Shown: piece after piece, positions 1 through 64,000 of the stretch
How the letters are laid out: every line of letters begins with the position of its first letter
How positions within the stretch are numbered: the stretch's first letter is position 1
Assembly (NCBI GenBank): GCA_002840715.1
Contig: PHBW01000012.1
Span: 1,868-65,867, forward strand
DNA length: 64,000 bases
Direction of reading: 5' to 3'
From: Chloroflexi bacterium HGW-Chloroflexi-4
GTDB lineage: Bacteria; Chloroflexota; Anaerolineae; Anaerolineales; Anaerolineaceae
Position numbers and translations under genes: made by a program
Notes under the pieces: model-generated
The model's input: only the letters and a program-made list of their open reading frames with translations
Database searches by the model: none
Told to the model about the DNA's origin: nothing

Positions 1-29
1 ACTGCATCAACGATTACCGCATCTGACAT
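1..29 (-). CDS. Probable thiolase (acetyl-CoA acyltransferase), first 9 codons only
   Basis: The reverse strand starts at base 29 and reads MSDAVIVDA before leaving the window. That is the usual opening of thiolases (acetyl-CoA C-acyltransferases, typically M-x-[ED]-AVIVDAVRTP). A good ribosome binding site, GGAGGG, sits at 34-39 in reverse orientation, about 7 bases before the ATG. It is divergent from the lipoprotein gene at 213. Only nine residues are visible, so the family call rests on this motif alone. Confidence 0.5.
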
Positions 30-180
30 GGCTTCCCTCCAGGGATTAATCTGTACATAAATTCTACCATTTTTGAATTCTTTGCGCACATCCTTACAAA
101 ACCGTGAAATGAAGATGATAAAACTTAAAAAATCTTAATCTTTGCGATAAATCAAATGTGCGGTCTAAAACGATTTCATA

Positions 181-186
181 TATAAT
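181..186 (+). promoter_or_regulatory. -10 box TATAAT upstream of lipoprotein gene 213
   Basis: An exact TATAAT lies 26 bases before the ATG at 213, in an AT-rich gap between divergent genes. No clear -35 hexamer is seen at the right spacing. Confidence 0.4.
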
Positions 187-212
187 CATATTCAAGATAG
201 TGATCAACGCCA

Positions 213-1682
213 ATGAAAGAAAAGATGAACCTGAGCAAAAAGGCTTCAAAAACGCTTTACATTTTCGCCATTTCTGCCATGCTGATCGTGCTGGCCGGGT
301 GTTCGCGCGCCTTGGACCCAGCCGCCTCGGGCAAGACCTATCCTATTTCACCCGGCTTACAAGCCTTTTATAACCGCATGGGCGGCGAGGAAGTGCTCGG
401 GCCGGCGATCTCAAAGCTGATCGAAAACCAGACCGGTCAATGCCAGTACACCGTCAATACGCTGATCTGTTTAAACCCCATGGTAAGCGGTGATGAAAGC
501 TTTTCAATTTATGCCCTGGGCACTGAACTCAACCTCAACGAGCTTTCAAGCGACCCTGCCTCAACAGAAGGGTTGATCATTAACGGCTTTACAGTTTATG
601 AAGAATTTGTACCCATTTTTGAACGATTTTCTCAATCCACTTACGCGGGCAACCCCATTTCACAGGTACACATCAATTATGCCCAACAGCGTGTGGAACA
701 GTACTTTGAGAAAGTGGGGTTCTACCGCAATTTCAGCGATCCGCTCGGGACGGTGAAACTGCTGGCTTACGGCGACGCCGGCTGCACCAAGGGATGCAGT
801 TACAAACCCGCAGACGAAGCGGAACTGTCTAACCCTTCCATCTCGCTTGAAGACCTCGACCTGATGGAAAAACTGGGCATCCTGGTGGATAAAACTGCCT
901 TTGGTAAATCACTTGATAAACCACACACGGCCGCCGACGGCAGCCTAGAACAGGTTTACAGCGGTGTGGTGCTGTTTCAAGATGCCACCGGTGTGGTTCG
1001 CCTGCGTCCGCTCTCAAGCATTCTAGCCATGCCGGTCAAGGAACCTGGCGAGAAACTTTATGATTATTCAAGCGGAGTGGTGTTCTATGCTGTGAACGAC
1101 ACACTAGGTTACCACGTGCCCATTCTGTTTGATACTTTTATCAATGCACACGGCGGCACCGCCATTTCTGGCGACCCAATTAATGAAGTCTATGAATATG
1201 AACCGGGGCTTTTCAGACAATGCTTCACCAATTACTGTCTGGATTACGATCCTTCCAAACACGAAGACAGGCAGGTGTCCATCACACAGCTTGGCAAACA
1301 GTATCTCGCCATGGATCAAACCGTGCTGCCCCAACCAGCCACCCCCGAGCCTGAGCCGCCTGCCATCAGTCTTCAGGTCAGTGAAACACTGGCAAAGGTC
1401 TCCTCCTCAGATGCTCAGACCATCCACGTGACGGCACTCAACGCCGCGGATCAGACGCCTCTGACCGGCATTGAAACCGAGATTACATTATTCCTGCCAA
1501 AAGAGAAAACCTGGACTTCTCTGCTTGCCCCCACGGCGGTGGATGGAACTGCGGTCATCACGCTGCCCGTGTTGAAGAACATTCATAACGGCTCGATCCT
1601 GGCTTATAAGGTCTGCACCACCAATGCCTCAATCAGCCAATCCTGTGCCACCGGCACCTATCTGATCTGGACTGCTCCTTGA
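213..1682 (+). CDS. Secreted lipoprotein with LGFP-like repeats and a C-terminal Ig-like domain
   Basis: 489 aa. Lys-rich start and hydrophobic segment, then a lipobox LAGC (Cys about residue 29), so it is probably a membrane-anchored extracytoplasmic lipoprotein. Two stretches, one after the lipobox (FYNRMGGEEVLGPAIS) and one near residues 305-345 (INAHGGTAISGDPI), resemble LGFP-type cell-wall repeats, each followed by a Cys pair (GQCQYTVNTLIC; RQCFTNYCLDYD). After a Pro-rich linker, the last 100 residues look like an Ig/invasin-like fold. Start chosen because the lipoprotein signal begins right after it. The stop TGA directly abuts the stop of the convergent gene. Function unknown; surface or wall binding is inferred. 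Confidence 0.7.
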   Translation: MKEKMNLSKKASKTLYIFAISAMLIVLAGCSRALDPAASGKTYPISPGLQAFYNRMGGEEVLGPAISKLIENQTGQCQYTVNTLICLNPMVSGDESFSIYALGTELNLNELSSDPASTEGLIINGFTVYEEFVPIFERFSQSTYAGNPISQVHINYAQQRVEQYFEKVGFYRNFSDPLGTVKLLAYGDAGCTKGCSYKPADEAELSNPSISLEDLDLMEKLGILVDKTAFGKSLDKPHTAADGSLEQVYSGVVLFQDATGVVRLRPLSSILAMPVKEPGEKLYDYSSGVVFYAVNDTLGYHVPILFDTFINAHGGTAISGDPINEVYEYEPGLFRQCFTNYCLDYDPSKHEDRQVSITQLGKQYLAMDQTVLPQPATPEPEPPAISLQVSETLAKVSSSDAQTIHVTALNAADQTPLTGIETEITLFLPKEKTWTSLLAPTAVDGTAVITLPVLKNIHNGSILAYKVCTTNASISQSCATGTYLIWTAP

Positions 1683-2693
1683 TCAGGGATTAACTTCTCC
1701 AAACAATTCCACTTTATCAATGGCTGCGCCAATACTGTAAATATTTAAGGTGAAGGGCATCCACTCACCCGGGTTGACTGCGTCACGCGCCACAAACCTG
1801 CGGATGCCGACGATATTCCCATCGGCGTCATAAGCCACGGCTGCGATCCAGATTTTGCCGGCCAAACCCTCCCCGCCCTCAAACCCGGCCTGGGTGCTGA
1901 CCACAGCTGCGAGTCGGTTGGCGCTGATGGTGATGCCGGAGGGATCCACGGTCACCAAAGCGGATTGCAGCGGCGAAGGCGTGCCAGTCTGATTGACACT
2001 GGTTGCTGTGAGCAATTCCAGCCCGACTTGCGGATTAGCGCTTACCGGCGGTGGAAAATAGGCAAACAGGGGTAATCTACTTCCGCTGGCGACGCGGTTC
2101 AACGGCACCAGCGCCGGCTGGATGAGTACTTCACCTGTCGCCGGGTCGGTCAGTGTAAATTGAGCACTGAGGCTATCTGCCATCATGGACTGCGGGTTGA
2201 GTAGTTCGGCAAAACAGTAAGTGCCGCCGGTGAGAGAAGGCGTGCACTGCGGATCGCTGAGGGTCATAGGCCAGGGGGTCGTGACAGGGACGTTTTGGGT
2301 CGGTGCGGCGCTTTGCCCATTAGGAGCCGGGATGATGATCACCGTGCCTGGGCCTAGCAAATATGGGTTGATATTCGGGTTGGCGGCAATGATTTCATCC
2401 AGAGAGATGCCGTTCTTGGCAGCCACTTCAAACAGGGTGTCGTTGCCCTGAATAACATGCGTGCGGGGTGTGGAGGTCATGGTGGGTACCAACGTTTCGG
2501 TAGGGGCACTGGCCAGGGTAGCCGTGGCCGTGGGCGTAATGGTAGGGGTGGCAAAAGGCGTCAGTGCCTCGCCCGGGAAGAGGGAATCCGTCTGGGTGGA
2601 TTCTGCCGTCTGGCAGGCGCTTAACAGCAGAACTGCTGTCAAAATTGTTATCGCAAAAGATCTCATTCTCATAATTCGCATTATACCCTTCAA
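1683..2693 (-). CDS. LysM-domain lipoprotein
   Basis: 336 aa. Signal peptide with lipobox LSAC, a Thr/Pro-rich linker (about residues 45-78), then one LysM domain (about 78-123: THVIQGNDTLFEVAAKNG, then IIAANPNIN and a PGTVIIIPAP end). LysM binds peptidoglycan or other GlcNAc polymers, so the protein probably sits in the cell wall. The remaining 200 residues form a beta-rich region of no recognised family. Convergent with the preceding lipoprotein gene; the two stop codons form a shared TGATCA with no spacer. Confidence 0.8.
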   Translation of the reverse strand: MKGIMRIMRMRSFAITILTAVLLLSACQTAESTQTDSLFPGEALTPFATPTITPTATATLASAPTETLVPTMTSTPRTHVIQGNDTLFEVAAKNGISLDEIIAANPNINPYLLGPGTVIIIPAPNGQSAAPTQNVPVTTPWPMTLSDPQCTPSLTGGTYCFAELLNPQSMMADSLSAQFTLTDPATGEVLIQPALVPLNRVASGSRLPLFAYFPPPVSANPQVGLELLTATSVNQTGTPSPLQSALVTVDPSGITISANRLAAVVSTQAGFEGGEGLAGKIWIAAVAYDADGNIVGIRRFVARDAVNPGEWMPFTLNIYSIGAAIDKVELFGEVNP

Positions 2694-2777
2694 TGATGCT
2701 TGCCCGTGGCCCTACGCTATGTTAAACTCAACTCACAAGTTGATTCTAAACCAAAAAAGGCAACTTTGTAGACAACC

Positions 2778-5642
2778 GTGCGCAAAACCGACCTGGCTCT
2801 TCTCATTAAAAAACGTCACGAGAGACATACCCGCAAACTTCACCGGGCAGCGGCAATTTCTCGGCGCCTTGGCGTGGGGGCACTCTCGGTATTGCTTATT
2901 CTACTATCTGGCGGATTGGTGTTTGCAGGCTTGTTCTACGCCAGGGTGACCGCCAACCTGCCCTCACTGGCCGTGCTGCCCGTGCTACTCAACCCGGTGG
3001 ATGGCGAACTGCTGGAACCCACGACCATCACAGACCGCAGCGGCGAAACGGTGCTTTACACGCTGGATAACCCCGGCATTGAACGCGCCTACCTGGCCGT
3101 CAACCCCGAAAAACCCGACCATTTCAGTCTGCAGCTCGTGCGGGCAGTGATCTCAAAACTGGACCCCACGTTCTGGGAGAACCCCGGCTATTCGCTGAAA
3201 GACTGGCAAAACCCTGAACCTACAACGATTGCCGAACGGTTGGCCAGCGAACTGCTGCTCTGGGAGGAACAACCCTCCGCGCTGCGTGCGGTGCGCATGC
3301 GCCTGCTGGCCGCCCAAATGGTGTCTGAATACGGACGCACCCAGGTGCTCGAATGGTATCTCAACAGCGCCTGGTTCGGGCATCTCGCCACCGGCGCTGA
3401 AAGCGCTTCGCTGCTTTATTTCAACAAATCTGCTAATGACTTGAGCCTGGCGGAATCTGCCATGCTGGCAGTGGTGATTGAAGCCCCGGCTTTGAATCCG
3501 CTGGATGCCCCGGAACAGGCGCTTGCAATGCAGCAGCAGTTCCTCGGTGAAATGGCACAGCTTGAAACCATCACCCTGGATGAATTCGCCTCAGCCCTGC
3601 GTGAACCGCTGGCGCTGCGCAAGACGATCAGCGACCCTGTTTCACAAGCGCCTGCCTTCACCCGCCATTTGCTCTCGGCTCTTTCGTCTCATTTTTCACA
3701 AAACCGTCTGCAGCGCGGCGGATTGGTGATTCAATCTTCTCTGGATTGGCAGCTTCAAACCCAGTTTGCCTGTACGGCCAGAACCCAGCTTTTACGCTTG
3801 CAGGGCATCTTGGATGCCCCCTCAGATGACTGCCCTGCAGCATTGTTATTACCCACCCAAACCTTTGCCGGTTTGGACGCCAAACCATTGGCCAGCGCGG
3901 GGGTGATCCTCAACCCGGCAAACGGCGAGGTGCTGGCTTATCTTGAACCCACCGCCTATGACGGTTCCATTCTCGCTGACAGTGGCTATCAACCCGGTTC
4001 GCTCCTCAGCCCGTTTGCCGCTGCCGCCGGTTTTGCCCGCGGACTTTCACCCGCCTCGCTGCAGTGGGATATCCCGTCTGAAGCCATTGAATCTGCCAGC
4101 GATTATCAGAACCGGGATCAACAGTGGCACGGTGCAGTCAGCCTGCGCGAGGCCGTCGCAAATGATTATTTACTCCCGATCACGGATGTGCTGCGGCAGG
4201 CCGGCGCGATGAACGCCTGGCACCTGGCTGCTGCTTTGGGGCTTTCTTCAATGAATGAATCCGCGGAAAGTGTCGATCCGCTGTTTGAAGGGTCAACCAA
4301 CTCCCTGCTGGATGTGGCAGCTGCTTATGGCACGCTGGCTAATTCTGGGGTGAAAAGCGGCTTGAAAGAAGCCATGACCGGCGAGCTCAACCCCGCTTTG
4401 GCGCTCAACGTAAGTTCAACCACCGGCAGACTGCTGCTTGATCAATCCGTGCCGCAGGTGAGCGTGATTTTAAGTCAGCCACTGGCTTACCTGGTCAATC
4501 ATGTTTTAAGTGATGAGAGCGCACGCTGGCCCTCACTGGGCTACCCCAATGCGCTTGAGATCGGTCAACCCGTCGCCGCAAAACTGGGCGCCACCCTGAA
4601 CCAGACCCAAGTCTGGACGGTGGGCTACACCCCCGACAGGCTGGTGCTTGTCTGGCTTGGTAATACTTCAGAATCTTCACCTCAAACGCTTGATCCGCTG
4701 ATGGCCGCCGGCATCTGGCATGCCGTGATCAAACAGACATTATTGGAGGCTCCCAGCACAGGCTGGCAGCAGCCCGAAGGCATCACAAGCCTCAAAGTAT
4801 GCATCCCCTCCGGCATGCTGCCCTCGATGGATTGCCCCGCCACCTCGGATGAAGTATTTCTGATCGGCAACGAACCCACACTGCCGGATACGTTGTATGA
4901 GAAGATCAAAGTTAACCGCGAGACCGGACAGCGCGCCACGGTTTTCACCGACCCCGCCCTGATCGACGAACAACTCTTTATTAATGTGCCCGCCAAAGCC
5001 AGACAGTGGGCCATTGAAGCCGGTCTGCGGGTTGCCCCGGATGGATACGATGCCATCTCTACACTGCAGACCAACCCCAACGTACAAATCAACAGACCAG
5101 TCATCTTCTCGGCGGTGGGCGGCAAAGTAACTGTATCAGGCACGGCTTCGGTCGACAACCTCAGCTCGTGGACGCTTCAGGTCGGCGAAGGCATTAATCC
5201 ACTCAATTGGCTGCAAATCGCTGAGGGCAAAGCAGCAGTAACATCAGGCGGCAGCCTGACTGAGTGGGACACGACCGGCATCGACGGCCTTTATGCCATC
5301 CGCCTGACCGTAATTGATCAAACCCAGCATGTGCAATCTTCCACCATCCAGGTGACAGTGGATAACACCCCACCGCAGGTCAAGATCACCTACCCCGCCG
5401 CGGATCAAGAGATTCAACCCGCGCAGGAGACTGTCACCCTGCAGGCTGCCATTGAGGACAACACCGGAATCATGGAAGTGGAATGGTTCGTGGATGGAAA
5501 GCTGGCCGCCACGCAGACCGACGGACCCTATCTGTACCTTATGCCCGCCGAAAACGGTAAACATACGCTGATGCTAACTGTTGTGGATAAAGCTGGGAAT
5601 AAGACGTCAAGCGATAAGCTGGAATTTTCGATCGTAAAATAA
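2778..5642 (+). CDS. Class A penicillin-binding protein homologue (PBP1C-like) with degenerate active sites
   Basis: 954 aa, GTG start. One N-terminal membrane segment (about 33-56), glycosyltransferase-51 region (about 85-240), transpeptidase region (about 370-640) and Ig-like C-terminal domains (about 770-954). Family landmarks are recognisable (LDPTFWENPGY at 128-138; LEWYLNSAWFG 191-201; YTPDRLVLVWLGN 617-629), but catalytic residues are changed. The GT51 catalytic Glu of the ED motif is Leu128, and the STITQQ-type motif reads TTIAER (149-154). The transpeptidase SxxK is S408-L-L-S411, SxN is replaced by D463-Y-L, and KTG is K602-L-G. Canonical enzymes polymerise and cross-link peptidoglycan; this copy is probably a non-catalytic relative, perhaps a scaffold. 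The reading frame is intact over 2.8 kb, which argues against simple decay. Confidence 0.85.
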   Translation: MRKTDLALLIKKRHERHTRKLHRAAAISRRLGVGALSVLLILLSGGLVFAGLFYARVTANLPSLAVLPVLLNPVDGELLEPTTITDRSGETVLYTLDNPGIERAYLAVNPEKPDHFSLQLVRAVISKLDPTFWENPGYSLKDWQNPEPTTIAERLASELLLWEEQPSALRAVRMRLLAAQMVSEYGRTQVLEWYLNSAWFGHLATGAESASLLYFNKSANDLSLAESAMLAVVIEAPALNPLDAPEQALAMQQQFLGEMAQLETITLDEFASALREPLALRKTISDPVSQAPAFTRHLLSALSSHFSQNRLQRGGLVIQSSLDWQLQTQFACTARTQLLRLQGILDAPSDDCPAALLLPTQTFAGLDAKPLASAGVILNPANGEVLAYLEPTAYDGSILADSGYQPGSLLSPFAAAAGFARGLSPASLQWDIPSEAIESASDYQNRDQQWHGAVSLREAVANDYLLPITDVLRQAGAMNAWHLAAALGLSSMNESAESVDPLFEGSTNSLLDVAAAYGTLANSGVKSGLKEAMTGELNPALALNVSSTTGRLLLDQSVPQVSVILSQPLAYLVNHVLSDESARWPSLGYPNALEIGQPVAAKLGATLNQTQVWTVGYTPDRLVLVWLGNTSESSPQTLDPLMAAGIWHAVIKQTLLEAPSTGWQQPEGITSLKVCIPSGMLPSMDCPATSDEVFLIGNEPTLPDTLYEKIKVNRETGQRATVFTDPALIDEQLFINVPAKARQWAIEAGLRVAPDGYDAISTLQTNPNVQINRPVIFSAVGGKVTVSGTASVDNLSSWTLQVGEGINPLNWLQIAEGKAAVTSGGSLTEWDTTGIDGLYAIRLTVIDQTQHVQSSTIQVTVDNTPPQVKITYPAADQEIQPAQETVTLQAAIEDNTGIMEVEWFVDGKLAATQTDGPYLYLMPAENGKHTLMLTVVDKAGNKTSSDKLEFSIVK

Positions 5643-5680
5643 TAAAAACTGTTTCAAATAATTTTTATTATTGCTTTTTC
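5638..5680 (+). terminator. Intrinsic terminator-like hairpin after the PBP homologue
   Basis: Perfect 11-bp AT-only inverted repeat (5638-5648 with 5662-5672, 13-base loop) overlapping the stop codon, followed by GCTTTTTC. An AT-only stem is weaker than usual, but the position between two convergent genes fits. Confidence 0.5.
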
Positions 5681-5728
5681 ATTTTCTCAAGATACCAGGG
5701 ATTAAGTGCAATTCCCCTGTATTCATAT

Positions 5729-6406
5729 TCACCTTGAGAACAATTCTCTGAGTTCAACCAAATCTTTGCAGATCAAATCTGCGCCAGCCCGGCGCAGTTC
5801 CTTTTCTTCACCGAAGCCGCACAACAAACCCACGGTTTGAGCCCCGGCCGTCTTGCCTGCCAGAATATCCACGGTAGTGTCGCCTATCATGATACATTCT
5901 TCGGGGGTCAGCCCCATGGCATTGGCGGCAAACCTCACCGGATGCGGAAACGGTTTGGTGTATTCACAGGTCTGGTTAGTCACCACCGCGCGAAACAAAC
6001 CTCCCAGCTCGAATTGGTCCAGAAAGCGGCGGGTGGAGGCGTCATCACGGGCGCTGACCACCGTCAACGGATAGCGAGTATTGGCAAGTTCCAAGAGTTC
6101 TTTTGCCCCATTCATTAATTGAAAAGGATGGATTCTGTTTTTGCGTTTCTGCATCAATTTATTATATAAATTGGCGATGTTGTCATCCAGGCTGAGATGG
6201 TCAAGAAAATGATAAACCCCATTCATGGGCGACTCGGTAGCCATCACAAACCAGCGTGCAAAAGGTTGGGGGTCTCCGTTTTTGAACAAGAAACGCACCC
6301 CCCGCAAGGCATGCACGATCTGCCCAACCCAGACGTCATCCGTGTCGCTGAGGGTGCCATCCACGTCAAAACACAAACCCTTAACTTTAGTGAGATCAAT
6401 CGCCAT
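5729..6406 (-). CDS. HAD-superfamily phosphatase (phosphoglycolate phosphatase-like)
   Basis: 225 aa. N-terminal HAD motif I FDVDGT with nucleophile Asp14 and Asp16, motif II VSAR (about 118), a conserved Lys region near TKPFPHP, and motif III GDTTVDILAGKTAG (about 177-190). A helical cap lies between motifs I and II, as in the Gph/pyrophosphatase subfamily. It would hydrolyse a small phosphoester in the cytoplasm; the substrate cannot be read from the sequence. Starts 5 bases after the stop of the upstream metallopeptidase-like gene, so the two are probably co-transcribed. Confidence 0.85.
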   Translation of the reverse strand: MAIDLTKVKGLCFDVDGTLSDTDDVWVGQIVHALRGVRFLFKNGDPQPFARWFVMATESPMNGVYHFLDHLSLDDNIANLYNKLMQKRKNRIHPFQLMNGAKELLELANTRYPLTVVSARDDASTRRFLDQFELGGLFRAVVTNQTCEYTKPFPHPVRFAANAMGLTPEECIMIGDTTVDILAGKTAGAQTVGLLCGFGEEKELRRAGADLICKDLVELRELFSR

Positions 6407-6411
6407 GTTGT

Positions 6412-7740
6412 TTACTCGAAATCTTGAAATGCGGTCATTGCTTTTGCATACGCCGCGGAATCATTTGTAATGATCCACAGCACCTGGTCGCCATTGATGC
6501 TCATGCTGACGGCATCCTGCCAGGCGGTTTTTTTGGCGTCATCCGCCGACGGGGTTCCCCAGCGCAGGGTGCCATACTCTTTGCTGGCGGTAAAGAACGC
6601 GACGGCTTCTTCAGTATCATCCCAGGTGCTCAGCCAGGCAAAGACATAGTCTTCCGAGTTGGCATTGTCGTAATAGAGATAACCATCCCCGCCCCAGCCT
6701 GCCGCGGCATCTGCCGCTGTGGATGAATCCAGTCGAAAGGCAGAATCAATACCCGAATCGAGCACCAGAGAGGTATACCATTCACCGATCACACCGCGGT
6801 CAATCTCCGTCCATCCGTCACCCAAAGTTCCAACCAAATCAGGCAGTTCAACCTTCAGTGGTTTTTCATCGGGGTATTTCTCGGGATGCAAAATCTGTTC
6901 GGTCGAGACAGGCGGATTTCCGTACGCGGCATCCACGGATTTCCACTTTTTATCTGCGTAAAGTGACTGCACGAAGGTGAAACCCTGTTGATATGGAAAG
7001 AGAAAATCCTGTTTCATGTAAGCCGGTGCGGAATCATAGACAGGGCTCTTATATGTGGACTGGAACTCGCTGACATCGTTTTTATCTTGATCAGTGCTTT
7101 CAGAGAGGAACCAGTACTGTTCAGATAAAACGGCATCCCCTTCAACCAGCGCAGTTACGCCCGCACAATATTCGCTTTCGATCTCGCAGTAATCATCGTT
7201 CAGTTTCATGCCGTTTTCAAGATCATAGTTCTGGTCTTGCAATACATGGGTGAATTCATGGGCATAGGTCATTCGCTCAAGACCGGTGAACCCGGCATCC
7301 CCGATGACGTACATTTCTTTGGTGGTGCTGTCGTAATAGCCTGCAATCTGCTCGCTGTATAAGTCGATGTAAAACTGGAGCAATTCAAAATCAGGTTCCA
7401 ACAACCCCAACGCACTTAACACATCCACATCTTGCTGCGCTTCTTCAAGTGTGTAATCTTTGAAAAAATCGTTCATGACCACATCCTGAAGTTCTGCCGA
7501 AGACATCATGTCTCGTTTCAATTCGGCATTCATCTCCAATCCGCGGATGGCGCTGACCTGCTGCTGGATCATATCCATTTGTTCATCCACGCTGGGTGGT
7601 TCAGTGGCCTCAACCAGCGGAGGGGTGTAATTTTTTTGTGACTTCAATAGAAAGAAAGCGCCCACCATCAAGCCTGCGCTGATCAATACGCAGCCCGATA
7701 TGATGATAGCCACCAATGATAAAGAGATTTTTTTGCCCAT
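6412..7740 (-). CDS. Membrane-anchored HExxH putative zinc metallopeptidase
   Basis: 442 aa. One N-terminal membrane segment (about 9-32), then an exported domain. Around residue 161 it has H161-E-F-T-H165 within YAHEFTHVLQDQ, the HExxH zinc-peptidase motif, followed 35 residues on by ALVEGDA (Glu200), the usual third ligand of gluzincin-type enzymes. This supports a zinc peptidase acting outside the membrane. The C-terminal 200 residues have no family I recognise. Start ATG at 7740 precedes the signal-anchor. Upstream member of a two-gene unit with the HAD phosphatase. Confidence 0.7.
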   Translation of the reverse strand: MGKKISLSLVAIIISGCVLISAGLMVGAFFLLKSQKNYTPPLVEATEPPSVDEQMDMIQQQVSAIRGLEMNAELKRDMMSSAELQDVVMNDFFKDYTLEEAQQDVDVLSALGLLEPDFELLQFYIDLYSEQIAGYYDSTTKEMYVIGDAGFTGLERMTYAHEFTHVLQDQNYDLENGMKLNDDYCEIESEYCAGVTALVEGDAVLSEQYWFLSESTDQDKNDVSEFQSTYKSPVYDSAPAYMKQDFLFPYQQGFTFVQSLYADKKWKSVDAAYGNPPVSTEQILHPEKYPDEKPLKVELPDLVGTLGDGWTEIDRGVIGEWYTSLVLDSGIDSAFRLDSSTAADAAAGWGGDGYLYYDNANSEDYVFAWLSTWDDTEEAVAFFTASKEYGTLRWGTPSADDAKKTAWQDAVSMSINGDQVLWIITNDSAAYAKAMTAFQDFE

Positions 7741-7811
7741 GAGAATGATGTTCCTGTTTTTGAATGGTTTGATTTATCAATTTCAATGCCTGATTATCTC
7801 ATGAATGAGAC

Positions 7812-9056
7812 TTAAGGGCGAACGCTCGTCAGAGCTTTTTGCGCCTCTTGATAGCCCGGATTAGCCTCCAGGGCCTTATTAAATAACGAAATGGCGCTCA
7901 AATGATCCCCTGCCAACTCATAAGCCCAGCCTTTCCATAAGAGTGCTTCTTCTGAATCAGGTGTGATCTGCAACGCATAATCGGCAAGCTGGTTGAGGTC
8001 TTTTTGATTGCCGGTGTGGTAAGCCGCAACCAACGGACCGAATTGGTAGCGCAGCATCCGCGCAGGAAGACCTAGTGCCCGGGCCTTATCAAAGGCTTGC
8101 ACTGCTGACGCGTATTCTTCCAGAGCTGTCAGGCTGCTGCCCAGATTAAACCAGGCAAAAGCATTTGTCTGTTCTGAAATCACCAATCTTTGAAGCGCTG
8201 CGGCAGTCTGCATGAGATTGTCTGCCAACGGCCAATCGGTGCCTAAAAGTTGTTGAATTTTAGGCTGGTCACCTGTTGGAAAGATTACCAGGTAAACATG
8301 ATTGAAGGCCTGCCAGGCAGTCGCTACATCAGAATAAGCCAACTGTCGGTCCGGTCCATGATAGCTATCCTGAGCGGTGAAAAGCTGGCTTTGCCTGTCG
8401 TAGCCGGTCAGCAAAATATAATGGCCTGCCCAAAGGTCATCCCCGGGCCAGGCAGATTTCTCAACCGTGAATGCTTCTTCAATGATCACCGGGTAGCCCG
8501 CCGCAATTAGCCCTTCAAGTGCAGCCACATTGCCGCCCATCCGCACTTCAGCCTGCAGCTCATCCGTGGATTGATTGACATAACCAGCCAACTCTTCAAT
8601 ATTGACATTTTTGTCAGATCGTTTGGGGCGGATTAGATCGCTAATAGTGAATTGGTCTCCCTGCCAACCCCAATATCGCAAGCCTAAAGCCAGGGTGGCC
8701 GGGCCGCAGTTGTTCCAATCCTGATAATCTTGCTGCGGGTTGAACGCTGGGGCAGGCAGAACTATGGAAATTGGCAGTTCCAATTTGGTTTGTGGTGGTG
8801 TACTTAAACTACTGATTCCAATAAATTCAGCATCTGAAGACATCAATCCTGGCAACCAAAAAGATTGTTGATCAATTGTTTTTGCTTCAGCTGTGGGCAA
8901 CGACCCGGCAGGCTTTAATGACATTCTGAACCAGGCGAGCGCCTGACTGGTTTTCATTTGTAGATCAGGCAGACGGAAAGAAATAAATACTCCAATCAAG
9001 ATGGCAATAACCGAAAAGATAAGGAGTGTTATTTTGTGCTGCTTTTTTAGTAACAT
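7812..9056 (-). CDS. Membrane-anchored C39-like cysteine peptidase with TPR tail
   Basis: 414 aa. N-terminal membrane segment (10-27). Papain-like C39 domain about residues 93-265: NNCGPATLAL with Cys117, AGHYILLTGYD with His212, and AQDSYHG with Asp230 form the expected Cys-His-Asp triad. The last 130 residues carry TPR motifs (for example NAFAWFNLGSSLTALEEY and ALLWKGWAYELAGDH). This is the 'C39 family peptidase plus TPR' architecture. It probably acts outside the membrane on a peptide or peptidoglycan stem; the substrate is unknown. Divergent from miaB, with about 95 bases between the starts. Confidence 0.75.
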   Translation of the reverse strand: MLLKKQHKITLLIFSVIAILIGVFISFRLPDLQMKTSQALAWFRMSLKPAGSLPTAEAKTIDQQSFWLPGLMSSDAEFIGISSLSTPPQTKLELPISIVLPAPAFNPQQDYQDWNNCGPATLALGLRYWGWQGDQFTISDLIRPKRSDKNVNIEELAGYVNQSTDELQAEVRMGGNVAALEGLIAAGYPVIIEEAFTVEKSAWPGDDLWAGHYILLTGYDRQSQLFTAQDSYHGPDRQLAYSDVATAWQAFNHVYLVIFPTGDQPKIQQLLGTDWPLADNLMQTAAALQRLVISEQTNAFAWFNLGSSLTALEEYASAVQAFDKARALGLPARMLRYQFGPLVAAYHTGNQKDLNQLADYALQITPDSEEALLWKGWAYELAGDHLSAISLFNKALEANPGYQEAQKALTSVRP

Positions 9057-9137
9057 GGGTCAATTTTATCCTGAAACAGTCAATTAACTAAATCAAATAA
9101 GACAATTCTTGTGGTATTACGCATTCCAATTTATTGT

Positions 9138-9143
9138 TATAAT
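9138..9143 (+). promoter_or_regulatory. TATAAT 7 bases before the miaB ATG (leaderless-type promoter)
   Basis: An exact TATAAT at 9138-9143 is followed by ATG at 9151 with no Shine-Dalgarno sequence. Transcription would start at or next to the A of the ATG. It also argues that the upstream in-frame ATG at 9109 is not the start. Confidence 0.5.
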
Positions 9144-9150
9144 CAGCCGA

Positions 9151-10464
9151 ATGAAATATCATGTATGGACTGAAGGTTGTCAAATGAATGTCGCGGATTC
9201 CGAAAGGGTATCTTCCGCGCTTGAACATCTGGGTTACAACTTCACACCGGTCATCGAAGAAGCCGATGTGGTGGTGCTCAACACTTGCGTCGTCAGGCAA
9301 TCTGCTGAAGAAAAAGCCTATGGCCGATTAACCACACTCTGGCCGACCAAACGCGCCCGCCCTGAAATGGTGATCAACCTCATGGGCTGCCTGGTGGGCA
9401 TCAAAGACAACCCCAAGCTGCACAAACGCTTTCCATATGTAGACGTTTTTTCCGCCCCATCCGATCCCGGTCCATTGGTCGAATATCTAATTAAGAATCA
9501 CGGCCACGCTGTGGATGCCGCAGAGACCGTACGCCGCTATGCCGTCATGGATGGCGACCTTGTGTTGCCGCAGCCTGCGGTCGGCCAACAGGTCATCGGC
9601 TGGATTCCGGTGGTGTACGGTTGTTCGCACGCCTGCACTTACTGCATCATCCCCTATCGCCGCGGCATTGAACGAAGCCGGCCGCCCGAAGAGATCCTCA
9701 AAGAGGCCCACGCACTTGCGGCCCAGGGCATTAAAGAAGTTACTCTGCTTGGTCAGATCGTTGATCGATACAGTCTGGATAACCCCGCCTACCCCTCCCT
9801 CGCAAAACTGATGAACCAGATCAGCGAAATAGAGGGCATTGAGCGCATCCGCTTTTTGACCTCGCATCCAAACTGGATGAACGACGAACTGCTCGACTGC
9901 GTGGCCGAGAACCCCAAGGTCATGCCGCATATAGAGATTCCCAACCAGGCCGGGGATGACACCGTGCTGGAGAATATGAAGCGCGGTTACACCGCGGATC
10001 AATACCGCCGCCTGGTGCAAAAAATCAGGGCGCGCATCCCGGGAGTTTCAATTGCCACAGACATCATCGTGGGTTTTCCGGGCGAAACTGACCAGCAATA
10101 CCGCAATACTTACGACCTGCTGGCTGAACTGAAACTGGACAGCGTTCATCTGGCACGCTATTCTGCCCGGGGCGGCACCGTCTCTGAACGCACGATGGTG
10201 GATGATGTCTCTGAAGACGAAAAGTGGGAGCGCTTCAGGGCGATTGAAAAACTTCAGGAAGGCATTTTTGCAGAAATCCATGCCGCTTATCTGAATAAAG
10301 AAGTTACCGTGCTTTTTGAAGAAAAGATGAAAAACCGCTGGAAAGGGCGAACGCCCAACAACAAACTGGTCTTCGTGGACGGGGATGACAACCTGCTGGG
10401 TCAGATCAGACAGGTACAAATCTATTGGACGGGTCCCTGGTCCATGATAGGAAAACTGGCTTAA
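9151..10464 (+). CDS. miaB: MiaB-type tRNA methylthiotransferase
   Basis: 437 aa from ATG 9151, which gives the family's usual N-terminus (KYHVWTEGCQMNVADSE). UPF0004 domain with the three auxiliary [4Fe-4S] cysteines (Cys10, Cys46 in LNTCVV, Cys80 in LMGC), radical SAM domain with CSHACTYC (Cys158, 162, 165), and a C-terminal TRAM-like segment. MiaB adds a methylthio group to isopentenyl-adenosine-37 of tRNAs reading UNN codons. MtaB and RimO are the alternatives, but the Cys spacing and length fit MiaB best. First gene of a same-direction run; the M23 gene starts 5 bases after its stop. Confidence 0.9.
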   Translation: MKYHVWTEGCQMNVADSERVSSALEHLGYNFTPVIEEADVVVLNTCVVRQSAEEKAYGRLTTLWPTKRARPEMVINLMGCLVGIKDNPKLHKRFPYVDVFSAPSDPGPLVEYLIKNHGHAVDAAETVRRYAVMDGDLVLPQPAVGQQVIGWIPVVYGCSHACTYCIIPYRRGIERSRPPEEILKEAHALAAQGIKEVTLLGQIVDRYSLDNPAYPSLAKLMNQISEIEGIERIRFLTSHPNWMNDELLDCVAENPKVMPHIEIPNQAGDDTVLENMKRGYTADQYRRLVQKIRARIPGVSIATDIIVGFPGETDQQYRNTYDLLAELKLDSVHLARYSARGGTVSERTMVDDVSEDEKWERFRAIEKLQEGIFAEIHAAYLNKEVTVLFEEKMKNRWKGRTPNNKLVFVDGDDNLLGQIRQVQIYWTGPWSMIGKLA

Positions 10465-10469
10465 GTCTC

Positions 10470-11183
10470 ATGAAAAAGTTCGTTGTTTTTGTTTTTTCGG
10501 TGTTGGTGATTACAGGCATCGTGGCAGTCTATTTTTTCTTCATCTCACCTGACAGCAGAAAAAACGGTACAACTTACGTCATCCCCTTCATCCGCAATGC
10601 TGAAACGCATCAAGATTGGGCAGTCGAGGCACTCACAAGCTGCAACGGTGCACCTTTTGTCATGCCCACGCGCGGATTGATCGGCTACCTTTGGGATGAC
10701 TCTTTCAAAATTGGCCACCGCCATCAGGGCATCGATATTTTCGCCGGCACTGATATAGGCATCACCCCGGTTTATGCCGCCTATGACGGTTTTCTCAGCC
10801 GCCAATCCGATTGGAAGTCCACCCTCATCATTCGCATTCCCTCCGATCCGCTGCAGCCCGGCAGACAGATCTGGACCTATTACACACACCTGGCTGACCC
10901 CGAAGGCAACTCCTTAATCGCAGTGGATTTTCCACCCGGTACAACAGAGGTCGTTGTCAAAGCTGGCACTCTGCTGGGATATCAAGGCAATTTTTCAGGC
11001 GATCCGCTCAACCCGGTTGGAGTGCATCTGCACTTTTCGATTGTGAAAGACAATGGCAGCGGCAAATATCTCAATGAACTCGAAATTGCCAATACACTTG
11101 ATCCATCGCCCTATCTGGGTCTGCCCCTCAACAAAAATAATAGACCAAATTTCCCCATCAAGTGCGAAACCAATACTCAATAA
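10470..11183 (+). CDS. M23-family (LytM-like) peptidase, membrane-anchored
   Basis: 237 aa from ATG 10470; a longer in-frame start would overlap miaB and spoil the signal segment. N-terminal hydrophobic segment (about 4-25). Lysostaphin-type fold with the HxxxD zinc motif (H85-QGI-D89) and the final HxH (H186-L-H188). M23 enzymes are zinc endopeptidases that cut peptidoglycan cross-bridges; all key residues are present, so it is probably active. Only 5 bases separate it from miaB, suggesting co-transcription. Confidence 0.8.
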   Translation: MKKFVVFVFSVLVITGIVAVYFFFISPDSRKNGTTYVIPFIRNAETHQDWAVEALTSCNGAPFVMPTRGLIGYLWDDSFKIGHRHQGIDIFAGTDIGITPVYAAYDGFLSRQSDWKSTLIIRIPSDPLQPGRQIWTYYTHLADPEGNSLIAVDFPPGTTEVVVKAGTLLGYQGNFSGDPLNPVGVHLHFSIVKDNGSGKYLNELEIANTLDPSPYLGLPLNKNNRPNFPIKCETNTQ

Positions 11184-11296
11184 AATCGATCATTCCTAAC
11201 AAAAGGCTTAGGAAGTTTCGTGAACATCCGAAGGCTGGCTATGCTATACTGAATATGATCATCTTGCCAATTGTAGATTGATGAATGAGGGTCTTT

Positions 11297-12862
11297 ATGG
11301 ATCAGGATATCACTCTAACTTCTCTTGAGATTCTGTATTCGATCAGCCGGGAACTGGCTGCCTCGCTTGATTTACGCAAAGTACTGGCCAACATTCTCAC
11401 CCTTACCACTGAAAACATGAACGTTGAACGCGCCAGTTTGGTCGTGATTGACATCCACGGCAAACCGGTGGATGCGGCTATCATGTATAACGGCTCGCTC
11501 ATCCCTCATACTGTGGATCAACTGCTCGACGTGGTTACCTCAGGTCTGGCAGGCTGGGTCGTTAAAAATCAAAAATCGGTGTTGATCAACAACACCCAGC
11601 AGGATGACCGTTGGTTGGTGCGGCCGAATCAGGAAATCGTTGACCCTGCACGCTCAGCACTGTGCGTACCTCTGATGGCTCAGGAAGTGTTGGTAGGGGT
11701 GCTCACCATCGTCCACCGAGAGGTCAATTTCTTCACCCAGTCTCAATTTGCCTTGCAGCAAGCTATTGCAGACATGGCCGGCATCGCCATCCGCAATGCG
11801 CAGCTTTATCAAGAGGTTGAACATGCACACCTGCGTTACCGCGATCTTTTTGAAAAAAGTATTGATCCAATCGTAGTCACCGCCATGGACGGCATGATCG
11901 TGGCTGCCAATCAAAAAACCTTTGAAACAATGCAAATAACAAGTGGCGAGGTAATTGGTCGAAACATTGTTGACTTTCAAGTATTGCCAGAAAAGGTGAT
12001 CGATAATCTTTTTGAACAAATTGAAAAGAACAAGTCACTGATCTATGAAGGCAGTTTATTGAATGCCAAAGCCGAAAAAATCCCCGTGGAAGTACACGTC
12101 TCCATCATCAATTTGCAGGGGCAACCGTCGTTGCAATGGATCTTCCGCGACATCAGCGAGCGCAAGAACCTTGACTTGCTGCGCGAGGACCTCTCGGCCA
12201 TGATTTACCATGACCTCCGTTCTCCGCTGGCTAACATTGTCTCAAGCCTCGAGTTAATGAAAGAGCCGATTGTCGCCACAAAAGATACATCCATGATCCA
12301 GTTGCTTGAGATTAGCGACCGGGCCACCGAACGCATGAACCGTCTGATTAGTTCTCTGTTGGACATTAACCGGCTTGAAGCCGGGCAGCCTATCACCAAC
12401 AAGAAAATGACCGATGTTGAAAAATTAATGGATGAATCCATCGAGACCTTGCACACCCTGGCCAAAAGCAAGCAGGTGATGGTTGAAAAGATGGTCTTCA
12501 GCAAGATCGCACAGATCCTGGTGGATGAAGATATGATCCGCAGGGTGCTGATCAATCTACTCGAAAACGCAATCAAATTCTCCTCAGAAGGCGACAAAAC
12601 GGCCATCGGCGCCAAAGCCAACGGTGACATGGTTACCATCTGGGTCGAAGACCACGGCCCCGGCATCCCCCCTGAGTCGGTAGATAAAATATTTAACAAA
12701 TTCGTGAGATTGCACGGCAACAGCTTTGCCAAGGGGCTTGGATTGGGGCTTTCTTTTTGCCGTACCGCAGTACTAGCTCACGGTGGTAAAATTTGGGTTG
12801 AAAATGTTAGCGGCGGTGGCTCAAGATTTATTCTGACACTTCCTGCCGCAGCCATCAATTGA
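11297..12862 (+). CDS. Cytoplasmic sensor histidine kinase (GAF-PAS-HisKA-HATPase)
   Basis: 521 aa from ATG 11297, preceded by GAGGG at 11287-11291; an in-frame ATG at 11285 is less likely. No membrane segment. GAF domain (about 15-170), PAS domain (about 180-290), HisKA with phospho-accepting His305 (YHDLRSPL), then HATPase with N box (INLLENAIKF), G1 (VEDHGPGIP) and G2 (GLGLGLSF). An autophosphorylating kinase sensing a cytoplasmic signal. No response regulator is adjacent. The next gene is an MBL-fold protein with its own SD 20 bases downstream. A TATACT at 11245-11250 may be its -10. Confidence 0.88.
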   Translation: MDQDITLTSLEILYSISRELAASLDLRKVLANILTLTTENMNVERASLVVIDIHGKPVDAAIMYNGSLIPHTVDQLLDVVTSGLAGWVVKNQKSVLINNTQQDDRWLVRPNQEIVDPARSALCVPLMAQEVLVGVLTIVHREVNFFTQSQFALQQAIADMAGIAIRNAQLYQEVEHAHLRYRDLFEKSIDPIVVTAMDGMIVAANQKTFETMQITSGEVIGRNIVDFQVLPEKVIDNLFEQIEKNKSLIYEGSLLNAKAEKIPVEVHVSIINLQGQPSLQWIFRDISERKNLDLLREDLSAMIYHDLRSPLANIVSSLELMKEPIVATKDTSMIQLLEISDRATERMNRLISSLLDINRLEAGQPITNKKMTDVEKLMDESIETLHTLAKSKQVMVEKMVFSKIAQILVDEDMIRRVLINLLENAIKFSSEGDKTAIGAKANGDMVTIWVEDHGPGIPPESVDKIFNKFVRLHGNSFAKGLGLGLSFCRTAVLAHGGKIWVENVSGGGSRFILTLPAAAIN

Positions 12863-12882
12863 TCTGGCCACAAGGAGCCTTC

Positions 12883-13731
12883 ATGCAAGAAATTGCACCG
12901 CATATTTTTATCGAAACCTCTTACCCCGGTGTCACTCTTGGCGCCATCAACTGGCCTCACGGCTTGATTCTGATTGATGCCCCATTGCGACCAGATGATA
13001 TCCGCTTATGGCGCAGCACGTTGGCCAATATGAACGGCGGCATTGACCGCCTTTTAGTCAACCTCGATGAACATTTTGACCGCACCATTGGATCACGCCA
13101 GGTGGAATGCATGGTCGCAGGTCATGAAAAAATGAACTTATTGTTCCGCGACCGCCCGATCACTTTCAAATCTCAAACCGTCGAAACCGGTGCGGATTGG
13201 GAACTGCAAAATGGCCTGGGCAGCATTCGCTGGGCACCCCCCGATATTTCATTCAGCCATCAACTGCGCATTAGTTGGGATGCAGATCCCATCCTGCTCG
13301 AATTCCATGCTGGCCCTTCTGCCTGCTGCACCTGGGTGGAACTGCCCAACCAGAAGATTGTGTTCGTCGGCGACACGGTTGTGCCCAATGCACCGCCCTT
13401 CCTCGGCAGTGCGGACCTTTCTGCCTGGAAGGGTACCCTCAACCTGCTGCTGGATCCCCAATACAAAGATTACATCATTGTGTCGGGCCGCGGCGGCGTA
13501 GTTGATCACAATGCTGTAAAAGAACAGATAAAATTCCTTGAGAAGATTGAACATCAACTGGTCAAACTGGCCGAAAAGAAATCCGCCCCGATGGAAGTGG
13601 AAAAAGCCGCCCACGCGCTGCTTAAAAATTTCGAAGTGGAAGGCGATAAGGCTGCCCATTATTTGCTGCGCCTCACCTGGGGTATGCAGCAATACCTCAA
13701 GCACCATCCTGAACTCGAACAATCTGCATAA
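12883..13731 (+). CDS. Metallo-beta-lactamase-fold protein with incomplete metal site
   Basis: 282 aa from ATG 12883 (SD AAGGAG at 12870-12875). The MBL fold is recognisable: an opening beta segment, LLVNLDEHFDRTIG where HxHxDH is expected, VFVGDTV (metal-bridging Asp), and SGRGGVV where PGHG is expected. Only part of the metal site survives: DxHxDR replaces HxHxDH, the mid-domain His is missing (AGPSACCTW), and Arg replaces the last His. So either metal binding is altered or it is a non-catalytic partner. It directly follows a histidine kinase gene; a sensory role alongside the kinase is inference, as for ODP-type MBL proteins elsewhere. Confidence 0.65.
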   Translation: MQEIAPHIFIETSYPGVTLGAINWPHGLILIDAPLRPDDIRLWRSTLANMNGGIDRLLVNLDEHFDRTIGSRQVECMVAGHEKMNLLFRDRPITFKSQTVETGADWELQNGLGSIRWAPPDISFSHQLRISWDADPILLEFHAGPSACCTWVELPNQKIVFVGDTVVPNAPPFLGSADLSAWKGTLNLLLDPQYKDYIIVSGRGGVVDHNAVKEQIKFLEKIEHQLVKLAEKKSAPMEVEKAAHALLKNFEVEGDKAAHYLLRLTWGMQQYLKHHPELEQSA

Positions 13732-13742
13732 TTTATAACGCG

Positions 13743-14411
13743 ATGGAAACCAAATCTGAAGCTGCCAGGCAAGTGCTCAACCGCCTGTTGGATGCCTACG
13801 GCATACCCACCTGGCGCGACCCCCTACCTCCAGTGGATGAACTGGTTTCCACCATCCTTTCTCAAAACACCAATGATGTCAACCGCGACAAAGCCTTCTT
13901 TTCTCTAAAACGACATTTTACAAAATGGGAAGAGGTCAGGCTTGCCCCGGAAGCAGAGATCATAGAAGCCATCCGACCTGCCGGGTTGGCGAATCAAAAG
14001 GGACCGCGCATCAAGGCAGTGCTCAATGAAATTTACGCAGAGCGCGGCAACCTGGATTTGAATTTTCTTGCCGATCTGCCTCTCGAAGACGCCCGTCAAT
14101 GGCTTTTGAAATTTAAAGGCGTCGGACGTAAAACCGCCGCCATTGTGCTGCAGTTCTCACTCAACCGTCCCGCCTTTCCGGTGGATACCCACATTTACCG
14201 CATCACCGGACGCCTCGGGCTGCGCCCCGAAAAGTTCAACCTTGAACAGACACACGACTTGATGGAGCAACTCATTGACCCCGCGGATTATTACGCCGGG
14301 CATCTCAACCTCATCCGCCTGGGACGTGATATCTGCCATGCCGGCAAGCCTGATTGTCTGCACTGCCCGGTCAACAATTTGTGCGATTATTTCAAGCAGT
14401 ATCCGTTATAA
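13743..14411 (+). CDS. nth: Endonuclease III-type DNA glycosylase/AP lyase
   Basis: 222 aa. HhH-GPD fold: helix-hairpin-helix LKFKGVGRKTA with catalytic Lys130, the loop PVDTHIYR with catalytic Asp148, and a C-terminal [4Fe-4S] cluster with Cys198, 205, 208 and 214 (C-x6-C-x2-C-x5-C). Removes oxidised pyrimidines and nicks the abasic site in base excision repair. The opening (RLLDAYG, then LVSTILSQNTNDVNRD) is the usual Nth/UPF form. No SD precedes the ATG; a CATAAT lies 10 bases upstream. Starts 11 bases after the MBL gene. Confidence 0.88.
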   Translation: METKSEAARQVLNRLLDAYGIPTWRDPLPPVDELVSTILSQNTNDVNRDKAFFSLKRHFTKWEEVRLAPEAEIIEAIRPAGLANQKGPRIKAVLNEIYAERGNLDLNFLADLPLEDARQWLLKFKGVGRKTAAIVLQFSLNRPAFPVDTHIYRITGRLGLRPEKFNLEQTHDLMEQLIDPADYYAGHLNLIRLGRDICHAGKPDCLHCPVNNLCDYFKQYPL

Positions 14412-14412
14412 T
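14407..14412 (+). promoter_or_regulatory. TATAAT 8 bases before the histidine phosphatase ATG
   Basis: An exact TATAAT overlaps the nth stop codon and precedes ATG 14421 by 8 bases, with no SD. The same close arrangement is seen at 9138 and 18035, consistent with leaderless transcription. Confidence 0.45.
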
Positions 14413-14420
14413 CGTACCTC

Positions 14421-14990
14421 ATGGTTGAAATCACCCTCGTCAGACACGGACAAACCGATTGGAATGTCGCCCGCCGATTTCAGGGGCAGACAGATATTAA
14501 CTTGAACCAGACCGGCATCGAACAAGCCAAGGAACTGGCTTTGATATTGTCTGAAGATCAGTTCGACGCCATTTATTCCAGCGACCTCAGCCGTGCTTCA
14601 CAAACCGCTGAAATAATTTCTAGAAAACTAGGACTTCCCTTTACCAAAGATGCCCGCCTGCGCGAAATTTGCAAGGGAGTATTTGAGGGCATGGTCTACG
14701 ATGAAGTCAAAGCAAAATACCCACTCGAACTGCAGCGGGATCATGACGACCCGGTGAATTCCCGAACTCCGGGGGCAGAAACGGTGGCTGAAGTGGCGGC
14801 ACGCATGTCTGCCGCTGCGGACGAGATTGCCTCGCGCCATGCCGGCGGACGCATCCTTCTGGTTTCTCATGGGTTGGCTGTGGCTACATTATATTGCCTT
14901 GCCACTCAAATTTCTCTAGCCGAAGTCTATCACCACATCCCCGATAACGCCGTTCCTCTACAAGTTGCATGGGAGCAACCACAGGATTAA
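14421..14990 (+). CDS. Histidine phosphatase family protein (phosphoglycerate mutase/CobC-like)
   Basis: 189 aa. Begins LVRHGQTDWN with the RHG motif (catalytic His9), then SSDLSRASQTAEI (Arg of the phosphate pocket), E near residue 85, and LLVSHGLAV with the second His. A cytoplasmic phosphatase or mutase of small phosphorylated metabolites. GpmB, CobC (alpha-ribazole phosphatase) and general phosphatases share this pattern and cannot be separated here. Ends 4 bases before a bidirectional terminator. Confidence 0.85.
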   Translation: MVEITLVRHGQTDWNVARRFQGQTDINLNQTGIEQAKELALILSEDQFDAIYSSDLSRASQTAEIISRKLGLPFTKDARLREICKGVFEGMVYDEVKAKYPLELQRDHDDPVNSRTPGAETVAEVAARMSAAADEIASRHAGGRILLVSHGLAVATLYCLATQISLAEVYHHIPDNAVPLQVAWEQPQD

Positions 14991-15024
14991 AAAAACAGAG
15001 CCGGAATCTCGGCTCTGTTTTATA
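14991..15024. terminator. Bidirectional intrinsic terminator
   Basis: Perfect 10-bp stem (14994-15003 with 15010-15019, 6-base loop), with T runs on both strands (TTTTAT on plus; six T on minus). It separates the convergent genes ending at 14990 and 15036. Confidence 0.8.
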
Positions 15025-15035
15025 AAGAACAACGT

Positions 15036-15137
15036 TTATGTGGGAGTAGATGTTGGTGTTTCTGTATTGGTCGGTGTTGGTGTCGATGTTGAAGTTGCAG
15101 TGGATGTGGCCGTTGGTGTTGATGTGGCTGTAGCGGT
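15036..15137 (-). repeat. Low-complexity Thr/Pro/Ser-coding tract
   Basis: The last 33 or so codons of the lipoprotein encode alternating Thr, Pro, Ser and Ala, giving imperfect 6-base repeats (GTTGGT/GATGTT on plus). The protein ends inside this tract, so it is an exposed flexible tail. It is a coding low-complexity tract, not a CRISPR or promoter array. Confidence 0.7.
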
Positions 15138-16124
15138 ACCGCAAGTAATGGTATAAGGGGCCGAACCGATCGTTTGATGATTAGGTTCATCAATATAGAC
15201 AGTATCAGACCCTGTAACTGAAGCTGAAAAACTATCACTAATGGCTTGAGATCCACCTGCGGTAAAAGTCAAGGTTTTTATCGCGCTAACCGACCCGTCA
15301 CTTCGCACAAAATGATACTTGACCGTGCCGGCTCGATTGACAGTCAGGGTACCCGTCACATTGATGGTAGTTGGACATACTCCACTGAAAGTTGAAGGGT
15401 TGGCTGAGATAGCCACTGCTCTGACCGCGAAATACGAGAGCGTCGCTGTAGGGGTACCGGTTCCAGGGGTGGGGGTCACAGTCGGTGTGCCGCTGATGAC
15501 CTTAATATCCACATAAAATTTGCCGGTTCCATCCGCGCCAATACCAAACAGGCCGCCGTTGGAACTTTGAAGCATCCAGTATCCGGCATATTCTCGCACC
15601 GCTGTGGGAGCGATCATGGTCACCGAGATATCCACAGTTTGCCCAGGTGCGACGGTTTTACTGAGAACTGCACTTGCCGGTGCGCTCATGGCATCTCCAT
15701 TGACAAAAACAACCCTATAACCGCTATCCCATGTGCAGGTACCGACATTTGATAACCGCCAGGTTTTGGTAAAACTGGAACCCGCGTAAAAAGTTGTCCG
15801 ATCGGGGATGGTGACATCCGCCACAAAAGCCGCCTTATTGCAGTTCGACAAATTTTGGGTGGCAGTTGCGACCGCAACCGTCGCCGTGGGCTGTGGTGAT
15901 GGCGTATAAGTCAAAGTCGGAAATATTGCTTCAGTCGGTGAAATGGTTGGCAATAGAAGTGAAGGGGCTTGCTGGGTTTGAGCCATTTCCGTGACCAGTG
16001 CTGATAGGGTCTGGGCAACCATGGTGTTGACAGTCGCTGCATCCAGAGCGGCAGGTTTAATTGGGGTGCAGGCTGCCAGGATCATTGTTCCAACGATCAA
16101 AATTTTCATAATTTTAATTTTCAT
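15036..16124 (-). CDS. Lipoprotein with NBR1-like Ig domain
   Basis: 362 aa. Signal peptide with lipobox LAAC (Cys about residue 19), Thr/Pro-rich linker, then an NBR1 (FW)-type Ig domain about residues 100-205: KTWRLSNVGTCTW, then APGQTVDISV and YAGYWMLQSS, with the conserved Trp residues. A second beta-sandwich follows, then a Thr/Pro tail to the stop. In bacteria this FW domain is common in exported proteins of Chloroflexota and Actinobacteria; its ligand is unknown. SD GGAGG lies just upstream of ATG 16124. Ends at the bidirectional terminator. Confidence 0.8.
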   Translation of the reverse strand: MKIKIMKILIVGTMILAACTPIKPAALDAATVNTMVAQTLSALVTEMAQTQQAPSLLLPTISPTEAIFPTLTYTPSPQPTATVAVATATQNLSNCNKAAFVADVTIPDRTTFYAGSSFTKTWRLSNVGTCTWDSGYRVVFVNGDAMSAPASAVLSKTVAPGQTVDISVTMIAPTAVREYAGYWMLQSSNGGLFGIGADGTGKFYVDIKVISGTPTVTPTPGTGTPTATLSYFAVRAVAISANPSTFSGVCPTTINVTGTLTVNRAGTVKYHFVRSDGSVSAIKTLTFTAGGSQAISDSFSASVTGSDTVYIDEPNHQTIGSAPYTITCGTATATSTPTATSTATSTSTPTPTNTETPTSTPT

Positions 16125-16427
16125 AAATTAGTCCTCCAGATATTCCTAATTTCAATTCAAGTTTTTAGTAAACAATGTCTCTGTGTAAGACGTACATGCA
16201 GGTCTAAAGTTCCAATAAACAAAAGGAAACAATCCTTTACTCCCCACCTTGTAAAATTCACCTTCAAATATTTCTATTTCCAACTCTTATAAGGTAGGAA
16301 ATAGAAAAATTGAGTAAAAACCACCAATTTTCGAACGGATTTTCTAAAACTATTGACTTTTTAGAATTCTTGTTCTATAATTTGATTGTTCGTTCTAATC
16401 AGAGGCTATTGTTCAGGAGGCACAGTC
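16125..16427. other. Divergent intergenic region with an 11-bp inverted repeat
   Basis: About 300 bases between the divergent lipoprotein gene and the membrane protein gene. It holds the lipoprotein SD next to 16124, a perfect 11-bp inverted repeat TTTCTATTTCC/GGAAATAGAAA (16271-16281 and 16297-16307, 15-base spacer), and a consensus promoter at 16353-16381. The inverted repeat has no T run on plus, so an operator or mRNA structure is more likely than a terminator. No coding sequence seen. Confidence 0.55.
16353..16381 (+). promoter_or_regulatory. Consensus sigma-70-type promoter for gene 16428
   Basis: TTGACT at 16353-16358 and TATAAT at 16376-16381 with a 17-base spacer: the best promoter match on this strand of the window. 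The start would be near 16388, giving a 40-base leader with SD AGGAGG. The spacer holds an imperfect dyad (TAGAAT, TCTT, GTTCTA) that could be an operator. Confidence 0.75.
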
Positions 16428-17153
16428 ATGAACCTAACCAACACTCGCTCATTCTTCCGCAATCCGTTGCAAACCCTTGCAAAATCACGCGTCCGTTCAA
16501 ACACTGTCTACGGCATGATCATCATCCTTGCCATGATTGCATTTGAGGGTTTCAATTACGCCACCACCAATTACGCCCTTAAAGATCTGTTGGGCGACCT
16601 GCGCTTTGCCGGCATACCTTGGGCGACACTGATGGCGCTGGCCTTCTGCGGTTTGGATTTCGCTGGTATCGCCCGCCTGATCACTACAAACGGACGTGAA
16701 GAGAATCCCAGAGCATCATGGTACCTCTTTGGCGCATGGCTAATCGCCGGCACTTTTAACGCCATTCTCACCTGGTGGGGCGTCTCAATTGCCATTTCTT
16801 CTCATACCACCGTGAGTGCCGCTCTGGCCAGCACCCAATCGCTCACAATGATCGTCCCTGTGATGGTTGCCGTCATGGTCTGGATCATCCGCATTCTCAT
16901 TATCGGATCGCTCTCCAGCGCATTGGAGAAAGTACAAAATAGCAATACCCGTCGGACACAACCAGCCGCGAGAGCTGTCAACAATAGCACTCCGCAGCGC
17001 TTCAACCCAAACCAGGAACGTCCTGCAGCCACGCTACACCGTATTGTCCCCTCACAACAGCGACCCACCGGCTCAGTGGCCGCCAGCGCCCCCCGCATGG
17101 AACCCACCTATCACAAGTTCGATTCCAGCGACCACACATCCAGAAGTTTGTAG
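16428..17153 (+). CDS. Membrane protein of unknown function, about four helices
   Basis: 241 aa from ATG 16428 (SD AGGAGG at 16415-16420). About four predicted membrane segments (roughly 24-45, 60-80, 98-118, 138-162), then a basic, Gln/Arg/Pro-rich cytoplasmic tail of about 75 residues without clear fold. I do not recognise the family. Transcribed alone, with a near-consensus promoter and a very strong terminator right after the stop, which suggests an abundant single-gene transcript. Confidence 0.65.
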   Translation: MNLTNTRSFFRNPLQTLAKSRVRSNTVYGMIIILAMIAFEGFNYATTNYALKDLLGDLRFAGIPWATLMALAFCGLDFAGIARLITTNGREENPRASWYLFGAWLIAGTFNAILTWWGVSIAISSHTTVSAALASTQSLTMIVPVMVAVMVWIIRILIIGSLSSALEKVQNSNTRRTQPAARAVNNSTPQRFNPNQERPAATLHRIVPSQQRPTGSVAASAPRMEPTYHKFDSSDHTSRSL

Positions 17154-17160
17154 CATGCAC

Positions 17161-17199
17161 AGACCCCCGCAGATTTCAATCTGCGGGGGTCTCTTTTTT
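17161..17199 (+). terminator. Strong intrinsic terminator
   Basis: Perfect 13-bp GC-rich stem AGACCCCCGCAGA (17161-17173) with 17180-17192, 6-base loop, then CTTTTTT. It ends the membrane protein transcript 8 bases after its stop. Confidence 0.9.
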
Positions 17200-17241
17200 A
17201 TACTAAAAATCCTGGGATTCTTGAAAACCCCGGTTTATTAT

Positions 17242-17919
17242 CTAATCCTTTTCTTTAAGCACGTAACCCACACCCCTGACCGTATAAATCAGCTTGGACT
17301 CCTTGTTAGACTCCAATTTCTGCCTCAAATAACGTATATAAACATCCAGCACATTGCTCTCACCGCCAAAATCATAGCCCCATACGCGGTCAAAAATAAC
17401 CTCGCGGGTCATCACTTTACGCGGGTTACGGATGAATATTTCAAGTAAATCATATTCCTTGGCGGTCAAATGGATCACACGCCCATTACGCAACGCCTGT
17501 CTGGTGGATGTATCCAGGGTAAGATCACCAAAGGTAAAAATCACAGATTGTTCAAGCTGGGTCCTGCGCAACAAGGCTCTAATGCGGGCCAATAATTCTT
17601 CGGTCTCATAAGGCTTTACCATATAATCATCTGCACCGGCGTCCAACCCCAACACCCGATCCTTGGTGGATTCCTTGCCGGTCAGCATTAATATAGGTTG
17701 GGTACCGATCTGTCGGATTCGGCGGCAGACTTCGAGACCATCCATTCCTGGCAGCACCCAATCAAGCACCACCAGGTCGGGTGAGTTCTCGGTAAATTGA
17801 GCCAGACCGCTCATTCCATCTTCAGCAATATCCACCAGATATCCCTCGGCTAATAAGGCTCGCTTAACCAGACCAGCAAACCGATCATCATCGTCTATCA
17901 ATAAAATTTTGGAACTCAT
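17242..17919 (-). CDS. OmpR/PhoB-family response regulator
   Basis: 225 aa. Receiver domain with acidic pocket (IDDDD, residues 9-12), phospho-accepting Asp53 (VLDWVLPGMDG), Thr (LTG) and Lys (VKPYE). The C-terminal winged helix DNA-binding domain (about 128-222) has the family end YIRYLRQKLE, then TVRGVGYVL. SD GGAGGG precedes ATG 17919. No kinase gene is adjacent, so it is an orphan here; target genes cannot be told. Confidence 0.9.
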   Translation of the reverse strand: MSSKILLIDDDDRFAGLVKRALLAEGYLVDIAEDGMSGLAQFTENSPDLVVLDWVLPGMDGLEVCRRIRQIGTQPILMLTGKESTKDRVLGLDAGADDYMVKPYETEELLARIRALLRRTQLEQSVIFTFGDLTLDTSTRQALRNGRVIHLTAKEYDLLEIFIRNPRKVMTREVIFDRVWGYDFGGESNVLDVYIRYLRQKLESNKESKLIYTVRGVGYVLKEKD

Positions 17920-18034
17920 TTTCCCTCCATTAACTCTCCATTGCTACAAATAATTATCTAATTATTGCATACTTTGTCAGATTAAGAAACCATCAATCCT
18001 GATAACTCAATACAAAGAATGGCGCTCGAAGCGT

Positions 18035-18040
18035 TATAAT
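18035..18040 (+). promoter_or_regulatory. TATAAT 6 bases before the rnd ATG
   Basis: An exact TATAAT is followed by ATG 18047 after 6 bases, with no SD. This supports ATG 18047 over a TTG at 18041 and suggests a leaderless mRNA. Confidence 0.5.
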
Positions 18041-18046
18041 TTGCCC

Positions 18047-19189
18047 ATGAACATTGCCCCTAGTAAACCCGCAGTGTGGGTTAACACTCCACAGGGCTTG
18101 ATCGAAGCATTTCAAGCTCTTGAATTTCAACCTCGCATAGCTGTGGACACAGAATCAAACAGTCTTTTTTCTTATCAAGAGAAAGTCTGCCTGATTCAAA
18201 TTTCCTCACCCGAAACAGATTACGTTTTTGATCCTTTCGAGTTCGACGACCTCTCCCTGCTGGGTAATCTTTTTAAAAATCCAAAGCAGGAAAAAATCTT
18301 TCATGCCTCGGAATACGACTTGATCTGCTTGAAGAGGGATTACCACTTCACTTTTGAAAATATATTTGATACCATGATCGCCGCCCGTATTCTGGGTGCC
18401 CCTCAAGTTGGACTGGGGTCGCTTTTGCAAAAGTATTTCGAAATCACTCTTGATAAAAAATACCAGCGTGCCAATTGGGGATTGCGCCCTCTGCCGCCCG
18501 AAATGCTCGATTATGCCCGTCTGGATACCTTTTATTTATTCAAACTGCGCGACATCCTCGAATCTGAATTAACCACACACGCCTTGCTTGATCTGGCCAT
18601 TGAAGACTTCTTCAACGCCTGCAAAGCAGCCGGTCACGCCAACGGCAATGGTCACGATGCTTGTTGGAAGCTCGCAGGTTCAAGTCATCCCGATCCGCGC
18701 CAGGTCACCATCTTGAATGAATTGTGCGCCTACCGTGATGAACAAGCCAAAAAAGCGGATTTACCGCACTTCAAGATACTATCCAACGACATGCTTGTAA
18801 ACGTCAGTATTCACCGGCCTACCACACTCGATGAATTAAGTCTTGTGCCTCATTTTTCTGAAAAATTGGTCAAGCGCCATGGTGTTGGACTAATAAGAGC
18901 AGTTGCCAGAGGTGAAACCGCACCGTTGGTGATGCGAGCCAAGAATCCCCGCCCGGATGATGCATTTATAGCCAGGATAGAGTGCCTGAAAGATTGGCGC
19001 AAAAACACCGCCAAAAAGTTGGCAGTCGAGTCGGATGTGGTGCTGCCAAGAGAAATGTTGGAACAAATTGCATCGGCCAACCCTGCCTCAAAACCGGAAC
19101 TCAAATTGGCCATGTCTAACTCACCCATTCGCTACAAGAAATTCGGTTCCTTGATCCTGAAAGAGTTGAAGAAAACGGAGAATCCATGA
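18047..19189 (+). CDS. rnd: Ribonuclease D-type 3'-5' exonuclease
   Basis: 380 aa. DEDDy exonuclease domain (about 10-185): VDTESNSL with Asp34 and Glu36, HASEYDLICL with the third acid, and YARLDTFYL with the Tyr-x3-Asp motif. An HRDC domain follows (about 215-295, ELCAYRDEQAKKADLPHFKI), and a second HRDC-like segment is near the end. RNase D trims tRNA precursors and other RNAs. Overlaps the following nuclease gene by 4 bases (ATGA), so the two are translationally coupled and may work together in RNA processing. Confidence 0.9.
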   Translation: MNIAPSKPAVWVNTPQGLIEAFQALEFQPRIAVDTESNSLFSYQEKVCLIQISSPETDYVFDPFEFDDLSLLGNLFKNPKQEKIFHASEYDLICLKRDYHFTFENIFDTMIAARILGAPQVGLGSLLQKYFEITLDKKYQRANWGLRPLPPEMLDYARLDTFYLFKLRDILESELTTHALLDLAIEDFFNACKAAGHANGNGHDACWKLAGSSHPDPRQVTILNELCAYRDEQAKKADLPHFKILSNDMLVNVSIHRPTTLDELSLVPHFSEKLVKRHGVGLIRAVARGETAPLVMRAKNPRPDDAFIARIECLKDWRKNTAKKLAVESDVVLPREMLEQIASANPASKPELKLAMSNSPIRYKKFGSLILKELKKTENP

Positions 19190-20580
19190 AAATAATCTTT
19201 GAAGGTGCTGCTCAAACCGTAACCGGTTCAAGACACTTGATTGAAGTCAACGGGCACAAGATTTTGTTGGATTGCGGACTTTTCCAGGGCAAACGCGACC
19301 AAAGCTACATCAAAAACCAGAATTTCGAGTTTGATCCTGCCTCATTGGATGCGGTCATCCTCTCACACGCGCATATTGATCACAACGGCAACCTGCCCAA
19401 TCTGGTCAAAAACGGATACCACGGTCCCATCTATGCCACACCCCCCACCGTCACCCTGGGTGAGATCATGCTGCAAGATTCCGCTCATATCCAGGAACAG
19501 GATGCCCTCTATGTCAACAAAAAACGCGCCAAACGCGGATTGCCCGCTGTGGAACCACTTTACACTCTCAAAGATGCACTTGAAGCGATTGACCGTTATT
19601 ACCCCGTCAAATATGAAGAGGCATTCTCTCCGGTTCCCGGGGTGACAGTGCGTTTTTTCAACGCCGGTCACATCCTCGGCTCCGCTGCCATCCGCATTGA
19701 TGTGGATGAGAACGGGCAGCACAAAAGCCTGTGGTTCTCTGGGGATATTGGCCGCAAAGATTTGCCCCTGCTACCTGAACCCGTCTTCCCTTCTGATGTG
19801 GATTACCTGCTCATGGAATGCACTTACGGGGATGAGAATCATGACAGTGTGGATATGGCCTATGAAAAATTCAAAGCCATTGTGGTTAAAACAGTTCAAC
19901 GAGGTGGCAAGATTATCATTCCCGCTTTTGCCGTTGGACGCACCCAAGAGATTGTTTACTTTCTCAATATGTTAATCTCTGAGGGAGCCATCGCCCCTCT
20001 GTCTGTTTACGTAGACAGCCCACTTGCCGTGGCTGCATCAAAAATCTTCAGAGGTTACCCTGAGTATTTCGATGAAGAAACCTTTGACTTTATCCGCAAA
20101 GAAAAACACCCCGCCCTTGATTTCACGGGTTTGCGCTACGTAAGCTCCGTTGAAGAATCCAAAGCGCTGAATGATAAAAAAGGACCTTTGGTGATCATTT
20201 CTGCCTCAGGTATGGCCGAAGCCGGTCGCATTTTGCACCATCTCAAAAACAACATTGAAGACCAAAACAACACTGTGCTGATCTGCGGCTGGCAGGCTCC
20301 CAACACATTGGGACGGCGTCTTGTCGATAGAGACCCGATAGTGCGAATTTTCGGTGAGGAATATGACTTGCGCGCTGAAGTGGTCACGATCAATGGGCTT
20401 TCAGCTCATGCCGGGCAGGATTACCTGCTGCAATATGCCGCAGCAGTCAAAGGTCGCGTCAAAAAGATTTTCCTTGTCCATGGTGAAGAAGAAGCTGCCA
20501 CAATCTTCCAAGCTAAACTTAATGAGGCTGGCATCGGTCCGGTTGAATATCCAACTTATCAACAGGAAGTGGAAATTTAA
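19186..20580 (+). CDS. Beta-CASP metallo-beta-lactamase nuclease (RNA-processing type)
   Basis: 464 aa. MBL core with HxHxDH (HAHIDH, residues 61-66), FSGDIGRKDLP, a beta-CASP insert (AFAVGRTQEIVYFL; VYVDSPLA), the Ser/Gly motif IISASGMAEAGRILHHL, and C-terminal SAHAG and LVHGEEEA. All zinc ligands are present. The family comprises RNA endo/exonucleases (COG1236/YSH1-like), so an active nuclease is expected. Start overlaps the rnd stop. The stop is followed by a promoter-like TATAAT and the tRNA remnant. Confidence 0.88.
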   Translation: MKIIFEGAAQTVTGSRHLIEVNGHKILLDCGLFQGKRDQSYIKNQNFEFDPASLDAVILSHAHIDHNGNLPNLVKNGYHGPIYATPPTVTLGEIMLQDSAHIQEQDALYVNKKRAKRGLPAVEPLYTLKDALEAIDRYYPVKYEEAFSPVPGVTVRFFNAGHILGSAAIRIDVDENGQHKSLWFSGDIGRKDLPLLPEPVFPSDVDYLLMECTYGDENHDSVDMAYEKFKAIVVKTVQRGGKIIIPAFAVGRTQEIVYFLNMLISEGAIAPLSVYVDSPLAVAASKIFRGYPEYFDEETFDFIRKEKHPALDFTGLRYVSSVEESKALNDKKGPLVIISASGMAEAGRILHHLKNNIEDQNNTVLICGWQAPNTLGRRLVDRDPIVRIFGEEYDLRAEVVTINGLSAHAGQDYLLQYAAAVKGRVKKIFLVHGEEEAATIFQAKLNEAGIGPVEYPTYQQEVEI

Positions 20581-20590
20581 GTTTTTCGGT

Positions 20591-20596
20591 TATAAT
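20591..20596 (+). promoter_or_regulatory. -10 box TATAAT of the tRNA-Ser remnant
   Basis: TATAAT ends 10 bases before the first base of the tRNA-like sequence at 20607, the normal spacing for a tRNA promoter. So the original tRNA promoter seems to be retained. Confidence 0.45.
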
Positions 20597-20606
20597 CTTG
20601 CCATTC

Positions 20607-20660
20607 GGAGAGGTGCCAGAGTGGCTGAATGGGGCGGTCTCGAACCGCCAAAACTGCGGG
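20607..20660 (+). pseudogene. Truncated tRNA-Ser(CGA), 5' half only
   Basis: Starts GGAGAGGTGCCAGAGTGG and continues through a serine-type D-arm (GCTGAATGGGGC) into the anticodon arm GCGGTCTCGAACCGCC. Compared with normal bacterial tRNA-Ser(CGA), where the loop is CTCGAAA followed by ACCGC, two bases are missing around 20640. After about 20660 no variable arm, no T-arm (GGTTCRAATCC) and no 3' acceptor strand CCTCTCC is found before the next gene. It cannot fold into a working tRNA. Probable remnant of a disrupted gene; a sequencing or assembly fault is the alternative. Confidence 0.7.
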
Positions 20661-20731
20661 CCCAATTAAAGAAATATTTACCCTTTAAATAATTAATTCA
20701 TTCCCTCAACTCATTCTGTTTCAAACTTATG

Positions 20732-20795
20732 TTGTACAAACAATTCACATGTCATTTATCACTAGACCAGGGTGACATTTATCACTACACTTGGA
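20732..20795. repeat. Two near-identical 23-bp direct repeats, IS-end-like
   Basis: GTCATTTATCACTA (20751-20764) recurs as GACATTTATCACTA (20774-20787), exactly 23 bases on, with GACCAGGG between. Spaced direct repeats of the type TG(T/A)CATTTATCACT with GACCAGGG resemble the multiple terminal repeats of IS21/IS481-like elements. No transposase is present, so if it is an IS end it is a solo remnant. It lies between the broken tRNA and larB. Confidence 0.4.
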
Positions 20796-20841
20796 GTTAA
20801 CTCAAACTCCTATAATTAATCCATTGTTCACCAAAGAAAAA

Positions 20842-21594
20842 ATGCAAACTGAGAATATCAAACTCCTGCTCGAACAAGTCAAATCCGGCGCCGTGGACGT
20901 GGACGCCGCCATGGATAAGCTGCGCCACCTGCCCTACGAGAACGTGGACAATTTCGCTATGCTTGATCATCACCGCAGCATGCGCAATGGGTTCCCCGAG
21001 GTGATCTTTGCGCAGGGCAAGCAGCCAGACCAGGTAGCCACCATCGCCCAAAAGCTGGCTGAACGCAGCGATAAAGTATTGATCACGCGGATCGATAAAA
21101 GTACTGCCGAAGTGGTACTATCCGCTCTACCCGAAATGACTTATCATCCGATTCCAAGGCTGATGATTCTTGACCGCTCCACTTCAACCGATAAAAAGCC
21201 GGGTATCATGGTTTGCTCCGCCGGAACTGCGGATATGCCTGTGGCCGAAGAAGCCGCTATGACAGCCGAACTGATGAACAATAAAGTGGACCGCATCTAT
21301 GATGTAGGCGTCGCAGGTATTCACCGCCTGCTGGATAAAGTGGATCAACTTTGGGAATCGCGAGTGATCATCGTTGCCGCTGGTATGGATGGCGCACTAC
21401 CCAGTGTGATCGGTGGATTGGTCTCCGTGCCCGTTATCGCCGTCCCCACCAGCGTGGGCTATGGTGCGAGTTTCAACGGCCTGGCCGCCCTGCTCACCAT
21501 GCTCAATTCCTGCTCCACCGGTGTGGGGGTAGTGAATATTGACAACGGTTTTGGTGCGGGCGTGCTCGCCAGTTCGATCAATCAACTCAAATGA
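20842..21594 (+). CDS. larB: LarB, nickel-pincer cofactor carboxylase
   Basis: 250 aa from ATG 20842. N-terminal helical part (LLEQVKSGAVDVDAAMDKL), then a PurE/AIR-carboxylase-like core with CSAGTADMPVAEEAAMTAEL, GMDGALPSVIGGL and PTSVGYGASF near the end. LarB carboxylates and hydrolyses nicotinic acid adenine dinucleotide, the first step to the nickel-pincer nucleotide. The ATG has a TATAAT about 25 bases upstream (20811-20816) and no clear SD. Overlaps larE by 4 bases; larC follows. Confidence 0.9.
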   Translation: MQTENIKLLLEQVKSGAVDVDAAMDKLRHLPYENVDNFAMLDHHRSMRNGFPEVIFAQGKQPDQVATIAQKLAERSDKVLITRIDKSTAEVVLSALPEMTYHPIPRLMILDRSTSTDKKPGIMVCSAGTADMPVAEEAAMTAELMNNKVDRIYDVGVAGIHRLLDKVDQLWESRVIIVAAGMDGALPSVIGGLVSVPVIAVPTSVGYGASFNGLAALLTMLNSCSTGVGVVNIDNGFGAGVLASSINQLK

Positions 21595-22433
21595 GTCTCA
21601 TGAACCTTTCTGAAAAGGCACAAACCCTGCCGCAAGACTTACTTGCGCGCTGGAACATCTTGTTGAATTATTTTGAAAAACAGTCCTCCGCACTGGTTGC
21701 TTTTTCTGGCGGGGTGGACAGTGCCCTGTTATGTGCCGCTGCTTATGCCGCGCTTGGCGAGCGCATGCTGGCCGTAACCATCCATTCGCCGGTGGAATCT
21801 GAAAAGAGTATTGAAACCGCCAGGGCTCATGCATCTCAGATAGGTTTTCCACATCAAGTGATTGAATATAACGACCTCGAAAACCCAGGCTTCGTAGCAA
21901 ACCCGCCCGAACGCTGTTACATCTGCAAAAAAGCCCGTTTTGAAAAGCTGATTGATTTTGGCAGGCGTGAAGGTTTTGCTACTTTAGTTGAAGGCACCAA
22001 CGCAGACGATGTGGATGATTACCGCCCCGGCCGCAAAGCCGTGCAGGAGCTCGGCATTCAAAGTCCGCTGTTCGATCTGGGTTTCACAAAAACCGAGATT
22101 CGCGCGTTATTGAAAGCATTGGACCTCCCCATTTGGAACCGACCAAGCGCGCCGTGTTTTGCCACCCGTTTTCCATATGGCTCGCCGGTCACGCAGGAGG
22201 GGTTGCAGCAGATAGCCGACGGTGAAGCTTACATGCAAGGCCTTGGTTTTGACACCATCCGTGTGCGCCATCTTGGTGAAACCGTTAAACTTGAAGTGGA
22301 TCCTGAGCAGTTTGAAAGGCTCGCAGCACACCGCCAATCAATCCTTGAATTCTTTACACGCCTGGGGTTTCGTTATATTACTGCCGACCTGGCGGGTTAC
22401 CGCCGGGGAAGCATGAATGAGGTATTGAAATGA
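21591..22433 (+). CDS. larE: LarE, ATP-dependent sacrificial sulfur transferase
   Basis: 280 aa if started at ATG 21591 (ATG 21600 is also possible). PP-loop ATP pyrophosphatase motif SGGVDS at residues 39-44. Cys189 in SAPCFATRFPYG matches the Cys that donates its sulfur in single-Cys LarE proteins. LarE adenylates the LarB product and transfers sulfur to form the thiocarboxylates of the pincer. Coupled to larB by ATGA overlap, and overlapping larC by 4 bases. Confidence 0.92.
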   Translation: MSLMNLSEKAQTLPQDLLARWNILLNYFEKQSSALVAFSGGVDSALLCAAAYAALGERMLAVTIHSPVESEKSIETARAHASQIGFPHQVIEYNDLENPGFVANPPERCYICKKARFEKLIDFGRREGFATLVEGTNADDVDDYRPGRKAVQELGIQSPLFDLGFTKTEIRALLKALDLPIWNRPSAPCFATRFPYGSPVTQEGLQQIADGEAYMQGLGFDTIRVRHLGETVKLEVDPEQFERLAAHRQSILEFFTRLGFRYITADLAGYRRGSMNEVLK

Positions 22434-23593
22434 AAATTGCTTATGCAGATTGTTTCTCTGGCGTCAGCGGCGACATGTTTTTGGCCGCCTTGCTGGATGC
22501 CGGATTACCGCTCGACGTTTTGCAGCAAAACATCGACAAGCTGAATCTGTCCGAAAAAGTGGAATTAAAACTGACTGAAACCCATAAAGGCGCTCTGCGC
22601 GCAGCCAACCTTGAGGTGATTTTTCCGCACAGCCATAACCACCGCCACCTTGCGGATATTCTAGGGATAATCAACTCAAGCGATCTCTCTGAGAAAGTCA
22701 AAACCACAGCATGCAAAATCTTTACGCTATTGGCTGAAGCGGAATCGCGCGTGCACGGCGAACCGGTGGAGCACATCCACTTTCATGAGGTCGGTGCGCT
22801 GGATTCAATCGTGGATATTGTCGGCGCTGCCATCGGTCTGGATTATTTGGGTATCGAGCAGTTATACGCCTCGCCGCTGCCATACGGTTCAGGCACCATC
22901 AACAGCGACCACGGCCTGCTGCCGCTGCCCGCCCCGGCCACCCTCGAAGTGCTGCGTCTCATTCGCGCGCCTCTCACCCCCACCTCCGCAGAAGTGGAAC
23001 TCGTTACCCCCACTGGCGCCGCCATCTTGGGCAGTTTGGCTGAGTTCAAACGACCCAACCTCGTGATGACCCATATCGGCATCGGTGCTGGCAAACGCGA
23101 CCTCGAATGGCCAAACATCTTAAGGCTGATGGTCGGTATAGTGCCTGATGGGGAACAAACCGAGATGGTTCAGCTCGAAACCAACATTGACGACATGAAT
23201 CCCCAGTTTTTCGGCTACTTAATGGATAAACTCTTTGCCTCAGGCGCTCGCGATGTCTTTATGACCCCCATCCATATGAAAAAGAACCGTCCGGGAATTT
23301 TGCTGGGCGTGATCGCCCTGCGCAAAGACGAAGCTACTCTTGCAGAACTGCTGCTGCGCGAAACCACCACCCTCGGTTTACGTGTGCAGCCCATCGGTCG
23401 CTACGAAGCCAGCCGCGAATTCCGCGAGCTGGAAACCCGCTTTGGCAAGATCACCATAAAAGCCAAACTGTTGGATGGCAAGGTCATTCACGCTACGCCA
23501 GAATACGATGATTGCGTGCGACTTGCCAAAGAAAACCAGGTCAGTTTGTTAGAGGTTTACCAGGCTGTAAACCAATTATTGAAAATTGAATAA
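22430..23593 (+). CDS. larC: LarC, nickel insertion enzyme (single-frame LarC1+LarC2)
   Basis: 387 aa. Opens IAYADCFSGVSGDMFLAALLDAG, has the His-rich patch FPHSHNHRH (about 64-72) and VHGEPVEHIHFHEVGALDSI (metal region), and the C-terminal part LETNIDDMNPQFFGYLMDKL. LarC uses CTP to insert nickel into the pincer cofactor. In Lactiplantibacillus plantarum it needs a ribosomal frameshift; here both parts are in one continuous frame. Third gene of a tight larB-larE-larC operon, followed after 30 bases by an aldo/keto reductase. Confidence 0.92.
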   Translation: MKIAYADCFSGVSGDMFLAALLDAGLPLDVLQQNIDKLNLSEKVELKLTETHKGALRAANLEVIFPHSHNHRHLADILGIINSSDLSEKVKTTACKIFTLLAEAESRVHGEPVEHIHFHEVGALDSIVDIVGAAIGLDYLGIEQLYASPLPYGSGTINSDHGLLPLPAPATLEVLRLIRAPLTPTSAEVELVTPTGAAILGSLAEFKRPNLVMTHIGIGAGKRDLEWPNILRLMVGIVPDGEQTEMVQLETNIDDMNPQFFGYLMDKLFASGARDVFMTPIHMKKNRPGILLGVIALRKDEATLAELLLRETTTLGLRVQPIGRYEASREFRELETRFGKITIKAKLLDGKVIHATPEYDDCVRLAKENQVSLLEVYQAVNQLLKIE

Positions 23594-23623
23594 GCACTCA
23601 TTTATCTTCAAGGAGGAACCAAA

Positions 23624-24787
23624 ATGCAATATCGACCATTTGGAAAACTGGATTGGAAAGTCTCTGCCCTCGGATTTGGCGCCATGCGCCTACCTGTTTT
23701 GGACGGGAAAAGCGGCAACATTGATCAGGCAAAAGCCACCGAAATGATCCGTTATGCCATTGATAACGGTGTGAATTATTTCGATACCGCTTATGTGTAT
23801 CACGATCAAAAAAGCGAAGGTGCGGTGGGCATCGCCTTGAAAGACGGCTATCGCGAGCGCATTAAGATTGCCACCAAGCTTCCCATTTGGCTGGTCAAAA
23901 CAACCTCAGATTTTGACAGACTGCTCAACGAACAGCTCGAACGTCTGCAAACTGACCATATTGATTTTTATCTGCTGCATGCCTTGAATAAGGGTTCATG
24001 GCAAAAAATCCTTGATTTAAAATTGATCGAAGAAGCCGAAAAAGCACTGGCAGACGGACGCATCCGCCACCTTGGTTTTTCTTTTCATGACAAACTCGAA
24101 ACCTTCAAAACAATTGTGGATGGCTATGACAAATGGACCTTCTGCCAGATCCAGTACAACTTCATGGATACAGAGTTTCAGGCAGGCAAGGAAGGTTTAA
24201 TGTATGCAGCCGCCAGAGGGCTGGCTGTGGTCATCATGGAACCCCTGCGCGGCGGTAAACTGGCTGCGGATATCCCCGCAGCACGGCCGATTTGGGAATC
24301 TGCGCCCATTCAACGCAAACCAGCCGACTGGGCTTTGCAGTGGCTGTGGAACCAGCCTGAAGTGGCTGTTGTTTTGAGCGGCATGAGCACGCTTGACCAA
24401 ATTAAAGAAAACATTGCCTCCGGAGATAATTCCAAGATCGGTTTACTAACCGCCCAGGAATTGGAATTGGTTGAAAAGGTCAACAAGGAGTTGACTGCCC
24501 GCAGTCCGATCCCCTGCACGGCTTGTGAATACTGCCTGCCCTGCCCGAACGGGGTTAACATCCCGCGCAATTTTGAATCTTACAATAACGCGGCCATGTA
24601 TAACGATGTCAACGACAGCCGCATGGATTACAAAATGTGGATCTCAGATCCAGAAAAAGCCTCGGAATGCATCCAGTGCGACGAATGCCTCGATAAATGT
24701 CCGCAGCAGATCGCCATCAGCACCTGGATGCCCGTGATAGACGGCGTCCTCGGTTTGGGGCAGCCCTTTGTTGAAAAAGTAGCCTGA
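23624..24787 (+). CDS. Aldo/keto reductase with C-terminal ferredoxin domain
   Basis: 387 aa, SD AAGGAGG before the ATG. TIM-barrel aldo/keto reductase with catalytic Asp and Tyr (NYFDTAYVYHD), Lys (IATKLPIW) and His (YLLHALN). A C-terminal 4Fe-4S region has two Cys clusters: CTACEYCLPCPNGV (about 300-315) and CIQCDECLDKCP (about 346-357). Fused reductases of this type are common in anaerobes and are thought to link NAD(P)H or flavin reduction with iron-sulfur electron transfer; the substrate is unknown. Its place behind larBEC suggests a related role, but LarA is not in the window. Confidence 0.85.
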   Translation: MQYRPFGKLDWKVSALGFGAMRLPVLDGKSGNIDQAKATEMIRYAIDNGVNYFDTAYVYHDQKSEGAVGIALKDGYRERIKIATKLPIWLVKTTSDFDRLLNEQLERLQTDHIDFYLLHALNKGSWQKILDLKLIEEAEKALADGRIRHLGFSFHDKLETFKTIVDGYDKWTFCQIQYNFMDTEFQAGKEGLMYAAARGLAVVIMEPLRGGKLAADIPAARPIWESAPIQRKPADWALQWLWNQPEVAVVLSGMSTLDQIKENIASGDNSKIGLLTAQELELVEKVNKELTARSPIPCTACEYCLPCPNGVNIPRNFESYNNAAMYNDVNDSRMDYKMWISDPEKASECIQCDECLDKCPQQIAISTWMPVIDGVLGLGQPFVEKVA

Positions 24788-24810
24788 TCAACAACAAATT
24801 AATAAACAAA

Positions 24811-24838
24811 AAAAATCCGGCTTCATAGCCGGATTTTT
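24811..24838. terminator. Bidirectional intrinsic terminator
   Basis: Perfect 11-bp stem AAAAATCCGGC (24811-24821) with 24828-24838, 6-base loop TTCATA, and A/T runs on both sides. It separates the convergent aldo/keto reductase and gltD genes. Confidence 0.85.
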
Positions 24839-24873
24839 AATTCGGATTCTATATAAATTTGAAACAGTAACAA

Positions 24874-26367
24874 CTATCCCATTATCTCAGTGGATCCCAT
24901 CAAGTAGCGGTCAACCTCTCTTGCTGCGCCGCGCCCTTCGCGGATAGCCCAGACGACCAGGCTCTGACCTCTACGCATGTCGCCGGCCGAGAAAACGCCG
25001 GGGACGCTGGTGCCGTAATGCTCGGCATCTGCCAGCACATTGGAGCGCGCATCACGCGCCACACCTAACTGCTCAAGCATCTGGTCTTCAGGCCCCAAGA
25101 AACCCATCGCCAACAGCACTTCCTGCACCGGCCAAACCTTTTTGGTGACTGGAATTTCTTTTGGCGTCATGCGTCCGTTGGCGTCTCTGACCCATTCCAC
25201 TTGTACGGTGTGAGCTTCTTTGACGTTGCCATTTTCATCACCTACGAAGCGTTTGGTGGTGATGCTGAATTCGCGCGGATCGCGTCCATAAAACGCCATG
25301 GCTTCTTCTTGACCATAGTCTACTTTTAAGACTTTTGGCCATTCAGGCCACGGATTATCCAACTGACGCTCGTGGGGAGGTTCTGGCAGGATTTCAAATT
25401 GAGTCACGCTGCGGCAGCCGTGCCTTAATGAGGTGCCAATGCAATCGGTGCCCGTGTCTCCGCCGCCAATTACCAACACATCTTTATTTCGGGCTGAAAT
25501 GGTCACTGCATCAGCCTCGCGATTCAAACCGCCCAACAAATTGCGCGTATTGGCATGTAAAAATTCCATCGCAAAATGGATGCCCCTCAGTTCGCGGCCT
25601 TCCACCTGAAGGTCGCGCGGCTTAGTCGCTCCACCGCACAAGACCACGGCGTCATAATCTTCAACCAGCATATCAGCCGGGATATCTTTTCCAATTTCAG
25701 TTTTGGTCACAAAAACGATACCTTCATCCGCCAACAGGTTTACGCGTCGTTCGACCACGTTTTTATCCAGTTTCATGTTGGGGATGCCGTACATCAACAA
25801 TCCACCGATGCGGTCAGCCCTTTCGAAAACCGTGACACTGTGACCGGCGCGGTTTAGCAAATCGGCACACGCCAAGCCGGCTGGCCCTGAGCCTACCACC
25901 GCCACCGATTTTCCTGTACGCTTGAGCGGGGGCTGGGGATGGATCCAGCCTTCCTCGAATCCTTTTTCAATAATGGCGTGTTCAATGGATTTAATCGCCA
26001 CCGGTGAAGTGACCAATCCTGCTGTGCAAGAACCTTCACACGGCGCGGGGCATACCCTTCCCGTGAATTCGGGAAAGTTATTGGTTTTCATCAAGCGTTC
26101 GAGCGCTTGCTTCCATAATCCGCGGTAGACCAGTTCGTTCCATTCAGGGATCAGGTTGTGGATGGGGCAGCCTGAAGCCATGCCGTTGATCAAATTACCG
26201 GTGTGGCAGAAAGGCGTGCCGCAATCCATGCAGCGTGCTGATTGTCGTGTGAGCGCGTCTTCGGTAAAAGGCTGGTGAAATTCCTTCCAATGTAATATGC
26301 GTTCCTGAGGCGGAAAATCCGTCTGGTTTTCGCGATTGTAATCCATGAATCCGGTTGGTTTCGCCAT
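24874..26367 (-). CDS. gltD: Glutamate synthase small subunit
   Basis: 497 aa. N-terminal cysteine-rich Fe-S domain ([40 protein letters not shown]), FAD site [15 protein letters not shown] (about 157-171), and NADPH site [11 protein letters not shown] (about 296-306). It passes electrons from NAD(P)H through its clusters to the large subunit for making glutamate from glutamine and 2-oxoglutarate. Length and motifs are normal. Starts 9 bases after gltB, so one transcript. Confidence 0.95.
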
Positions 26368-26376
26368 GGCTTCCTC

Positions 26377-29300
26377 TTAATTCCCGCTGACGCGCGAGAG
26401 TTCTTTGCTGTTCAGCTCAAATGCCGCTTTGACAGCCTCATCTCCGCTTAATCCTGCGGCTTTAACTTCTTCAAATGCTTTCAACATACGCTGATAATCT
26501 TGCGGGATGACCTTCACAAACATGGGGATGAATCGCGCCCATTCCTTTATGATGCGCCCCGCCAGCGGACTGCCGGTCAAGGATTGGTGTTTTACGATCA
26601 ACGCTTTAACTTCATTGATTTCAAACTCATCCTGCAACGATTCAAGGTTGACCATTTCAAGGTTGCAGCGCGATATAAAAGCGCCGTCCCAATCAATTAC
26701 ATAAGCGATGCCGCCTGACATGCCTGCTGCAAAGTTGCGGCCGGTCTTGCCCAAGATCACCACACTGCCGCCGGTCATGTATTCGCAGCCGTGATCGCCC
26801 ACCCCCTCCACCACCGCCTTGGCGCCGCTGTTGCGCACGCAGAAACGTTCTCCGGCCAGGCCGCTGATGAAAATTTCACCCGAGGTCGCACCATAAAACG
26901 CCACGTTGCCGATAATGATATTTTCATCCGGTGCAAATGGCGATCCCTTGGGCGGATAGACAATGATCCGACCGCCGGAGAGTCCTTTGCCAATGTAGTC
27001 GTTGGAATCCCCTTCAAGCTCCATCGTCACGCCGCGCGGAATGAAAGCTCCAAAGCTCAAACCAGCCGAACCCAGGCAGTGGATGTGAACTGTATCATCC
27101 GGAAGACCTTCCAAGCCATAGCGCCGTGTCACCGCACTGCCCACCTGAGAACCAATCACACGATGGACGTTGCGCACTGCGATATCCACGGCAACGCGTT
27201 CGCCGCGTTCAATGGCAGGGGCGCATTTTTCGAGCAGGATCTTTTGATCAAGCGATTTTTGCAGATTATGCTGTTGGGGCGTGGTATAGCGCAGCCCGAC
27301 TGAAGCATCCACTTCAGGCCTGTAAAGAAGAGAAGAAAGGTCCACCCCGCTTGCCTTCCAGTGGTCTACCGCTTGTTTGGTTTCGAGCTTATCGGTGCGT
27401 CCGATCATCTCATCAATCGTACGGAAGCCCAGTTTTGACATCCACTCACGCATTTCTTGCGCAATAAAGGTCATGAAGTTGACCACATATGCCGGGTCGC
27501 CCATGAAGTTTTTGCGCAGTTCAGGGTTTTGGGTGGCGATGCCGGTCGGACAGGTGTCTTGATGGCAGACACGCATCATCACACAGCCCAGCGTCACCAG
27601 GGGCGCAGTGGCAAAACCAAATTCTTCTGCTCCCAAAAGCGCGGCTACCACTACATCGCGGCCGGTCTTGAGCTGACCATCCGTTTCGACGGAAATGCGG
27701 CTGCGTAGATTATTGAGCACCAGGGTCTGGTGCGTTTCTGCCAGTCCAAGTTCCCAGGGCAGGCCCGCATGTTTGATGCTGGTCTGCGGAGATGCCCCCG
27801 TGCCGCCGTCATGACCGCTGATCAAAACCACATCCGCGCGCGCTTTGGCTACACCAGCGGCCACCGTACCCACGCCCACTTCTGAAACCAATTTGACGTT
27901 GATGCGCGCCTCGGGGTTCACATTTTTAAGGTCATTGATCAACTGTGCCAGGTCTTCAATTGAATAAATATCATGATGCGGCGGAGGCGAAATCAATCCC
28001 ACACCCGGCGTGGAATGCCGGGTCTTGGCAATTTCGGGGTAGACTTTGCGTCCGGGCAGTTGACCGCCCTCGCCGGGTTTGGCGCCTTGTGCCATCTTGA
28101 TCTGCAGCTCGCGCGCGTTCACCAGATAGTAACTGGTGACACCAAAGCGTGCTGAAGCCACCTGTTTAATCGCGCTGTTGCGCGAGTCTCCGTTGGCGTC
28201 TTTTTCGTAGCGGGCGGGGTCTTCGCCGCCTTCGCCGGTGTTGCTCTTGCCGCCAATGCGATTCATGGCGATGGCCAGCGCTTCATGGGCTTCTTTGCTG
28301 ATCGAGCCGTAGGACATGGCCCCGGTCTTGAAGCGTTTAACAATCGCTTCGACTGGTTCCACCTCATCCAGGGGGATGGGCATTTCGGCAAATTTAAAAT
28401 CGAGCAATCCGCGCAAGGTGGTCAATTGTTGAGATTGGTCATTAACCAAATCTGAATATTTCTTGAACAAAGCATAATCATTGTTACGGGTGGCCTGCTG
28501 TAAATAATAAATGGATTCAGGGTTGAAGAGATGATGTTCGCCATCTTCACGCCATTGATACTTGCCGCCTGCGTCCAGAGGTTCCAAATCGCTAGGGCGT
28601 TTTGGAAAAGCCTCTTCGTGGCGCATAGCTGCTTCGCGGGCGATCACCTCAATGCCAGCACCACCGATTCGTGAAGGTGTGCCATTGAAATACTTATCCA
28701 CAAATTCCTGGTTCAACCCGACGGCTTCATAGATCTGTGCGCCGCAGTAACTTTGGATAGTGGAAATGCCCATCTTGGAACACACTTTAATAATGCCTTT
28801 CACCACGGCTTTGCGATATTTCTGTGAAGCAGTGCGGTAATCCATATCCGTCAAAAAGCGCTGGTCGAGCATCTCGCGGATGGTGTCAAATGCCAGGTAA
28901 GGGTTGATAGCAACCGCACCATACCCCACCAATGTGGCAAAGTGATGCACTTCTCGCGGTTCGGCAGATTCAACCACCAACCCAATGTGAGTGCGCGTTC
29001 CCTTGCGAATGAGATGATGGTGCAGACCCGCCACCGCCAGCAGCACCGGGATGGCCGCGTGTTCGGCATCCACACCGCGGTCAGAAAGGATCAGAATATT
29101 GGCTTCATCATTGGCAATGATCTCATCCGCGCGGGCAAACAACCGCTCCAAACCAGCTTCAAGCCCTGCTCCGCCCTCTTCCGGGTTGAACAATATCGGA
29201 ATTGTCATGGTGTGGAAGTGCAGCCGGTTGAGATGTCTCAGTTTCTCAAGTTTTTCATTCGTCAGAATGGGGTTTTTTAGTTTGATCTGGCGGCAGTTCT

Positions 29301-31017
29301 CCGGCCGCGGCTCAAGCAAATTTTGCTCTGAGCCGATCATGATCTCGGTGGCTGTCACAATTTCTTCGCGGTTGGCGTCAATCGGCGGGTTGGTCACCTG
29401 CGCAAACAACTGCTTGAAGTAATCAAACAGCAGCACCGCCTTGTCAGAAAGCACTGCCAGAGGTGTATCGTTGCCCATTGAGCCGATCGGTTCCACACCG
29501 TTCTTGGCCATCGGACCGATGATGACGCGTAAATCTTCATAAGAATATCCAAAGGCTCGCTGACGTTTGAGCACATCCTGACTGCGTTCGTAGCCTTCTT
29601 TTTTGCGTTCCACCTCAAGGTTGACCGGGTCAGGCAGATCTTCAAGGTTGATCAAAAACTCATTTAACCATTTGCGATAAGGTCTGGCAATTGAAATGTT
29701 GTGTTTGATCTCTTCATCGCTGACAATGCGACCTTCTTCCGTATCCACCCACAGCATGCGCCCCGGTTCGAGGCGGCCTTTTTTGATCACATTCTCGGCA
29801 GGCACATCGAGCACACCCACTTCAGATGCGAGGATTACCCGGTCATCGCTGGTGACATAATATCGTGAAGGTCGCAGACCATTGCGATCAAGGCAGGCGC
29901 CAATGCCAACCCCGTCCGTGAAGACCATTGAAGCAGGGCCATCCCAGGGTTCCATCAGTGAACTGTGATATTCGTAAAACGCCTTCTTTTCTTCGCTCAT
30001 GCTCTCGTGTTTTGACCACGGCTCGGGGATCATCATCATCATGGCTTCAGGAAGGGTTCTGCCCGCCAGCACCAATAGTTCAAGCACGTTATCGAAAATT
30101 CCCGAGTCGGATCCATCCGGGTTAATCACGGGCAGCACCTTTTGAAGGTCGTTGCCAAATCGGTCCGAATGGAATTTGGTCTGCTGCGAATTTAACCAGT
30201 TGACATTGCCGCGCAGCGTATTGATCTCGCCATTGTGTGCCAACATGCGGTTGGGGTGGGCTCGATCCCATGAGGGGAAGGTGTTGGTTGAAAAGCGTGA
30301 GTGTACCATCACCATGGCAGTCTCAATATTAGGGTCAGAAAGATCAGGGAAGTATGCCCCCACCTGGCGGGAGGTCAACATGCCCTTGTAAACCAGGGTT
30401 TTATAAGACATGCTGCACACATAGAATTGATCGCCGCCAGCCATGCCCGAGTAGCGGATGGTCTGTTCAGCCCGTTTGCGAATGACATAAAGTTTGCGTT
30501 CAAAAGACAAGCGGTCTTTGATGGTTTTGTTGCGCTCCACAAAGAACTGCCTAATCACAGGCTGGGCTGCCTTGGCCGTGGGGCCAAGCGTGCTGTCATC
30601 GGTAGGGACGGTACGCCAACCCAACACATGCTGTCCTTCTTCTTCAGAAATCATCTCAATAATGCCTTCAAACTGATGGCGCAATTTCTCATCCTGTGGA
30701 AGATACAACATCCCCACACCAAAATATCGTTCGCCGGGAAGGCTGAATCCCAGTTTTGCACTTTCACGTTGGAAGAATTTGTGAGGCACCTGGATTAAAA
30801 TGCCGGCGCCGTCGCCTGTATCCGTTTCAGAGCCGGTGGCGCCGCGATGGGCCAGATTATCAAGAATGGTCAGACCCTGGCCAATGATGTCGTGCGAAAC
30901 AATCCCCTTAATATTCACCACAAACCCCGTGCCGCAGGCGTCATGTTCAAACCTGGGATCGTATAATCCTTGTTTTCGGGGTGCGGTCAATTGGGGAAAG
31001 CTGCTTTGGTTCATCAT
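26377..31017 (-). CDS. gltB: Glutamate synthase large subunit
   Basis: 1546 aa, a normal length. A 27-residue propeptide precedes the catalytic Cys28 (DACGTGF) of the class II amidotransferase domain. The central domain, FMN/synthase domain ([19 protein letters not shown]) and [3Fe-4S] motif ([17 protein letters not shown]) follow. The C-terminal beta-helix is GXGXG-rich ([11 protein letters not shown]). Makes glutamate in ammonia assimilation with glutamine synthetase, which is not in this window. SD AAGGA precedes ATG 31017. Upstream gene of the gltB-gltD operon. Confidence 0.96.
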
Positions 31018-31381
31018 GGTAAGTCCTTAATGGTACGTTTTTGATATGACAAAAAAGACCTGTTGGCAGGCGTCAATGTTTAGAACGTTTTGGCTCTAAA
31101 TAGGTTTGGAATTGCGGTGCATGCCGTACAGTGCAATAATTCTCAGTGAAAAGGTGGTCCATCACTGTTCGTTAACAATATAATGGATTGTTTATACCAC
31201 TTTTTCAATATGAAATTTTCGTTTTTTATGGAATTTTGATATATTGGATGAGAAGTCTATGACCCTTTTTTAGGCTGAAAACGGGTTATCTGATATTGAT
31301 TATCTGTCATTTCAAGACAATTTCATTTTACGATAGCAAACTTGTTATCTTTAGTTTTCTCAATGTGATAACATTAATTCC
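31018..31381. other. Divergent regulatory region between gltB and the hybrid kinase, with TTATC repeats
   Basis: 364 AT-rich bases without a gene. TTATCTG occurs at 31286-31292 and again at 31300-31306 (14 bases apart). A dyad TGTTATC (31343-31349)/GATAACA (31367-31373) lies directly before the kinase ATG. A TTGACG occurs on minus near 31070, upstream of gltB, and an isolated TATAAT on plus at 31179-31184. The repeats look like binding sites, probably for control of the kinase gene. No riboswitch fold recognised. Confidence 0.45.
31364..31372 (+). promoter_or_regulatory. Extended -10 (TGTGATAAC) directly before the kinase ATG
   Basis: TG-N-GATAAC ends 9 bases before ATG 31382, and there is no SD, so the message is probably leaderless. 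The -10 overlaps the right arm of the TGTTATC/GATAACA dyad, so a bound regulator would block it. Confidence 0.4.
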
Positions 31382-33673
31382 ATGACTTTTAAATTAAAAT
31401 GGACCTTTCGTAAACTTCTTTCCATTATCCGTTGGGAGACCGAAGACCGCGAATTGCTTCAATCTGTAGCCAAAAAGGTCATAGGTACTACACTGGGGGT
31501 TTACTTGGCCTGGCATATTGTGGCTACGCTTGGTTGGCCGCAAATCTTCAGCCCCAGTATTTATCTTCTCACCCTGATAATGGTGATTATTGGTCTCAGC
31601 GTTTTTCGACTGCTAATTCATTTTTATCTTTTCGCTCAGCTCATTTGGAATGTCGGTGTTTCAGTCGTGATAATGCTGGCATTTTTTATTTATAAACAGC
31701 CCCAGGTTTTGCTTTTATTTTGTTTCTTGCCCATTATGGCTGAGGTTATGATGGGATTAAAACCAGCACTCTTGCTTGAAGGAATCATTATTTCTTTGCT
31801 TCTTGCGTGGAACCAAATCTGGTTAACCCAACCAATCCCGGATAATTATCAAGTAGTCGTCATCCTGGCAACTCTTGCGTCAACCGCTTTAGGGTGGGGA
31901 ATATCTTACAACCTGGTAGCCTCCATCGAGGCTTCTTCTCTTCATTATCGTGAAGCCATGAAAAGGCTCAACGAAGCTCGTGAACACCGTGCCGAGATCA
32001 GTGTGCTATTAAAAGACGTCAATAATGCCAACTATCAGTTGGATCGAATGAATTTAATGCTTACCTATGCACGCGGCCAGGCCGACAAAGCCCGAGAAGA
32101 AAGAGACCGTTTTGCATTGGCAGTCAGCCATGAATTACGCAGCCCTTTAAATTTTATTATCGGTTTTAGCGACTTGATGGTTAATTCTCCAGAAACATAT
32201 GATGAATTAAAATCCTGGCCGTCTGGTCTTTATGACGATATCAAGGAAATTTATAAGAGCAGCACTCATCTTATGCAGCTCATCAATGACATCCTTGATA
32301 TGGGAAAGATGGACGCAAAACAATTTACTGTCTTTAGAGAAAAAATCAATTTTTCCGAAATTGCTGAAGATGTACGCGAAATGGTAAACACCTCAGTTAT
32401 AAACAAAGGGTTGACACTAAAGATTGAAATTGATCCTGATTTACCGCCTGTTTTTGTCGACCGCACACGTATTCGCCAGGTACTACTCAATCTTGTTACA
32501 AATTCACTTCGATTCACTTATCAAGGCAGCATCACGATTAGGGCATTTCGGTCATCTCCCGAACTGCTTAGAGTAGAAGTTATTGATACTGGAACCGGTA
32601 TTGCCAAAGAAGATCTGCACAAAGTTTTTCATGAATTTCGCCAGGTAGGAGATGATAATCAGCGCTCTGGAGAAGGAAGTGGACTGGGTCTCTCGATTGG
32701 AAAGCGCTTCGTGCAATTGCACAGTGGAGAAATGGGTGTTGAAAGTGAACCTGGCAGCGGATCTGTATTTTATTTCACAGTGCCATTCCATCAACGCATT
32801 GATGATGTTCATGTCATTAATAAAGAAACTGATCATGAAGATTCAATTATCACTTCTGACTTGCCATCTGAAAACATACCCCTCTTGTTAATGTTGGCAA
32901 ACGATGCTTTCTCGGCTCGAGTATTTATCAAAACCATTAAAGGTTATAAAGTCACAATACTCACTGATCCTCATCAATTAAACTCGGTAGTTGAAAAAAC
33001 CTTCCCTAAAGCGGTTATTGTGGATGAAAACCTGGCCAATCATCCTGATGTTTTAGCGTTTTCAGCCAATCCTCCTTTTGATGTTCCATTGGTGATTTTT
33101 CCATTACCGGTCAGCCGTCAAAACCGCAGTTCCAATTTGCCCGAAGGGGTTTTGGATTATTTGGTCAAACCTGTTCCCCGGCAGGTACTAATTGAAACAG
33201 TAAAGAAATTGGATTTAAAAATAAAAACAATCCTCGTTGTCGATGATGACCCCAGCATGGGCCGTTTTGTAACTCAAGCCCTCAGACCAAATCTGGAAGA
33301 AGAGAACCAGATTACCGATAACCACAAAATAATATCGGCGCTTGATGGACAGGAAGCCCTGCGCTTTCTTCATTCTCTTCCGGTTGGAGTTGTTTTTCTT
33401 GATCTGGATCTAACCGATATGAATGGCTTGACTCTCTTAAATCAAATGCTTCAAGACAAAGAACTTCAAAAAATCCCAGCCGTGATTATTTCAGCAAGCG
33501 ACCCCCCTGCAACATTCAGTCCACAACAAAAGGGACTCTTTCAGGTAATTGTCAATCGACAATTTGATCGAAACGAGTTGGCTGAATTGGTGAGTGCAAC
33601 CTTGCATGAGATAAACCCGGTCTACAGCAAATCGAGTACTGATGGCAATCATATTTCCGAGCTCAACGGTTGA
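31382..33673 (+). CDS. Membrane-bound hybrid histidine kinase with two receiver-like domains
   Basis: 763 aa. About six membrane segments in the first 180 residues without a large outside loop, a coiled coil (about 190-240), HisKA with His250 (VSHELRSP), HATPase with N box (VLLNLVTNSLRF), DTGTGIAKED and GSGLGLSIG, then two receiver-like domains. The first (about 495-605) lacks the acidic pair but keeps VIVDENL and LVKPV. The second (about 618-745) has VVDDDP and phospho-accepting FLDLDL, but the usual Lys is not at its place (VIVNRQF). Signal unknown. Convergent with the receiver protein ending at 33689, a likely partner. Confidence 0.85.
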   Translation: MTFKLKWTFRKLLSIIRWETEDRELLQSVAKKVIGTTLGVYLAWHIVATLGWPQIFSPSIYLLTLIMVIIGLSVFRLLIHFYLFAQLIWNVGVSVVIMLAFFIYKQPQVLLLFCFLPIMAEVMMGLKPALLLEGIIISLLLAWNQIWLTQPIPDNYQVVVILATLASTALGWGISYNLVASIEASSLHYREAMKRLNEAREHRAEISVLLKDVNNANYQLDRMNLMLTYARGQADKAREERDRFALAVSHELRSPLNFIIGFSDLMVNSPETYDELKSWPSGLYDDIKEIYKSSTHLMQLINDILDMGKMDAKQFTVFREKINFSEIAEDVREMVNTSVINKGLTLKIEIDPDLPPVFVDRTRIRQVLLNLVTNSLRFTYQGSITIRAFRSSPELLRVEVIDTGTGIAKEDLHKVFHEFRQVGDDNQRSGEGSGLGLSIGKRFVQLHSGEMGVESEPGSGSVFYFTVPFHQRIDDVHVINKETDHEDSIITSDLPSENIPLLLMLANDAFSARVFIKTIKGYKVTILTDPHQLNSVVEKTFPKAVIVDENLANHPDVLAFSANPPFDVPLVIFPLPVSRQNRSSNLPEGVLDYLVKPVPRQVLIETVKKLDLKIKTILVVDDDPSMGRFVTQALRPNLEEENQITDNHKIISALDGQEALRFLHSLPVGVVFLDLDLTDMNGLTLLNQMLQDKELQKIPAVIISASDPPATFSPQQKGLFQVIVNRQFDRNELAELVSATLHEINPVYSKSSTDGNHISELNG

Positions 33674-33688
33674 TTCCAGATCAGCAAA

Positions 33689-34891
33689 TTATGATGCAAT
33701 CAGTTTATTAACTGCTTCAAGCAGCATCTTTTGTGTGACCGGCTTCTTTAAATAAATCTGTGCACCGAGTGAACGCGATAAATCTGGATCGTCCCAAGCA
33801 GAACAAATAATAACCGGAATTGATTTAAGCATCTCATCCAGCTTGATAAGTTGCAAAAGCTCCCACCCATCCATTTGGGGCATCATCACATCCAAAGTGA
33901 TTACTGCTGGACGTAAATGTCGTGCAAGGGAAATCGCATCTTCTGGATGGCTTGTCCCAACAACCAGTATGTCAGTTTGTGATAAATACCGTTTAAAAAG
34001 GTTTACTACGGGTTCCTGGTCGTCAATAACGATCATGATTTTTTGATCAGAGTGTGGCAGCCAAAGAGTCCGCTTCACTTTACGGATGGAATTTTCATTA
34101 GCACATATCTCTTCAACTCTAGCATGAATTCTTTCACACCAATAATTTACTGCTGTGATTTCATCGGCTATCGTTTCATCTGGCGCTGAATCACAGTCTG
34201 TGATATTGCAATCAATAATGCTTGAAAATTCAAGCACCACATGGTTTACTGATGAATCGCAGTGGATTTGGAGGGTATTGCCTGTCTGATTGTGCAAAAT
34301 ATCATTAAACAGACTTATCAAAACTTGCCGTAAGATAACGCGATCGGTGATGACCGGGGTAAAACCTTCTACTGGAAAAAAATCTACTTGAATACGCCTT
34401 TGATCAAACTGGTTTTTGAGCAACCCATACACTCCGCGGGTTGTTTCAAGGGGATCAATCATCTCATTATGGATCTCAATGATTGGATTTAAATCAACGT
34501 CGCTTTCAGGTTTTTCGTTAGGATAACAAAGAGCCCAAACGATCTCCGAAATAGCCGTAAGGGCTTTGTGATGATCTCGTCGCATTTGCCGTTGACTAAT
34601 TGCCAATAAATCTGCCAACTCTTGGCTTCCCATCCCCTCAATGTAGCGCTTATTAAGAATTATATAAGGTCGCCATTCAAGAGCCGTCAATGACAACTCT
34701 TTACGTGGAGGTCGTAATTGTTCAATGGCATCAATCATAAATTGACGTACGTATTCACCTTTTCTTCCAATCCATCCGTTGGGTATCTTAATGACAGAGA
34801 ACAAAGCCGGGTGTGTCTCGAGCGATGCAATATCGTAGATATTATCAAGTACATCTTTGATTACTTCATTGAAAAATAATCGAGTAACCAC
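33689..34891 (-). CDS. HTH / ATPase-like / receiver protein, putative transcription regulator
   Basis: 400 aa. A helix-turn-helix resembling sigma region 4 lies about residues 83-110 (IEGMGSQELADLLAISQRQ). A stretch at about 150-225 looks like a reduced HATPase of histidine kinases (ITDRVILRQVLISLFNDILHN is N-box-like), but no clear G boxes are present. A receiver domain at 283-400 has IDDQE, phospho-accepting Asp334 (TLDVMMPQMDGW) and Lys (KKPVT). The order HTH-ATPase-like-receiver is unusual; most regulators put the receiver first. It is divergent from the sugar ABC importer genes, which it may control. Confidence 0.65.
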   Translation of the reverse strand: MVTRLFFNEVIKDVLDNIYDIASLETHPALFSVIKIPNGWIGRKGEYVRQFMIDAIEQLRPPRKELSLTALEWRPYIILNKRYIEGMGSQELADLLAISQRQMRRDHHKALTAISEIVWALCYPNEKPESDVDLNPIIEIHNEMIDPLETTRGVYGLLKNQFDQRRIQVDFFPVEGFTPVITDRVILRQVLISLFNDILHNQTGNTLQIHCDSSVNHVVLEFSSIIDCNITDCDSAPDETIADEITAVNYWCERIHARVEEICANENSIRKVKRTLWLPHSDQKIMIVIDDQEPVVNLFKRYLSQTDILVVGTSHPEDAISLARHLRPAVITLDVMMPQMDGWELLQLIKLDEMLKSIPVIICSAWDDPDLSRSLGAQIYLKKPVTQKMLLEAVNKLIAS

Positions 34892-34954
34892 GAGACCAAC
34901 CTCCTGTTCTTAAAAACTTGTCCCATTAATGTCCGCTTCATGACCGAAATGTGA

Positions 34955-34982
34955 TTGTTTGAGGTGACGCAATCATTATAAT
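34955..34982 (+). promoter_or_regulatory. Promoter for the sugar ABC operon
   Basis: TTGTTT (34955-34960) and TATAAT (34977-34982) with a 16-base spacer. A short dyad GATTG/CAATC (34953-34957, 34970-34974) spans it. In the leader, GTTTGG (34995-35000)/CCAAAC (35010-35015) is a perfect 6-bp inverted repeat. The 35054 start is about 65 bases downstream. Confidence 0.5.
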
Positions 34983-35053
34983 CAAGAGTATTGAGTTTGG
35001 TAGATTCTGCCAAACATCTATTCATTTTTCAGATTCTAAAAGGAGAGAGAAAA

Positions 35054-36412
35054 ATGCCCAAGAAACTTTATGTAGTATTTGCAGTAGTGTTAGTTGCAGC
35101 AATGGTCTTAGCCGCCTGTGCAAAAGCCCCTGTTGCCACCGAAGCACCTGCAGCCACCGAAGCTCCAGCCGCAACTGAAGCACCTGCAGCCACCGAAGCC
35201 CCCGCAGCGACCGATCAACAGCTCGAGGTCTTTTCATGGTGGACAGGTGGCGGTGAAGCAGCCGGTTTGGAAGCCATGATCGCTATCTGGAATACACAAA
35301 ATCCTGATATCGAATTCATCAACGCCGCTGTTGCTGGTGGTGCTGGCTCCAATGCCAAAGCAGTTCTTGCCACTCGTTTAGCCGCTGGCGACCCCCCCGA
35401 TTCCTTCCAGGGACATGCTGGTCAGGAAATGATTGGTACATATGTAGCCGCCGATCAACTCGAACCCCTGGATGACCTCTACGAAGCCAATGGCTGGTAT
35501 GATGTTTTCCCCGCGACATTGATCCCCTTGATCTCCAAGGATGGTCATCCCTATTCAGTCCCCGTGAACATTCACCGCGCCAATGTGTTGTGGTACAACC
35601 CCAAAGTTTTGGCCGAATATAATGTTGCCGCACCCACCGATTTCGCCAGCTGGTTAGCCGCCCTTGAAACACTCAAGGCAGCTGGTATGGAATCACCTCT
35701 AGCTCTCGGCGAAGCCTGGACTGAACTTCACATGTGGGAAACCGTTTTGTTGGCATCTGCCGGACCCGATCTCTACACCAAACTTTGGAATGGTGAAGCT
35801 GATTGGAACGACCCCGCAGTTTTGAAAGCCAACGAAGACTACAATAAGCTGATGGAATATGTCAACTCTGACTACGCCACACTATCCTGGCAGGATGCTT
35901 CGAAACTTGTTGCTGACGGCGACGCCGCCTTCAATGTTATGGGCGACTGGGCTGACGGCTACTTCTCCGGCACTGTCGAAGGTGGTAACCTTGGATTAAC
36001 CCCCAACACTGACTATGCATGGATGCCTGTTCCTGGAACCCAGGGAAATTACGATTTCCTGTCTGACAGCTTCAACCTGCCTGTCGGCGCCAAAAACCGC
36101 GATGCAGCCATCAAATGGCTCACCCTTTGCGGATCCAAAGAAGGCCAGGATGCATTCAACCCTGTAAAGGGTTCAATCTCTGCCCGTAATGACTCTGATC
36201 AATCACTCTACGGTGTTTACCTTCAGTCTGCAATTGCTGACTGGGCTAAAGACGTTGTGGTTGGCTCACTCGTGCATGGTGTTGTTGCCAATGATACTTG
36301 GAAGAACCAAATTTCCACCGATTTCGGTGCCTTTATCCTTGATAAAGATGCAGCGAAATTCCAGGCGTCAATTGTTGCTTCTTGTGCACAATACGGTCCT
36401 TGCGCCGAATAA
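35054..36412 (+). CDS. Sugar ABC transporter substrate-binding lipoprotein (family 1)
   Basis: 452 aa from ATG 35054 (SD AGGAGAGAG just upstream). Signal peptide with lipobox LAAC (Cys22), a linker made of ATEAPA repeats, then a periplasmic-binding-protein type 2 fold as in maltose/glycerol-phosphate/multiple-sugar binders (LEVFSWWTGGGEAAGL; AFNVMGDWADGYF; PVGAKNRDAAIKWL). Anchored outside the membrane, it would deliver a sugar or oligosaccharide to the two permeases encoded next. The substrate cannot be read. A 13-bp hairpin separates it from the permease genes. Confidence 0.9.
   Translation: MPKKLYVVFAVVLVAAMVLAACAKAPVATEAPAATEAPAATEAPAATEAPAATDQQLEVFSWWTGGGEAAGLEAMIAIWNTQNPDIEFINAAVAGGAGSNAKAVLATRLAAGDPPDSFQGHAGQEMIGTYVAADQLEPLDDLYEANGWYDVFPATLIPLISKDGHPYSVPVNIHRANVLWYNPKVLAEYNVAAPTDFASWLAALETLKAAGMESPLALGEAWTELHMWETVLLASAGPDLYTKLWNGEADWNDPAVLKANEDYNKLMEYVNSDYATLSWQDASKLVADGDAAFNVMGDWADGYFSGTVEGGNLGLTPNTDYAWMPVPGTQGNYDFLSDSFNLPVGAKNRDAAIKWLTLCGSKEGQDAFNPVKGSISARNDSDQSLYGVYLQSAIADWAKDVVVGSLVHGVVANDTWKNQISTDFGAFILDKDAAKFQASIVASCAQYGPCAE
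35135..35206 (+). repeat. 18-bp coding repeat (ATEAPA x4)
   Basis: Four copies of an 18-base unit encoding ATEAPA, with a partial fifth, form the flexible linker between lipid anchor and binding domain. Copy number can change by slippage without shifting the frame. Confidence 0.75.
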
Positions 36413-36436
36413 TCAGTTACTGATATTCCTACTTGA

Positions 36437-36467
36437 GGTCATCGGGGAGCACCACTCCCCGATGACC
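36437..36467 (+). promoter_or_regulatory. Intercistronic hairpin between sugar-binding protein and permease genes
   Basis: Perfect 13-bp stem GGTCATCGGGGAG (36437-36449) with 36455-36467, 5-base loop, no T run after it. Such hairpins often protect the 3' end of the binding-protein message or cause partial termination, giving more binding protein than permease. A TATAAT at 36493-36498 follows and could start extra permease transcription. Confidence 0.65.
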
Positions 36468-36529
36468 GTTCTAATCAACATCTTGGTTTTGTTATAATAA
36501 TTTTGTATTTATTATTTTGAGGAATTTCC

Positions 36530-37420
36530 ATGCGCAATAAAAAAGAGAAATGGCTGGCCTTTTTATTGGTCTCTCCATCCATCCTGGCTGTTGCAGTCTT
36601 TGTCTACGGATTTATCGGATGGACAACGAGAGTCTCTTTAACTGCCTGGAAAGGGATGATCCCGGATTATACATTTGTCAAATTGCAAAATTATATTGAG
36701 TTGTTTACCAATAATTTGCGATTTGAAATTGATATTCGAAATACATTAATCTTTACAGTTATTTTTGTTTTCGGTACTTTATTGTTAGGGTTGGCTTCAG
36801 CACTTTTATTGGATCAGGGATTAAGAGGGGAAGGAATTTTTCGCAGTTTATTCATCTTCCCAATGGCAATTTCCTATATCGTTACAGGCGTCGTATGGCG
36901 CTGGTTGATGAATCCAGCCCAGGGATCTCGATTAAGTGGATTGAATCTGCTCTTCCATACGCTTCATCTGGACTTTCTAAACAGTTTGTATACTGCCACG
37001 CCTGAATGGGGCATGGCATTTATTGCCATCCCGGCAATATGGCAGCTTTCAGGCTATACAATGGCCATGTATCTTGCTGGCTTGCGTGCCATCCCAGACG
37101 AACTGCGAGAAGCGGCACGAGTGGATGGCGCCACTGAATTTGAAATATTCCGATATATCGTCTTACCCTTACTCAGACCTGTCACCTTATCAGCCATGAT
37201 TATTCTAGGCCATATGTCGCTGAAAACCTTTGACCTTGTTATTGCTGTTGCCGGCAAACAACTTCCACTCGACATGCCCTCCATTAATATGTGGCAGACC
37301 ACATTTGACGCACACCTCTATGGAAGCGGCGCCGCTATCAGTATTCTATTGTTGGTCAGCACTGCTGTCTTAATCGTACCTTACCTCTTCTTCTCCCTAC
37401 GGAAGGAGGGACAACACTAA
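36530..37420 (+). CDS. Sugar ABC transporter permease (MalF/UgpA-like)
   Basis: 296 aa, six membrane segments, SD GAGG before the ATG. The EAA loop that contacts the ATPase is near residue 190 (DELREAARVDGATEFEIFRYIVLPLLRP), as in CUT1 sugar permeases. Forms the channel with the second permease. Its stop overlaps the next start by one base (TAATG). Confidence 0.9.
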   Translation: MRNKKEKWLAFLLVSPSILAVAVFVYGFIGWTTRVSLTAWKGMIPDYTFVKLQNYIELFTNNLRFEIDIRNTLIFTVIFVFGTLLLGLASALLLDQGLRGEGIFRSLFIFPMAISYIVTGVVWRWLMNPAQGSRLSGLNLLFHTLHLDFLNSLYTATPEWGMAFIAIPAIWQLSGYTMAMYLAGLRAIPDELREAARVDGATEFEIFRYIVLPLLRPVTLSAMIILGHMSLKTFDLVIAVAGKQLPLDMPSINMWQTTFDAHLYGSGAAISILLLVSTAVLIVPYLFFSLRKEGQH

Positions 37421-38238
37421 TGAATCGCAGCCGCAGTCGCTATTGGAGTTATATACCGCTTGTTTTCCTGGCTATTTTCTACCTCATCCCGGTTTATGTC
37501 ATGGTGATGACCGGTTTCAAAGGTGGAGATGAAATCAGTATCAAAGAAATGTGGAATCTTCCCAATTCATTTGATTTTTCAAACTACAAGTTGGCTTTCG
37601 AAAAACTAGCTCCTAACCTTTGGAACAGCTTAAATGTCGTCCTCCCTGCAGCAGTTCTTTCATCGATCCTAGGTTCATTAAATGGCTACGTATTGGCTAA
37701 ATGGAAATTTAAAGGCGCCGATATAATTTTCCCCTTGATCCTTTTTGGCATGTTTATCCCATACCAATCTATTCTCATCCCATTGGTCCAGGTCATGGAT
37801 AAGCTTGGATTGTATGGTGGATTGCCTGGTTTGGTTTTGGTTCACATCATCTATGGTATTCCTATTACGACATTAACCTTCAGAAATTATTATGCCAGCA
37901 TCCCCAACGAACTTGTTGAGGCCGCGAAAATTGATGGTGCAGGTATGCTTGGCATTTATTGGAATATCCTGCTGCCCATTTCAATTCCAAGTTTCGTAGT
38001 GGTCTTGATCTGGCAGTTTACCCAGGCCTGGAATGATTTCCTGTTCTCTGTGGTACTTACCAGCCCTAAAAATTGGACAGTGACCGTGGCACTGAACAAC
38101 ATCTCGGGCGGCCAGATCGTTCCGTGGAATTTACAAATGGCCGCAGCAGTACTTGCAGCTCTTCCCACGCTTTTAGTTTATATTTTCCTCGGGCGTTACT
38201 TCCTTCGCGGTATGATGGCAGGTTCTCTAAAAGGATAA
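37420..38238 (+). CDS. Sugar ABC transporter permease (MalG/UgpE-like)
   Basis: 272 aa, six membrane segments. EAA motif near residue 165 (NELVEAAKIDGAGMLGIYW), then the typical MalG end (LLVYIFLGRYFLRGMMAGSLKG). Second subunit of the channel; preceded by SD GGAAGGAGG inside the upstream gene's end. No ATPase gene follows; the operon ends at a terminator, so an MsmK-like shared ATPase encoded elsewhere is probably used. Confidence 0.92.
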   Translation: MNRSRSRYWSYIPLVFLAIFYLIPVYVMVMTGFKGGDEISIKEMWNLPNSFDFSNYKLAFEKLAPNLWNSLNVVLPAAVLSSILGSLNGYVLAKWKFKGADIIFPLILFGMFIPYQSILIPLVQVMDKLGLYGGLPGLVLVHIIYGIPITTLTFRNYYASIPNELVEAAKIDGAGMLGIYWNILLPISIPSFVVVLIWQFTQAWNDFLFSVVLTSPKNWTVTVALNNISGGQIVPWNLQMAAAVLAALPTLLVYIFLGRYFLRGMMAGSLKG

Positions 38239-38294
38239 CCATCGGTCATAACTTTATTCACAATCCAAATAGTAAAAACGTGTTCTTCTCCTGA

Positions 38295-38323
38295 ACAAAT
38301 CCCGCGATTTCCGCGGGATTTGT
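38295..38323. terminator. Terminator hairpin between convergent permease and regulator genes
   Basis: Perfect 12-bp stem ACAAATCCCGCG (38295-38306) with 38312-38323, 5-base loop. T run is weak on both sides, but the place between two convergent units fits. Confidence 0.65.
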
Positions 38324-38346
38324 GATTTAATCGGTCTGTAAAAATA

Positions 38347-39009
38347 TTATGCGAATCCGTCGCGGTGGACAATACCCCGCTGCCAAGCGTATACCGCTGC
38401 CTGGGTGCGGTCTGCCATGTGCAATTTGCTTAAAATATTGCTCACATGCCCCTTTACAGTGTTCTCACTGATCACCAGTTTTTCAGCGATCTGACTGTTG
38501 GTCATGCCGCTGGCGATCAATTTCAAAACATCTGTTTCGCGATCTGTCAGTTCAGTGAACAAGGGTTCAACCTCGGGGTTCTCGCCGCGGATATTCTGCA
38601 GCACTCTCACCGCCACCCGGGGATGCAGTGTCACCTCGCCCTGCACAGCCCTGTTTAAGGCTTCAACAAGTTTATCCATCTTCATATCTTTCAAGATATA
38701 AGAGATGGCTCCCGCCTTTAAAGCTGGGAAAATATTGGCGTCCTCATGATATGAGGTCAACACCACCACCTGTGTGCGAGGGCTGACCTGTTTGATGCCG
38801 CGAATGGTATCCACGCCGTCCATGCCTGGCATGATCAAATCCAGTAAAACTACGTCTGGGATCTTTTCGGAGATCAATTGAATCGCATCTTCACCGCAGG
38901 CTGCCTCACCCACAACCTGAAACTCTTTAAGTGTTTCTAGGTAGGCACGTACGCCGTTTCTTACCACTTCGTGGTCATCCACCAGAATGATTGAGATGGG
39001 ATTCGTCAT
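38347..39009 (-). CDS. NarL/FixJ-family response regulator
   Basis: 220 aa from ATG 39009 (SD AAGGAG just before); a longer frame would run into the kinase gene. Receiver with VDDHE and phospho-accepting Asp57 (VVLLDLIMPGMDG), Thr (LTSYHED) and Lys (LKDMK), then a LuxR-type helix-turn-helix (LTDRETDVLKLIASGMTNSQ, then NTVKGHV) at about 155-215. The kinase gene upstream overlaps it by 35 bases, so they form a coupled two-component pair. Confidence 0.93.
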   Translation of the reverse strand: MTNPISIILVDDHEVVRNGVRAYLETLKEFQVVGEAACGEDAIQLISEKIPDVVLLDLIMPGMDGVDTIRGIKQVSPRTQVVVLTSYHEDANIFPALKAGAISYILKDMKMDKLVEALNRAVQGEVTLHPRVAVRVLQNIRGENPEVEPLFTELTDRETDVLKLIASGMTNSQIAEKLVISENTVKGHVSNILSKLHMADRTQAAVYAWQRGIVHRDGFA

Positions 39010-42000
39010 TTTCGTCTCCTTCATAAATCTGAGGTGATTGTAATGGAACGCTAAATGAGACACAAGTGCCGCAGTCAGGTGCACTGTCTATTTTTAACCT
39101 TCCGCCAATTGATTCTATCCTTTCACGAATGGTTCTTAATCCCATACCCTTTGGTCTTGTCTTCATGTCAAATCCACAGCCATTATCAGAAATCTCTGCG
39201 GCAACTTTTTGTTCAGAAAATACAATTTGTATTTTGACCGATGTGGCTTTGCTGTGTCTGGCGATATTCGATAGTGATTCCTGAATGGTTCGATAAATCG
39301 CCTGTTCGACATTCAGTGCAAGCCGCTTTTCGTTTTCAATTGAAACTTGCACCTGAATGTCAGTACGGCCTTCCCAATCAAACACATATTCCCGGATGCT
39401 GGTGGCCAGTCCTTTTTCTTTTAATGCCAGTGGATACATTTCCTGAATCAGGAATGTGAGCTCTTCGATGACCTCATATACCAGGTTTTCAGCTTCTTGA
39501 AGATGCATGCTGGCAGATTTGGGGTTGTCTGGCAGCACGCCGTTGGCTGTGCCTAATTGGGCCAGTGCTGCAAAAGCCTTTTGCTTGGCACTGTCGTGCA
39601 GTTCGCGCGCCAGACGATTGCGCTCTTCAATTACAGCCAGTTCTTTGGTCTTTTCAAACAACCGCTCAATTTCTTTGGTGCGTGCGCCTACCTGACGCTC
39701 CAATTCACGTGTATTCGCTTTAACGCTGGCATTCCGCAGACTGTAAACTGTTAATACTATCCCAAAAACCAACACCACTGCGCTGATCTGAAACCATAAC
39801 GTCTGCCAAAAAGCCGGGATAACCTTAACCACCAATGGTTTTACGGTTTCATTCCATATACCGTCTTCATTTGACCCTTTGATTCGCAAGGTATAGGTGC
39901 CGCCTGGCAGGTTAGTATACCGTCCCTCACGCCAGGAACCGGCATCTATCCATTCTTTGTCAAATTCTTCAAGCATATAAGAGTGCTGGTTTTTCTTGGG
40001 GTCAACATAGCTCAATGTGGCGAATTCAAATTCAAAACTGTTTTGAGGCCAACGTAAAATAATTTGGTCTTCTTGAGCAGAATTCAACTCGGGGTTAAGT
40101 TCTTTGCCATTTTGGGTTACCGATAAAAGCACCACCGGTGGCACGTAAGGGTTCACAGTTATTTTTAGAGGATCAAAACTGGTCAATCCGTTTACTCCGC
40201 CAAAATACATAATTCCATCGGCATCTTGTGCATAGGCATTCATGTTGAACTCGTTGCCCTGCAAACCATCAGATTCGCTGTAACTTTTGAATTCGCCAGA
40301 CTCGGGATTGAACCGCGAAAGACCATTATTAGTGCTTAACCACAAGCGTCCTTCCCCGTCCTCCAGAATGCCATAAACAACATTGCTGGGTAGACCGTCT
40401 TCTTCAGTAAAATGTGTGAAACTCCCCTCTTTTTCATTGAACAGGTTTAACCCGCCGCCATCTGTACCCACCCACAATTTTCCTTGTTTATCCTGATATA
40501 CCGAAAGGATTGAATCATTGCTCAGGCTACCTTCATCATCAGGATTATGTCTGTAATGCAAGAAGCGGTTTCCAGCGGGATCGTAGCGATCCAATCCACC
40601 AGAAAAAGTGCCAACCCACAGCGTTCCATTTTGGTCAAAGTAAACCTTGGTTATTTCATTTCCGCTGATGCCGCCGCTCTTGTTTTCACTATATTCATAA
40701 TGTGTAAAAGAATCTTCAAGCATGTTGAATCTGTCCAGTCCATTGCTTGTACCAAACCACAGGTCGCCGTTATTGCTTTCAGCAATATCATAAACAAGTC
40801 CGCTGATTGATATAGATGAAGTGGAAGATACTGCAGCATAATGCAGGAATTCCCTACTTCCCGGGTCAAGACGATCCAAACCCATTCTGGTGCCAACCCA
40901 TAAAATGCCGCGGCTGTCTTTAAAGACCGACCAGACCTCATTGCTCGCCAGACTGCCAAGGTTTTCTGAATCATGCAGAAAAACCTGAAACTCGCCCGAT
41001 TTGGGGTGAAAATGGCTTAAGCCGCCATCCAATGATGCCAACCAAATGGAACCGTCGGGATCGACTGCAATTTTGAATATCATGTTTCCACCAATGGAAC
41101 GCTCATCTTTGGAGGAGTGATGATAATAAGTAAATTGATCCATTCCTCTGTAATACTTGTTCAGATACCCCCCAAATGTGCTGACCCATAAAACGCCGTC
41201 ATTGCTTTCAAAAATTGCCAGAATGCTGTTATTGCTTAGGCTTTTGGGGTCTTGAGAGTCATGGGCGAAATGCGTAAAAGTACGGGTCTTTGTATTGAAA
41301 TAGTCCAATCCAGCCATGGTGCCAATCCACAAATTGCCATATGGATCTGGGGTCATATAACGGATGCGATTATCAGCCAGACTATGTGAGTCATCTTCTG
41401 AATGCTGATAACGAATAAATCCCCCCTCAGATGGGGTGAAATAATTGAGGCCAGAAGTTGTGGCAATCCAAAATGATCCTTCATCAGCCGAAGCAATGCC
41501 TCTAATATTGTTACTGATCAGTGAGCTTGCATCGGTGCGATCAAAAGAAAAGCGAACAACTTCACGCGTTTTAGGATTCAGTTTAAATAAACCCGCAGAA
41601 CTCGTTCCCACCCAAATATTGCCATCTTTATCATCACTTAACCCACTGATAGTCAAATTATTGATATCAGCTTCATCTGAAAGACCGAAGTGAAAATGGT
41701 CGAATTCATTAGATTGAGCAATAAACATATCCAGCCCGGAAGTCGTACCTACCCACAGTCTGCCAAACCTGTCTTTAAACAAAGTTGTGACATGATTGCC
41801 GGTTATACTGTCTGCATCCAGATCACTGTGCAGATAAAGATCAAAACTGCCTGAATTGGCATGGTAATAACTCAAACCACCCTGGCGGGTGCCAACCCAT
41901 AGATCGCCACCGCCTGCAGAAATAAGCGAGGTGATCCACTGATCAAACGGCGCTTCTTTATCTTGTGCTTGGATGTTGATTTTTTCAAACCTATAACCAT

Positions 42001-42328
42001 CATAACGGATCAACCCGTCTTCAGTGCCGAACCACATAAAACCAATTTCATCTTGGACAATCGCATAGGTCGTACTTTGGGTTAACCCATCATCACTATC
42101 AATTTTAGTGAATCGCAGGCTTAGGGGAATTGCCTGAGATTGTGAAATCGCATTGGGCTCAAGCGCTGCAGGTGTCAAAACCGGAGCGGGTGTTGGCGTT
42201 TGTAATGAATTTTTACTGGTTTTGTTGGAGCATCCGGTAGTAATTAGCAAAACACACACCACGGCCATCCACAACGATAAGCCATGCTGAGAAAAATGAT
42301 GACGTTGAAGGTTTCTTTTTATGCCCAT
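38975..42328 (-). CDS. Two-propeller (Reg_prop) sensor histidine kinase
   Basis: 1117 aa. N-terminal hydrophobic/export segment, then 14 repeats of the W-[VIFL]-[GS]-T-x-x-G-L type (about residues 75-690), enough for two seven-bladed propellers. A Y_Y_Y domain (about 710-795) and one membrane helix (about 800-822) follow, then a HisKA_3 domain with His911 (LARELHDSAKQKAF) and a HATPase with NIARHSKA and DNGCGFD. Such sensors detect sugars or breakdown products outside the cell. Overlaps the NarL-type regulator gene. Divergent from the peptide-type ABC importer at 42960, its most obvious candidate target. Confidence 0.93.
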   Translation of the reverse strand: MGIKRNLQRHHFSQHGLSLWMAVVCVLLITTGCSNKTSKNSLQTPTPAPVLTPAALEPNAISQSQAIPLSLRFTKIDSDDGLTQSTTYAIVQDEIGFMWFGTEDGLIRYDGYRFEKINIQAQDKEAPFDQWITSLISAGGGDLWVGTRQGGLSYYHANSGSFDLYLHSDLDADSITGNHVTTLFKDRFGRLWVGTTSGLDMFIAQSNEFDHFHFGLSDEADINNLTISGLSDDKDGNIWVGTSSAGLFKLNPKTREVVRFSFDRTDASSLISNNIRGIASADEGSFWIATTSGLNYFTPSEGGFIRYQHSEDDSHSLADNRIRYMTPDPYGNLWIGTMAGLDYFNTKTRTFTHFAHDSQDPKSLSNNSILAIFESNDGVLWVSTFGGYLNKYYRGMDQFTYYHHSSKDERSIGGNMIFKIAVDPDGSIWLASLDGGLSHFHPKSGEFQVFLHDSENLGSLASNEVWSVFKDSRGILWVGTRMGLDRLDPGSREFLHYAAVSSTSSISISGLVYDIAESNNGDLWFGTSNGLDRFNMLEDSFTHYEYSENKSGGISGNEITKVYFDQNGTLWVGTFSGGLDRYDPAGNRFLHYRHNPDDEGSLSNDSILSVYQDKQGKLWVGTDGGGLNLFNEKEGSFTHFTEEDGLPSNVVYGILEDGEGRLWLSTNNGLSRFNPESGEFKSYSESDGLQGNEFNMNAYAQDADGIMYFGGVNGLTSFDPLKITVNPYVPPVVLLSVTQNGKELNPELNSAQEDQIILRWPQNSFEFEFATLSYVDPKKNQHSYMLEEFDKEWIDAGSWREGRYTNLPGGTYTLRIKGSNEDGIWNETVKPLVVKVIPAFWQTLWFQISAVVLVFGIVLTVYSLRNASVKANTRELERQVGARTKEIERLFEKTKELAVIEERNRLARELHDSAKQKAFAALAQLGTANGVLPDNPKSASMHLQEAENLVYEVIEELTFLIQEMYPLALKEKGLATSIREYVFDWEGRTDIQVQVSIENEKRLALNVEQAIYRTIQESLSNIARHSKATSVKIQIVFSEQKVAAEISDNGCGFDMKTRPKGMGLRTIRERIESIGGRLKIDSAPDCGTCVSFSVPLQSPQIYEGDENDESHLNHSGG

Positions 42329-42959
42329 GAATTAACATCCAAACGACCAAAAAAATTAATTAATTATCGCTCATTTTTTATTCATCCAGTATAACCTTAC
42401 ACCCTCAAATCCATACAAATCTTGAGAACGTACTTATAACCCTCCCGAAGAACCTTTCCTCTAGTGTTTTTCCGAGCCTGGAGGACTATTCAATTCCTCA
42501 CAACACCCTCCTGCAGGAGGGGGATAAAACCCGCCCGTGGATTCGTGAAAGTAAATCGCAAAATTGTTACTCTTGTTTCAACAAACGAGATCATCACTCG
42601 TCCTAAATGGCGGCACCTGAATATCAAAAAGGTGTCCCGGAAACTCCGATTATTCTTTTGCTTTTCCTCCTTAAATCGGAGCGTTTTACTCGATCGATAG
42701 GCAAATCATAAGCCAGCGCAGCCGCATTAATAATTGAATCTCATTAACTGCAGAAAAGTGAGAAAAGGTTTTTGGCTGGCTTGGAAAAATCAGACAACCT
42801 GACGGCACAGGTTACTGAATTTTCCCGAAGTAAATTGATCCGGGGCACCTTTTTGGTCACTTATCGGCATGGACAAATCAAGGAGGTGATCCATTCATTT
42901 GAGTACCCCCTCACGAACATATCCAGAATCAAAATCAAAAATATATGGAGGTAATTGAA
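42329..42959. other. 630-base intergenic region with palindrome and strong SD-like site
   Basis: Between the propeller kinase and the ABC importer. Contains a perfect 16-bp palindrome CCCTCCTGCAGGAGGG (42506-42521); an imperfect stem with CTCCGATT and AATCGGAG arms (about 42644-42682); and AAGGAGGTGATCC (42880-42892), a complete complement to the 16S rRNA 3' end, not placed before an ATG. A 60-codon frame at 42772-42954 has no recognisable homology and a TTG start; I do not call it. The real SD of the next gene is GGAGG at 42947-42951. Confidence 0.5.
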
Positions 42960-45536
42960 ATGTTAAGAAATCGCTTGACAGTTGCATTTGGTTTAATCCT
43001 GGTGTTATGCCTGCTCTTATCTTCTTGCACCCAAACCCCTGCTGTAACGCCGGCAGCCACGGATGCAGAAGAGACTGCAGTCATGACGGAAGCGCCAACG
43101 GCTGCCCCAACCGAGGCGCCTGTTGCCACCACCCGCAAGGGCGGTTGGTTTGACGAGATCAACTTCTCCGTTGTCGATAGTGACTCAGCCGTGACCCAAA
43201 TCCAAGCCGGCGCGATTGATATCTATGCAGACGGCCTGGCTGCCGCTGATTATCCAACTATCGTGGATGCCGGATTACCGTATGTGCAGAATAATGGTCT
43301 TCAATATGACATTCTATACAATCACGGCGTCTGCACCGATTCTTCGATTCTCAACCCCTTCTCGGAACCAAAAATTCGAGAAGCCACAAACTGGTTATAT
43401 GACCGTAATTACATCAACCAGGAAGTATATGCCGGTGCGAATCTGCTCAAATGGTTCCCCATCACCACAGAATTCCCGATGTATGCGAACCTTGCAGACG
43501 TTGCCGCAAAACTCGAAACTATCTATGCCTACAACCCCGAAAAAGCAGCAGAAATAATCTCTGAAGAAATGCTTGCCATGGGTGCAGAGAAAAATGCTGA
43601 CGGCAAATGGGAATATAAAGGGGCGCTTGTCACCCTCAACTTCCTCATTCGCACTGACAGCGACGGCACTAGACAACCGATTGGTGATTATGTGTCGAAT
43701 CAACTTGAAAGTGTAGGTTTTACCGTTAATCGCCAGTATAAAACAGCGACTGAAGCTGGACCCATCTGGCAAACCAGCACTCCAACAAATTGCGAGTGGA
43801 ATCTTTACACTTCTGCATGGAGCGCCACCATCATTGATCGTGAAGAGAAAACCCTTTACCAACAGTATTACACTGCAGAGACTTCACAAGGTGTGGAACC
43901 AATCATTTCTGCCACCCCGGCTGAAGATTTCCGCGTTCTGGCCAATGATTTGGCGAACGGCAATTTCAGCACGCTTGAAGAACGCGATCAAATGATCGCT
44001 GAAGGCATGGAAATGGCTTTGAAAGATTCACTTCAGGTTTGGCTGATCGACGGCAAAGTTTTTATCCCCTTCAAACCTGAATTGCAGGTCAGCTATGACC
44101 TGGCTGCCGGCGTTCAAGGCGCCCAGGTGTGGCCGTTTACCATTCGCTTGAAAGATGAAGAAGGCGGTGTGTTGAAAGTCGGCCAGCAGGATATGTTTGG
44201 TCAACCCTACAATCCGATAGGCGGAACAAACTGGGCTTTCGACCAAATGGCTATCCGCGCCACAAACACAGGTGCCACCATGAACGATCCTTATACTGGT
44301 TTGAGCTGGCCATTCCAAATCGAAAAATCGACAGTCACCGTTAAAGAAGGCATCCCGGTCAGTAAAACACACGATTGGGTTACCCTCGATTTCGCTCCCG
44401 AGATCACGGTTCCTGAAGATGCATTCATCGATTGGGATGCCAAGAGTCAGACCTTCATAACTGTTGGTGAGAAATATCCAGAAGGATTGACTTCCAAAGT
44501 TCGCAGTGTAACAACCTATCATCCAGAATTCACCGAACGCGTTTCATGGCACGATGGCAACAAGATTAGCGCCGCGGATCTGTTAATGAGTATGATTATG
44601 CAATATGATCGCATAAATCCTGAGAGCGCGATTTATGATTCACAAGCCGTTCCCAATCATGAAGCCTTTATGACCGTCTTCAAAGGTTTCCGCATCACTT
44701 CTACCGATCCGTTGACCGTTGAATGGTACACAGATGCAGTGGCTGCTGACGCCGAGTTGAATGTTTATGCGCTTTGGCCTGGACCTACTGCTGTTTCCTA
44801 TCAACCCTATGCATTTGGTGAGGGTGCCTGGCACGTTTTGACAGTTGCCAACATGGCAGAAGCAGCCGGCGAGCTTGCTTACACCACCAATAAATCCACT
44901 GAAAACGAAGTGGAGTGGACCAATTTTGTAGGCGGTCCCAGTATCGAAATCTTGAACAAATATCTTGACCAGGCGATTGCAGAAGAATACGTTCCGTATG
45001 CTGCCACTTTGGGTCAATACATCACATCGGAACAAGCCGTTGAACGCTATAACAACCTTAAAGCCTGGGTAGCCGAGCACAACAGCTACTGGATCGGTAC
45101 TGGTCCGTATTACATTGACCGTGCCTACTTGACCGAAAAGACCCTAACCCTCAAGCATTATGATGATTATGCTGACATGTCTGACAGATGGTCTGGTTTT
45201 GGTTCACCCAAGATCGCTACCGTTGCACTGGATGGTCCTGCCCAGGTCACGATTGGCGAGGAAGCAGAATTCTCGGTTTCTGTAACATTGAATGATGCTC
45301 CTTACCCAACCACGGATATAAAATCTGTGAAATTCCTGGTGTTTGACGCCAACAACAATATCGTTGCAGTCAGCCCGGCCGATCTGGTCACCGAAGGTCA
45401 ATACAAGGTTGTTCTAACTCCCGAGATGACCGAAAAATTGGTCACCGGCTCGAACAAACTGACGGTGGCTGTGGTTCCCACGGTCGTGGCTATTCCGACC
45501 TTCTCCAGTCTGAACTTCGTCACTTTAGCCCCATAA
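42960..45536 (+). CDS. Peptide/oligosaccharide ABC transporter substrate-binding lipoprotein (family 5)
   Basis: 858 aa from ATG 42960 (SD GGAGG 8 bases before). Signal peptide with lipobox LSSC, Thr/Pro/Ala linker, then SBP family 5 (OppA/DppA-type) elements (KIREATNWLYDRNYIN; TERVSWHDGNKISAADLL; SYWIGTGPYYIDRAY). It is longer than usual (500-650 aa), with an extra N-terminal lobe and a C-terminal beta domain after residue 755. Family 5 proteins bind peptides, nickel or oligosaccharides; given the propeller kinase next door, a plant-type oligosaccharide is possible. First gene of a five-gene importer operon. Confidence 0.88.
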   Translation: MLRNRLTVAFGLILVLCLLLSSCTQTPAVTPAATDAEETAVMTEAPTAAPTEAPVATTRKGGWFDEINFSVVDSDSAVTQIQAGAIDIYADGLAAADYPTIVDAGLPYVQNNGLQYDILYNHGVCTDSSILNPFSEPKIREATNWLYDRNYINQEVYAGANLLKWFPITTEFPMYANLADVAAKLETIYAYNPEKAAEIISEEMLAMGAEKNADGKWEYKGALVTLNFLIRTDSDGTRQPIGDYVSNQLESVGFTVNRQYKTATEAGPIWQTSTPTNCEWNLYTSAWSATIIDREEKTLYQQYYTAETSQGVEPIISATPAEDFRVLANDLANGNFSTLEERDQMIAEGMEMALKDSLQVWLIDGKVFIPFKPELQVSYDLAAGVQGAQVWPFTIRLKDEEGGVLKVGQQDMFGQPYNPIGGTNWAFDQMAIRATNTGATMNDPYTGLSWPFQIEKSTVTVKEGIPVSKTHDWVTLDFAPEITVPEDAFIDWDAKSQTFITVGEKYPEGLTSKVRSVTTYHPEFTERVSWHDGNKISAADLLMSMIMQYDRINPESAIYDSQAVPNHEAFMTVFKGFRITSTDPLTVEWYTDAVAADAELNVYALWPGPTAVSYQPYAFGEGAWHVLTVANMAEAAGELAYTTNKSTENEVEWTNFVGGPSIEILNKYLDQAIAEEYVPYAATLGQYITSEQAVERYNNLKAWVAEHNSYWIGTGPYYIDRAYLTEKTLTLKHYDDYADMSDRWSGFGSPKIATVALDGPAQVTIGEEAEFSVSVTLNDAPYPTTDIKSVKFLVFDANNNIVAVSPADLVTEGQYKVVLTPEMTEKLVTGSNKLTVAVVPTVVAIPTFSSLNFVTLAP

Positions 45537-45549
45537 TCAACTTTTACCT

Positions 45550-45584
45550 GGTTCCAGGCAGAGAGGGTATCTCTGCCTGGAACC
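45550..45584 (+). promoter_or_regulatory. Intercistronic hairpin between peptide-binding protein and permease genes
   Basis: Perfect 15-bp stem GGTTCCAGGCAGAGA (45550-45564) with 45570-45584, 5-base loop, no T run. Same place and form as the hairpin at 36437 in the other importer, so probably the same role: stabilising or partly terminating after the binding-protein gene. Confidence 0.7.
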
Positions 45585-45601
45585 CTTATTGAGGGAAGCA
45601 A

Positions 45602-46717
45602 ATGACTGTCGATTCTCAGGATACACCTAACGACCTACAAAATCGGAAAAATCTGAATACTTTTACACGGGTGGTTTCTTATGTGGCAACCCGATTAGTT
45701 ACCTTGTTTCTGACCGTGGTGGTGGGTATTTTTCTCACTATCATGATTGCAAATATGGGTGGATATGTCGACAATATAATGCGCGCCAAAATTCGCGAGC
45801 AAGTGTTGACTCAATTGGTAAGCAACGTGGGCTACAAGTTAATGGGAACCGAAGACCGAAAAGCAATGGTAGATGAAGCCGTCGCTATTGAAGAACAACG
45901 CATTGGCTTGAACACTCCCTTTATCGTCCGTTCTTTCAGATATCTTGGTAATGCTCTCAAACTGGATCTCGGCAATGCCTTGTTTATGACTGCAGACAGC
46001 GGATCCCGACAGGTCCGCCTTATTCTGCTTGAACGCCTGCCATACACCTTATTGTTGATGGGCGTTTCACAATTTTGTCTGTTTTTCTTCAGTGTGTTTA
46101 TCGCACTTAATCTCTCTCGTAAATATGGCGGTTTTTGGGACAAGGTGACCATCGCCCTTTCCCCAACTTCGTCAGCACCTCCCTGGTTTTATGGAATCTT
46201 TCTTATCCTCATTTTCGCGGCGGTTTTACGCGTTCTGCCGTTCAGTGGATTGGTGGATTCGCCTCCCCCAGACAATAAATGGCTTTATACATTAAGCCTT
46301 TTGAAACATCTAATTCTGCCAGCCGGGTCATTGATTATCAGCGGTTTCTTTTTGAGCATTTACACCTGGCGCACTTTCTTTTTGATCTACTCCAGTGAAG
46401 ACTATGTTGAAATGGCGAAAGCCAAAGGCGTTGTGGATCGTGATATAGAACGCCGTTACATCTTGCGGCCTACCCTGCCAAATATTGTGACCTCGTTTGC
46501 CCTCACCTTGATCGGCATTTGGACAGGTGCAACCATCACCGAAACTGTCTTTATTTGGCCTGGTCTGGGGCGTTCACTTTATTCGGCCATTGGCCTTTAT
46601 GACGTGCCGGTTATCGTAGGCAACACCATCATCTTTGCTTACTTATTGGCAATCACTGTTTTTGTGCTTGACATTGTGTATGTCTTGATTGATCCGCGTG
46701 TAAAAGTGGGAAGGTAG
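45602..46717 (+). CDS. Peptide-type ABC transporter permease (DppB/OppB-like)
   Basis: 371 aa, six membrane segments, with SD GAGGGAAG before the ATG. A large outside loop after the first helix (about 50-130) carries the DppB-type IEEQRIGLNTPF sequence. EAA loop near residue 270 (VEMAKAKGVVDRDIERRYILRPTLPN), and the end IDPRVKVG is typical. Forms the membrane channel with the next gene, 4 bases downstream. Confidence 0.9.
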   Translation: MTVDSQDTPNDLQNRKNLNTFTRVVSYVATRLVTLFLTVVVGIFLTIMIANMGGYVDNIMRAKIREQVLTQLVSNVGYKLMGTEDRKAMVDEAVAIEEQRIGLNTPFIVRSFRYLGNALKLDLGNALFMTADSGSRQVRLILLERLPYTLLLMGVSQFCLFFFSVFIALNLSRKYGGFWDKVTIALSPTSSAPPWFYGIFLILIFAAVLRVLPFSGLVDSPPPDNKWLYTLSLLKHLILPAGSLIISGFFLSIYTWRTFFLIYSSEDYVEMAKAKGVVDRDIERRYILRPTLPNIVTSFALTLIGIWTGATITETVFIWPGLGRSLYSAIGLYDVPVIVGNTIIFAYLLAITVFVLDIVYVLIDPRVKVGR

Positions 46718-46721
46718 CCCG

Positions 46722-48065
46722 ATGAAAACCGCTAAACGCATCTTCAAAGAAATGCTGCGTTATCCCTCGGCTGTTATCGGCTTGGTAATGATTTTCATCT
46801 TGCTGGTCATCGCTGTCTACGCCATGATCACCATCCCCTATTCGCAAGCCATAGCATTGTGGCGCGGTGGAGAAGAAGTCTGGTATCAAAACCCTAAATT
46901 GGTTCCCCCCGCGTGGTTCAACTGGTTTTCAAAAGAAAAAAGCCCCGAATCGTTTGTGATCAACAGTTCTACTGGCGACTATCAGCGCATCGTGGATGTG
47001 AAAAGTGACGGCAGCAGCCTCATCACCATGACTTACACCTTCGACTTTCAATATGATGATTTCCCTCAGGACATGATGCTCTACCTAAAATCAACGTATC
47101 AAGAGAAGAAACCTTTTCTCTCGATAGCATGGATGACCCCTTCAGGTGAACAGGTTCGGGTTGGAGACATGATTCTGGATTCATCCTCGACTTATCGCTT
47201 TTCTCAAGACGAAAAACTCAAACTGAAATTGGAGGGGGTTGATCCTCAAGTCGCTCTCTTTTTGAATGAGGATCAAACCAATTCCGCCCCGGAAAAAGGC
47301 AAGTACCAGGTAATCCTTTCAGCCGTGGCATGGGAACCTGAATCAACGGTAGATGCCGAGTTTGTCATGCACGGTCAGGTTTATGGTCTTGCCGGCACCG
47401 ATATATACCGCCGGGATTTAAGAATCGCCCTGCTCTGGGGTGTGCCTGTGGCGTTGGCTTTCGGTCTGCTGGCCGCCCTGGGGACATCCGTCTTGACCAT
47501 GGTATTTGCCGCAATTGGCGCATGGTACGACGGCTGGGTGGACGGCCTGATTCAGCGCATCACAGAAGTCAATTTGGTGCTGCCCTTCCTTTCTATTTTG
47601 GTGATGGTCGGCACCTTCTACAGCCGCAGTATCTGGGTTATTTTGGGGGTTTCGGTGCTGCTCAGCATTTTCACCGGGCAGATCAAGTCACTGCGCGCCG
47701 CTTTCATGCAGGTCAAGGAATCCACCTACATAGAGGCAGCAAAAGCCTACGGCGCCAGCAACCGCCGCCTGATATTGATGTATCTGATCCCGCGCATGAT
47801 CCCCACCCTGATCCCAGGTCTGGTTTCATCCGTGCCAGCTTTTGTTTTTCTTGAAGCCTCGTTGGCCGTTTTAGGGTTGGGCGACCCCACCCTGCCCACC
47901 TGGGGCAAGTTGATCAACGATGCCTTCGTTAACGGTGCGCTCTATAAAGGACAGTACTACTGGATTCTTGAACCGGCTGTTTTACTGATGTTTACCGGTC
48001 TGGCTTTTGCCTTGCTAGGATTCGCTTTGGACCGTATCTTTAACCCGCGCCTGAGAGAGGCTTGA
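46722..48065 (+). CDS. Peptide-type ABC transporter permease (DppC/OppC-like) with enlarged outer loop
   Basis: 447 aa, longer than the usual 280-310 because of a roughly 190-residue outside domain after the first membrane helix (about 45-225). The C-terminal half is normal: RRDLRIALLWGVPVALAFG, then EAA loop (YIEAAKAYGASNRRLILMYLIPR) and the end FALDRIFNPRLREA. The inserted domain may contact the long binding protein. One base from the ATPase gene. Confidence 0.9.
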   Translation: MKTAKRIFKEMLRYPSAVIGLVMIFILLVIAVYAMITIPYSQAIALWRGGEEVWYQNPKLVPPAWFNWFSKEKSPESFVINSSTGDYQRIVDVKSDGSSLITMTYTFDFQYDDFPQDMMLYLKSTYQEKKPFLSIAWMTPSGEQVRVGDMILDSSSTYRFSQDEKLKLKLEGVDPQVALFLNEDQTNSAPEKGKYQVILSAVAWEPESTVDAEFVMHGQVYGLAGTDIYRRDLRIALLWGVPVALAFGLLAALGTSVLTMVFAAIGAWYDGWVDGLIQRITEVNLVLPFLSILVMVGTFYSRSIWVILGVSVLLSIFTGQIKSLRAAFMQVKESTYIEAAKAYGASNRRLILMYLIPRMIPTLIPGLVSSVPAFVFLEASLAVLGLGDPTLPTWGKLINDAFVNGALYKGQYYWILEPAVLLMFTGLAFALLGFALDRIFNPRLREA

Positions 48066-48066
48066 T

Positions 48067-49041
48067 ATGGATAACTCAACATTGCTGCAAGTTAAAGATC
48101 TTAAATTGCATTTTCGCACCTTGCGCGGCGCAGTTCAGGCAGTGGATGGCGTCAACCTGGAATTACAGCAGCACCGCGCCGTGGTTGTGCTGGGCGAGTC
48201 AGGCTGCGGTAAAAGCTCTCTTGCCCGTGCCATTCTGCGGCTTCTACCGCGCAACGTGGTGACTTACACCGGAGAGGTGCTCTTCAACGGGAATAACATT
48301 ATGCAGTTGAATGACGAGGAGTTCAGGAAACAGGTTCGCTGGGTCAACATGTCCATGGTGCCGCAAGCCGCCATGAACTCGCTCAATCCGGTTATCCGTG
48401 TTGGTGAACAAGTCTACGAACCTGCCATGATCCACCTCGGCGTGAATAAGGAAGAAGCCGTCAATATGGCTCTCAAAATGTTCAAAAATGTAGGGGTTCC
48501 CGCTGACTTTTTGACCCGCTATCCTTTTGAACTGTCTGGCGGCATGCGTCAACGCGTCGCGATCGCCATGGCCTTGATCACCTCTCCCGGTCTGATCATT
48601 CTGGATGAGCCCACCTCCGCCCTGGATGTGCTCACCCAGGCAAACATTTTTAATGTACTCAAACGTATTAAACAAGAACTAGGCACCAGCTTCATCCTTA
48701 TCACACACGACATTGCCACCTCAAGTGAACTCGCCGATGAAGTGGCCGTGATGTATGCCGGACAACTTATCGAAACCGGATCAGCCAGAAGCTTTTTCAC
48801 CGCGCCCCTGCATCCCTATTCACAAAAATTAATGGCCAGTGTTCCTCACTTGCGAAGCAAGGATGAATTGGAACATATCGGCGGACAGCCGCCCAGCCTT
48901 GTGAATCTGCCCATAGGCTGTCGCTTTTTGGATCGCTGCACAAAGAAAATGGATCGTTGCACTGAGGAACCCCCAGTTTATCGCGTGGATGGCCGCAGCG
49001 TGAAATGCTGGCTTTACCAGTCGTCACAGGAGAAATCATGA
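48067..49041 (+). CDS. Peptide-type ABC transporter ATPase (DppD/OppD-like)
   Basis: 324 aa. Walker A GESGCGKSS (about 44-52), signature LSGGMRQRVAIAMAL (about 157), Walker B LIILDEPTSALD, H-loop THDIAT, and the C-terminal Cys-rich oligopeptide-transporter tail (GCRFLDRCTKKMDRC), which may bind an Fe-S cluster. Hydrolyses ATP to drive import. Overlaps the next ATPase gene by 4 bases. Confidence 0.95.
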   Translation: MDNSTLLQVKDLKLHFRTLRGAVQAVDGVNLELQQHRAVVVLGESGCGKSSLARAILRLLPRNVVTYTGEVLFNGNNIMQLNDEEFRKQVRWVNMSMVPQAAMNSLNPVIRVGEQVYEPAMIHLGVNKEEAVNMALKMFKNVGVPADFLTRYPFELSGGMRQRVAIAMALITSPGLIILDEPTSALDVLTQANIFNVLKRIKQELGTSFILITHDIATSSELADEVAVMYAGQLIETGSARSFFTAPLHPYSQKLMASVPHLRSKDELEHIGGQPPSLVNLPIGCRFLDRCTKKMDRCTEEPPVYRVDGRSVKCWLYQSSQEKS

Positions 49042-50069
49042 ACATCAACCATCTTCCCTTATCTCTCATCAACGAAGATGAAGACTTTTCGAAAGGCGGA
49101 CCGCTTCTTTCGATCAACGATTTGCGGGTCTGGTTTGAGCTGCGCCGCTTTGGCTTTGGCCGCGCCGGGCACGTCAAGGCTGTTGACGGTGTGAGTTTCG
49201 ATCTATCCAAAGGTGAATCCATTGCCATTGTCGGTGAAAGCGGATGCGGCAAATCCAGCCTGATGAAGACCATCCTGGCGCTGTACAAGCCCACTGCCGG
49301 CCACATCTCGTTCATTGACCAGGACCTCGGAAAAATGAATGAATCCAGGCTGCGCTGGTACCACGGACATGTCGGTTACGTGCAGCAGGACCCCTACGGC
49401 GCGCTTGCTTCATTTATGACGGTCAAACGCATCCTTGAAGAACCGCTGATCATCGGCGGGGTCAAAAACAAAGCGGAGCGCGCCGAACGCATCAACAAAG
49501 TGATGGAAGAGGTCAAGCTTCACCCGATCACCGATTTTCTTGAAAAATATCCCCACATGCTTTCAGGCGGTCAGCAGCAGCGGGTGGTCATTGCCCGTGC
49601 CATGATCATGGAGCCCAAACTGCTGGTGGCAGATGAACCCGTCTCAATGCTGGATGCCTCTGTGCGCGTTGAAATTCTCAAGTTGCTCAGAAACTTGCAG
49701 CAAAAACACAACCTTTCTGTCATCTATATCACCCACGACCTTTCTACGGTCAGCTATTTCGCTGAACGCATCTTCGTGATGTACGCCGGACAGATTGTTG
49801 AAAAAGCCACGGTCGACCGCCTGATCAACCACGCCTGCCACCCTTACACACTGGCTCTGTTGAACGGCACTTCCGTCCCTGATGCTGATAATGCCGCCAC
49901 CTTCAAAGAAGTGCCCCCCGGCGAACCGCCCAGCCTGGTGAATCCACCTGTAGGCTGCCGCTTCAATCCACGCTGCGCCAAAATGATCAGCGGCTTGTGC
50001 GACGTTGAAGAACCTCCAGAGTTTGAACCGCTCGTCGGCCACCTGGTGAAATGCTGGTTATTCAAATGA
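49038..50069 (+). CDS. Peptide-type ABC transporter ATPase (DppF/OppF-like)
   Basis: 343 aa from ATG 49038 (SD CAGGAG; ATGA overlap with the previous gene). Walker A GESGCGKSSL (about 71-80), Q-loop YVQQDPYGA, signature LSGGQQQRVVIARAM, Walker B LLVADEPVSMLD, H-loop THDLSTV, and the same Cys-rich tail (GCRFNPRCAKM). Second ATPase of the importer. Overlaps the small membrane protein gene by 4 bases. Confidence 0.95.
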   Translation: MNINHLPLSLINEDEDFSKGGPLLSINDLRVWFELRRFGFGRAGHVKAVDGVSFDLSKGESIAIVGESGCGKSSLMKTILALYKPTAGHISFIDQDLGKMNESRLRWYHGHVGYVQQDPYGALASFMTVKRILEEPLIIGGVKNKAERAERINKVMEEVKLHPITDFLEKYPHMLSGGQQQRVVIARAMIMEPKLLVADEPVSMLDASVRVEILKLLRNLQQKHNLSVIYITHDLSTVSYFAERIFVMYAGQIVEKATVDRLINHACHPYTLALLNGTSVPDADNAATFKEVPPGEPPSLVNPPVGCRFNPRCAKMISGLCDVEEPPEFEPLVGHLVKCWLFK

Positions 50070-50269
50070 GAAAAATATCACCTCTGCACATGATCCTGAT
50101 TGGTACAGCCCTGATGCTTCTGGGCATCCTGTTTCCGCTGCTGATGGTGCTCAAATTGATCACCACCTCGTTTTGGCTGTGTTTTCTCACCTACGCACTT
50201 TCGGTATCAGGCATGTTCATCGGCTTTATCGGCGCCCTGACCTACACACGATACAAAAAGCGGGGATAA
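50066..50269 (+). CDS. Small two-helix membrane protein
   Basis: 67 aa from ATG 50066, coupled to the ATPase gene by ATGA overlap. Two hydrophobic helices (about 8-33 and 38-60) with a basic end YTRYKKRG. It matches no family I know, but the tight coupling makes it the sixth gene of the importer operon, possibly an accessory subunit. Confidence 0.6.
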   Translation: MRKISPLHMILIGTALMLLGILFPLLMVLKLITTSFWLCFLTYALSVSGMFIGFIGALTYTRYKKRG

Positions 50270-50368
50270 GTAAAAAAAATCATAAAGGTTGATTAGATAG
50301 TTGAGTAAAAAACTTAGTTTTCTTTCGTATGTTTCGTCTGTACGTAGTTTGGTACTTTTTAATCAATA

Positions 50369-50398
50369 AAGCCCTGACGCAGGTCGCGGTCAGGGCTT
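50369..50398. terminator. Terminator hairpin between importer operon and SWIM gene
   Basis: Perfect 10-bp stem AAGCCCTGAC (50369-50378) with 50389-50398, 10-base loop. On minus it is followed by TTTATTGATT. It serves the SWIM gene, which ends at 50418, and perhaps the importer operon as well. Confidence 0.6.
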
Positions 50399-50417
50399 AT
50401 CCATAGCAATCAGTTAA

Positions 50418-50669
50418 TTAATTTGCAGATGCTATTTCGATAGGTTGGGTCATGCCCATGAGGATGGTTTCAAGCGACATGGTGTGCACGCAGCGGCTGT
50501 GGGTGATGAAAAATTCACAGTCGCAGACCCATTTTCCGTCTGTGTAGCTTACTTCGTGTGAATTATTATCGCCCTTCACGGTCACAGAGAACGTATGAAA
50601 TTCAAAACGGTCTCTTTCTTGCGCATAACGTTTTGCTTTTTCAATCTTGCCGATCATGCTGTAATCCAT
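50418..50669 (-). CDS. Small SWIM zinc-finger protein
   Basis: 83 aa. Beta-rich start, then CDCEFFITHSRCVH: Cys49, Cys51, Cys60 and His62 in the CxCx8CxH pattern of SWIM zinc fingers, which bind nucleic acid or protein. SD GGAG precedes ATG 50669. Its message has a leader of about 130 bases with a short reading frame and an intrinsic terminator (50702-50741), so expression is probably controlled by attenuation. Confidence 0.75.
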   Translation of the reverse strand: MDYSMIGKIEKAKRYAQERDRFEFHTFSVTVKGDNNSHEVSYTDGKWVCDCEFFITHSRCVHTMSLETILMGMTQPIEIASAN

Positions 50670-50701
50670 GTGATGTGTTACTCCTTTGTTTGTTAAGGAA
50701 G

Positions 50702-50741
50702 ATGGTTAAAACAAAAGGCACGCGGAAATACCGCGTGCCTT
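50702..50741 (-). terminator. Intrinsic terminator/attenuator in the SWIM gene leader
   Basis: Perfect 11-bp stem AAGGCACGCGG (50715-50725) with 50731-50741, 5-base loop, followed on minus by TTTTGTTTT. It lies between the minus promoter at 50809-50837 and the SWIM ATG at 50669, so it would end most transcripts at about 100 bases unless antitermination occurs. Confidence 0.75.
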
Positions 50742-50743
50742 AA

Positions 50744-50785
50744 TGACTTACCTCAATTATCAGTGCTTCTGTCACTCGCATAGTA
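50744..50785 (-). CDS. Possible 13-residue leader peptide
   Basis: On minus, after AGGAG at about 50797-50801, an ATG opens the frame MRVTEALIIEVSH and its TAA stop is right before the terminator stem. Small size makes coding uncertain. Its position between promoter and attenuator is that expected of a leader peptide; a short non-coding RNA of about 100 bases is the alternative. Confidence 0.3.
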
Positions 50786-50808
50786 GATGCATCTCCTATA
50801 TTGGGTAT

Positions 50809-50837
50809 ATAGTATATCTTCCTTACTCATTTGTCAA
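50809..50837 (-). promoter_or_regulatory. Minus-strand promoter upstream of SWIM gene leader
   Basis: TTGACA (50832-50837 in reverse) and TACTAT (50809-50814 in reverse) with exactly 17 bases between them. The -35 is a perfect consensus. Transcription would begin near 50802 and run into the attenuator and SWIM gene. Confidence 0.7.
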
Positions 50838-50956
50838 TAATTACTTTTTAACGATTACCCTACGATTTTCCAATTCCGCAAAAGATTATCCATAAATCAC
50901 TGCGGATTGTGCGATAATTAACCATTGAAATTAATTAAGAGGAGCGGCCCTTTTTT

Positions 50957-51670
50957 ATGTCACCAGAAAAAATTCTCATCGTGGATATTGATTCAAAATC
51001 CATCACACTGTTACGCCAGATTCTGTCGTCGGCAGGTTTCGAAGTCATCAGCGCAAATAGACCGGAGCGGGCGTTGCAATTGGTTACCGAAGAAATTCCC
51101 ATCCTGGTCATCACCGAAACAAGGTTGGATGGCACCCTGGATGGTTTTGGTCTCCTTCACGATATTCGCGAGATCTCCAATATCCCATTTATTTTGCTAA
51201 CGGATCGACCTACATCTGACGATGAGCTTCGTGCTCTAGAAAACGGCGCGGATGATTACCTTGTCAAGCCTTATGATTCACGCATCCTCGTGGCACGTGT
51301 AAAATCCCTTCTGCGCCGTACCAAAAATGCACCTGCCGCTCCTGAAGTCATCCAATGCGGCTCGCTCACCATCAACCAGGTTTCGCGTCAGGTCAGCGTG
51401 GATGAAGTGCCAGTCTACCTAACTGAAACCGAATACAATCTGCTGCTCGAACTTGCCAAACACCCAGATCAGGTCATGCTGCATGAACAACTGCTGCGTG
51501 AAGTATGGGGGCCTGAATACCGCCACGAACTGGATTATCTGCGCTCTTATGTTCACATTTTGCGTAAGAAACTTGAAAAAAATCCTTCGCAACCCGCCAT
51601 GATTGTCAGCCTGTCGGGCATTGGATATAAACTGGCCTCAACCCCTTCAACCAAACCCAAAGGCAAATAA
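50957..51670 (+). CDS. OmpR-type response regulator with Glu in place of the phospho-accepting Asp
   Basis: 237 aa. Receiver (1-120): VDIDS keeps Asp10 and Asp12, Thr82 (LLTDR) and Lys (LVKPYD) are normal, but the acceptor position is Glu54 (VITETRLDG; relatives have D). A C-terminal winged-helix DNA-binding domain (about 128-230) ends YLRSYVHILRKKLE and SLSGIGYKL. Glu often mimics phospho-Asp, so this regulator may be always on or not controlled by phosphorylation. GAGGAG lies 12 bases upstream. Three bases from the GDH homologue, so one operon; it may regulate its own cluster. Confidence 0.88.
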   Translation: MSPEKILIVDIDSKSITLLRQILSSAGFEVISANRPERALQLVTEEIPILVITETRLDGTLDGFGLLHDIREISNIPFILLTDRPTSDDELRALENGADDYLVKPYDSRILVARVKSLLRRTKNAPAAPEVIQCGSLTINQVSRQVSVDEVPVYLTETEYNLLLELAKHPDQVMLHEQLLREVWGPEYRHELDYLRSYVHILRKKLEKNPSQPAMIVSLSGIGYKLASTPSTKPKGK

Positions 51671-51673
51671 GTC

Positions 51674-52963
51674 ATGGATAACGACGGCTCCTTTAACCTT
51701 TTTGAAATGGCACAGAAGCAGTTTGACCGCTCGGCAGACTTGCTCGATCTTGAGCAGCCTGTGCGCGAGTTTCTGCGTCTGCCCATGCGTGAAACTCAAT
51801 TCAGCCTGCCCATCAAACTGGATTCAGGAGAGTCAAAAGTCTTGCGCGGATTCCATGTGCAGTTCAACGACAGCCGCGGACCCGGCAAAGGCGGCGTGCG
51901 TTTTCACCCCGCCCAGACCCTCGACACCATTCGCGCCTTGGGCATGTGGATGACCTGGGAAACCGCCATCGTTAACCTGCCCCTCGGCGGCAGCGCCAGC
52001 GGCGTGGCTTGCGATCCGCACAGCCTGAGCCCCAACGAAATGGAACGCATCTGCCGCGGTTTTGTGCGCAAAGTAGCGCATCACTCCGGCCCTGATTGGG
52101 ATGTTCTCGGACCCGATATCATGACTGGCCCCCAACACATGCTGTGGATGCTGGATGAATATGAGACCATCGTTGGTCACAAAAGCCCTGGTTTCGTTAC
52201 CGGCAAGCCGCTGCATCATGCCGGGTCGCAAGGCCGCAAAGAAGCGCCCGGTTACGGCGTGATGATCGCCGTACGGGAAGCCCTCAAAGATATGGGCATT
52301 GCAGTGGATAAGACCAGCGCAAGCTTTCAAGGTTTCGGTCTGGTGGGTATGCATGCAGCCCAACTTTATCACCAGATGGGCGGCACCATCCAATGCGTGG
52401 CCTGTTGGAATCAAAATGACCGAACCACCTACTCCTTCCGTAAAAAAGAGGGTATTGATTTCGACCAATTAGTTTCAATCACTAACCGTTTTGGTGAGAT
52501 TGACAAACTTAAAGCGTTATCCCTTGGCATAGAGTGCTTTCCTGGAGACGCCTGGCTTCAACAGGATGTTGACATTCTGGTGCCTGCTGCGCTCGAAAAC
52601 CAGATTCGCACGGATAACGTCAACCTGATCGACCCCAAGGTCAAGATCATTGCCGAAGCCGCCAACGGTCCCACCAACCCCATTGTGGACCCCGAACTGA
52701 CCAAACGCGGCATCCTCATCATCCCCGATATCCTCGCCAATTCTGGCGGTGTGGTGTGCAGTTACTTTGAACAAGTGCAGAGCAATATGAACTACTATTG
52801 GAGCAAAGATGAAGTGCTGAGCAAGCTGGATTCGCTCATGACTTCGGCTTACATAGATGTTTCAACATTTGCCAAAAAAAATAATTACACCACCAGGGAT
52901 GCGGTCTACATGCTCGCCGTGGACCGCGTGGCGCGAGCCTGTCTTGATCGCGGTCTGATCTAG
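51674..52963 (+). CDS. Glutamate dehydrogenase homologue lacking catalytic lysines
   Basis: 429 aa, normal family length. N-terminal dimerisation/substrate domain and C-terminal Rossmann domain (SFQGFGLVGMHAAQL about 225-239; IIAEAANGPTNP about 325-336). Lys72 of GPGKGGVRFHP and Asp148 (GPDIMTG) are kept. But the position of the second substrate Lys is Glu96 (MTWETA, normally MTxK), and the catalytic Lys of GGxKGG is Ala108 (GGSASG). The usual chemistry is oxidative deamination of glutamate; without these lysines it should be inactive on glutamate, or use another chemistry, or regulate by binding. Middle gene of a three-gene operon. Confidence 0.88.
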   Translation: MDNDGSFNLFEMAQKQFDRSADLLDLEQPVREFLRLPMRETQFSLPIKLDSGESKVLRGFHVQFNDSRGPGKGGVRFHPAQTLDTIRALGMWMTWETAIVNLPLGGSASGVACDPHSLSPNEMERICRGFVRKVAHHSGPDWDVLGPDIMTGPQHMLWMLDEYETIVGHKSPGFVTGKPLHHAGSQGRKEAPGYGVMIAVREALKDMGIAVDKTSASFQGFGLVGMHAAQLYHQMGGTIQCVACWNQNDRTTYSFRKKEGIDFDQLVSITNRFGEIDKLKALSLGIECFPGDAWLQQDVDILVPAALENQIRTDNVNLIDPKVKIIAEAANGPTNPIVDPELTKRGILIIPDILANSGGVVCSYFEQVQSNMNYYWSKDEVLSKLDSLMTSAYIDVSTFAKKNNYTTRDAVYMLAVDRVARACLDRGLI

Positions 52964-52975
52964 CCGCGCCCTTTC

Positions 52976-54706
52976 ATGATGATTAAGATTGCCAAACATT
53001 TTCAACTGTTATCCATGCGCCGTACCTCCGAGCTGGAACGCATGGCCGCCGGCGACGGGCGTGAAGAACTGGGCGGCAAAGCCCAAGGACTGCTTTCTGT
53101 TCACCAAACCCTGACCGAACTGGATCAATCATCTTTTCCCGAAATCAAACTGGATATTCCCCGTCTTACCGTAGTCGGCACCAGCATCTTTGAGGCGTTT
53201 ATTCAACGCAACGGCCTTGAATACATCGCCCACTCTGGATTATCTGATACGCGCATTGCCAACGCTTTTCAACGCGGCGATATGCCTTTTGAGGCTTTGG
53301 GGGAACTTCGCGCCCTTTCAGACGCATGGATCACGCCCCTGGCCGTCCGTTCAAGTGGATTGCTCGAAGACCTCACCGAAAGACCATTTGCCGGCGTCTA
53401 TCTTACCAAAATGATCCCGAACAACCAGGCCGACCCGGATACACGCTTTGCCAAGATGTTGGAAGCAATCAAATTCGTGTGGGCATCCACTTTTTTTAAG
53501 ATCGCTCGCGACTACTGCCAGGCCACCGGGCTGGATATCTGCCAGGAAAAAATGGCAGTCATTCTGCAGGAAGTCATAGGACGAAAACACGGAGACCGTT
53601 TTTATCCAGAACTTTCAGGGGTTGCTCGCTCTTACAACTTCTATCCGCTTAAGCCAGCCAAACCCGAGGATGGCGTGGTTAACCTGGCGCTAGGGCTTGG
53701 CAAGACCATTGTAGATGGAGGCCGCTGCTGGATTTACTCCCCGGCTTACCCTGAAATGCCCCCGCCTTACGATTCCACCGAAGAGTTGCTTGAAGAAACC
53801 CAAACCGATTTCTGGATGATTAATATGGGCGAACCACCAGAGTTCAACCCCATCAAGGAAACCGAGTTTTTACAGGTCGAAAACCTGATGATGGCAGACA
53901 AAGACGGCACGCTTGCACATCTTGCTTCCACTTACGACCCTGAGTCTGAACGGCTGATCGTTGGCACCGACGCCAAAGGCACCCGCGCCTTGACCTTTTC
54001 ACCCCTGCTCATTAACAAAACAATCCCGGTCAATGCCCTGATCAAGCGCATGCTGGCAAGCTGCGAAACCAAACTCGGCTGCCCCGTGGAAGTTGAATTT
54101 GCCATGACCTTTGATCCGCCGCGCTTCGGTTTTTTACAGGTGCGGCCCATGGCGGTGCCTGAAGGCAGCCTGGAACTCACCTCTGAAGAAATGCAGAACC
54201 CCAAAGCGTTAGCCTCGTCAGAAGTGGTGCTGGGCAACGGCGTGGATGATGAAATTACCGATATTGTTTATGTGATACCGGAACTGTTTGACCTCAAGAA
54301 CACTCGCCCCATGGCTGAGGAACTTGACCTGCACAACCACAGGCTCCTGGATGAAGGCCGAAAATACTTGTTGATTGTCTTTGGCAGATTGGGCACCGAA
54401 GATTCCTGGCTTGGCATCCCCGTTGCCTGGGGGCAGATTTGCGGAGCCAGCGTGATTATTGAAGCCACCCAGCAAAACGTCAAAGTGGAATTAAGTCAGG
54501 GGACGCATTACTTCCATAACATCATCAACCTGGGCGTCAAACACTTTTCCATGCCCTTCACCAGTCCCTTTCGCGTTGATTGGGATTGGCTCCTGCAGCA
54601 GTCGGTGGCAAATGCCATGCACTATACACGCCACGTTCGCTTGACGCACCCCCTGCACATAAAGGTCGATGGCCGCCACGGTCGGGGGACGATTCACCAC
54701 GCATAA
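52976..54706 (+). CDS. PEP-synthase/PPDK N-terminal ATP-binding domain protein (stand-alone)
   Basis: 576 aa, 12 bases after the GDH homologue. Residues about 30-400 match the ATP-grasp-like nucleotide-binding part of PEP synthase and pyruvate phosphate dikinase: LGGKAQGLL, LAVRSSGLLEDLTERPFAGVYLT (start of the stretch; Arg-Ser-Ser and Glu-Asp), LALGLGKTIVDGG and FGFLQVRPM. The swivelling His domain and PEP/pyruvate TIM barrel are absent; instead about 170 residues of unassigned sequence follow. It may phosphorylate or bind a partner with ATP. A role together with the receiver and GDH-like protein is inferred from the operon only. Confidence 0.8.
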   Translation: MMIKIAKHFQLLSMRRTSELERMAAGDGREELGGKAQGLLSVHQTLTELDQSSFPEIKLDIPRLTVVGTSIFEAFIQRNGLEYIAHSGLSDTRIANAFQRGDMPFEALGELRALSDAWITPLAVRSSGLLEDLTERPFAGVYLTKMIPNNQADPDTRFAKMLEAIKFVWASTFFKIARDYCQATGLDICQEKMAVILQEVIGRKHGDRFYPELSGVARSYNFYPLKPAKPEDGVVNLALGLGKTIVDGGRCWIYSPAYPEMPPPYDSTEELLEETQTDFWMINMGEPPEFNPIKETEFLQVENLMMADKDGTLAHLASTYDPESERLIVGTDAKGTRALTFSPLLINKTIPVNALIKRMLASCETKLGCPVEVEFAMTFDPPRFGFLQVRPMAVPEGSLELTSEEMQNPKALASSEVVLGNGVDDEITDIVYVIPELFDLKNTRPMAEELDLHNHRLLDEGRKYLLIVFGRLGTEDSWLGIPVAWGQICGASVIIEATQQNVKVELSQGTHYFHNIINLGVKHFSMPFTSPFRVDWDWLLQQSVANAMHYTRHVRLTHPLHIKVDGRHGRGTIHHA

Positions 54707-54760
54707 TCTTTCGAAGATTTCCTCCCAGTTTTTTTATAACCACGGGGAAATGCCTTAATC

Positions 54761-56164
54761 TTAGCCCTTACAAGAATCCCTTCTCGCCTTCACAAAGGCT
54801 CTCACTGTGCGACTGATATCTTCTTCGGTGGTTGCCCACGAACACACACTCACTCTGATGACCGGCATCTCATGCCATTTTCCACTGCCGCACCAACACT
54901 CGCCGGAGCGTTGCAAATTTCGCAACGTGGCTGCCGTCTCTTCTGGCGACCCGCAGGTCACCAACACCTGGTTGAAGACAACATCATTCAAGACATTGAA
55001 TCCTTCAGTCGTGATGTCTGTAGCAAATTGACATGCCCTGTCACACAGGCCGTCCACCAATTCCTCCACGCCACTTTTACCTAACAGTTTGAGCGTCGCC
55101 CACAACTCCACCGCCCTTCCACGGCGGGACATGTCGGGTGAATACAGCATTCCGTCGCGCTGGTCGCTGTAGAGGATGTAGTCTCCACTGGCCTGCATGG
55201 CCGTGATCATGGCATTGCGGTCCCTGCAGATCACGATACCGCAGTCATAGGGGGTGTTGAGCGTCTTGTGGCCATCCACCGACCACGAATCGGCCTTTTC
55301 CATCCCCATGGTTAAATACTGCTTATTCTTGGATGCGGCCGCCCATAAACCGAAAGCGCCATCCACGTGCACCCAGGCGCCGGCTTTGTTTGCCATGTCG
55401 CATATCTCGTCAATCGGGTCAAACGATCCGCTGTTCACATTGCCTGCCTGCAAGATCAATAAAGTGTTGTCATCCAACGCCGGAACCTTATCCGCGCGCA
55501 TGCGCCCCTGCTCATCCACAGGCACAAGTTCCACCCGGTCTTTTCCCAATCCTAAAATCGCCAGTGCTTTGAACACTGAACTGTGCGCTTCAGCACCCAC
55601 CACCACACGGATGGGCGGTGCCCCGAATAGTCCTTTCGTGTTGACATCCCAATCGGCGCGTCTAAGCAATTCATAACGGGCAGCAGCAAAACCCACCATT
55701 GTTGCCATGGATGTGCCGCTGACCAACCCCATTGCGCAATCTTTGGGAAGACCCAGTAAATCGTTCATCCACTGTTCGCTTACAGTTTCCAGCTTGGCCA
55801 TGATGGGTGAAGTCACATAAAGAGGCGCCAGTTGGTCCCAGACATCCGCCAGCCATTTCACTGCCAACACCGGTGCGAAGGAACCGCCCACAACCAGACC
55901 AAAGTACCGGCCGCCAGTGGTCGCCACTGTCGCCGGGGATCCATAGTCATGCAGCAGCTTTAACATGCTGGCCGGATCATCCGCATCAATCGGCATCGGT
56001 TCGTCAAAATGCTTCAAGTTTTGCAGCGCAATATCATTTGGGTAAACTTCTCTTTCAAAAATGCCGTCCAGATAATCAAGGGCATAATCTTTAGCCTGGT
56101 TGAACACCGCGCGATCACTTGCCAGTTTAATCATCCTGGCCTGTAATTTCTTGGATATTGCCAT
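54761..56164 (-). CDS. PLP-dependent group II amino-acid decarboxylase
   Basis: 467 aa. Type I PLP fold with VSGTSMATMVG (phosphate site), AEAHSSVFKA, VHVDGAFGLWAA (Asp to the pyridine N) and SWSVDGHKTLN with PLP-Lys300. The group contains aromatic-amino-acid, glutamate and cysteine-sulfinate decarboxylases. The substrate is not clear, though overall it looks closer to aromatic/tyrosine-type enzymes. Convergent with the GDH/ATP-binding operon, with about 55 bases between stops. Confidence 0.85.
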   Translation of the reverse strand: MAISKKLQARMIKLASDRAVFNQAKDYALDYLDGIFEREVYPNDIALQNLKHFDEPMPIDADDPASMLKLLHDYGSPATVATTGGRYFGLVVGGSFAPVLAVKWLADVWDQLAPLYVTSPIMAKLETVSEQWMNDLLGLPKDCAMGLVSGTSMATMVGFAAARYELLRRADWDVNTKGLFGAPPIRVVVGAEAHSSVFKALAILGLGKDRVELVPVDEQGRMRADKVPALDDNTLLILQAGNVNSGSFDPIDEICDMANKAGAWVHVDGAFGLWAAASKNKQYLTMGMEKADSWSVDGHKTLNTPYDCGIVICRDRNAMITAMQASGDYILYSDQRDGMLYSPDMSRRGRAVELWATLKLLGKSGVEELVDGLCDRACQFATDITTEGFNVLNDVVFNQVLVTCGSPEETAATLRNLQRSGECWCGSGKWHEMPVIRVSVCSWATTEEDISRTVRAFVKARRDSCKG

Positions 56165-56187
56165 GTTGGCTCCTCAATTAAAACGGA

Positions 56188-56736
56188 TTACTTTTCGCCA
56201 TACATCAACAGCCTGGCGTCAGGGTAAATTTTCTTATATAGTCCAAATAGTTCATCCACCGCATACCCCAAAGGGATGGAACCGGTTTGCTTAAAAGCTT
56301 TTTTGTAATGGCAGTACATTTTATGGGCTTGCGTGTCGAATAACATCATCTGCCCTACTTCACCACCCAGCCACGGAATTTGATACCTTGATTGCACGTA
56401 AGAGATGGCTTCCCGCGAAAAAGGAGAGTAAGACAGGGCTGCCACAACAATATTAGGTAAGGTTATACGCCAGCCATGTGGCACACGAAAATCTTTATTC
56501 ACCACTTCACTAAAGCTTTTCTGAGCGGCAACCAGGGCATCCAACCGGCCAAACAGATTATTTTCCCAATCGAGAAACAGATAATAATTTACAAACTTGA
56601 CCGGACCAAAAGTGGTCAATTTCGGCGAGACTGCCTGAAGCAATCCCCATGCACTTTTGTAATTTGGATCAAGGATGACCTTGTAATTGTTATATTTAAA
56701 TTGTTCAGTAAGATGGTTTAATACTTCTTCGATCAT
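56188..56736 (-). CDS. Protein of unknown function, 182 aa
   Basis: Starts at ATG 56736, which has SD AAAGGTGG; a longer frame from 56760 lacks one. No signal or membrane segment. Features: LFLDWENNLFGRLDALVAAQ, then FRVPHGWRITLPNIVVAALSYSP, which looks like a compact alpha/beta domain; no catalytic motif. I do not recognise the family. Lies 23 bases upstream of the decarboxylase gene on the same strand, so likely co-transcribed. Confidence 0.6.
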   Translation of the reverse strand: MIEEVLNHLTEQFKYNNYKVILDPNYKSAWGLLQAVSPKLTTFGPVKFVNYYLFLDWENNLFGRLDALVAAQKSFSEVVNKDFRVPHGWRITLPNIVVAALSYSPFSREAISYVQSRYQIPWLGGEVGQMMLFDTQAHKMYCHYKKAFKQTGSIPLGYAVDELFGLYKKIYPDARLLMYGEK

Positions 56737-56796
56737 AATTTTCCACCTTTTAATTATCAAATAATAACTGTAAGTATTGTCTTTTTTACAAATTAA

Positions 56797-57078
56797 CTAT
56801 TTGATGAACGAAAGCCCCGCTTCTTCCATCGCTGTTTTGATCTTTACCAAAGCATTGGGTCCGATGCCGTGCATTTTAGCCAGCTCACTCTCGGTGAACA
56901 TTGAGAAATCCGCCAATTCATTGATCCCCGAGGAGGCCAGCGCGCGCAAGGCTGGATGTGCCAAACAGTCAGGCAGACTCCCCTTGATTGCAGCGGTTGC
57001 TCGGTTAGCTTCTTCTCGTTTGTGTGGATCTGCCGTGATGGGACAGTTACTTTGCCGTTTTTCTTTTTTCTCTGTCAT
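56797..57078 (-). CDS. Small helix-hairpin-helix protein
   Basis: 93 aa. Basic, Lys/Arg-rich first 30 residues, then a domain like the C-terminal domain of RNA polymerase alpha: LAHPALRALASSGINELADF, then ELAKMHGIGPNALVKIKTAM (helix-hairpin-helix with GIGP). Predicted DNA binding; the exact role is unknown. Single gene between the unknown 182-aa gene and the phospholipase D-like pseudogene. Confidence 0.7.
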   Translation of the reverse strand: MTEKKEKRQSNCPITADPHKREEANRATAAIKGSLPDCLAHPALRALASSGINELADFSMFTESELAKMHGIGPNALVKIKTAMEEAGLSFIK

Positions 57079-57105
57079 AGCCCCATCTTATCATTTTTTA
57101 AATAA

Positions 57106-57135
57106 ATCCGTGAGAGAAAACACCCCCTCACGGAT
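57106..57135 (-). terminator. Terminator hairpin after the phospholipase D-like gene
   Basis: Perfect 9-bp stem ATCCGTGAG (57106-57114) with 57127-57135, 12-base loop, followed on minus by TTATTTAAAAAATG. Position right after the stop at 57157 fits. Confidence 0.5.
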
Positions 57136-57156
57136 CAAATCGGCAACAAGAAAGAA

Positions 57157-58709
57157 TCACCTTCCGGCAAAACGGATTCTGGAAAGCGCCTTCAAGTTCC
57201 CCGTCTTGTAATAAGGGATCGTCCAGGTGTCATCCACAGCTAGAGGATTGGCTTTTTTCAATTGAAGTAATTTCGCATAATACCTGAAGCGATAATGTTC
57301 ATAGAACCGCAAAATCTCAAGGCCATAGCGGTCTGCCAGATCCGTGTCGCCGCGAATGATGAGATAGTTTTCATCATTGCCGTTGCTGGCGGGCACGCTG
57401 AAATTGTGGCTGCCGCTGAGCACCACGGGGTGGTCGGTGGTGAAATCCACGACGACAGCCTTGGTATGCACCAACAAATTGCCGCGCTGCCCGCGCAGAC
57501 CTTCTTTCACCCAGCCTTCCAGCCCGCTTTTCAGCAAGGCTGGAGCTGTGAATTCTGCGGAGCGATCCGCGTGAAACCGGTGATGCGACTGGCCGTATTT
57601 TGAATGCCATAGCGCAGTATTGGATCATTTGGCAGCCCCAACAGGGCATCCAGAATTCGTTCGGGCAGCTTAAAGGCTGTTGCAAACAAGAGGTCCTTTT
57701 CAGCGGCCTGGATGATCTTCACAAAAGCATCCAGATCGGTTTGTTTGCTGCGTGGAGAGAACCCCGCGAATAGTGGCAACCCCTCTGGTACCGCGTTATT
57801 GGCGGTAATCCACTTTCTGGCAAAACTCACATCATCGGATACCCCGTTTTCGGTGAAATTCGTGCTGCCGCACAGCACAGCTTGCAGCTTTCGTTCTCCA
57901 GCGGCATCCACCTTGCTCAGCACAATGAACTTATCGTGGAATATCTTGTGCGTAACGCGGGGTTTTTTACTCCACGAAGGCAATCGGGTCAGATTGGATT
58001 CATTGATCTCCGTTTGTTCATCATTCTTCTTGGCATGATACAGCACACGGATGGTGACCTTGCGATCGAAAGCGGCATAAATGGCTTCCACAATGGCCTT
58101 GAGTTCATACTCATAAATGGCCACATCCAACGCCCATTTTTCGTCTTCAGCCTGAGATATAAAATTCAGAATCGCCTCCAGCAGCCCATTTTCGAGCCAC
58201 TCTCTGGCTTCCGTCGGCCACTGCTCAACCGCCAAATTTTTTTCCTGGCTCAATTGAGTATCCAGATCAGAGAATTTTCTGCCGAAAGCCTGGCTGGCTG
58301 CCACCGCCCGATTGAAATTTACATGCGGGTCTTTGGGTATGCCGTCATCAGTTTTCAATTCAACTTCAAGCACTTCGTCTTGTGTAAGTGCAGAACCATA
58401 GACCAGATGCACCTTATACTTGCAGGTCACACCCGGCTCTACACTGTAATCTGCCCAGCGGAATTTTTGCAGTGGCGCCAGATTACTGGGCGTTGCGCCC
58501 CATTCAGGAAGGTTATGCTGCATACCCGGAAACGTAAGTGAATTTAACAACCACTGCCATTTGAAGTGGCCTTCCTTCTTTTCAATGGCAAAACCGATCA
58601 AGTCTTTTTTTCGAGATTGATCCAGATCAATTGCCAACATAACCGAGTTTGTACCGGCATAGCCTTTTACTCTGAAATTATCTTGTGAATTCATGACCAA
58701 TTGGCGCAT
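57157..58709 (-). pseudogene. Phospholipase D-like protein split by a frameshift
   Basis: Two overlapping frames make one protein. The N-terminal part starts at ATG 58709 (SD GGAGGG) and ends at 57531; it has a beta-rich first domain and an HKD half-site H258-D-K260 (FHDKFIVL). The C-terminal part (57157-57537) has the second HKD half-site (VHTKAVVVDF). Both half-sites are needed for PLD-type phosphodiesterase activity. Reading in the second frame extends upstream as FHADRSAEFTAPALL, so the shift lies at roughly 57570-57580, at the T run GGTTTC on minus. Either a broken gene or a sequencing error. Confidence 0.75.
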
Positions 58710-58858
58710 TTTACCCTCCTGTAACTGAAAACCAAATAAGCACCCTGTTGTTGACCACATTGCAGATTGGGGATATTTACCACCGGAAATCCAAAGTTAG
58801 CCGCCATGCCCCCATGCTTATTTGTGATTATAGCAAATTGTCGTTTCCCATTTATTAA

Positions 58859-58886
58859 AAATCCACCTCAAAACTGAAGTGGATTT
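58859..58886 (-). terminator. Terminator hairpin after the DUF1801 gene
   Basis: 8-bp stem AAATCCAC (58859-58866) with 58879-58886, extended by three more pairs across one mismatch, followed on minus by TTTTAATAAA. It serves the gene ending at 58902. Confidence 0.6.
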
Positions 58887-58901
58887 CCCTAACTTATCCT
58901 A

Positions 58902-59285
58902 TTATTTTTTGCGCTTGGCTGCTGCTTTTGCCAGGTTCTCTTTAAGGCGAAACCTCACTATTTCACGCACCAAGTCCATCGGAATTTCTTCATCCAACGG
59001 GAACTGAACAGTCCCTTTTGATGTTTTGTATTTGGCCAATTCTTCCTGGAAATTCTCTATTCCTGAAGGTGCAGGGAAAAACCCAATATGATTTTTAAAA
59101 TAGGCAAAATGAACCAGGTTGCCTTCCTGACTGAAGGTGGGCATGGCGTAGGCCATCCTCTCTTCAGCATCAGGAACCTCGGATTTTATCACCGCTCTCA
59201 AATGCTTCAATTTTTCTTGAACTTCTTGCGGCGCCTCTGAAATGTATTGATCAATGGATGCGGCAGTTGCTTTTGTTTTTTCCAT
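58902..59285 (-). CDS. DUF1801 family protein (YdhG-like)
   Basis: 127 aa from ATG 59285 (GGGAG just upstream). Typical DUF1801 pattern: IDQYISEAPQEVQEKLKHLR, then EERMAYAMPTF, LVHFAYFKNHIGFFPAP, TSKGTVQFPLDEEIP, and a basic end. The family has a YdhG-like fold; some members have been tied to iron handling in B. subtilis, but function here is open. Single gene with its own terminator. Confidence 0.85.
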   Translation of the reverse strand: MEKTKATAASIDQYISEAPQEVQEKLKHLRAVIKSEVPDAEERMAYAMPTFSQEGNLVHFAYFKNHIGFFPAPSGIENFQEELAKYKTSKGTVQFPLDEEIPMDLVREIVRFRLKENLAKAAAKRKK

Positions 59286-59361
59286 GCTGACTCCCAATAA
59301 CTGGCTATGTAAATTGATAATATTTGTCTTATTATCCTGTATTTGATCAATTTTTACAAAT

Positions 59362-60918
59362 TTACATACCTTGCTTTTTTGGAATTTGCGCCAAGATATA
59401 TTCCGCCAGAGCTGTGATGGTCAGTGCAGGGTTGGCATTCAGATTGACAGGAACCACAGAGCCATCAGCAACATAAAGCCCCGGATAACCAAATACCCCG
59501 CCCTCACGATCAACCACCCCCTCCGCCGCGGAATTGCCCATCACGCAGCCACCCAGAATGTGCGCAGTTGTGGGGGCATCCAGCAACACTTCAAACCAAC
59601 TGCCTTTGGCAAAACCCTTCATTTTCTCAGCCATTTTACGCGTTACATCATTCGCGATGGGGATGTAGGTAGGGATGCGTTCGCCGTCCTTTGGCAAGGT
59701 TGAAGTCAAACCAACTCGGGTTCTCTTGAGCCGCAGATAATTTTCAGTGGATTGCATCACCAGAATTACAGAGGAGCGCGCACTTTGACCGGGAATCCAC
59801 AACCCGCGCAGAAACTGCAACGGATGCCTGAGAATATTGCCCAAAAATCGCAGCACCCGCGGAATTTTTCCGCCGCCATCGGTCAACACGGTCGCCAGGG
59901 CATACATCACATCTGACCCCTTATTATAACGAACCACTTCAATGTGGGTGTTTGCATCGGGGTAGATGCCCGAAGTAATGGCAATATGATCGTTCCAATC
60001 TTTGCTATGATCGCGCGAATCAACCCCCAGAATGGCCTCTGAATTGGTGCGAGTGAAATCACCCAGTTTTTCAGAAAGGTTGGGTAGCAGCCCTTTTTCT
60101 TTGCATTCCAGCAACAGCTTGACCGTCCCCAAAACGCCGCCGCTAAACACCACCCCGCCGCACTCAAAGATGGATTCCTTCTTTACCAGGCCGTGAGAAG
60201 TGATTGCATTAATTCGGTAGCGGTTTTCTGACAGGGGTTTAACTTCCTTAACCTCTGTTTCGGCAAGGATCCTGACGCCCAGCTTCTCGGCTAGGTAAAG
60301 ATAATTTTTATCGAGTGTGTTCTTGGCGCCGTTCGGGCATCCGATCATGCACGCACCGCAAAACTTGCAACCCGTCCGTTCCGGTCCTTCGCCGCCAAAA
60401 TAGGGGTCAGCTGCTGGTTTATCAGGCTCACCGAAGTAAACACCTACCGGGTTGATATGAAAGGTGTCTTCGCCGCGCAGTTCAATGCCTACTTCTCGCA
60501 AGATGGAATCCGCTTTACCAATACTTGGGCAAGTCACTGCCCCCAACATGCGGCTGGCTTCTTGATAATGAGGGGCGAGTTTTTGCTTCCATCCTCTGCC
60601 GCCCCATTCAGGTTTCTCGAAAATATCGTCATTGGGTACGATCAACTGGTTGGCATACACCAGGCTGCCGCCGCCTACACCCACCCCGTTCAGCACTAAA
60701 ACATGCCGCAGCAGCGTCAACGATTGAATGCCCAGTAGTCCCAGTTTTGGCATCCAGATGGATTGGCACAGATTCCAGTTGGTTTTGGGGAAATCCTGGT
60801 TGCGGTAGCGCTGTCCTTTTTCTAGCACCGCCACCTTGTAGCCTTTTTGCGCCAACCTCAAAGCGGATACCGCCCCGCCAAAACCTGACCCGATCACAAT
60901 GAAATCAAAAACACGCAT
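59362..60918 (-). CDS. GMC-family FAD-dependent oxidoreductase (cholesterol-oxidase-like)
   Basis: 518 aa. FAD-binding GxGxxG at the start (VIGSGFGGAVSALRL), then GVGVGGGSLVYANQL, a Cys-rich loop CKFCGACMIGCPNG (about 186-199), and the C-terminal GMC elements AHILGGCVMGNS and GLYVADGSVVPVNLNANP. Closest in pattern to cholesterol-oxidase-type GMC enzymes, which oxidise a sterol or other alcohol. The four Cys in the loop might hold an Fe-S cluster, which classical GMC enzymes lack. Substrate unknown. Confidence 0.85.
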   Translation of the reverse strand: MRVFDFIVIGSGFGGAVSALRLAQKGYKVAVLEKGQRYRNQDFPKTNWNLCQSIWMPKLGLLGIQSLTLLRHVLVLNGVGVGGGSLVYANQLIVPNDDIFEKPEWGGRGWKQKLAPHYQEASRMLGAVTCPSIGKADSILREVGIELRGEDTFHINPVGVYFGEPDKPAADPYFGGEGPERTGCKFCGACMIGCPNGAKNTLDKNYLYLAEKLGVRILAETEVKEVKPLSENRYRINAITSHGLVKKESIFECGGVVFSGGVLGTVKLLLECKEKGLLPNLSEKLGDFTRTNSEAILGVDSRDHSKDWNDHIAITSGIYPDANTHIEVVRYNKGSDVMYALATVLTDGGGKIPRVLRFLGNILRHPLQFLRGLWIPGQSARSSVILVMQSTENYLRLKRTRVGLTSTLPKDGERIPTYIPIANDVTRKMAEKMKGFAKGSWFEVLLDAPTTAHILGGCVMGNSAAEGVVDREGGVFGYPGLYVADGSVVPVNLNANPALTITALAEYILAQIPKKQGM

Positions 60919-61025
60919 TCTTCATTACCCTCTCGCAGCCTGGAATAAACCTATCAAATACATCACTTGTTAGGTTTATTAACACCTTCAATCTGGATAG
61001 TTATGTGCTTTATCGTAGTAAAAAA

Positions 61026-61052
61026 AGCAGGATTCATTGTTTGAACCCTGCT
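61026..61052 (-). terminator. Terminator hairpin after the UPF0210 gene
   Basis: AGCAGG (61026-61031) pairs with CCTGCT (61047-61052), extended by TTCA/TGAA over one mismatch, and on minus runs into TTTTTT. It ends the UPF0210/ACT operon. Confidence 0.7.
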
Positions 61053-61074
61053 GCCTATAAAAATTGAAATTATC

Positions 61075-62451
61075 TTAATTCTTCAAGCTGTGAATCGGTG
61101 CTGGGATCTTGCCGCCGAAGGCGATAAACCTCCCCGACTTGCCCACGCTGCGCACCGGCGCGATGGTGCTCTCGCCAAAAAGTCCGCCAAAGGCAACAAA
61201 CTCGCCGGCTTCCTTGCCCGGCACGGGGATGAGCCTAACCGCGGTGGTTTTGCCGTTGATCATACCGATGGCCATCTCATCCGCGATAATAGCCGAAATG
61301 GTCGCCGCGTCCACCGATCCGGGGATGGCAATCATATCCAACCCGACCGAACACACACTGGTCATGGCCTCGAGCTTTTCAAGCCCCAGACTGCCGTTAC
61401 GTACAGCATCCGCCAGATAGCGGTCTTCGCACACCGGGATGAATGCGCCACTTAAACCACCCACACTCTGGCTGGCAAAAGCGCCGCCTTTCTTTACTGC
61501 ATCATTGAGCATGGCTACAATGGCGGTCGTGCCGGGTGCGCCAATGGCATCCATGCCGAGAATCATCATGATCTCGCCCACGCTGTCACCCACGTTGGGA
61601 GTCGGCGCCAGTGATAGATCCACCACCCCAAAGGGGATCTTCAACTCAGCCGCCACACGCCTGCCGATCAATTCTCCGCAGCGCGTCACACGAAAGGCGG
61701 TTTCTTTGATCTCTTCAGCCAGATCGTGCAAGCCTAAATTCTCGGCGCCGTCATTGGCGATACGTCGTTCAAGCGCACGGGCAATCACCCCCGGGCCGCT
61801 CACACCAACGTTAATCACCACCTCATGCTGGTCCAACCCGTGGATGGCGCCTGCCATAAACGGATTGTCGCCTGGCTGGTTGGTAAACACCACGAACTTG
61901 GCCGCTGCAAAACCGCCCGAACCCGCGCTGCGTTCTGACAATTCCTTGATCACTTGACCCAACCTCGCGACAGCATCCATGTTGATGCCTGCGCGGGTGG
62001 AACCCACATTAACTGAGGAACAGATTTTTTGGGTAGTGCTGAGCGCTTCCGGGATGGAATTTATAAGTTCGGTATCACCGGAAGTTACCCCGTTGGCAAC
62101 ATCTGCAGAATAGCCGCCCAGAATATCGATGCCGACCAATGTGGCGGCTTCATCGAGCGCGTGTGCGATATGAATGAACCCTGCCGCGTCAAATCCGGCG
62201 CCAACATGCGCAATGGGGGTCACGGAAATGCGTTTATTAACCACCGGCACGGCATATTCACTGCTGATCTGTTCGCAGGTTTGCACTAGCTTTCCCGCAT
62301 GCCGGGTGATCTTTTCAATGATCGCCTGACTGGTTTGTTTCGCATCCGCCCTGTGGCAATCCAACAAGCTGATGCCCATGGTTACGGCGCGCACATCCAG
62401 GTTCTCTTTCTGGATCATTTCGACTGTTTTTAGAATATCTTCAGAACGCAT
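61075..62451 (-). CDS. UPF0210 (PFL-like, DUF711) family protein
   Basis: 458 aa, normal length. Family pattern: RSEDILKTVEMIQKENLDVRAVTMGISL at the start, ISVTPIAHVGAGFD, GSTRAGINMDAVARLG and the end SGRFIAFGGKIPAP. Members are almost always paired with an ACT-domain gene, as here (2 bases between them). The fold is related to glycyl radical enzymes, without a glycyl radical site. The biochemical role is not established. Confidence 0.92.
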   Translation of the reverse strand: MRSEDILKTVEMIQKENLDVRAVTMGISLLDCHRADAKQTSQAIIEKITRHAGKLVQTCEQISSEYAVPVVNKRISVTPIAHVGAGFDAAGFIHIAHALDEAATLVGIDILGGYSADVANGVTSGDTELINSIPEALSTTQKICSSVNVGSTRAGINMDAVARLGQVIKELSERSAGSGGFAAAKFVVFTNQPGDNPFMAGAIHGLDQHEVVINVGVSGPGVIARALERRIANDGAENLGLHDLAEEIKETAFRVTRCGELIGRRVAAELKIPFGVVDLSLAPTPNVGDSVGEIMMILGMDAIGAPGTTAIVAMLNDAVKKGGAFASQSVGGLSGAFIPVCEDRYLADAVRNGSLGLEKLEAMTSVCSVGLDMIAIPGSVDAATISAIIADEMAIGMINGKTTAVRLIPVPGKEAGEFVAFGGLFGESTIAPVRSVGKSGRFIAFGGKIPAPIHSLKN

Positions 62452-62453
62452 AA

Positions 62454-63041
62454 TTATTGCTCCCTTTTGGGGCGGATGGGCAGACTGATCTCGTTGACGG
62501 CTTTGAAAATGTCATGATGCTGCAGCACCACGCGCAAATGGTTTTCACGGCCAAAATCGACCAACGCCGTTCTGACTCCATTGATCGATGTGCAGCGGCT
62601 GAGATCAACTTCAAGCATCATCACAAATTCGCCATGCGACAATGTCGTCGAAAGGTCAAGAATGTTGATCTGATGTTTCACACAGAAACCCGCCACCCGC
62701 GCCACAAAACCGATCTGGTCCGCACCGCTGGCAGTCAACACATAACGGTTTTCAAGGTTATCCGACGAGGTTAGCGGTCCATCAATTGAATTGACCAGGA
62801 TGTTGAGCGGCGTGGAACTTTTTTGATCTACTTCAGCCAGTTTGGCTTCAATCATCTTCCGGGTGACAGCTTCAGGGAAGCTCGCCCGCAAGATCATGGT
62901 GTAATAACCGCACATCACGCTCTGGCGTGAATCCGCAATGTTGCCGGCCAGCTCGGCCAGCGCGCTTGAAATCTCATAGACAATGCCGATGCGATCCTGC
63001 GAGGTAATAGAAATAATGTATTCAATGGATTGGGTTGACAT
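62454..63041 (-). CDS. Double ACT-domain protein
   Basis: 195 aa. Two ACT-type domains: IEYIISITSQDRIGIVYEIS (1-80) and NRYVLTASGADQIGFVARVAG (about 97-175). ACT domains bind amino acids as regulators. The usual partner of UPF0210 is a single ACT of about 90 aa (UPF0237); this one is twice as long, resembling GcvR. SD AGGT is weak. Its promoter region contains phased palindromes. Confidence 0.85.
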   Translation of the reverse strand: MSTQSIEYIISITSQDRIGIVYEISSALAELAGNIADSRQSVMCGYYTMILRASFPEAVTRKMIEAKLAEVDQKSSTPLNILVNSIDGPLTSSDNLENRYVLTASGADQIGFVARVAGFCVKHQINILDLSTTLSHGEFVMMLEVDLSRCTSINGVRTALVDFGRENHLRVVLQHHDIFKAVNEISLPIRPKREQ

Positions 63042-63068
63042 GGTTTTACCTGATGTTCTGAACCGAGA

Positions 63069-63086
63069 TATAATGGGTTCATTATA
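63069..63086 (-). promoter_or_regulatory. Promoter of the ACT/UPF0210 operon with palindromic -10 region
   Basis: On minus a perfect TATAAT (63081-63086 reversed) lies about 40 bases before ATG 63041. The -10 is the arm of a perfect inverted repeat TATAATG (63069-63075)/CATTATA (63080-63086) with 4 bases between, a likely operator or a second promoter on plus. No clear -35 is seen, so an activator may be needed. Confidence 0.55.
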
Positions 63087-63119
63087 CCCAAAAGTGATTT
63101 TTGGTTTTTATAAAAAAAA

Positions 63120-63207
63120 GCTTTCACCGGTAATGAAAGCCTTGACTTCAATCTTTTCATTACCAATGAAAACTTATGGCTTAACCTTTTCACTGTCAAT
63201 GAAAAAG
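63120..63207. repeat. Three palindromes spaced exactly 33 bp apart
   Basis: Repeats of TTTCA-N7-TGAAA form: CTTTCACCGGTAATGAAAG from 63121, TTTTCATTACCAATGAAAA from 63154, TTTTCACTGTCAATGAAAA from 63187. The start-to-start distance is 33 both times, about three DNA turns. They lie between the end of the epimerase gene and the ACT promoter, at about -45 to -130 from its start point. Possible activator sites; a set of small RNA hairpins after the epimerase is the alternative. Confidence 0.75.
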
Positions 63208-63221
63208 TCAGTAATTCGCCT

Positions 63222-64000
63222 TTATTCCAGCGGATGTTCCTTCACAAACTCGAGGATGTAATCCATGATATCGACCGTGGTATTCCAGCCTAACTCATCA
63301 CGTGCCTTTGAGGTGTCATTCGCCGATTCTTCACGGCCGGGATAGCCATCAATAAATTCGATTTGACCGCCAAAGGCTTCGGCAATCTCAAGGATTGAAT
63401 GACTGTGCTCGGCACCCAGGGCATAACCATCTCCCCAGCCTTTTTCACCGGTCAGCATGATGCCCCTCGCCAGGTCTTTTACATAGGTAAAAGCGCGTTT
63501 CTGCGTCCCCGGTTTGACCACGGTCAACGGCAGCCCATTGAGATATTGCTGCTCATACTTGGCAATCACAGTTGCATATTTGCTGTCACCCCGCTCACGC
63601 GGGCCGAAACCGTTGTAAAAATAGCAGATCGCGTAAGGTAAACCGTACCATTTGCCGTAATCGTTGATCAAATCAACATTGACCGATTTGGTGAAAGAAT
63701 AGGGGTTTTGATGGCGTCCGTTGCCCTCAACAGCAAATCGCGTGCTGGAGGCCGCATAGACTAATTTCTTTACTTTATGAAACCGGCAGTACTCAACCAC
63801 CGCAAATGTGCCGGTGATGTTCATGTCATAAACCAGCGCCGGTTCATCAAGTGAAGGGGTGATGCGGGCATACTCGCCCAGATGATAGATCAGGTCAGGT
63901 GTTTCAGGCACCAACGTTTCAATATCCCTGGTGTGTCCGCGCAAATACTCAGCTCCTGCGATATGATTGTCTTCACTGCCGTTAAAGTAATTATCAAGTG
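63222..64000 (-). CDS. NAD-dependent sugar epimerase/dehydratase, N-terminus outside window
   Basis: Runs off the window end; the frame continues through base 64000 (LDNYFNGSEDNHIAGAEY), so a start near 63944 would be wrong. Extended SDR fold: LIYHLGEYARITPS, the catalytic YxxxK (PYSFTKSVNVDL), and ICYFYNGFGPRERGDS; the GxxGxxG start is missing because it is outside. Makes or changes a nucleotide sugar such as UDP-glucuronate or UDP-galactose for surface polysaccharide. The last bases before the stop are followed by the phased palindromes. Confidence 0.88.
   Translation of the reverse strand, partial: LDNYFNGSEDNHIAGAEYLRGHTRDIETLVPETPDLIYHLGEYARITPSLDEPALVYDMNITGTFAVVEYCRFHKVKKLVYAASSTRFAVEGNGRHQNPYSFTKSVNVDLINDYGKWYGLPYAICYFYNGFGPRERGDSKYATVIAKYEQQYLNGLPLTVVKPGTQKRAFTYVKDLARGIMLTGEKGWGDGYALGAEHSHSILEIAEAFGGQIEFIDGYPGREESANDTSKARDELGWNTTVDIMDYILEFVKEHPLE

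Follow-up and report, generated by a model that had tools for sequence, protein, structure and literature searches.

Dead glutamate dehydrogenase (GDH) subunits, trigger enzymes and pseudo-receivers have each been described singly. In Thermus thermophilus an inactive GdhA forms a heterohexamer with GdhB and, with an inactive APRT homologue, regulates glutamate dehydrogenase (passages of PMC9570180), and in Bacillus subtilis the trigger enzyme RocG acts on GltC and reports the glutamate status (passages of PMC6794564). CmrT of C. difficile and AtvR of P. aeruginosa are atypical response regulators with glutamate in place of the phosphorylated aspartate (passages of PMC12548384), and GlnR of actinomycetes is an OmpR-type nitrogen regulator in which the aspartate functions without phosphorylation (passages of PMC12632262). 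A 2025 perspective calls the switching of pseudo-receivers a mystery (abstract of PMC12632262).

The window analyzed here, a stretch of 64,000 nucleotides from Chloroflexi bacterium HGW-Chloroflexi-4 (contig PHBW01000012.1), unites these elements in one cassette of a pseudo-receiver regulator, a GDH homologue (GDH-a) and a PPDK_N ATP-binding protein (P3). As in Thermus, an inactive GDH paralogue is placed with a nucleotide-sensing protein (passages of PMC9570180), here a putative one, with the difference that the partner in the window is an ATP-grasp protein, that a regulator gene is often present, and that mixed hexamers are hypothetical here. The likeness to RocG would be that of a GDH protein informing the transcription factor of the glutamate synthase genes; RocG differs from GDH-a in being an active enzyme, and its partner GltC is LysR-type (passages of PMC6794564). 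CmrT and AtvR share the glutamate substitution with the window regulator, CmrT showing D-G-D for the DD pair where the window regulator has D-I-D, and the passages on them mention no link to a GDH or PPDK_N protein, unlike the situation in the window (PMC12548384). GlnR shares the OmpR type and the independence from phosphorylation that we propose for the window regulator, but retains its aspartate, which is required for the GlnR dimer (passages of PMC12632262). That some Chloroflexota retain, under strong selection, a GDH without its catalytic residue next to an ATP-binding partner and often a regulator suggests that an old enzyme cassette has been turned into a nitrogen-sensing device, and a protein pair encoded beside a pseudo-receiver makes the switching of pseudo-receivers testable.

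The locus, its distribution and the parent cassette

The arrangement of the locus is given in Table 1. The gap between the regulator and GDH-a is 3 bases and that between GDH-a and P3 is 12 bases, and no gene has an internal stop, which bears out the three closely spaced intact genes of the preliminary description. We infer that the conserved block upstream of the regulator is a promoter. No Rfam match was obtained at gathering scores across 50300-55000. PADLOC gave no anti-phage defense hit at E 1e-4 for GDH-a or P3, and its matches to the regulator and to the P3long and phosphoesterase genes described below are weak and explained by their general domains.

Table 1. Features of the locus, in positions of the window
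Feature	Position	Strand	Details
Upstream region of operon	50900..50956	+	block TTGTGCGATAATTAA.CATTGAA kept in four genomes (alignment)
GAGGAG ribosome-binding site	within 50900..50956	+	four-genome alignment
OmpR/PhoB-type orphan regulator (pseudo-receiver)	50957..51670	+	237 aa; Response_reg + Trans_reg_C
GDH-a, GDH homologue predicted to be catalytically dead	51674..52963	+	429 aa; ELFV_dehydrog_N + ELFV_dehydrog
P3, PPDK_N ATP-binding protein	52976..54706	+	576 aa; PPDK_N sole Pfam domain
C-terminal domain of P3, residues 404-576	54185..54703	+	family motifs; no Pfam model
Site of GDH-b in relatives	54707..54763		without GDH-b in the window and L096

GDH-a and P3 were found in the identical 15 of 101 family genomes, and across the class just 2 of 396 genomes have a close P3, G367 being the second. 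Named strains with the pair are Leptolinea tardivitalis and Anaerolinea thermolimosa (L099 and L100). In 63 of the 71 loci with room, P3 is preceded within 2.5 kb by a GDH gene of the same strand, an arrangement spanning 17 phylum-level names that refutes a chance adjacency of this pair. The adjacency of all three genes being chance is the least probable reading considered, and the count in its favor is that of the regulator, which adjoins the pair in only 9 of the 15 module genomes and is not beside it in 6. The constant core is therefore two genes and not three; of the expected conservation of the whole trio, the GDH-a/P3 adjacency stood and the place of the regulator did not.

Nor does the module end at three genes, as an intact GDH, termed GDH-b, adjoins it downstream at the site after P3 in 12 of the 15 family genomes (G095 and 11 others; also in L097). 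An intact GDH-b is present in 14 of the 15 module genomes. The window genome lacks GDH-b and is 85.6% complete, so the absence is firm only beside P3. A canonical GDH is carried by all 15 (the G057 copy being a contig-end fragment), located elsewhere in the genome and 48-52% identical to GDH-a, and with GDH-b in 14 genomes this means that catalysis is covered elsewhere. In the flanks retrieved, 4 of the 15 genomes (G095, G045, G062 and G011) have a glutamate synthase gene no more than about 1.5 kb from the module, an observation that together with the adjoining intact GDH agrees with the glutamate-metabolism context proposed earlier.

The wider cassette is composed of GDH, P3, P3long (with a GAF-like region, PPDK_N and a nucleotidyltransferase domain) and a calcineurin-like phosphoesterase; all of it is present in 38 of 80 loci (17 phylum-level names), and a Calditrichaceae genome is one example of a holder. 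In counting nucleotidyltransferase and phosphoesterase together a tolerance was used for overlapping convergent genes, and the length filter dropped four eligible loci, of which L127 is broken, L128 has the motif and the phosphoesterase, L175 has no motif found and no phosphoesterase, and L139 has a 910 aa open reading frame and no phosphoesterase found. No published description of the cassette was found in the open literature searched. The three genes of the window are a derived form of this old glutamate dehydrogenase cassette. A speculative and rather doubtful reading sees in the ancestral cassette a system, so far undescribed, for the reversible modification of GDH (perhaps nucleotidylation) according to the energy and nitrogen state, as a GDH counterpart of GlnE/GlnD, with the GDH of Chloroflexota having become a non-catalytic sensor with P3 and a kinase-free regulator. 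A writer-like nucleotidyltransferase domain and an eraser-like phosphoesterase beside GDH suggest a level of nitrogen control as yet unstudied.

Within the window clade (four genomes) dN/dS is 0.041-0.079 for the regulator, 0.022-0.036 (about 0.02-0.04) for GDH-a and 0.043-0.065 for the PPDK_N protein, at dS of 0.65-1.4 and hence near saturation; for one pair, the same script put DnaN at about 0.011 and the flanking decarboxylase at 0.06. Judged by these ratios the three genes are under strong purifying selection. The intact frames and the dN/dS range of 0.02-0.08 uphold the earlier view that residues were selectively lost rather than decayed, and with the identical gene pair in every one of the 15 holders they make it very improbable that the three genes are leftovers of the ancestral cassette undergoing decay, a reading to which the absence beside the pair of P3long, the phosphoesterase, the kinase and, in the window, GDH-b, and the stepwise loss inferred from relatives, would lend themselves.

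Residues lost and kept in GDH-a

GDH-a belongs to the ELFV glutamate dehydrogenase fold and family (PF02812 and PF00208), and the NCBIfam model GdhA_Arch scores it at 400 bits, under the curated cut-off of 750. Glu96 (51959-51961) replaces the substrate lysine and Ala108 (51995-51997) the catalytic lysine, which we take to be K125 in C. symbiosum numbering. Both substitutions noted in the preliminary description were confirmed by alignment, with lysine at both sites in the other GDH of the genome and in the cassette GDHs of other phyla. On its residues GDH-a is a pseudoenzyme: the GDH fold, the larger part of the Rossmann motif and a number of substrate-site residues remain, and the catalytic lysine is gone. 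Position 108 is lysine in 0 of 13 Chloroflexota versus 50 of 51 other-phylum cassette GDHs (64 in all, with L127 left out because it has a GDH fragment only). In the tree, the 21 dead Chloroflexota GDHs form one clade (support 100/99) nested within the active cassette GDHs of other phyla, with the lysine replaced by serine in 11, methionine in 7 and alanine in 3. The expectation for Ala108 thus holds in that close homologues are without the catalytic lysine, the residue itself being Ser, Met or Ala. Glu96 did not prove to be a residue of the whole module, as it occurs in the window clade alone (four genomes), and other Chloroflexota show Lys, Arg or Asn, the substrate lysine being mostly retained outside that clade. 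Loss of K96 in the window clade should weaken carboxylate binding, which counts against the sensing role preferred below.

A new catalytic activity of GDH-a, with the lysine replaced by Ser, Met or Ala, would be consistent with the strong purifying selection and with the retention of Lys72 (51887-51889), Asp148 (52115-52117), Ser363 (52760-52762) and the GFG of the Rossmann motif. The dead and the active enzymes both conserve K72, D148 and S363. The variability of residue 108 is unlike a gained activity, and so is the outcome of the site comparison, in which no new residue is fixed across the dead clade at the thresholds applied; the new activity appears improbable.

As far as its sequence goes, GDH-a qualifies as an inactive GDH paralogue of the Thermus type. 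Its match scores are 217 bits to 3aoe_E (Thermus GdhA), 298 bits to 3aoe_A (GdhB) and 348 bits to 2tmg, presumably the Thermotoga GDH. By these scores, taken without a tree, GDH-a is not an orthologue of GdhA, and since it is no closer to GdhA than to GdhB or 2tmg any likeness would be convergent. The order of the scores weighs against GDH-a acting as a regulatory subunit in mixed hexamers with the canonical GDH or GDH-b and P3 serving as accessory nucleotide sensor, and so does the location of the module apart from the canonical GDH. Such mixing is nevertheless favored by the Thermus precedent (passages of PMC9570180), by the presence in 15 of 15 module genomes (in one as a contig-end fragment) of a canonical GDH belonging to the same subfamily and by the many residues, counted over any part of the protein, that are invariant across dead and active enzymes, and we regard it as somewhat unlikely.

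P3, an ATP-grasp protein with its own C-terminal domain

The Pfam search of P3 returned PF01326 alone, and the ATP-site residues K35, R125, E372, E374, Q388 and R390 are retained, their equivalences to PEP synthase/PPDK being in part our assumption. All 40 aligned proteins (39 chosen of the 80 loci plus the window) have these residues without exception. Neither the swivelling phosphohistidine domain nor the PEP/pyruvate-binding barrel of PEP synthase/PPDK was matched by Pfam in the 576 aa. The earlier statement that P3 is without these domains is correct in that PPDK_N is the only one found, and requires revision in that the members of a large family are all built this way, which makes it no loss in the P3 gene. 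The C-terminal domain carries the family motifs GFGRWGSSDPWLGIP and SQGSHFFHN, present in the window as VFGRLGTEDSWLGIP and SQGTHYFHN, and in isolation it matched no PDB fold in Foldseek at E 0.001 or better, swivelling domains included. A disguised phosphohistidine swivelling domain, considered for the GSH at a helix start, is not supported by this result and is also disfavored by His511 being Arg in L167.

The Foldseek matches of P3 are rifampin phosphotransferase, PEP synthase and HpeI (9goj). These proteins and the two-component dikinases HpeI/HpeH and PpsAB share the PPDK_N ATP-grasp domain with P3, and in HpeI this domain is a separate protein as in P3. Together with the retained ATP site this HpeHI precedent would allow P3 to be the ATP-grasp partner in a two-component dikinase, phosphorylating a metabolite or protein through an unlinked histidine domain, with GDH-a as the binding site. 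P3 differs from the HpeI/HpeH-type dikinases in its extra uncharacterized C-terminal domain, and no histidine-domain partner was recognized beside it among neighbors labeled with few seed proteins, so that we consider a dikinase quite unlikely.

The regulator and a putative sensing complex

The reading we prefer, at a probability of roughly 0.45, is that GDH-a and P3 are a non-catalytic sensing complex for glutamate/2-oxoglutarate and nucleotide that passes its state to GDH/GOGAT or to a kinase-independent regulator. P3 accompanies this GDH lineage across many phyla and would be the dedicated partner of GDH-a. Within the predicted complex GDH-a may read glutamate/2-oxoglutarate and P3 an adenine nucleotide, and the state of the complex would be relayed to the active GDH/GOGAT or to the neighboring regulator, the direction of signaling and the target genes being putative. 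P3 has been kept with GDH-a after the loss of catalysis, which indicates that the link between them is not flux through GDH-a. Thermus GdhA, RocG, CmrT and AtvR serve as precedents for this reading, and the glutamate synthase genes near the module also speak for it. Adjacency in only 9 of 15 genomes makes the regulator no obligatory output, and this counts against the sensing complex, as do the aspartate kept by one derived receiver, the lack of GDH-b in the window genome and the rarity of a close P3 across the class.

The regulator has the OmpR/PhoB architecture, with a receiver (PF00072) and a winged-helix DNA-binding domain (PF00486). In the receiver, Glu54 (codon 51116-51118) takes the place of the phosphoacceptor aspartate and D10-I11-D12 that of the acidic pair, and Thr82 and Lys104 are retained. 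The glutamate reported at this site was verified by alignment with relatives, which carry Asp there, and its conservation in close homologues was likewise confirmed, as 10 of the 11 regulators in the derived clade carry Glu54. G077 is the one derived receiver retaining the aspartate, and the second acidic residue is gone in 11 of 11. We propose that the regulator needs a kinase no longer because Glu54 would mimic phosphorylation. The regulators of deeper cassettes have the aspartate and an intact acidic pair in 4 of 4, and in 3 of these 4 a GAF-HisKA histidine kinase adjoins the regulator. With the active cassette elsewhere, the catalytic lysine lost in one clade, the kinase absent and the phosphoacceptor lost, the relatives resemble intermediate steps, and the origin of a pseudoenzyme-based signaling module appears traceable through them.

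Module organisation and distribution in the family

The window's source genome (3.86 Mb in 50 contigs, 85.6% complete) carries the genes for an OmpR-type regulator, the GDH homologue GDH-a and the PPDK_N ATP-binding protein P3 with spacings of 3 and 12 bases (see the table). Glu54 at the regulator phosphoacceptor position, and Glu96 and Ala108 at the substrate and catalytic lysine positions of GDH-a, which the preliminary description had reported, are all present in the window proteins.

Coordinates of the module genes and of further features in the window and other loci
Feature	Position	Strand	Basis or remark
OmpR-type regulator gene	50957-51670	+	domain assignment
GDH-a gene (GDH homologue)	51674-52963	+	domain assignment
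P3 gene (PPDK_N protein)	52976-54706	+	domain assignment
Pyridoxal-dependent decarboxylase gene	54764-56164	-	PF00282
Hairpin then T-rich sequence	50705-50820	-	fold z -2.9
83-aa gene	50418-50669	-	no Pfam match
Second PPDK_N protein of the window genome	L091:6461-8779		contig C16
Fullest island seen	L105:5585-19000
Cassette GDH of L147	from about 7630

A close P3 (E below 1e-200) is found in 15 of 101 same-family genomes, the next best match being 6e-42 in an 809-aa frame, and GDH-a occurs at 61% identity or more in those same 15. That the three genes form one unit holds for GDH-a and P3, which adjoin in 14 of the 15 (G023 has each at a contig end), but less well for the regulator, which lies beside the pair in only nine. 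Class-wide an equally close P3 is present in 2 of 396 genomes, and 19 further class genomes give P3 matches of 38-40%; in 16 of these the open frame spans at least 990 aa. GDH-b, an intact second GDH that shares about 33% identity with GDH-a and keeps all three lysines in 14 of 14, directly follows P3 in 12 of the 15 family genomes and is encoded on separate contigs in G023 and G026; the window genome is the only one of the 15 in which it was not found. Locus L096 of the window clade likewise has no GDH-b at this place and continues with the same decarboxylase gene, so the gap beside P3 is not the assembly fault of one genome. The decarboxylase gene flanking the module occupies the same place in G095, L096 and L097. 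In the flanking DNA examined, the modules of G045, G062 and G011 have both gltB and a gltD-like gene as neighbours, and that of G095 has a divergent gltB about 1.3 kb upstream (with Pfam for G045 and G095).

The wider cassette

A scan of genome records with the P3 alignment kept at least 80 loci, and the locus counts in this section are among the matches listed. Of the 71 listed loci with at least 1.5 kb of upstream DNA, 63 have a same-strand GDH no more than 2.5 kb upstream of P3, and P3long, which has PPDK_N and nucleotidyltransferase (PF01909) domains, lies downstream in 65 of the 74 listed loci with room; eight of the nine without it are Anaerolineaceae (L096-L103). The 65 listed GDH-P3 loci span at least 17 phylum-level names as labelled in database records, Chloroflexota included, and the complete four-gene cassette (38 of 80 listed loci) likewise spans at least 17 such record labels. 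The fourth gene, a calcineurin-like phosphoesterase, is downstream in 37 of the 53 listed loci with at least 5 kb of downstream DNA, and PF00149 was matched in two of three phosphoesterases tested. Among the 50 listed complete P3long genes with at least 1 kb downstream (L127, L128, L139 and L175 left out), 44 have the nucleotidyltransferase motif, and 39 of these are followed by the phosphoesterase, versus one of the six that lack the motif (Fisher p 0.0006, kinship ignored). The motif and the phosphoesterase hint at a writer/eraser pair. A close phosphoesterase homologue among the 15 family genomes is found in G026 only (57%), with weak matches in G011 and G023. P3long of L111 has a GAF match scoring under the curated cut-off. 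The island at L105 comprises a histidine kinase, Asp regulator, dead GDH (catalytic lysine replaced), P3, P3long, phosphoesterase and intact GDH-b, with an 851-aa PPDK_N protein adjoining.

Residue losses in GDH-a and the regulator

Across 64 cassette GDHs Lys72 is retained throughout, and position 108 is lysine in 50 of 51 from outside Chloroflexota and in none of the 13 from Chloroflexota, which have Met, Ser or Ala. The expected conservation of the altered residues is borne out for the absence of Lys108 and for Glu54 (10 of 11 derived regulators), but Glu96 is confined to the window clade (G000, G095, L096, L097); elsewhere position 96 is Lys, except for Arg in L105, L108 and G026 and for Asn in G023. 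The exception at position 108 is an Asn in Delongbacteria L147, possibly an independent parallel loss or a sequencing error; its sister L152 retains Lys, and both have a GDH-b-type gene immediately upstream of the cassette GDH.

In a tree of 74 GDHs the 21 dead ones form one clade (support 100/99) nested (98/93) among active cassette GDHs of Calditrichota, Bacteroidota, Chlorobiota, Delongbacteria and some Ignavibacteriota; a single loss of the lysine after the cassette arrived in Chloroflexota, a direction that we infer, is therefore most likely. Seventeen sites conserved across 44 active GDHs are lost in the dead ones, five of them (108, 109, 145, 146 and 223) in catalytic and Rossmann motifs and most others being mild changes, and comparison with the same 44 found no new fixed residue at any site of the dead clade under the thresholds applied. 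GDH-a dN/dS within the window clade is 0.022-0.036, at high dS.

The regulators of Chloroflexota cassettes L105, L108, L109 and L115 have the Asp and an intact acidic pair, and a GAF-HisKA-HATPase kinase adjoins in L105, L108 and L115 (the L109 contig begins too near to show one). A derived regulator clade (96/95) has lost the second acidic residue in 11 of 11 and retains Lys104 in all; Glu replaces Asp in each except G077, and the Glu regulators sit next to one another in the tree, an arrangement with weak support (68/78). The same two changes, at the acidic pair and from Asp to Glu, are found in Clostridioides difficile CmrT (DGD and Glu53), whose glutamate is termed phosphomimetic (PMC12548384).

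P3 and a proposed sensing role

All 40 aligned P3 sequences share K35, R125, E372, E374, Q388 and R390, which correspond by motif to the PPDK ATP site. PPDK K22 and R337 are named in the titles of structures 1jde and 2dik. Rifampin phosphotransferase, PEP synthase and HpeI are structural matches of the AlphaFold model of P3 (mean pLDDT 86). Folded alone (pLDDT 91), the C-terminal domain of P3 has no match in the PDB with an E value of 0.001 or better. The second PPDK_N protein of the window genome (772 aa), encoded beside a DNA polymerase III beta subunit gene, is also without a histidine domain, since PPDK_N is its sole domain above the Pfam cut-off.

Because the GDH-a-P3 link persisted after GDH-a catalysis was lost, a physical or regulatory connection is more likely than a metabolic one. 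This persistence, and the other active-looking GDHs retained by module genomes, lead us to read the pair as a putative sensing complex, which would sense glutamate/2-oxoglutarate and a nucleotide and might act on glutamate metabolism directly or else via the kinase-free regulator. Precedents exist for single pieces (Thermus GdhA, RocG, CmrT/AtvR and HpeI); none matched as the same system in the comparisons made, and a published description of the cassette was not found in openly accessible literature.

Upstream of the module a strong hairpin is followed on the minus strand by the 83-aa gene, whose predicted product looks like a SWIM-type zinc finger. Just ahead of the hairpin, visual inspection of four of four aligned genomes shows a possible 13-codon leader frame that has a ribosome-binding site, and the two may form an attenuator or small RNA.
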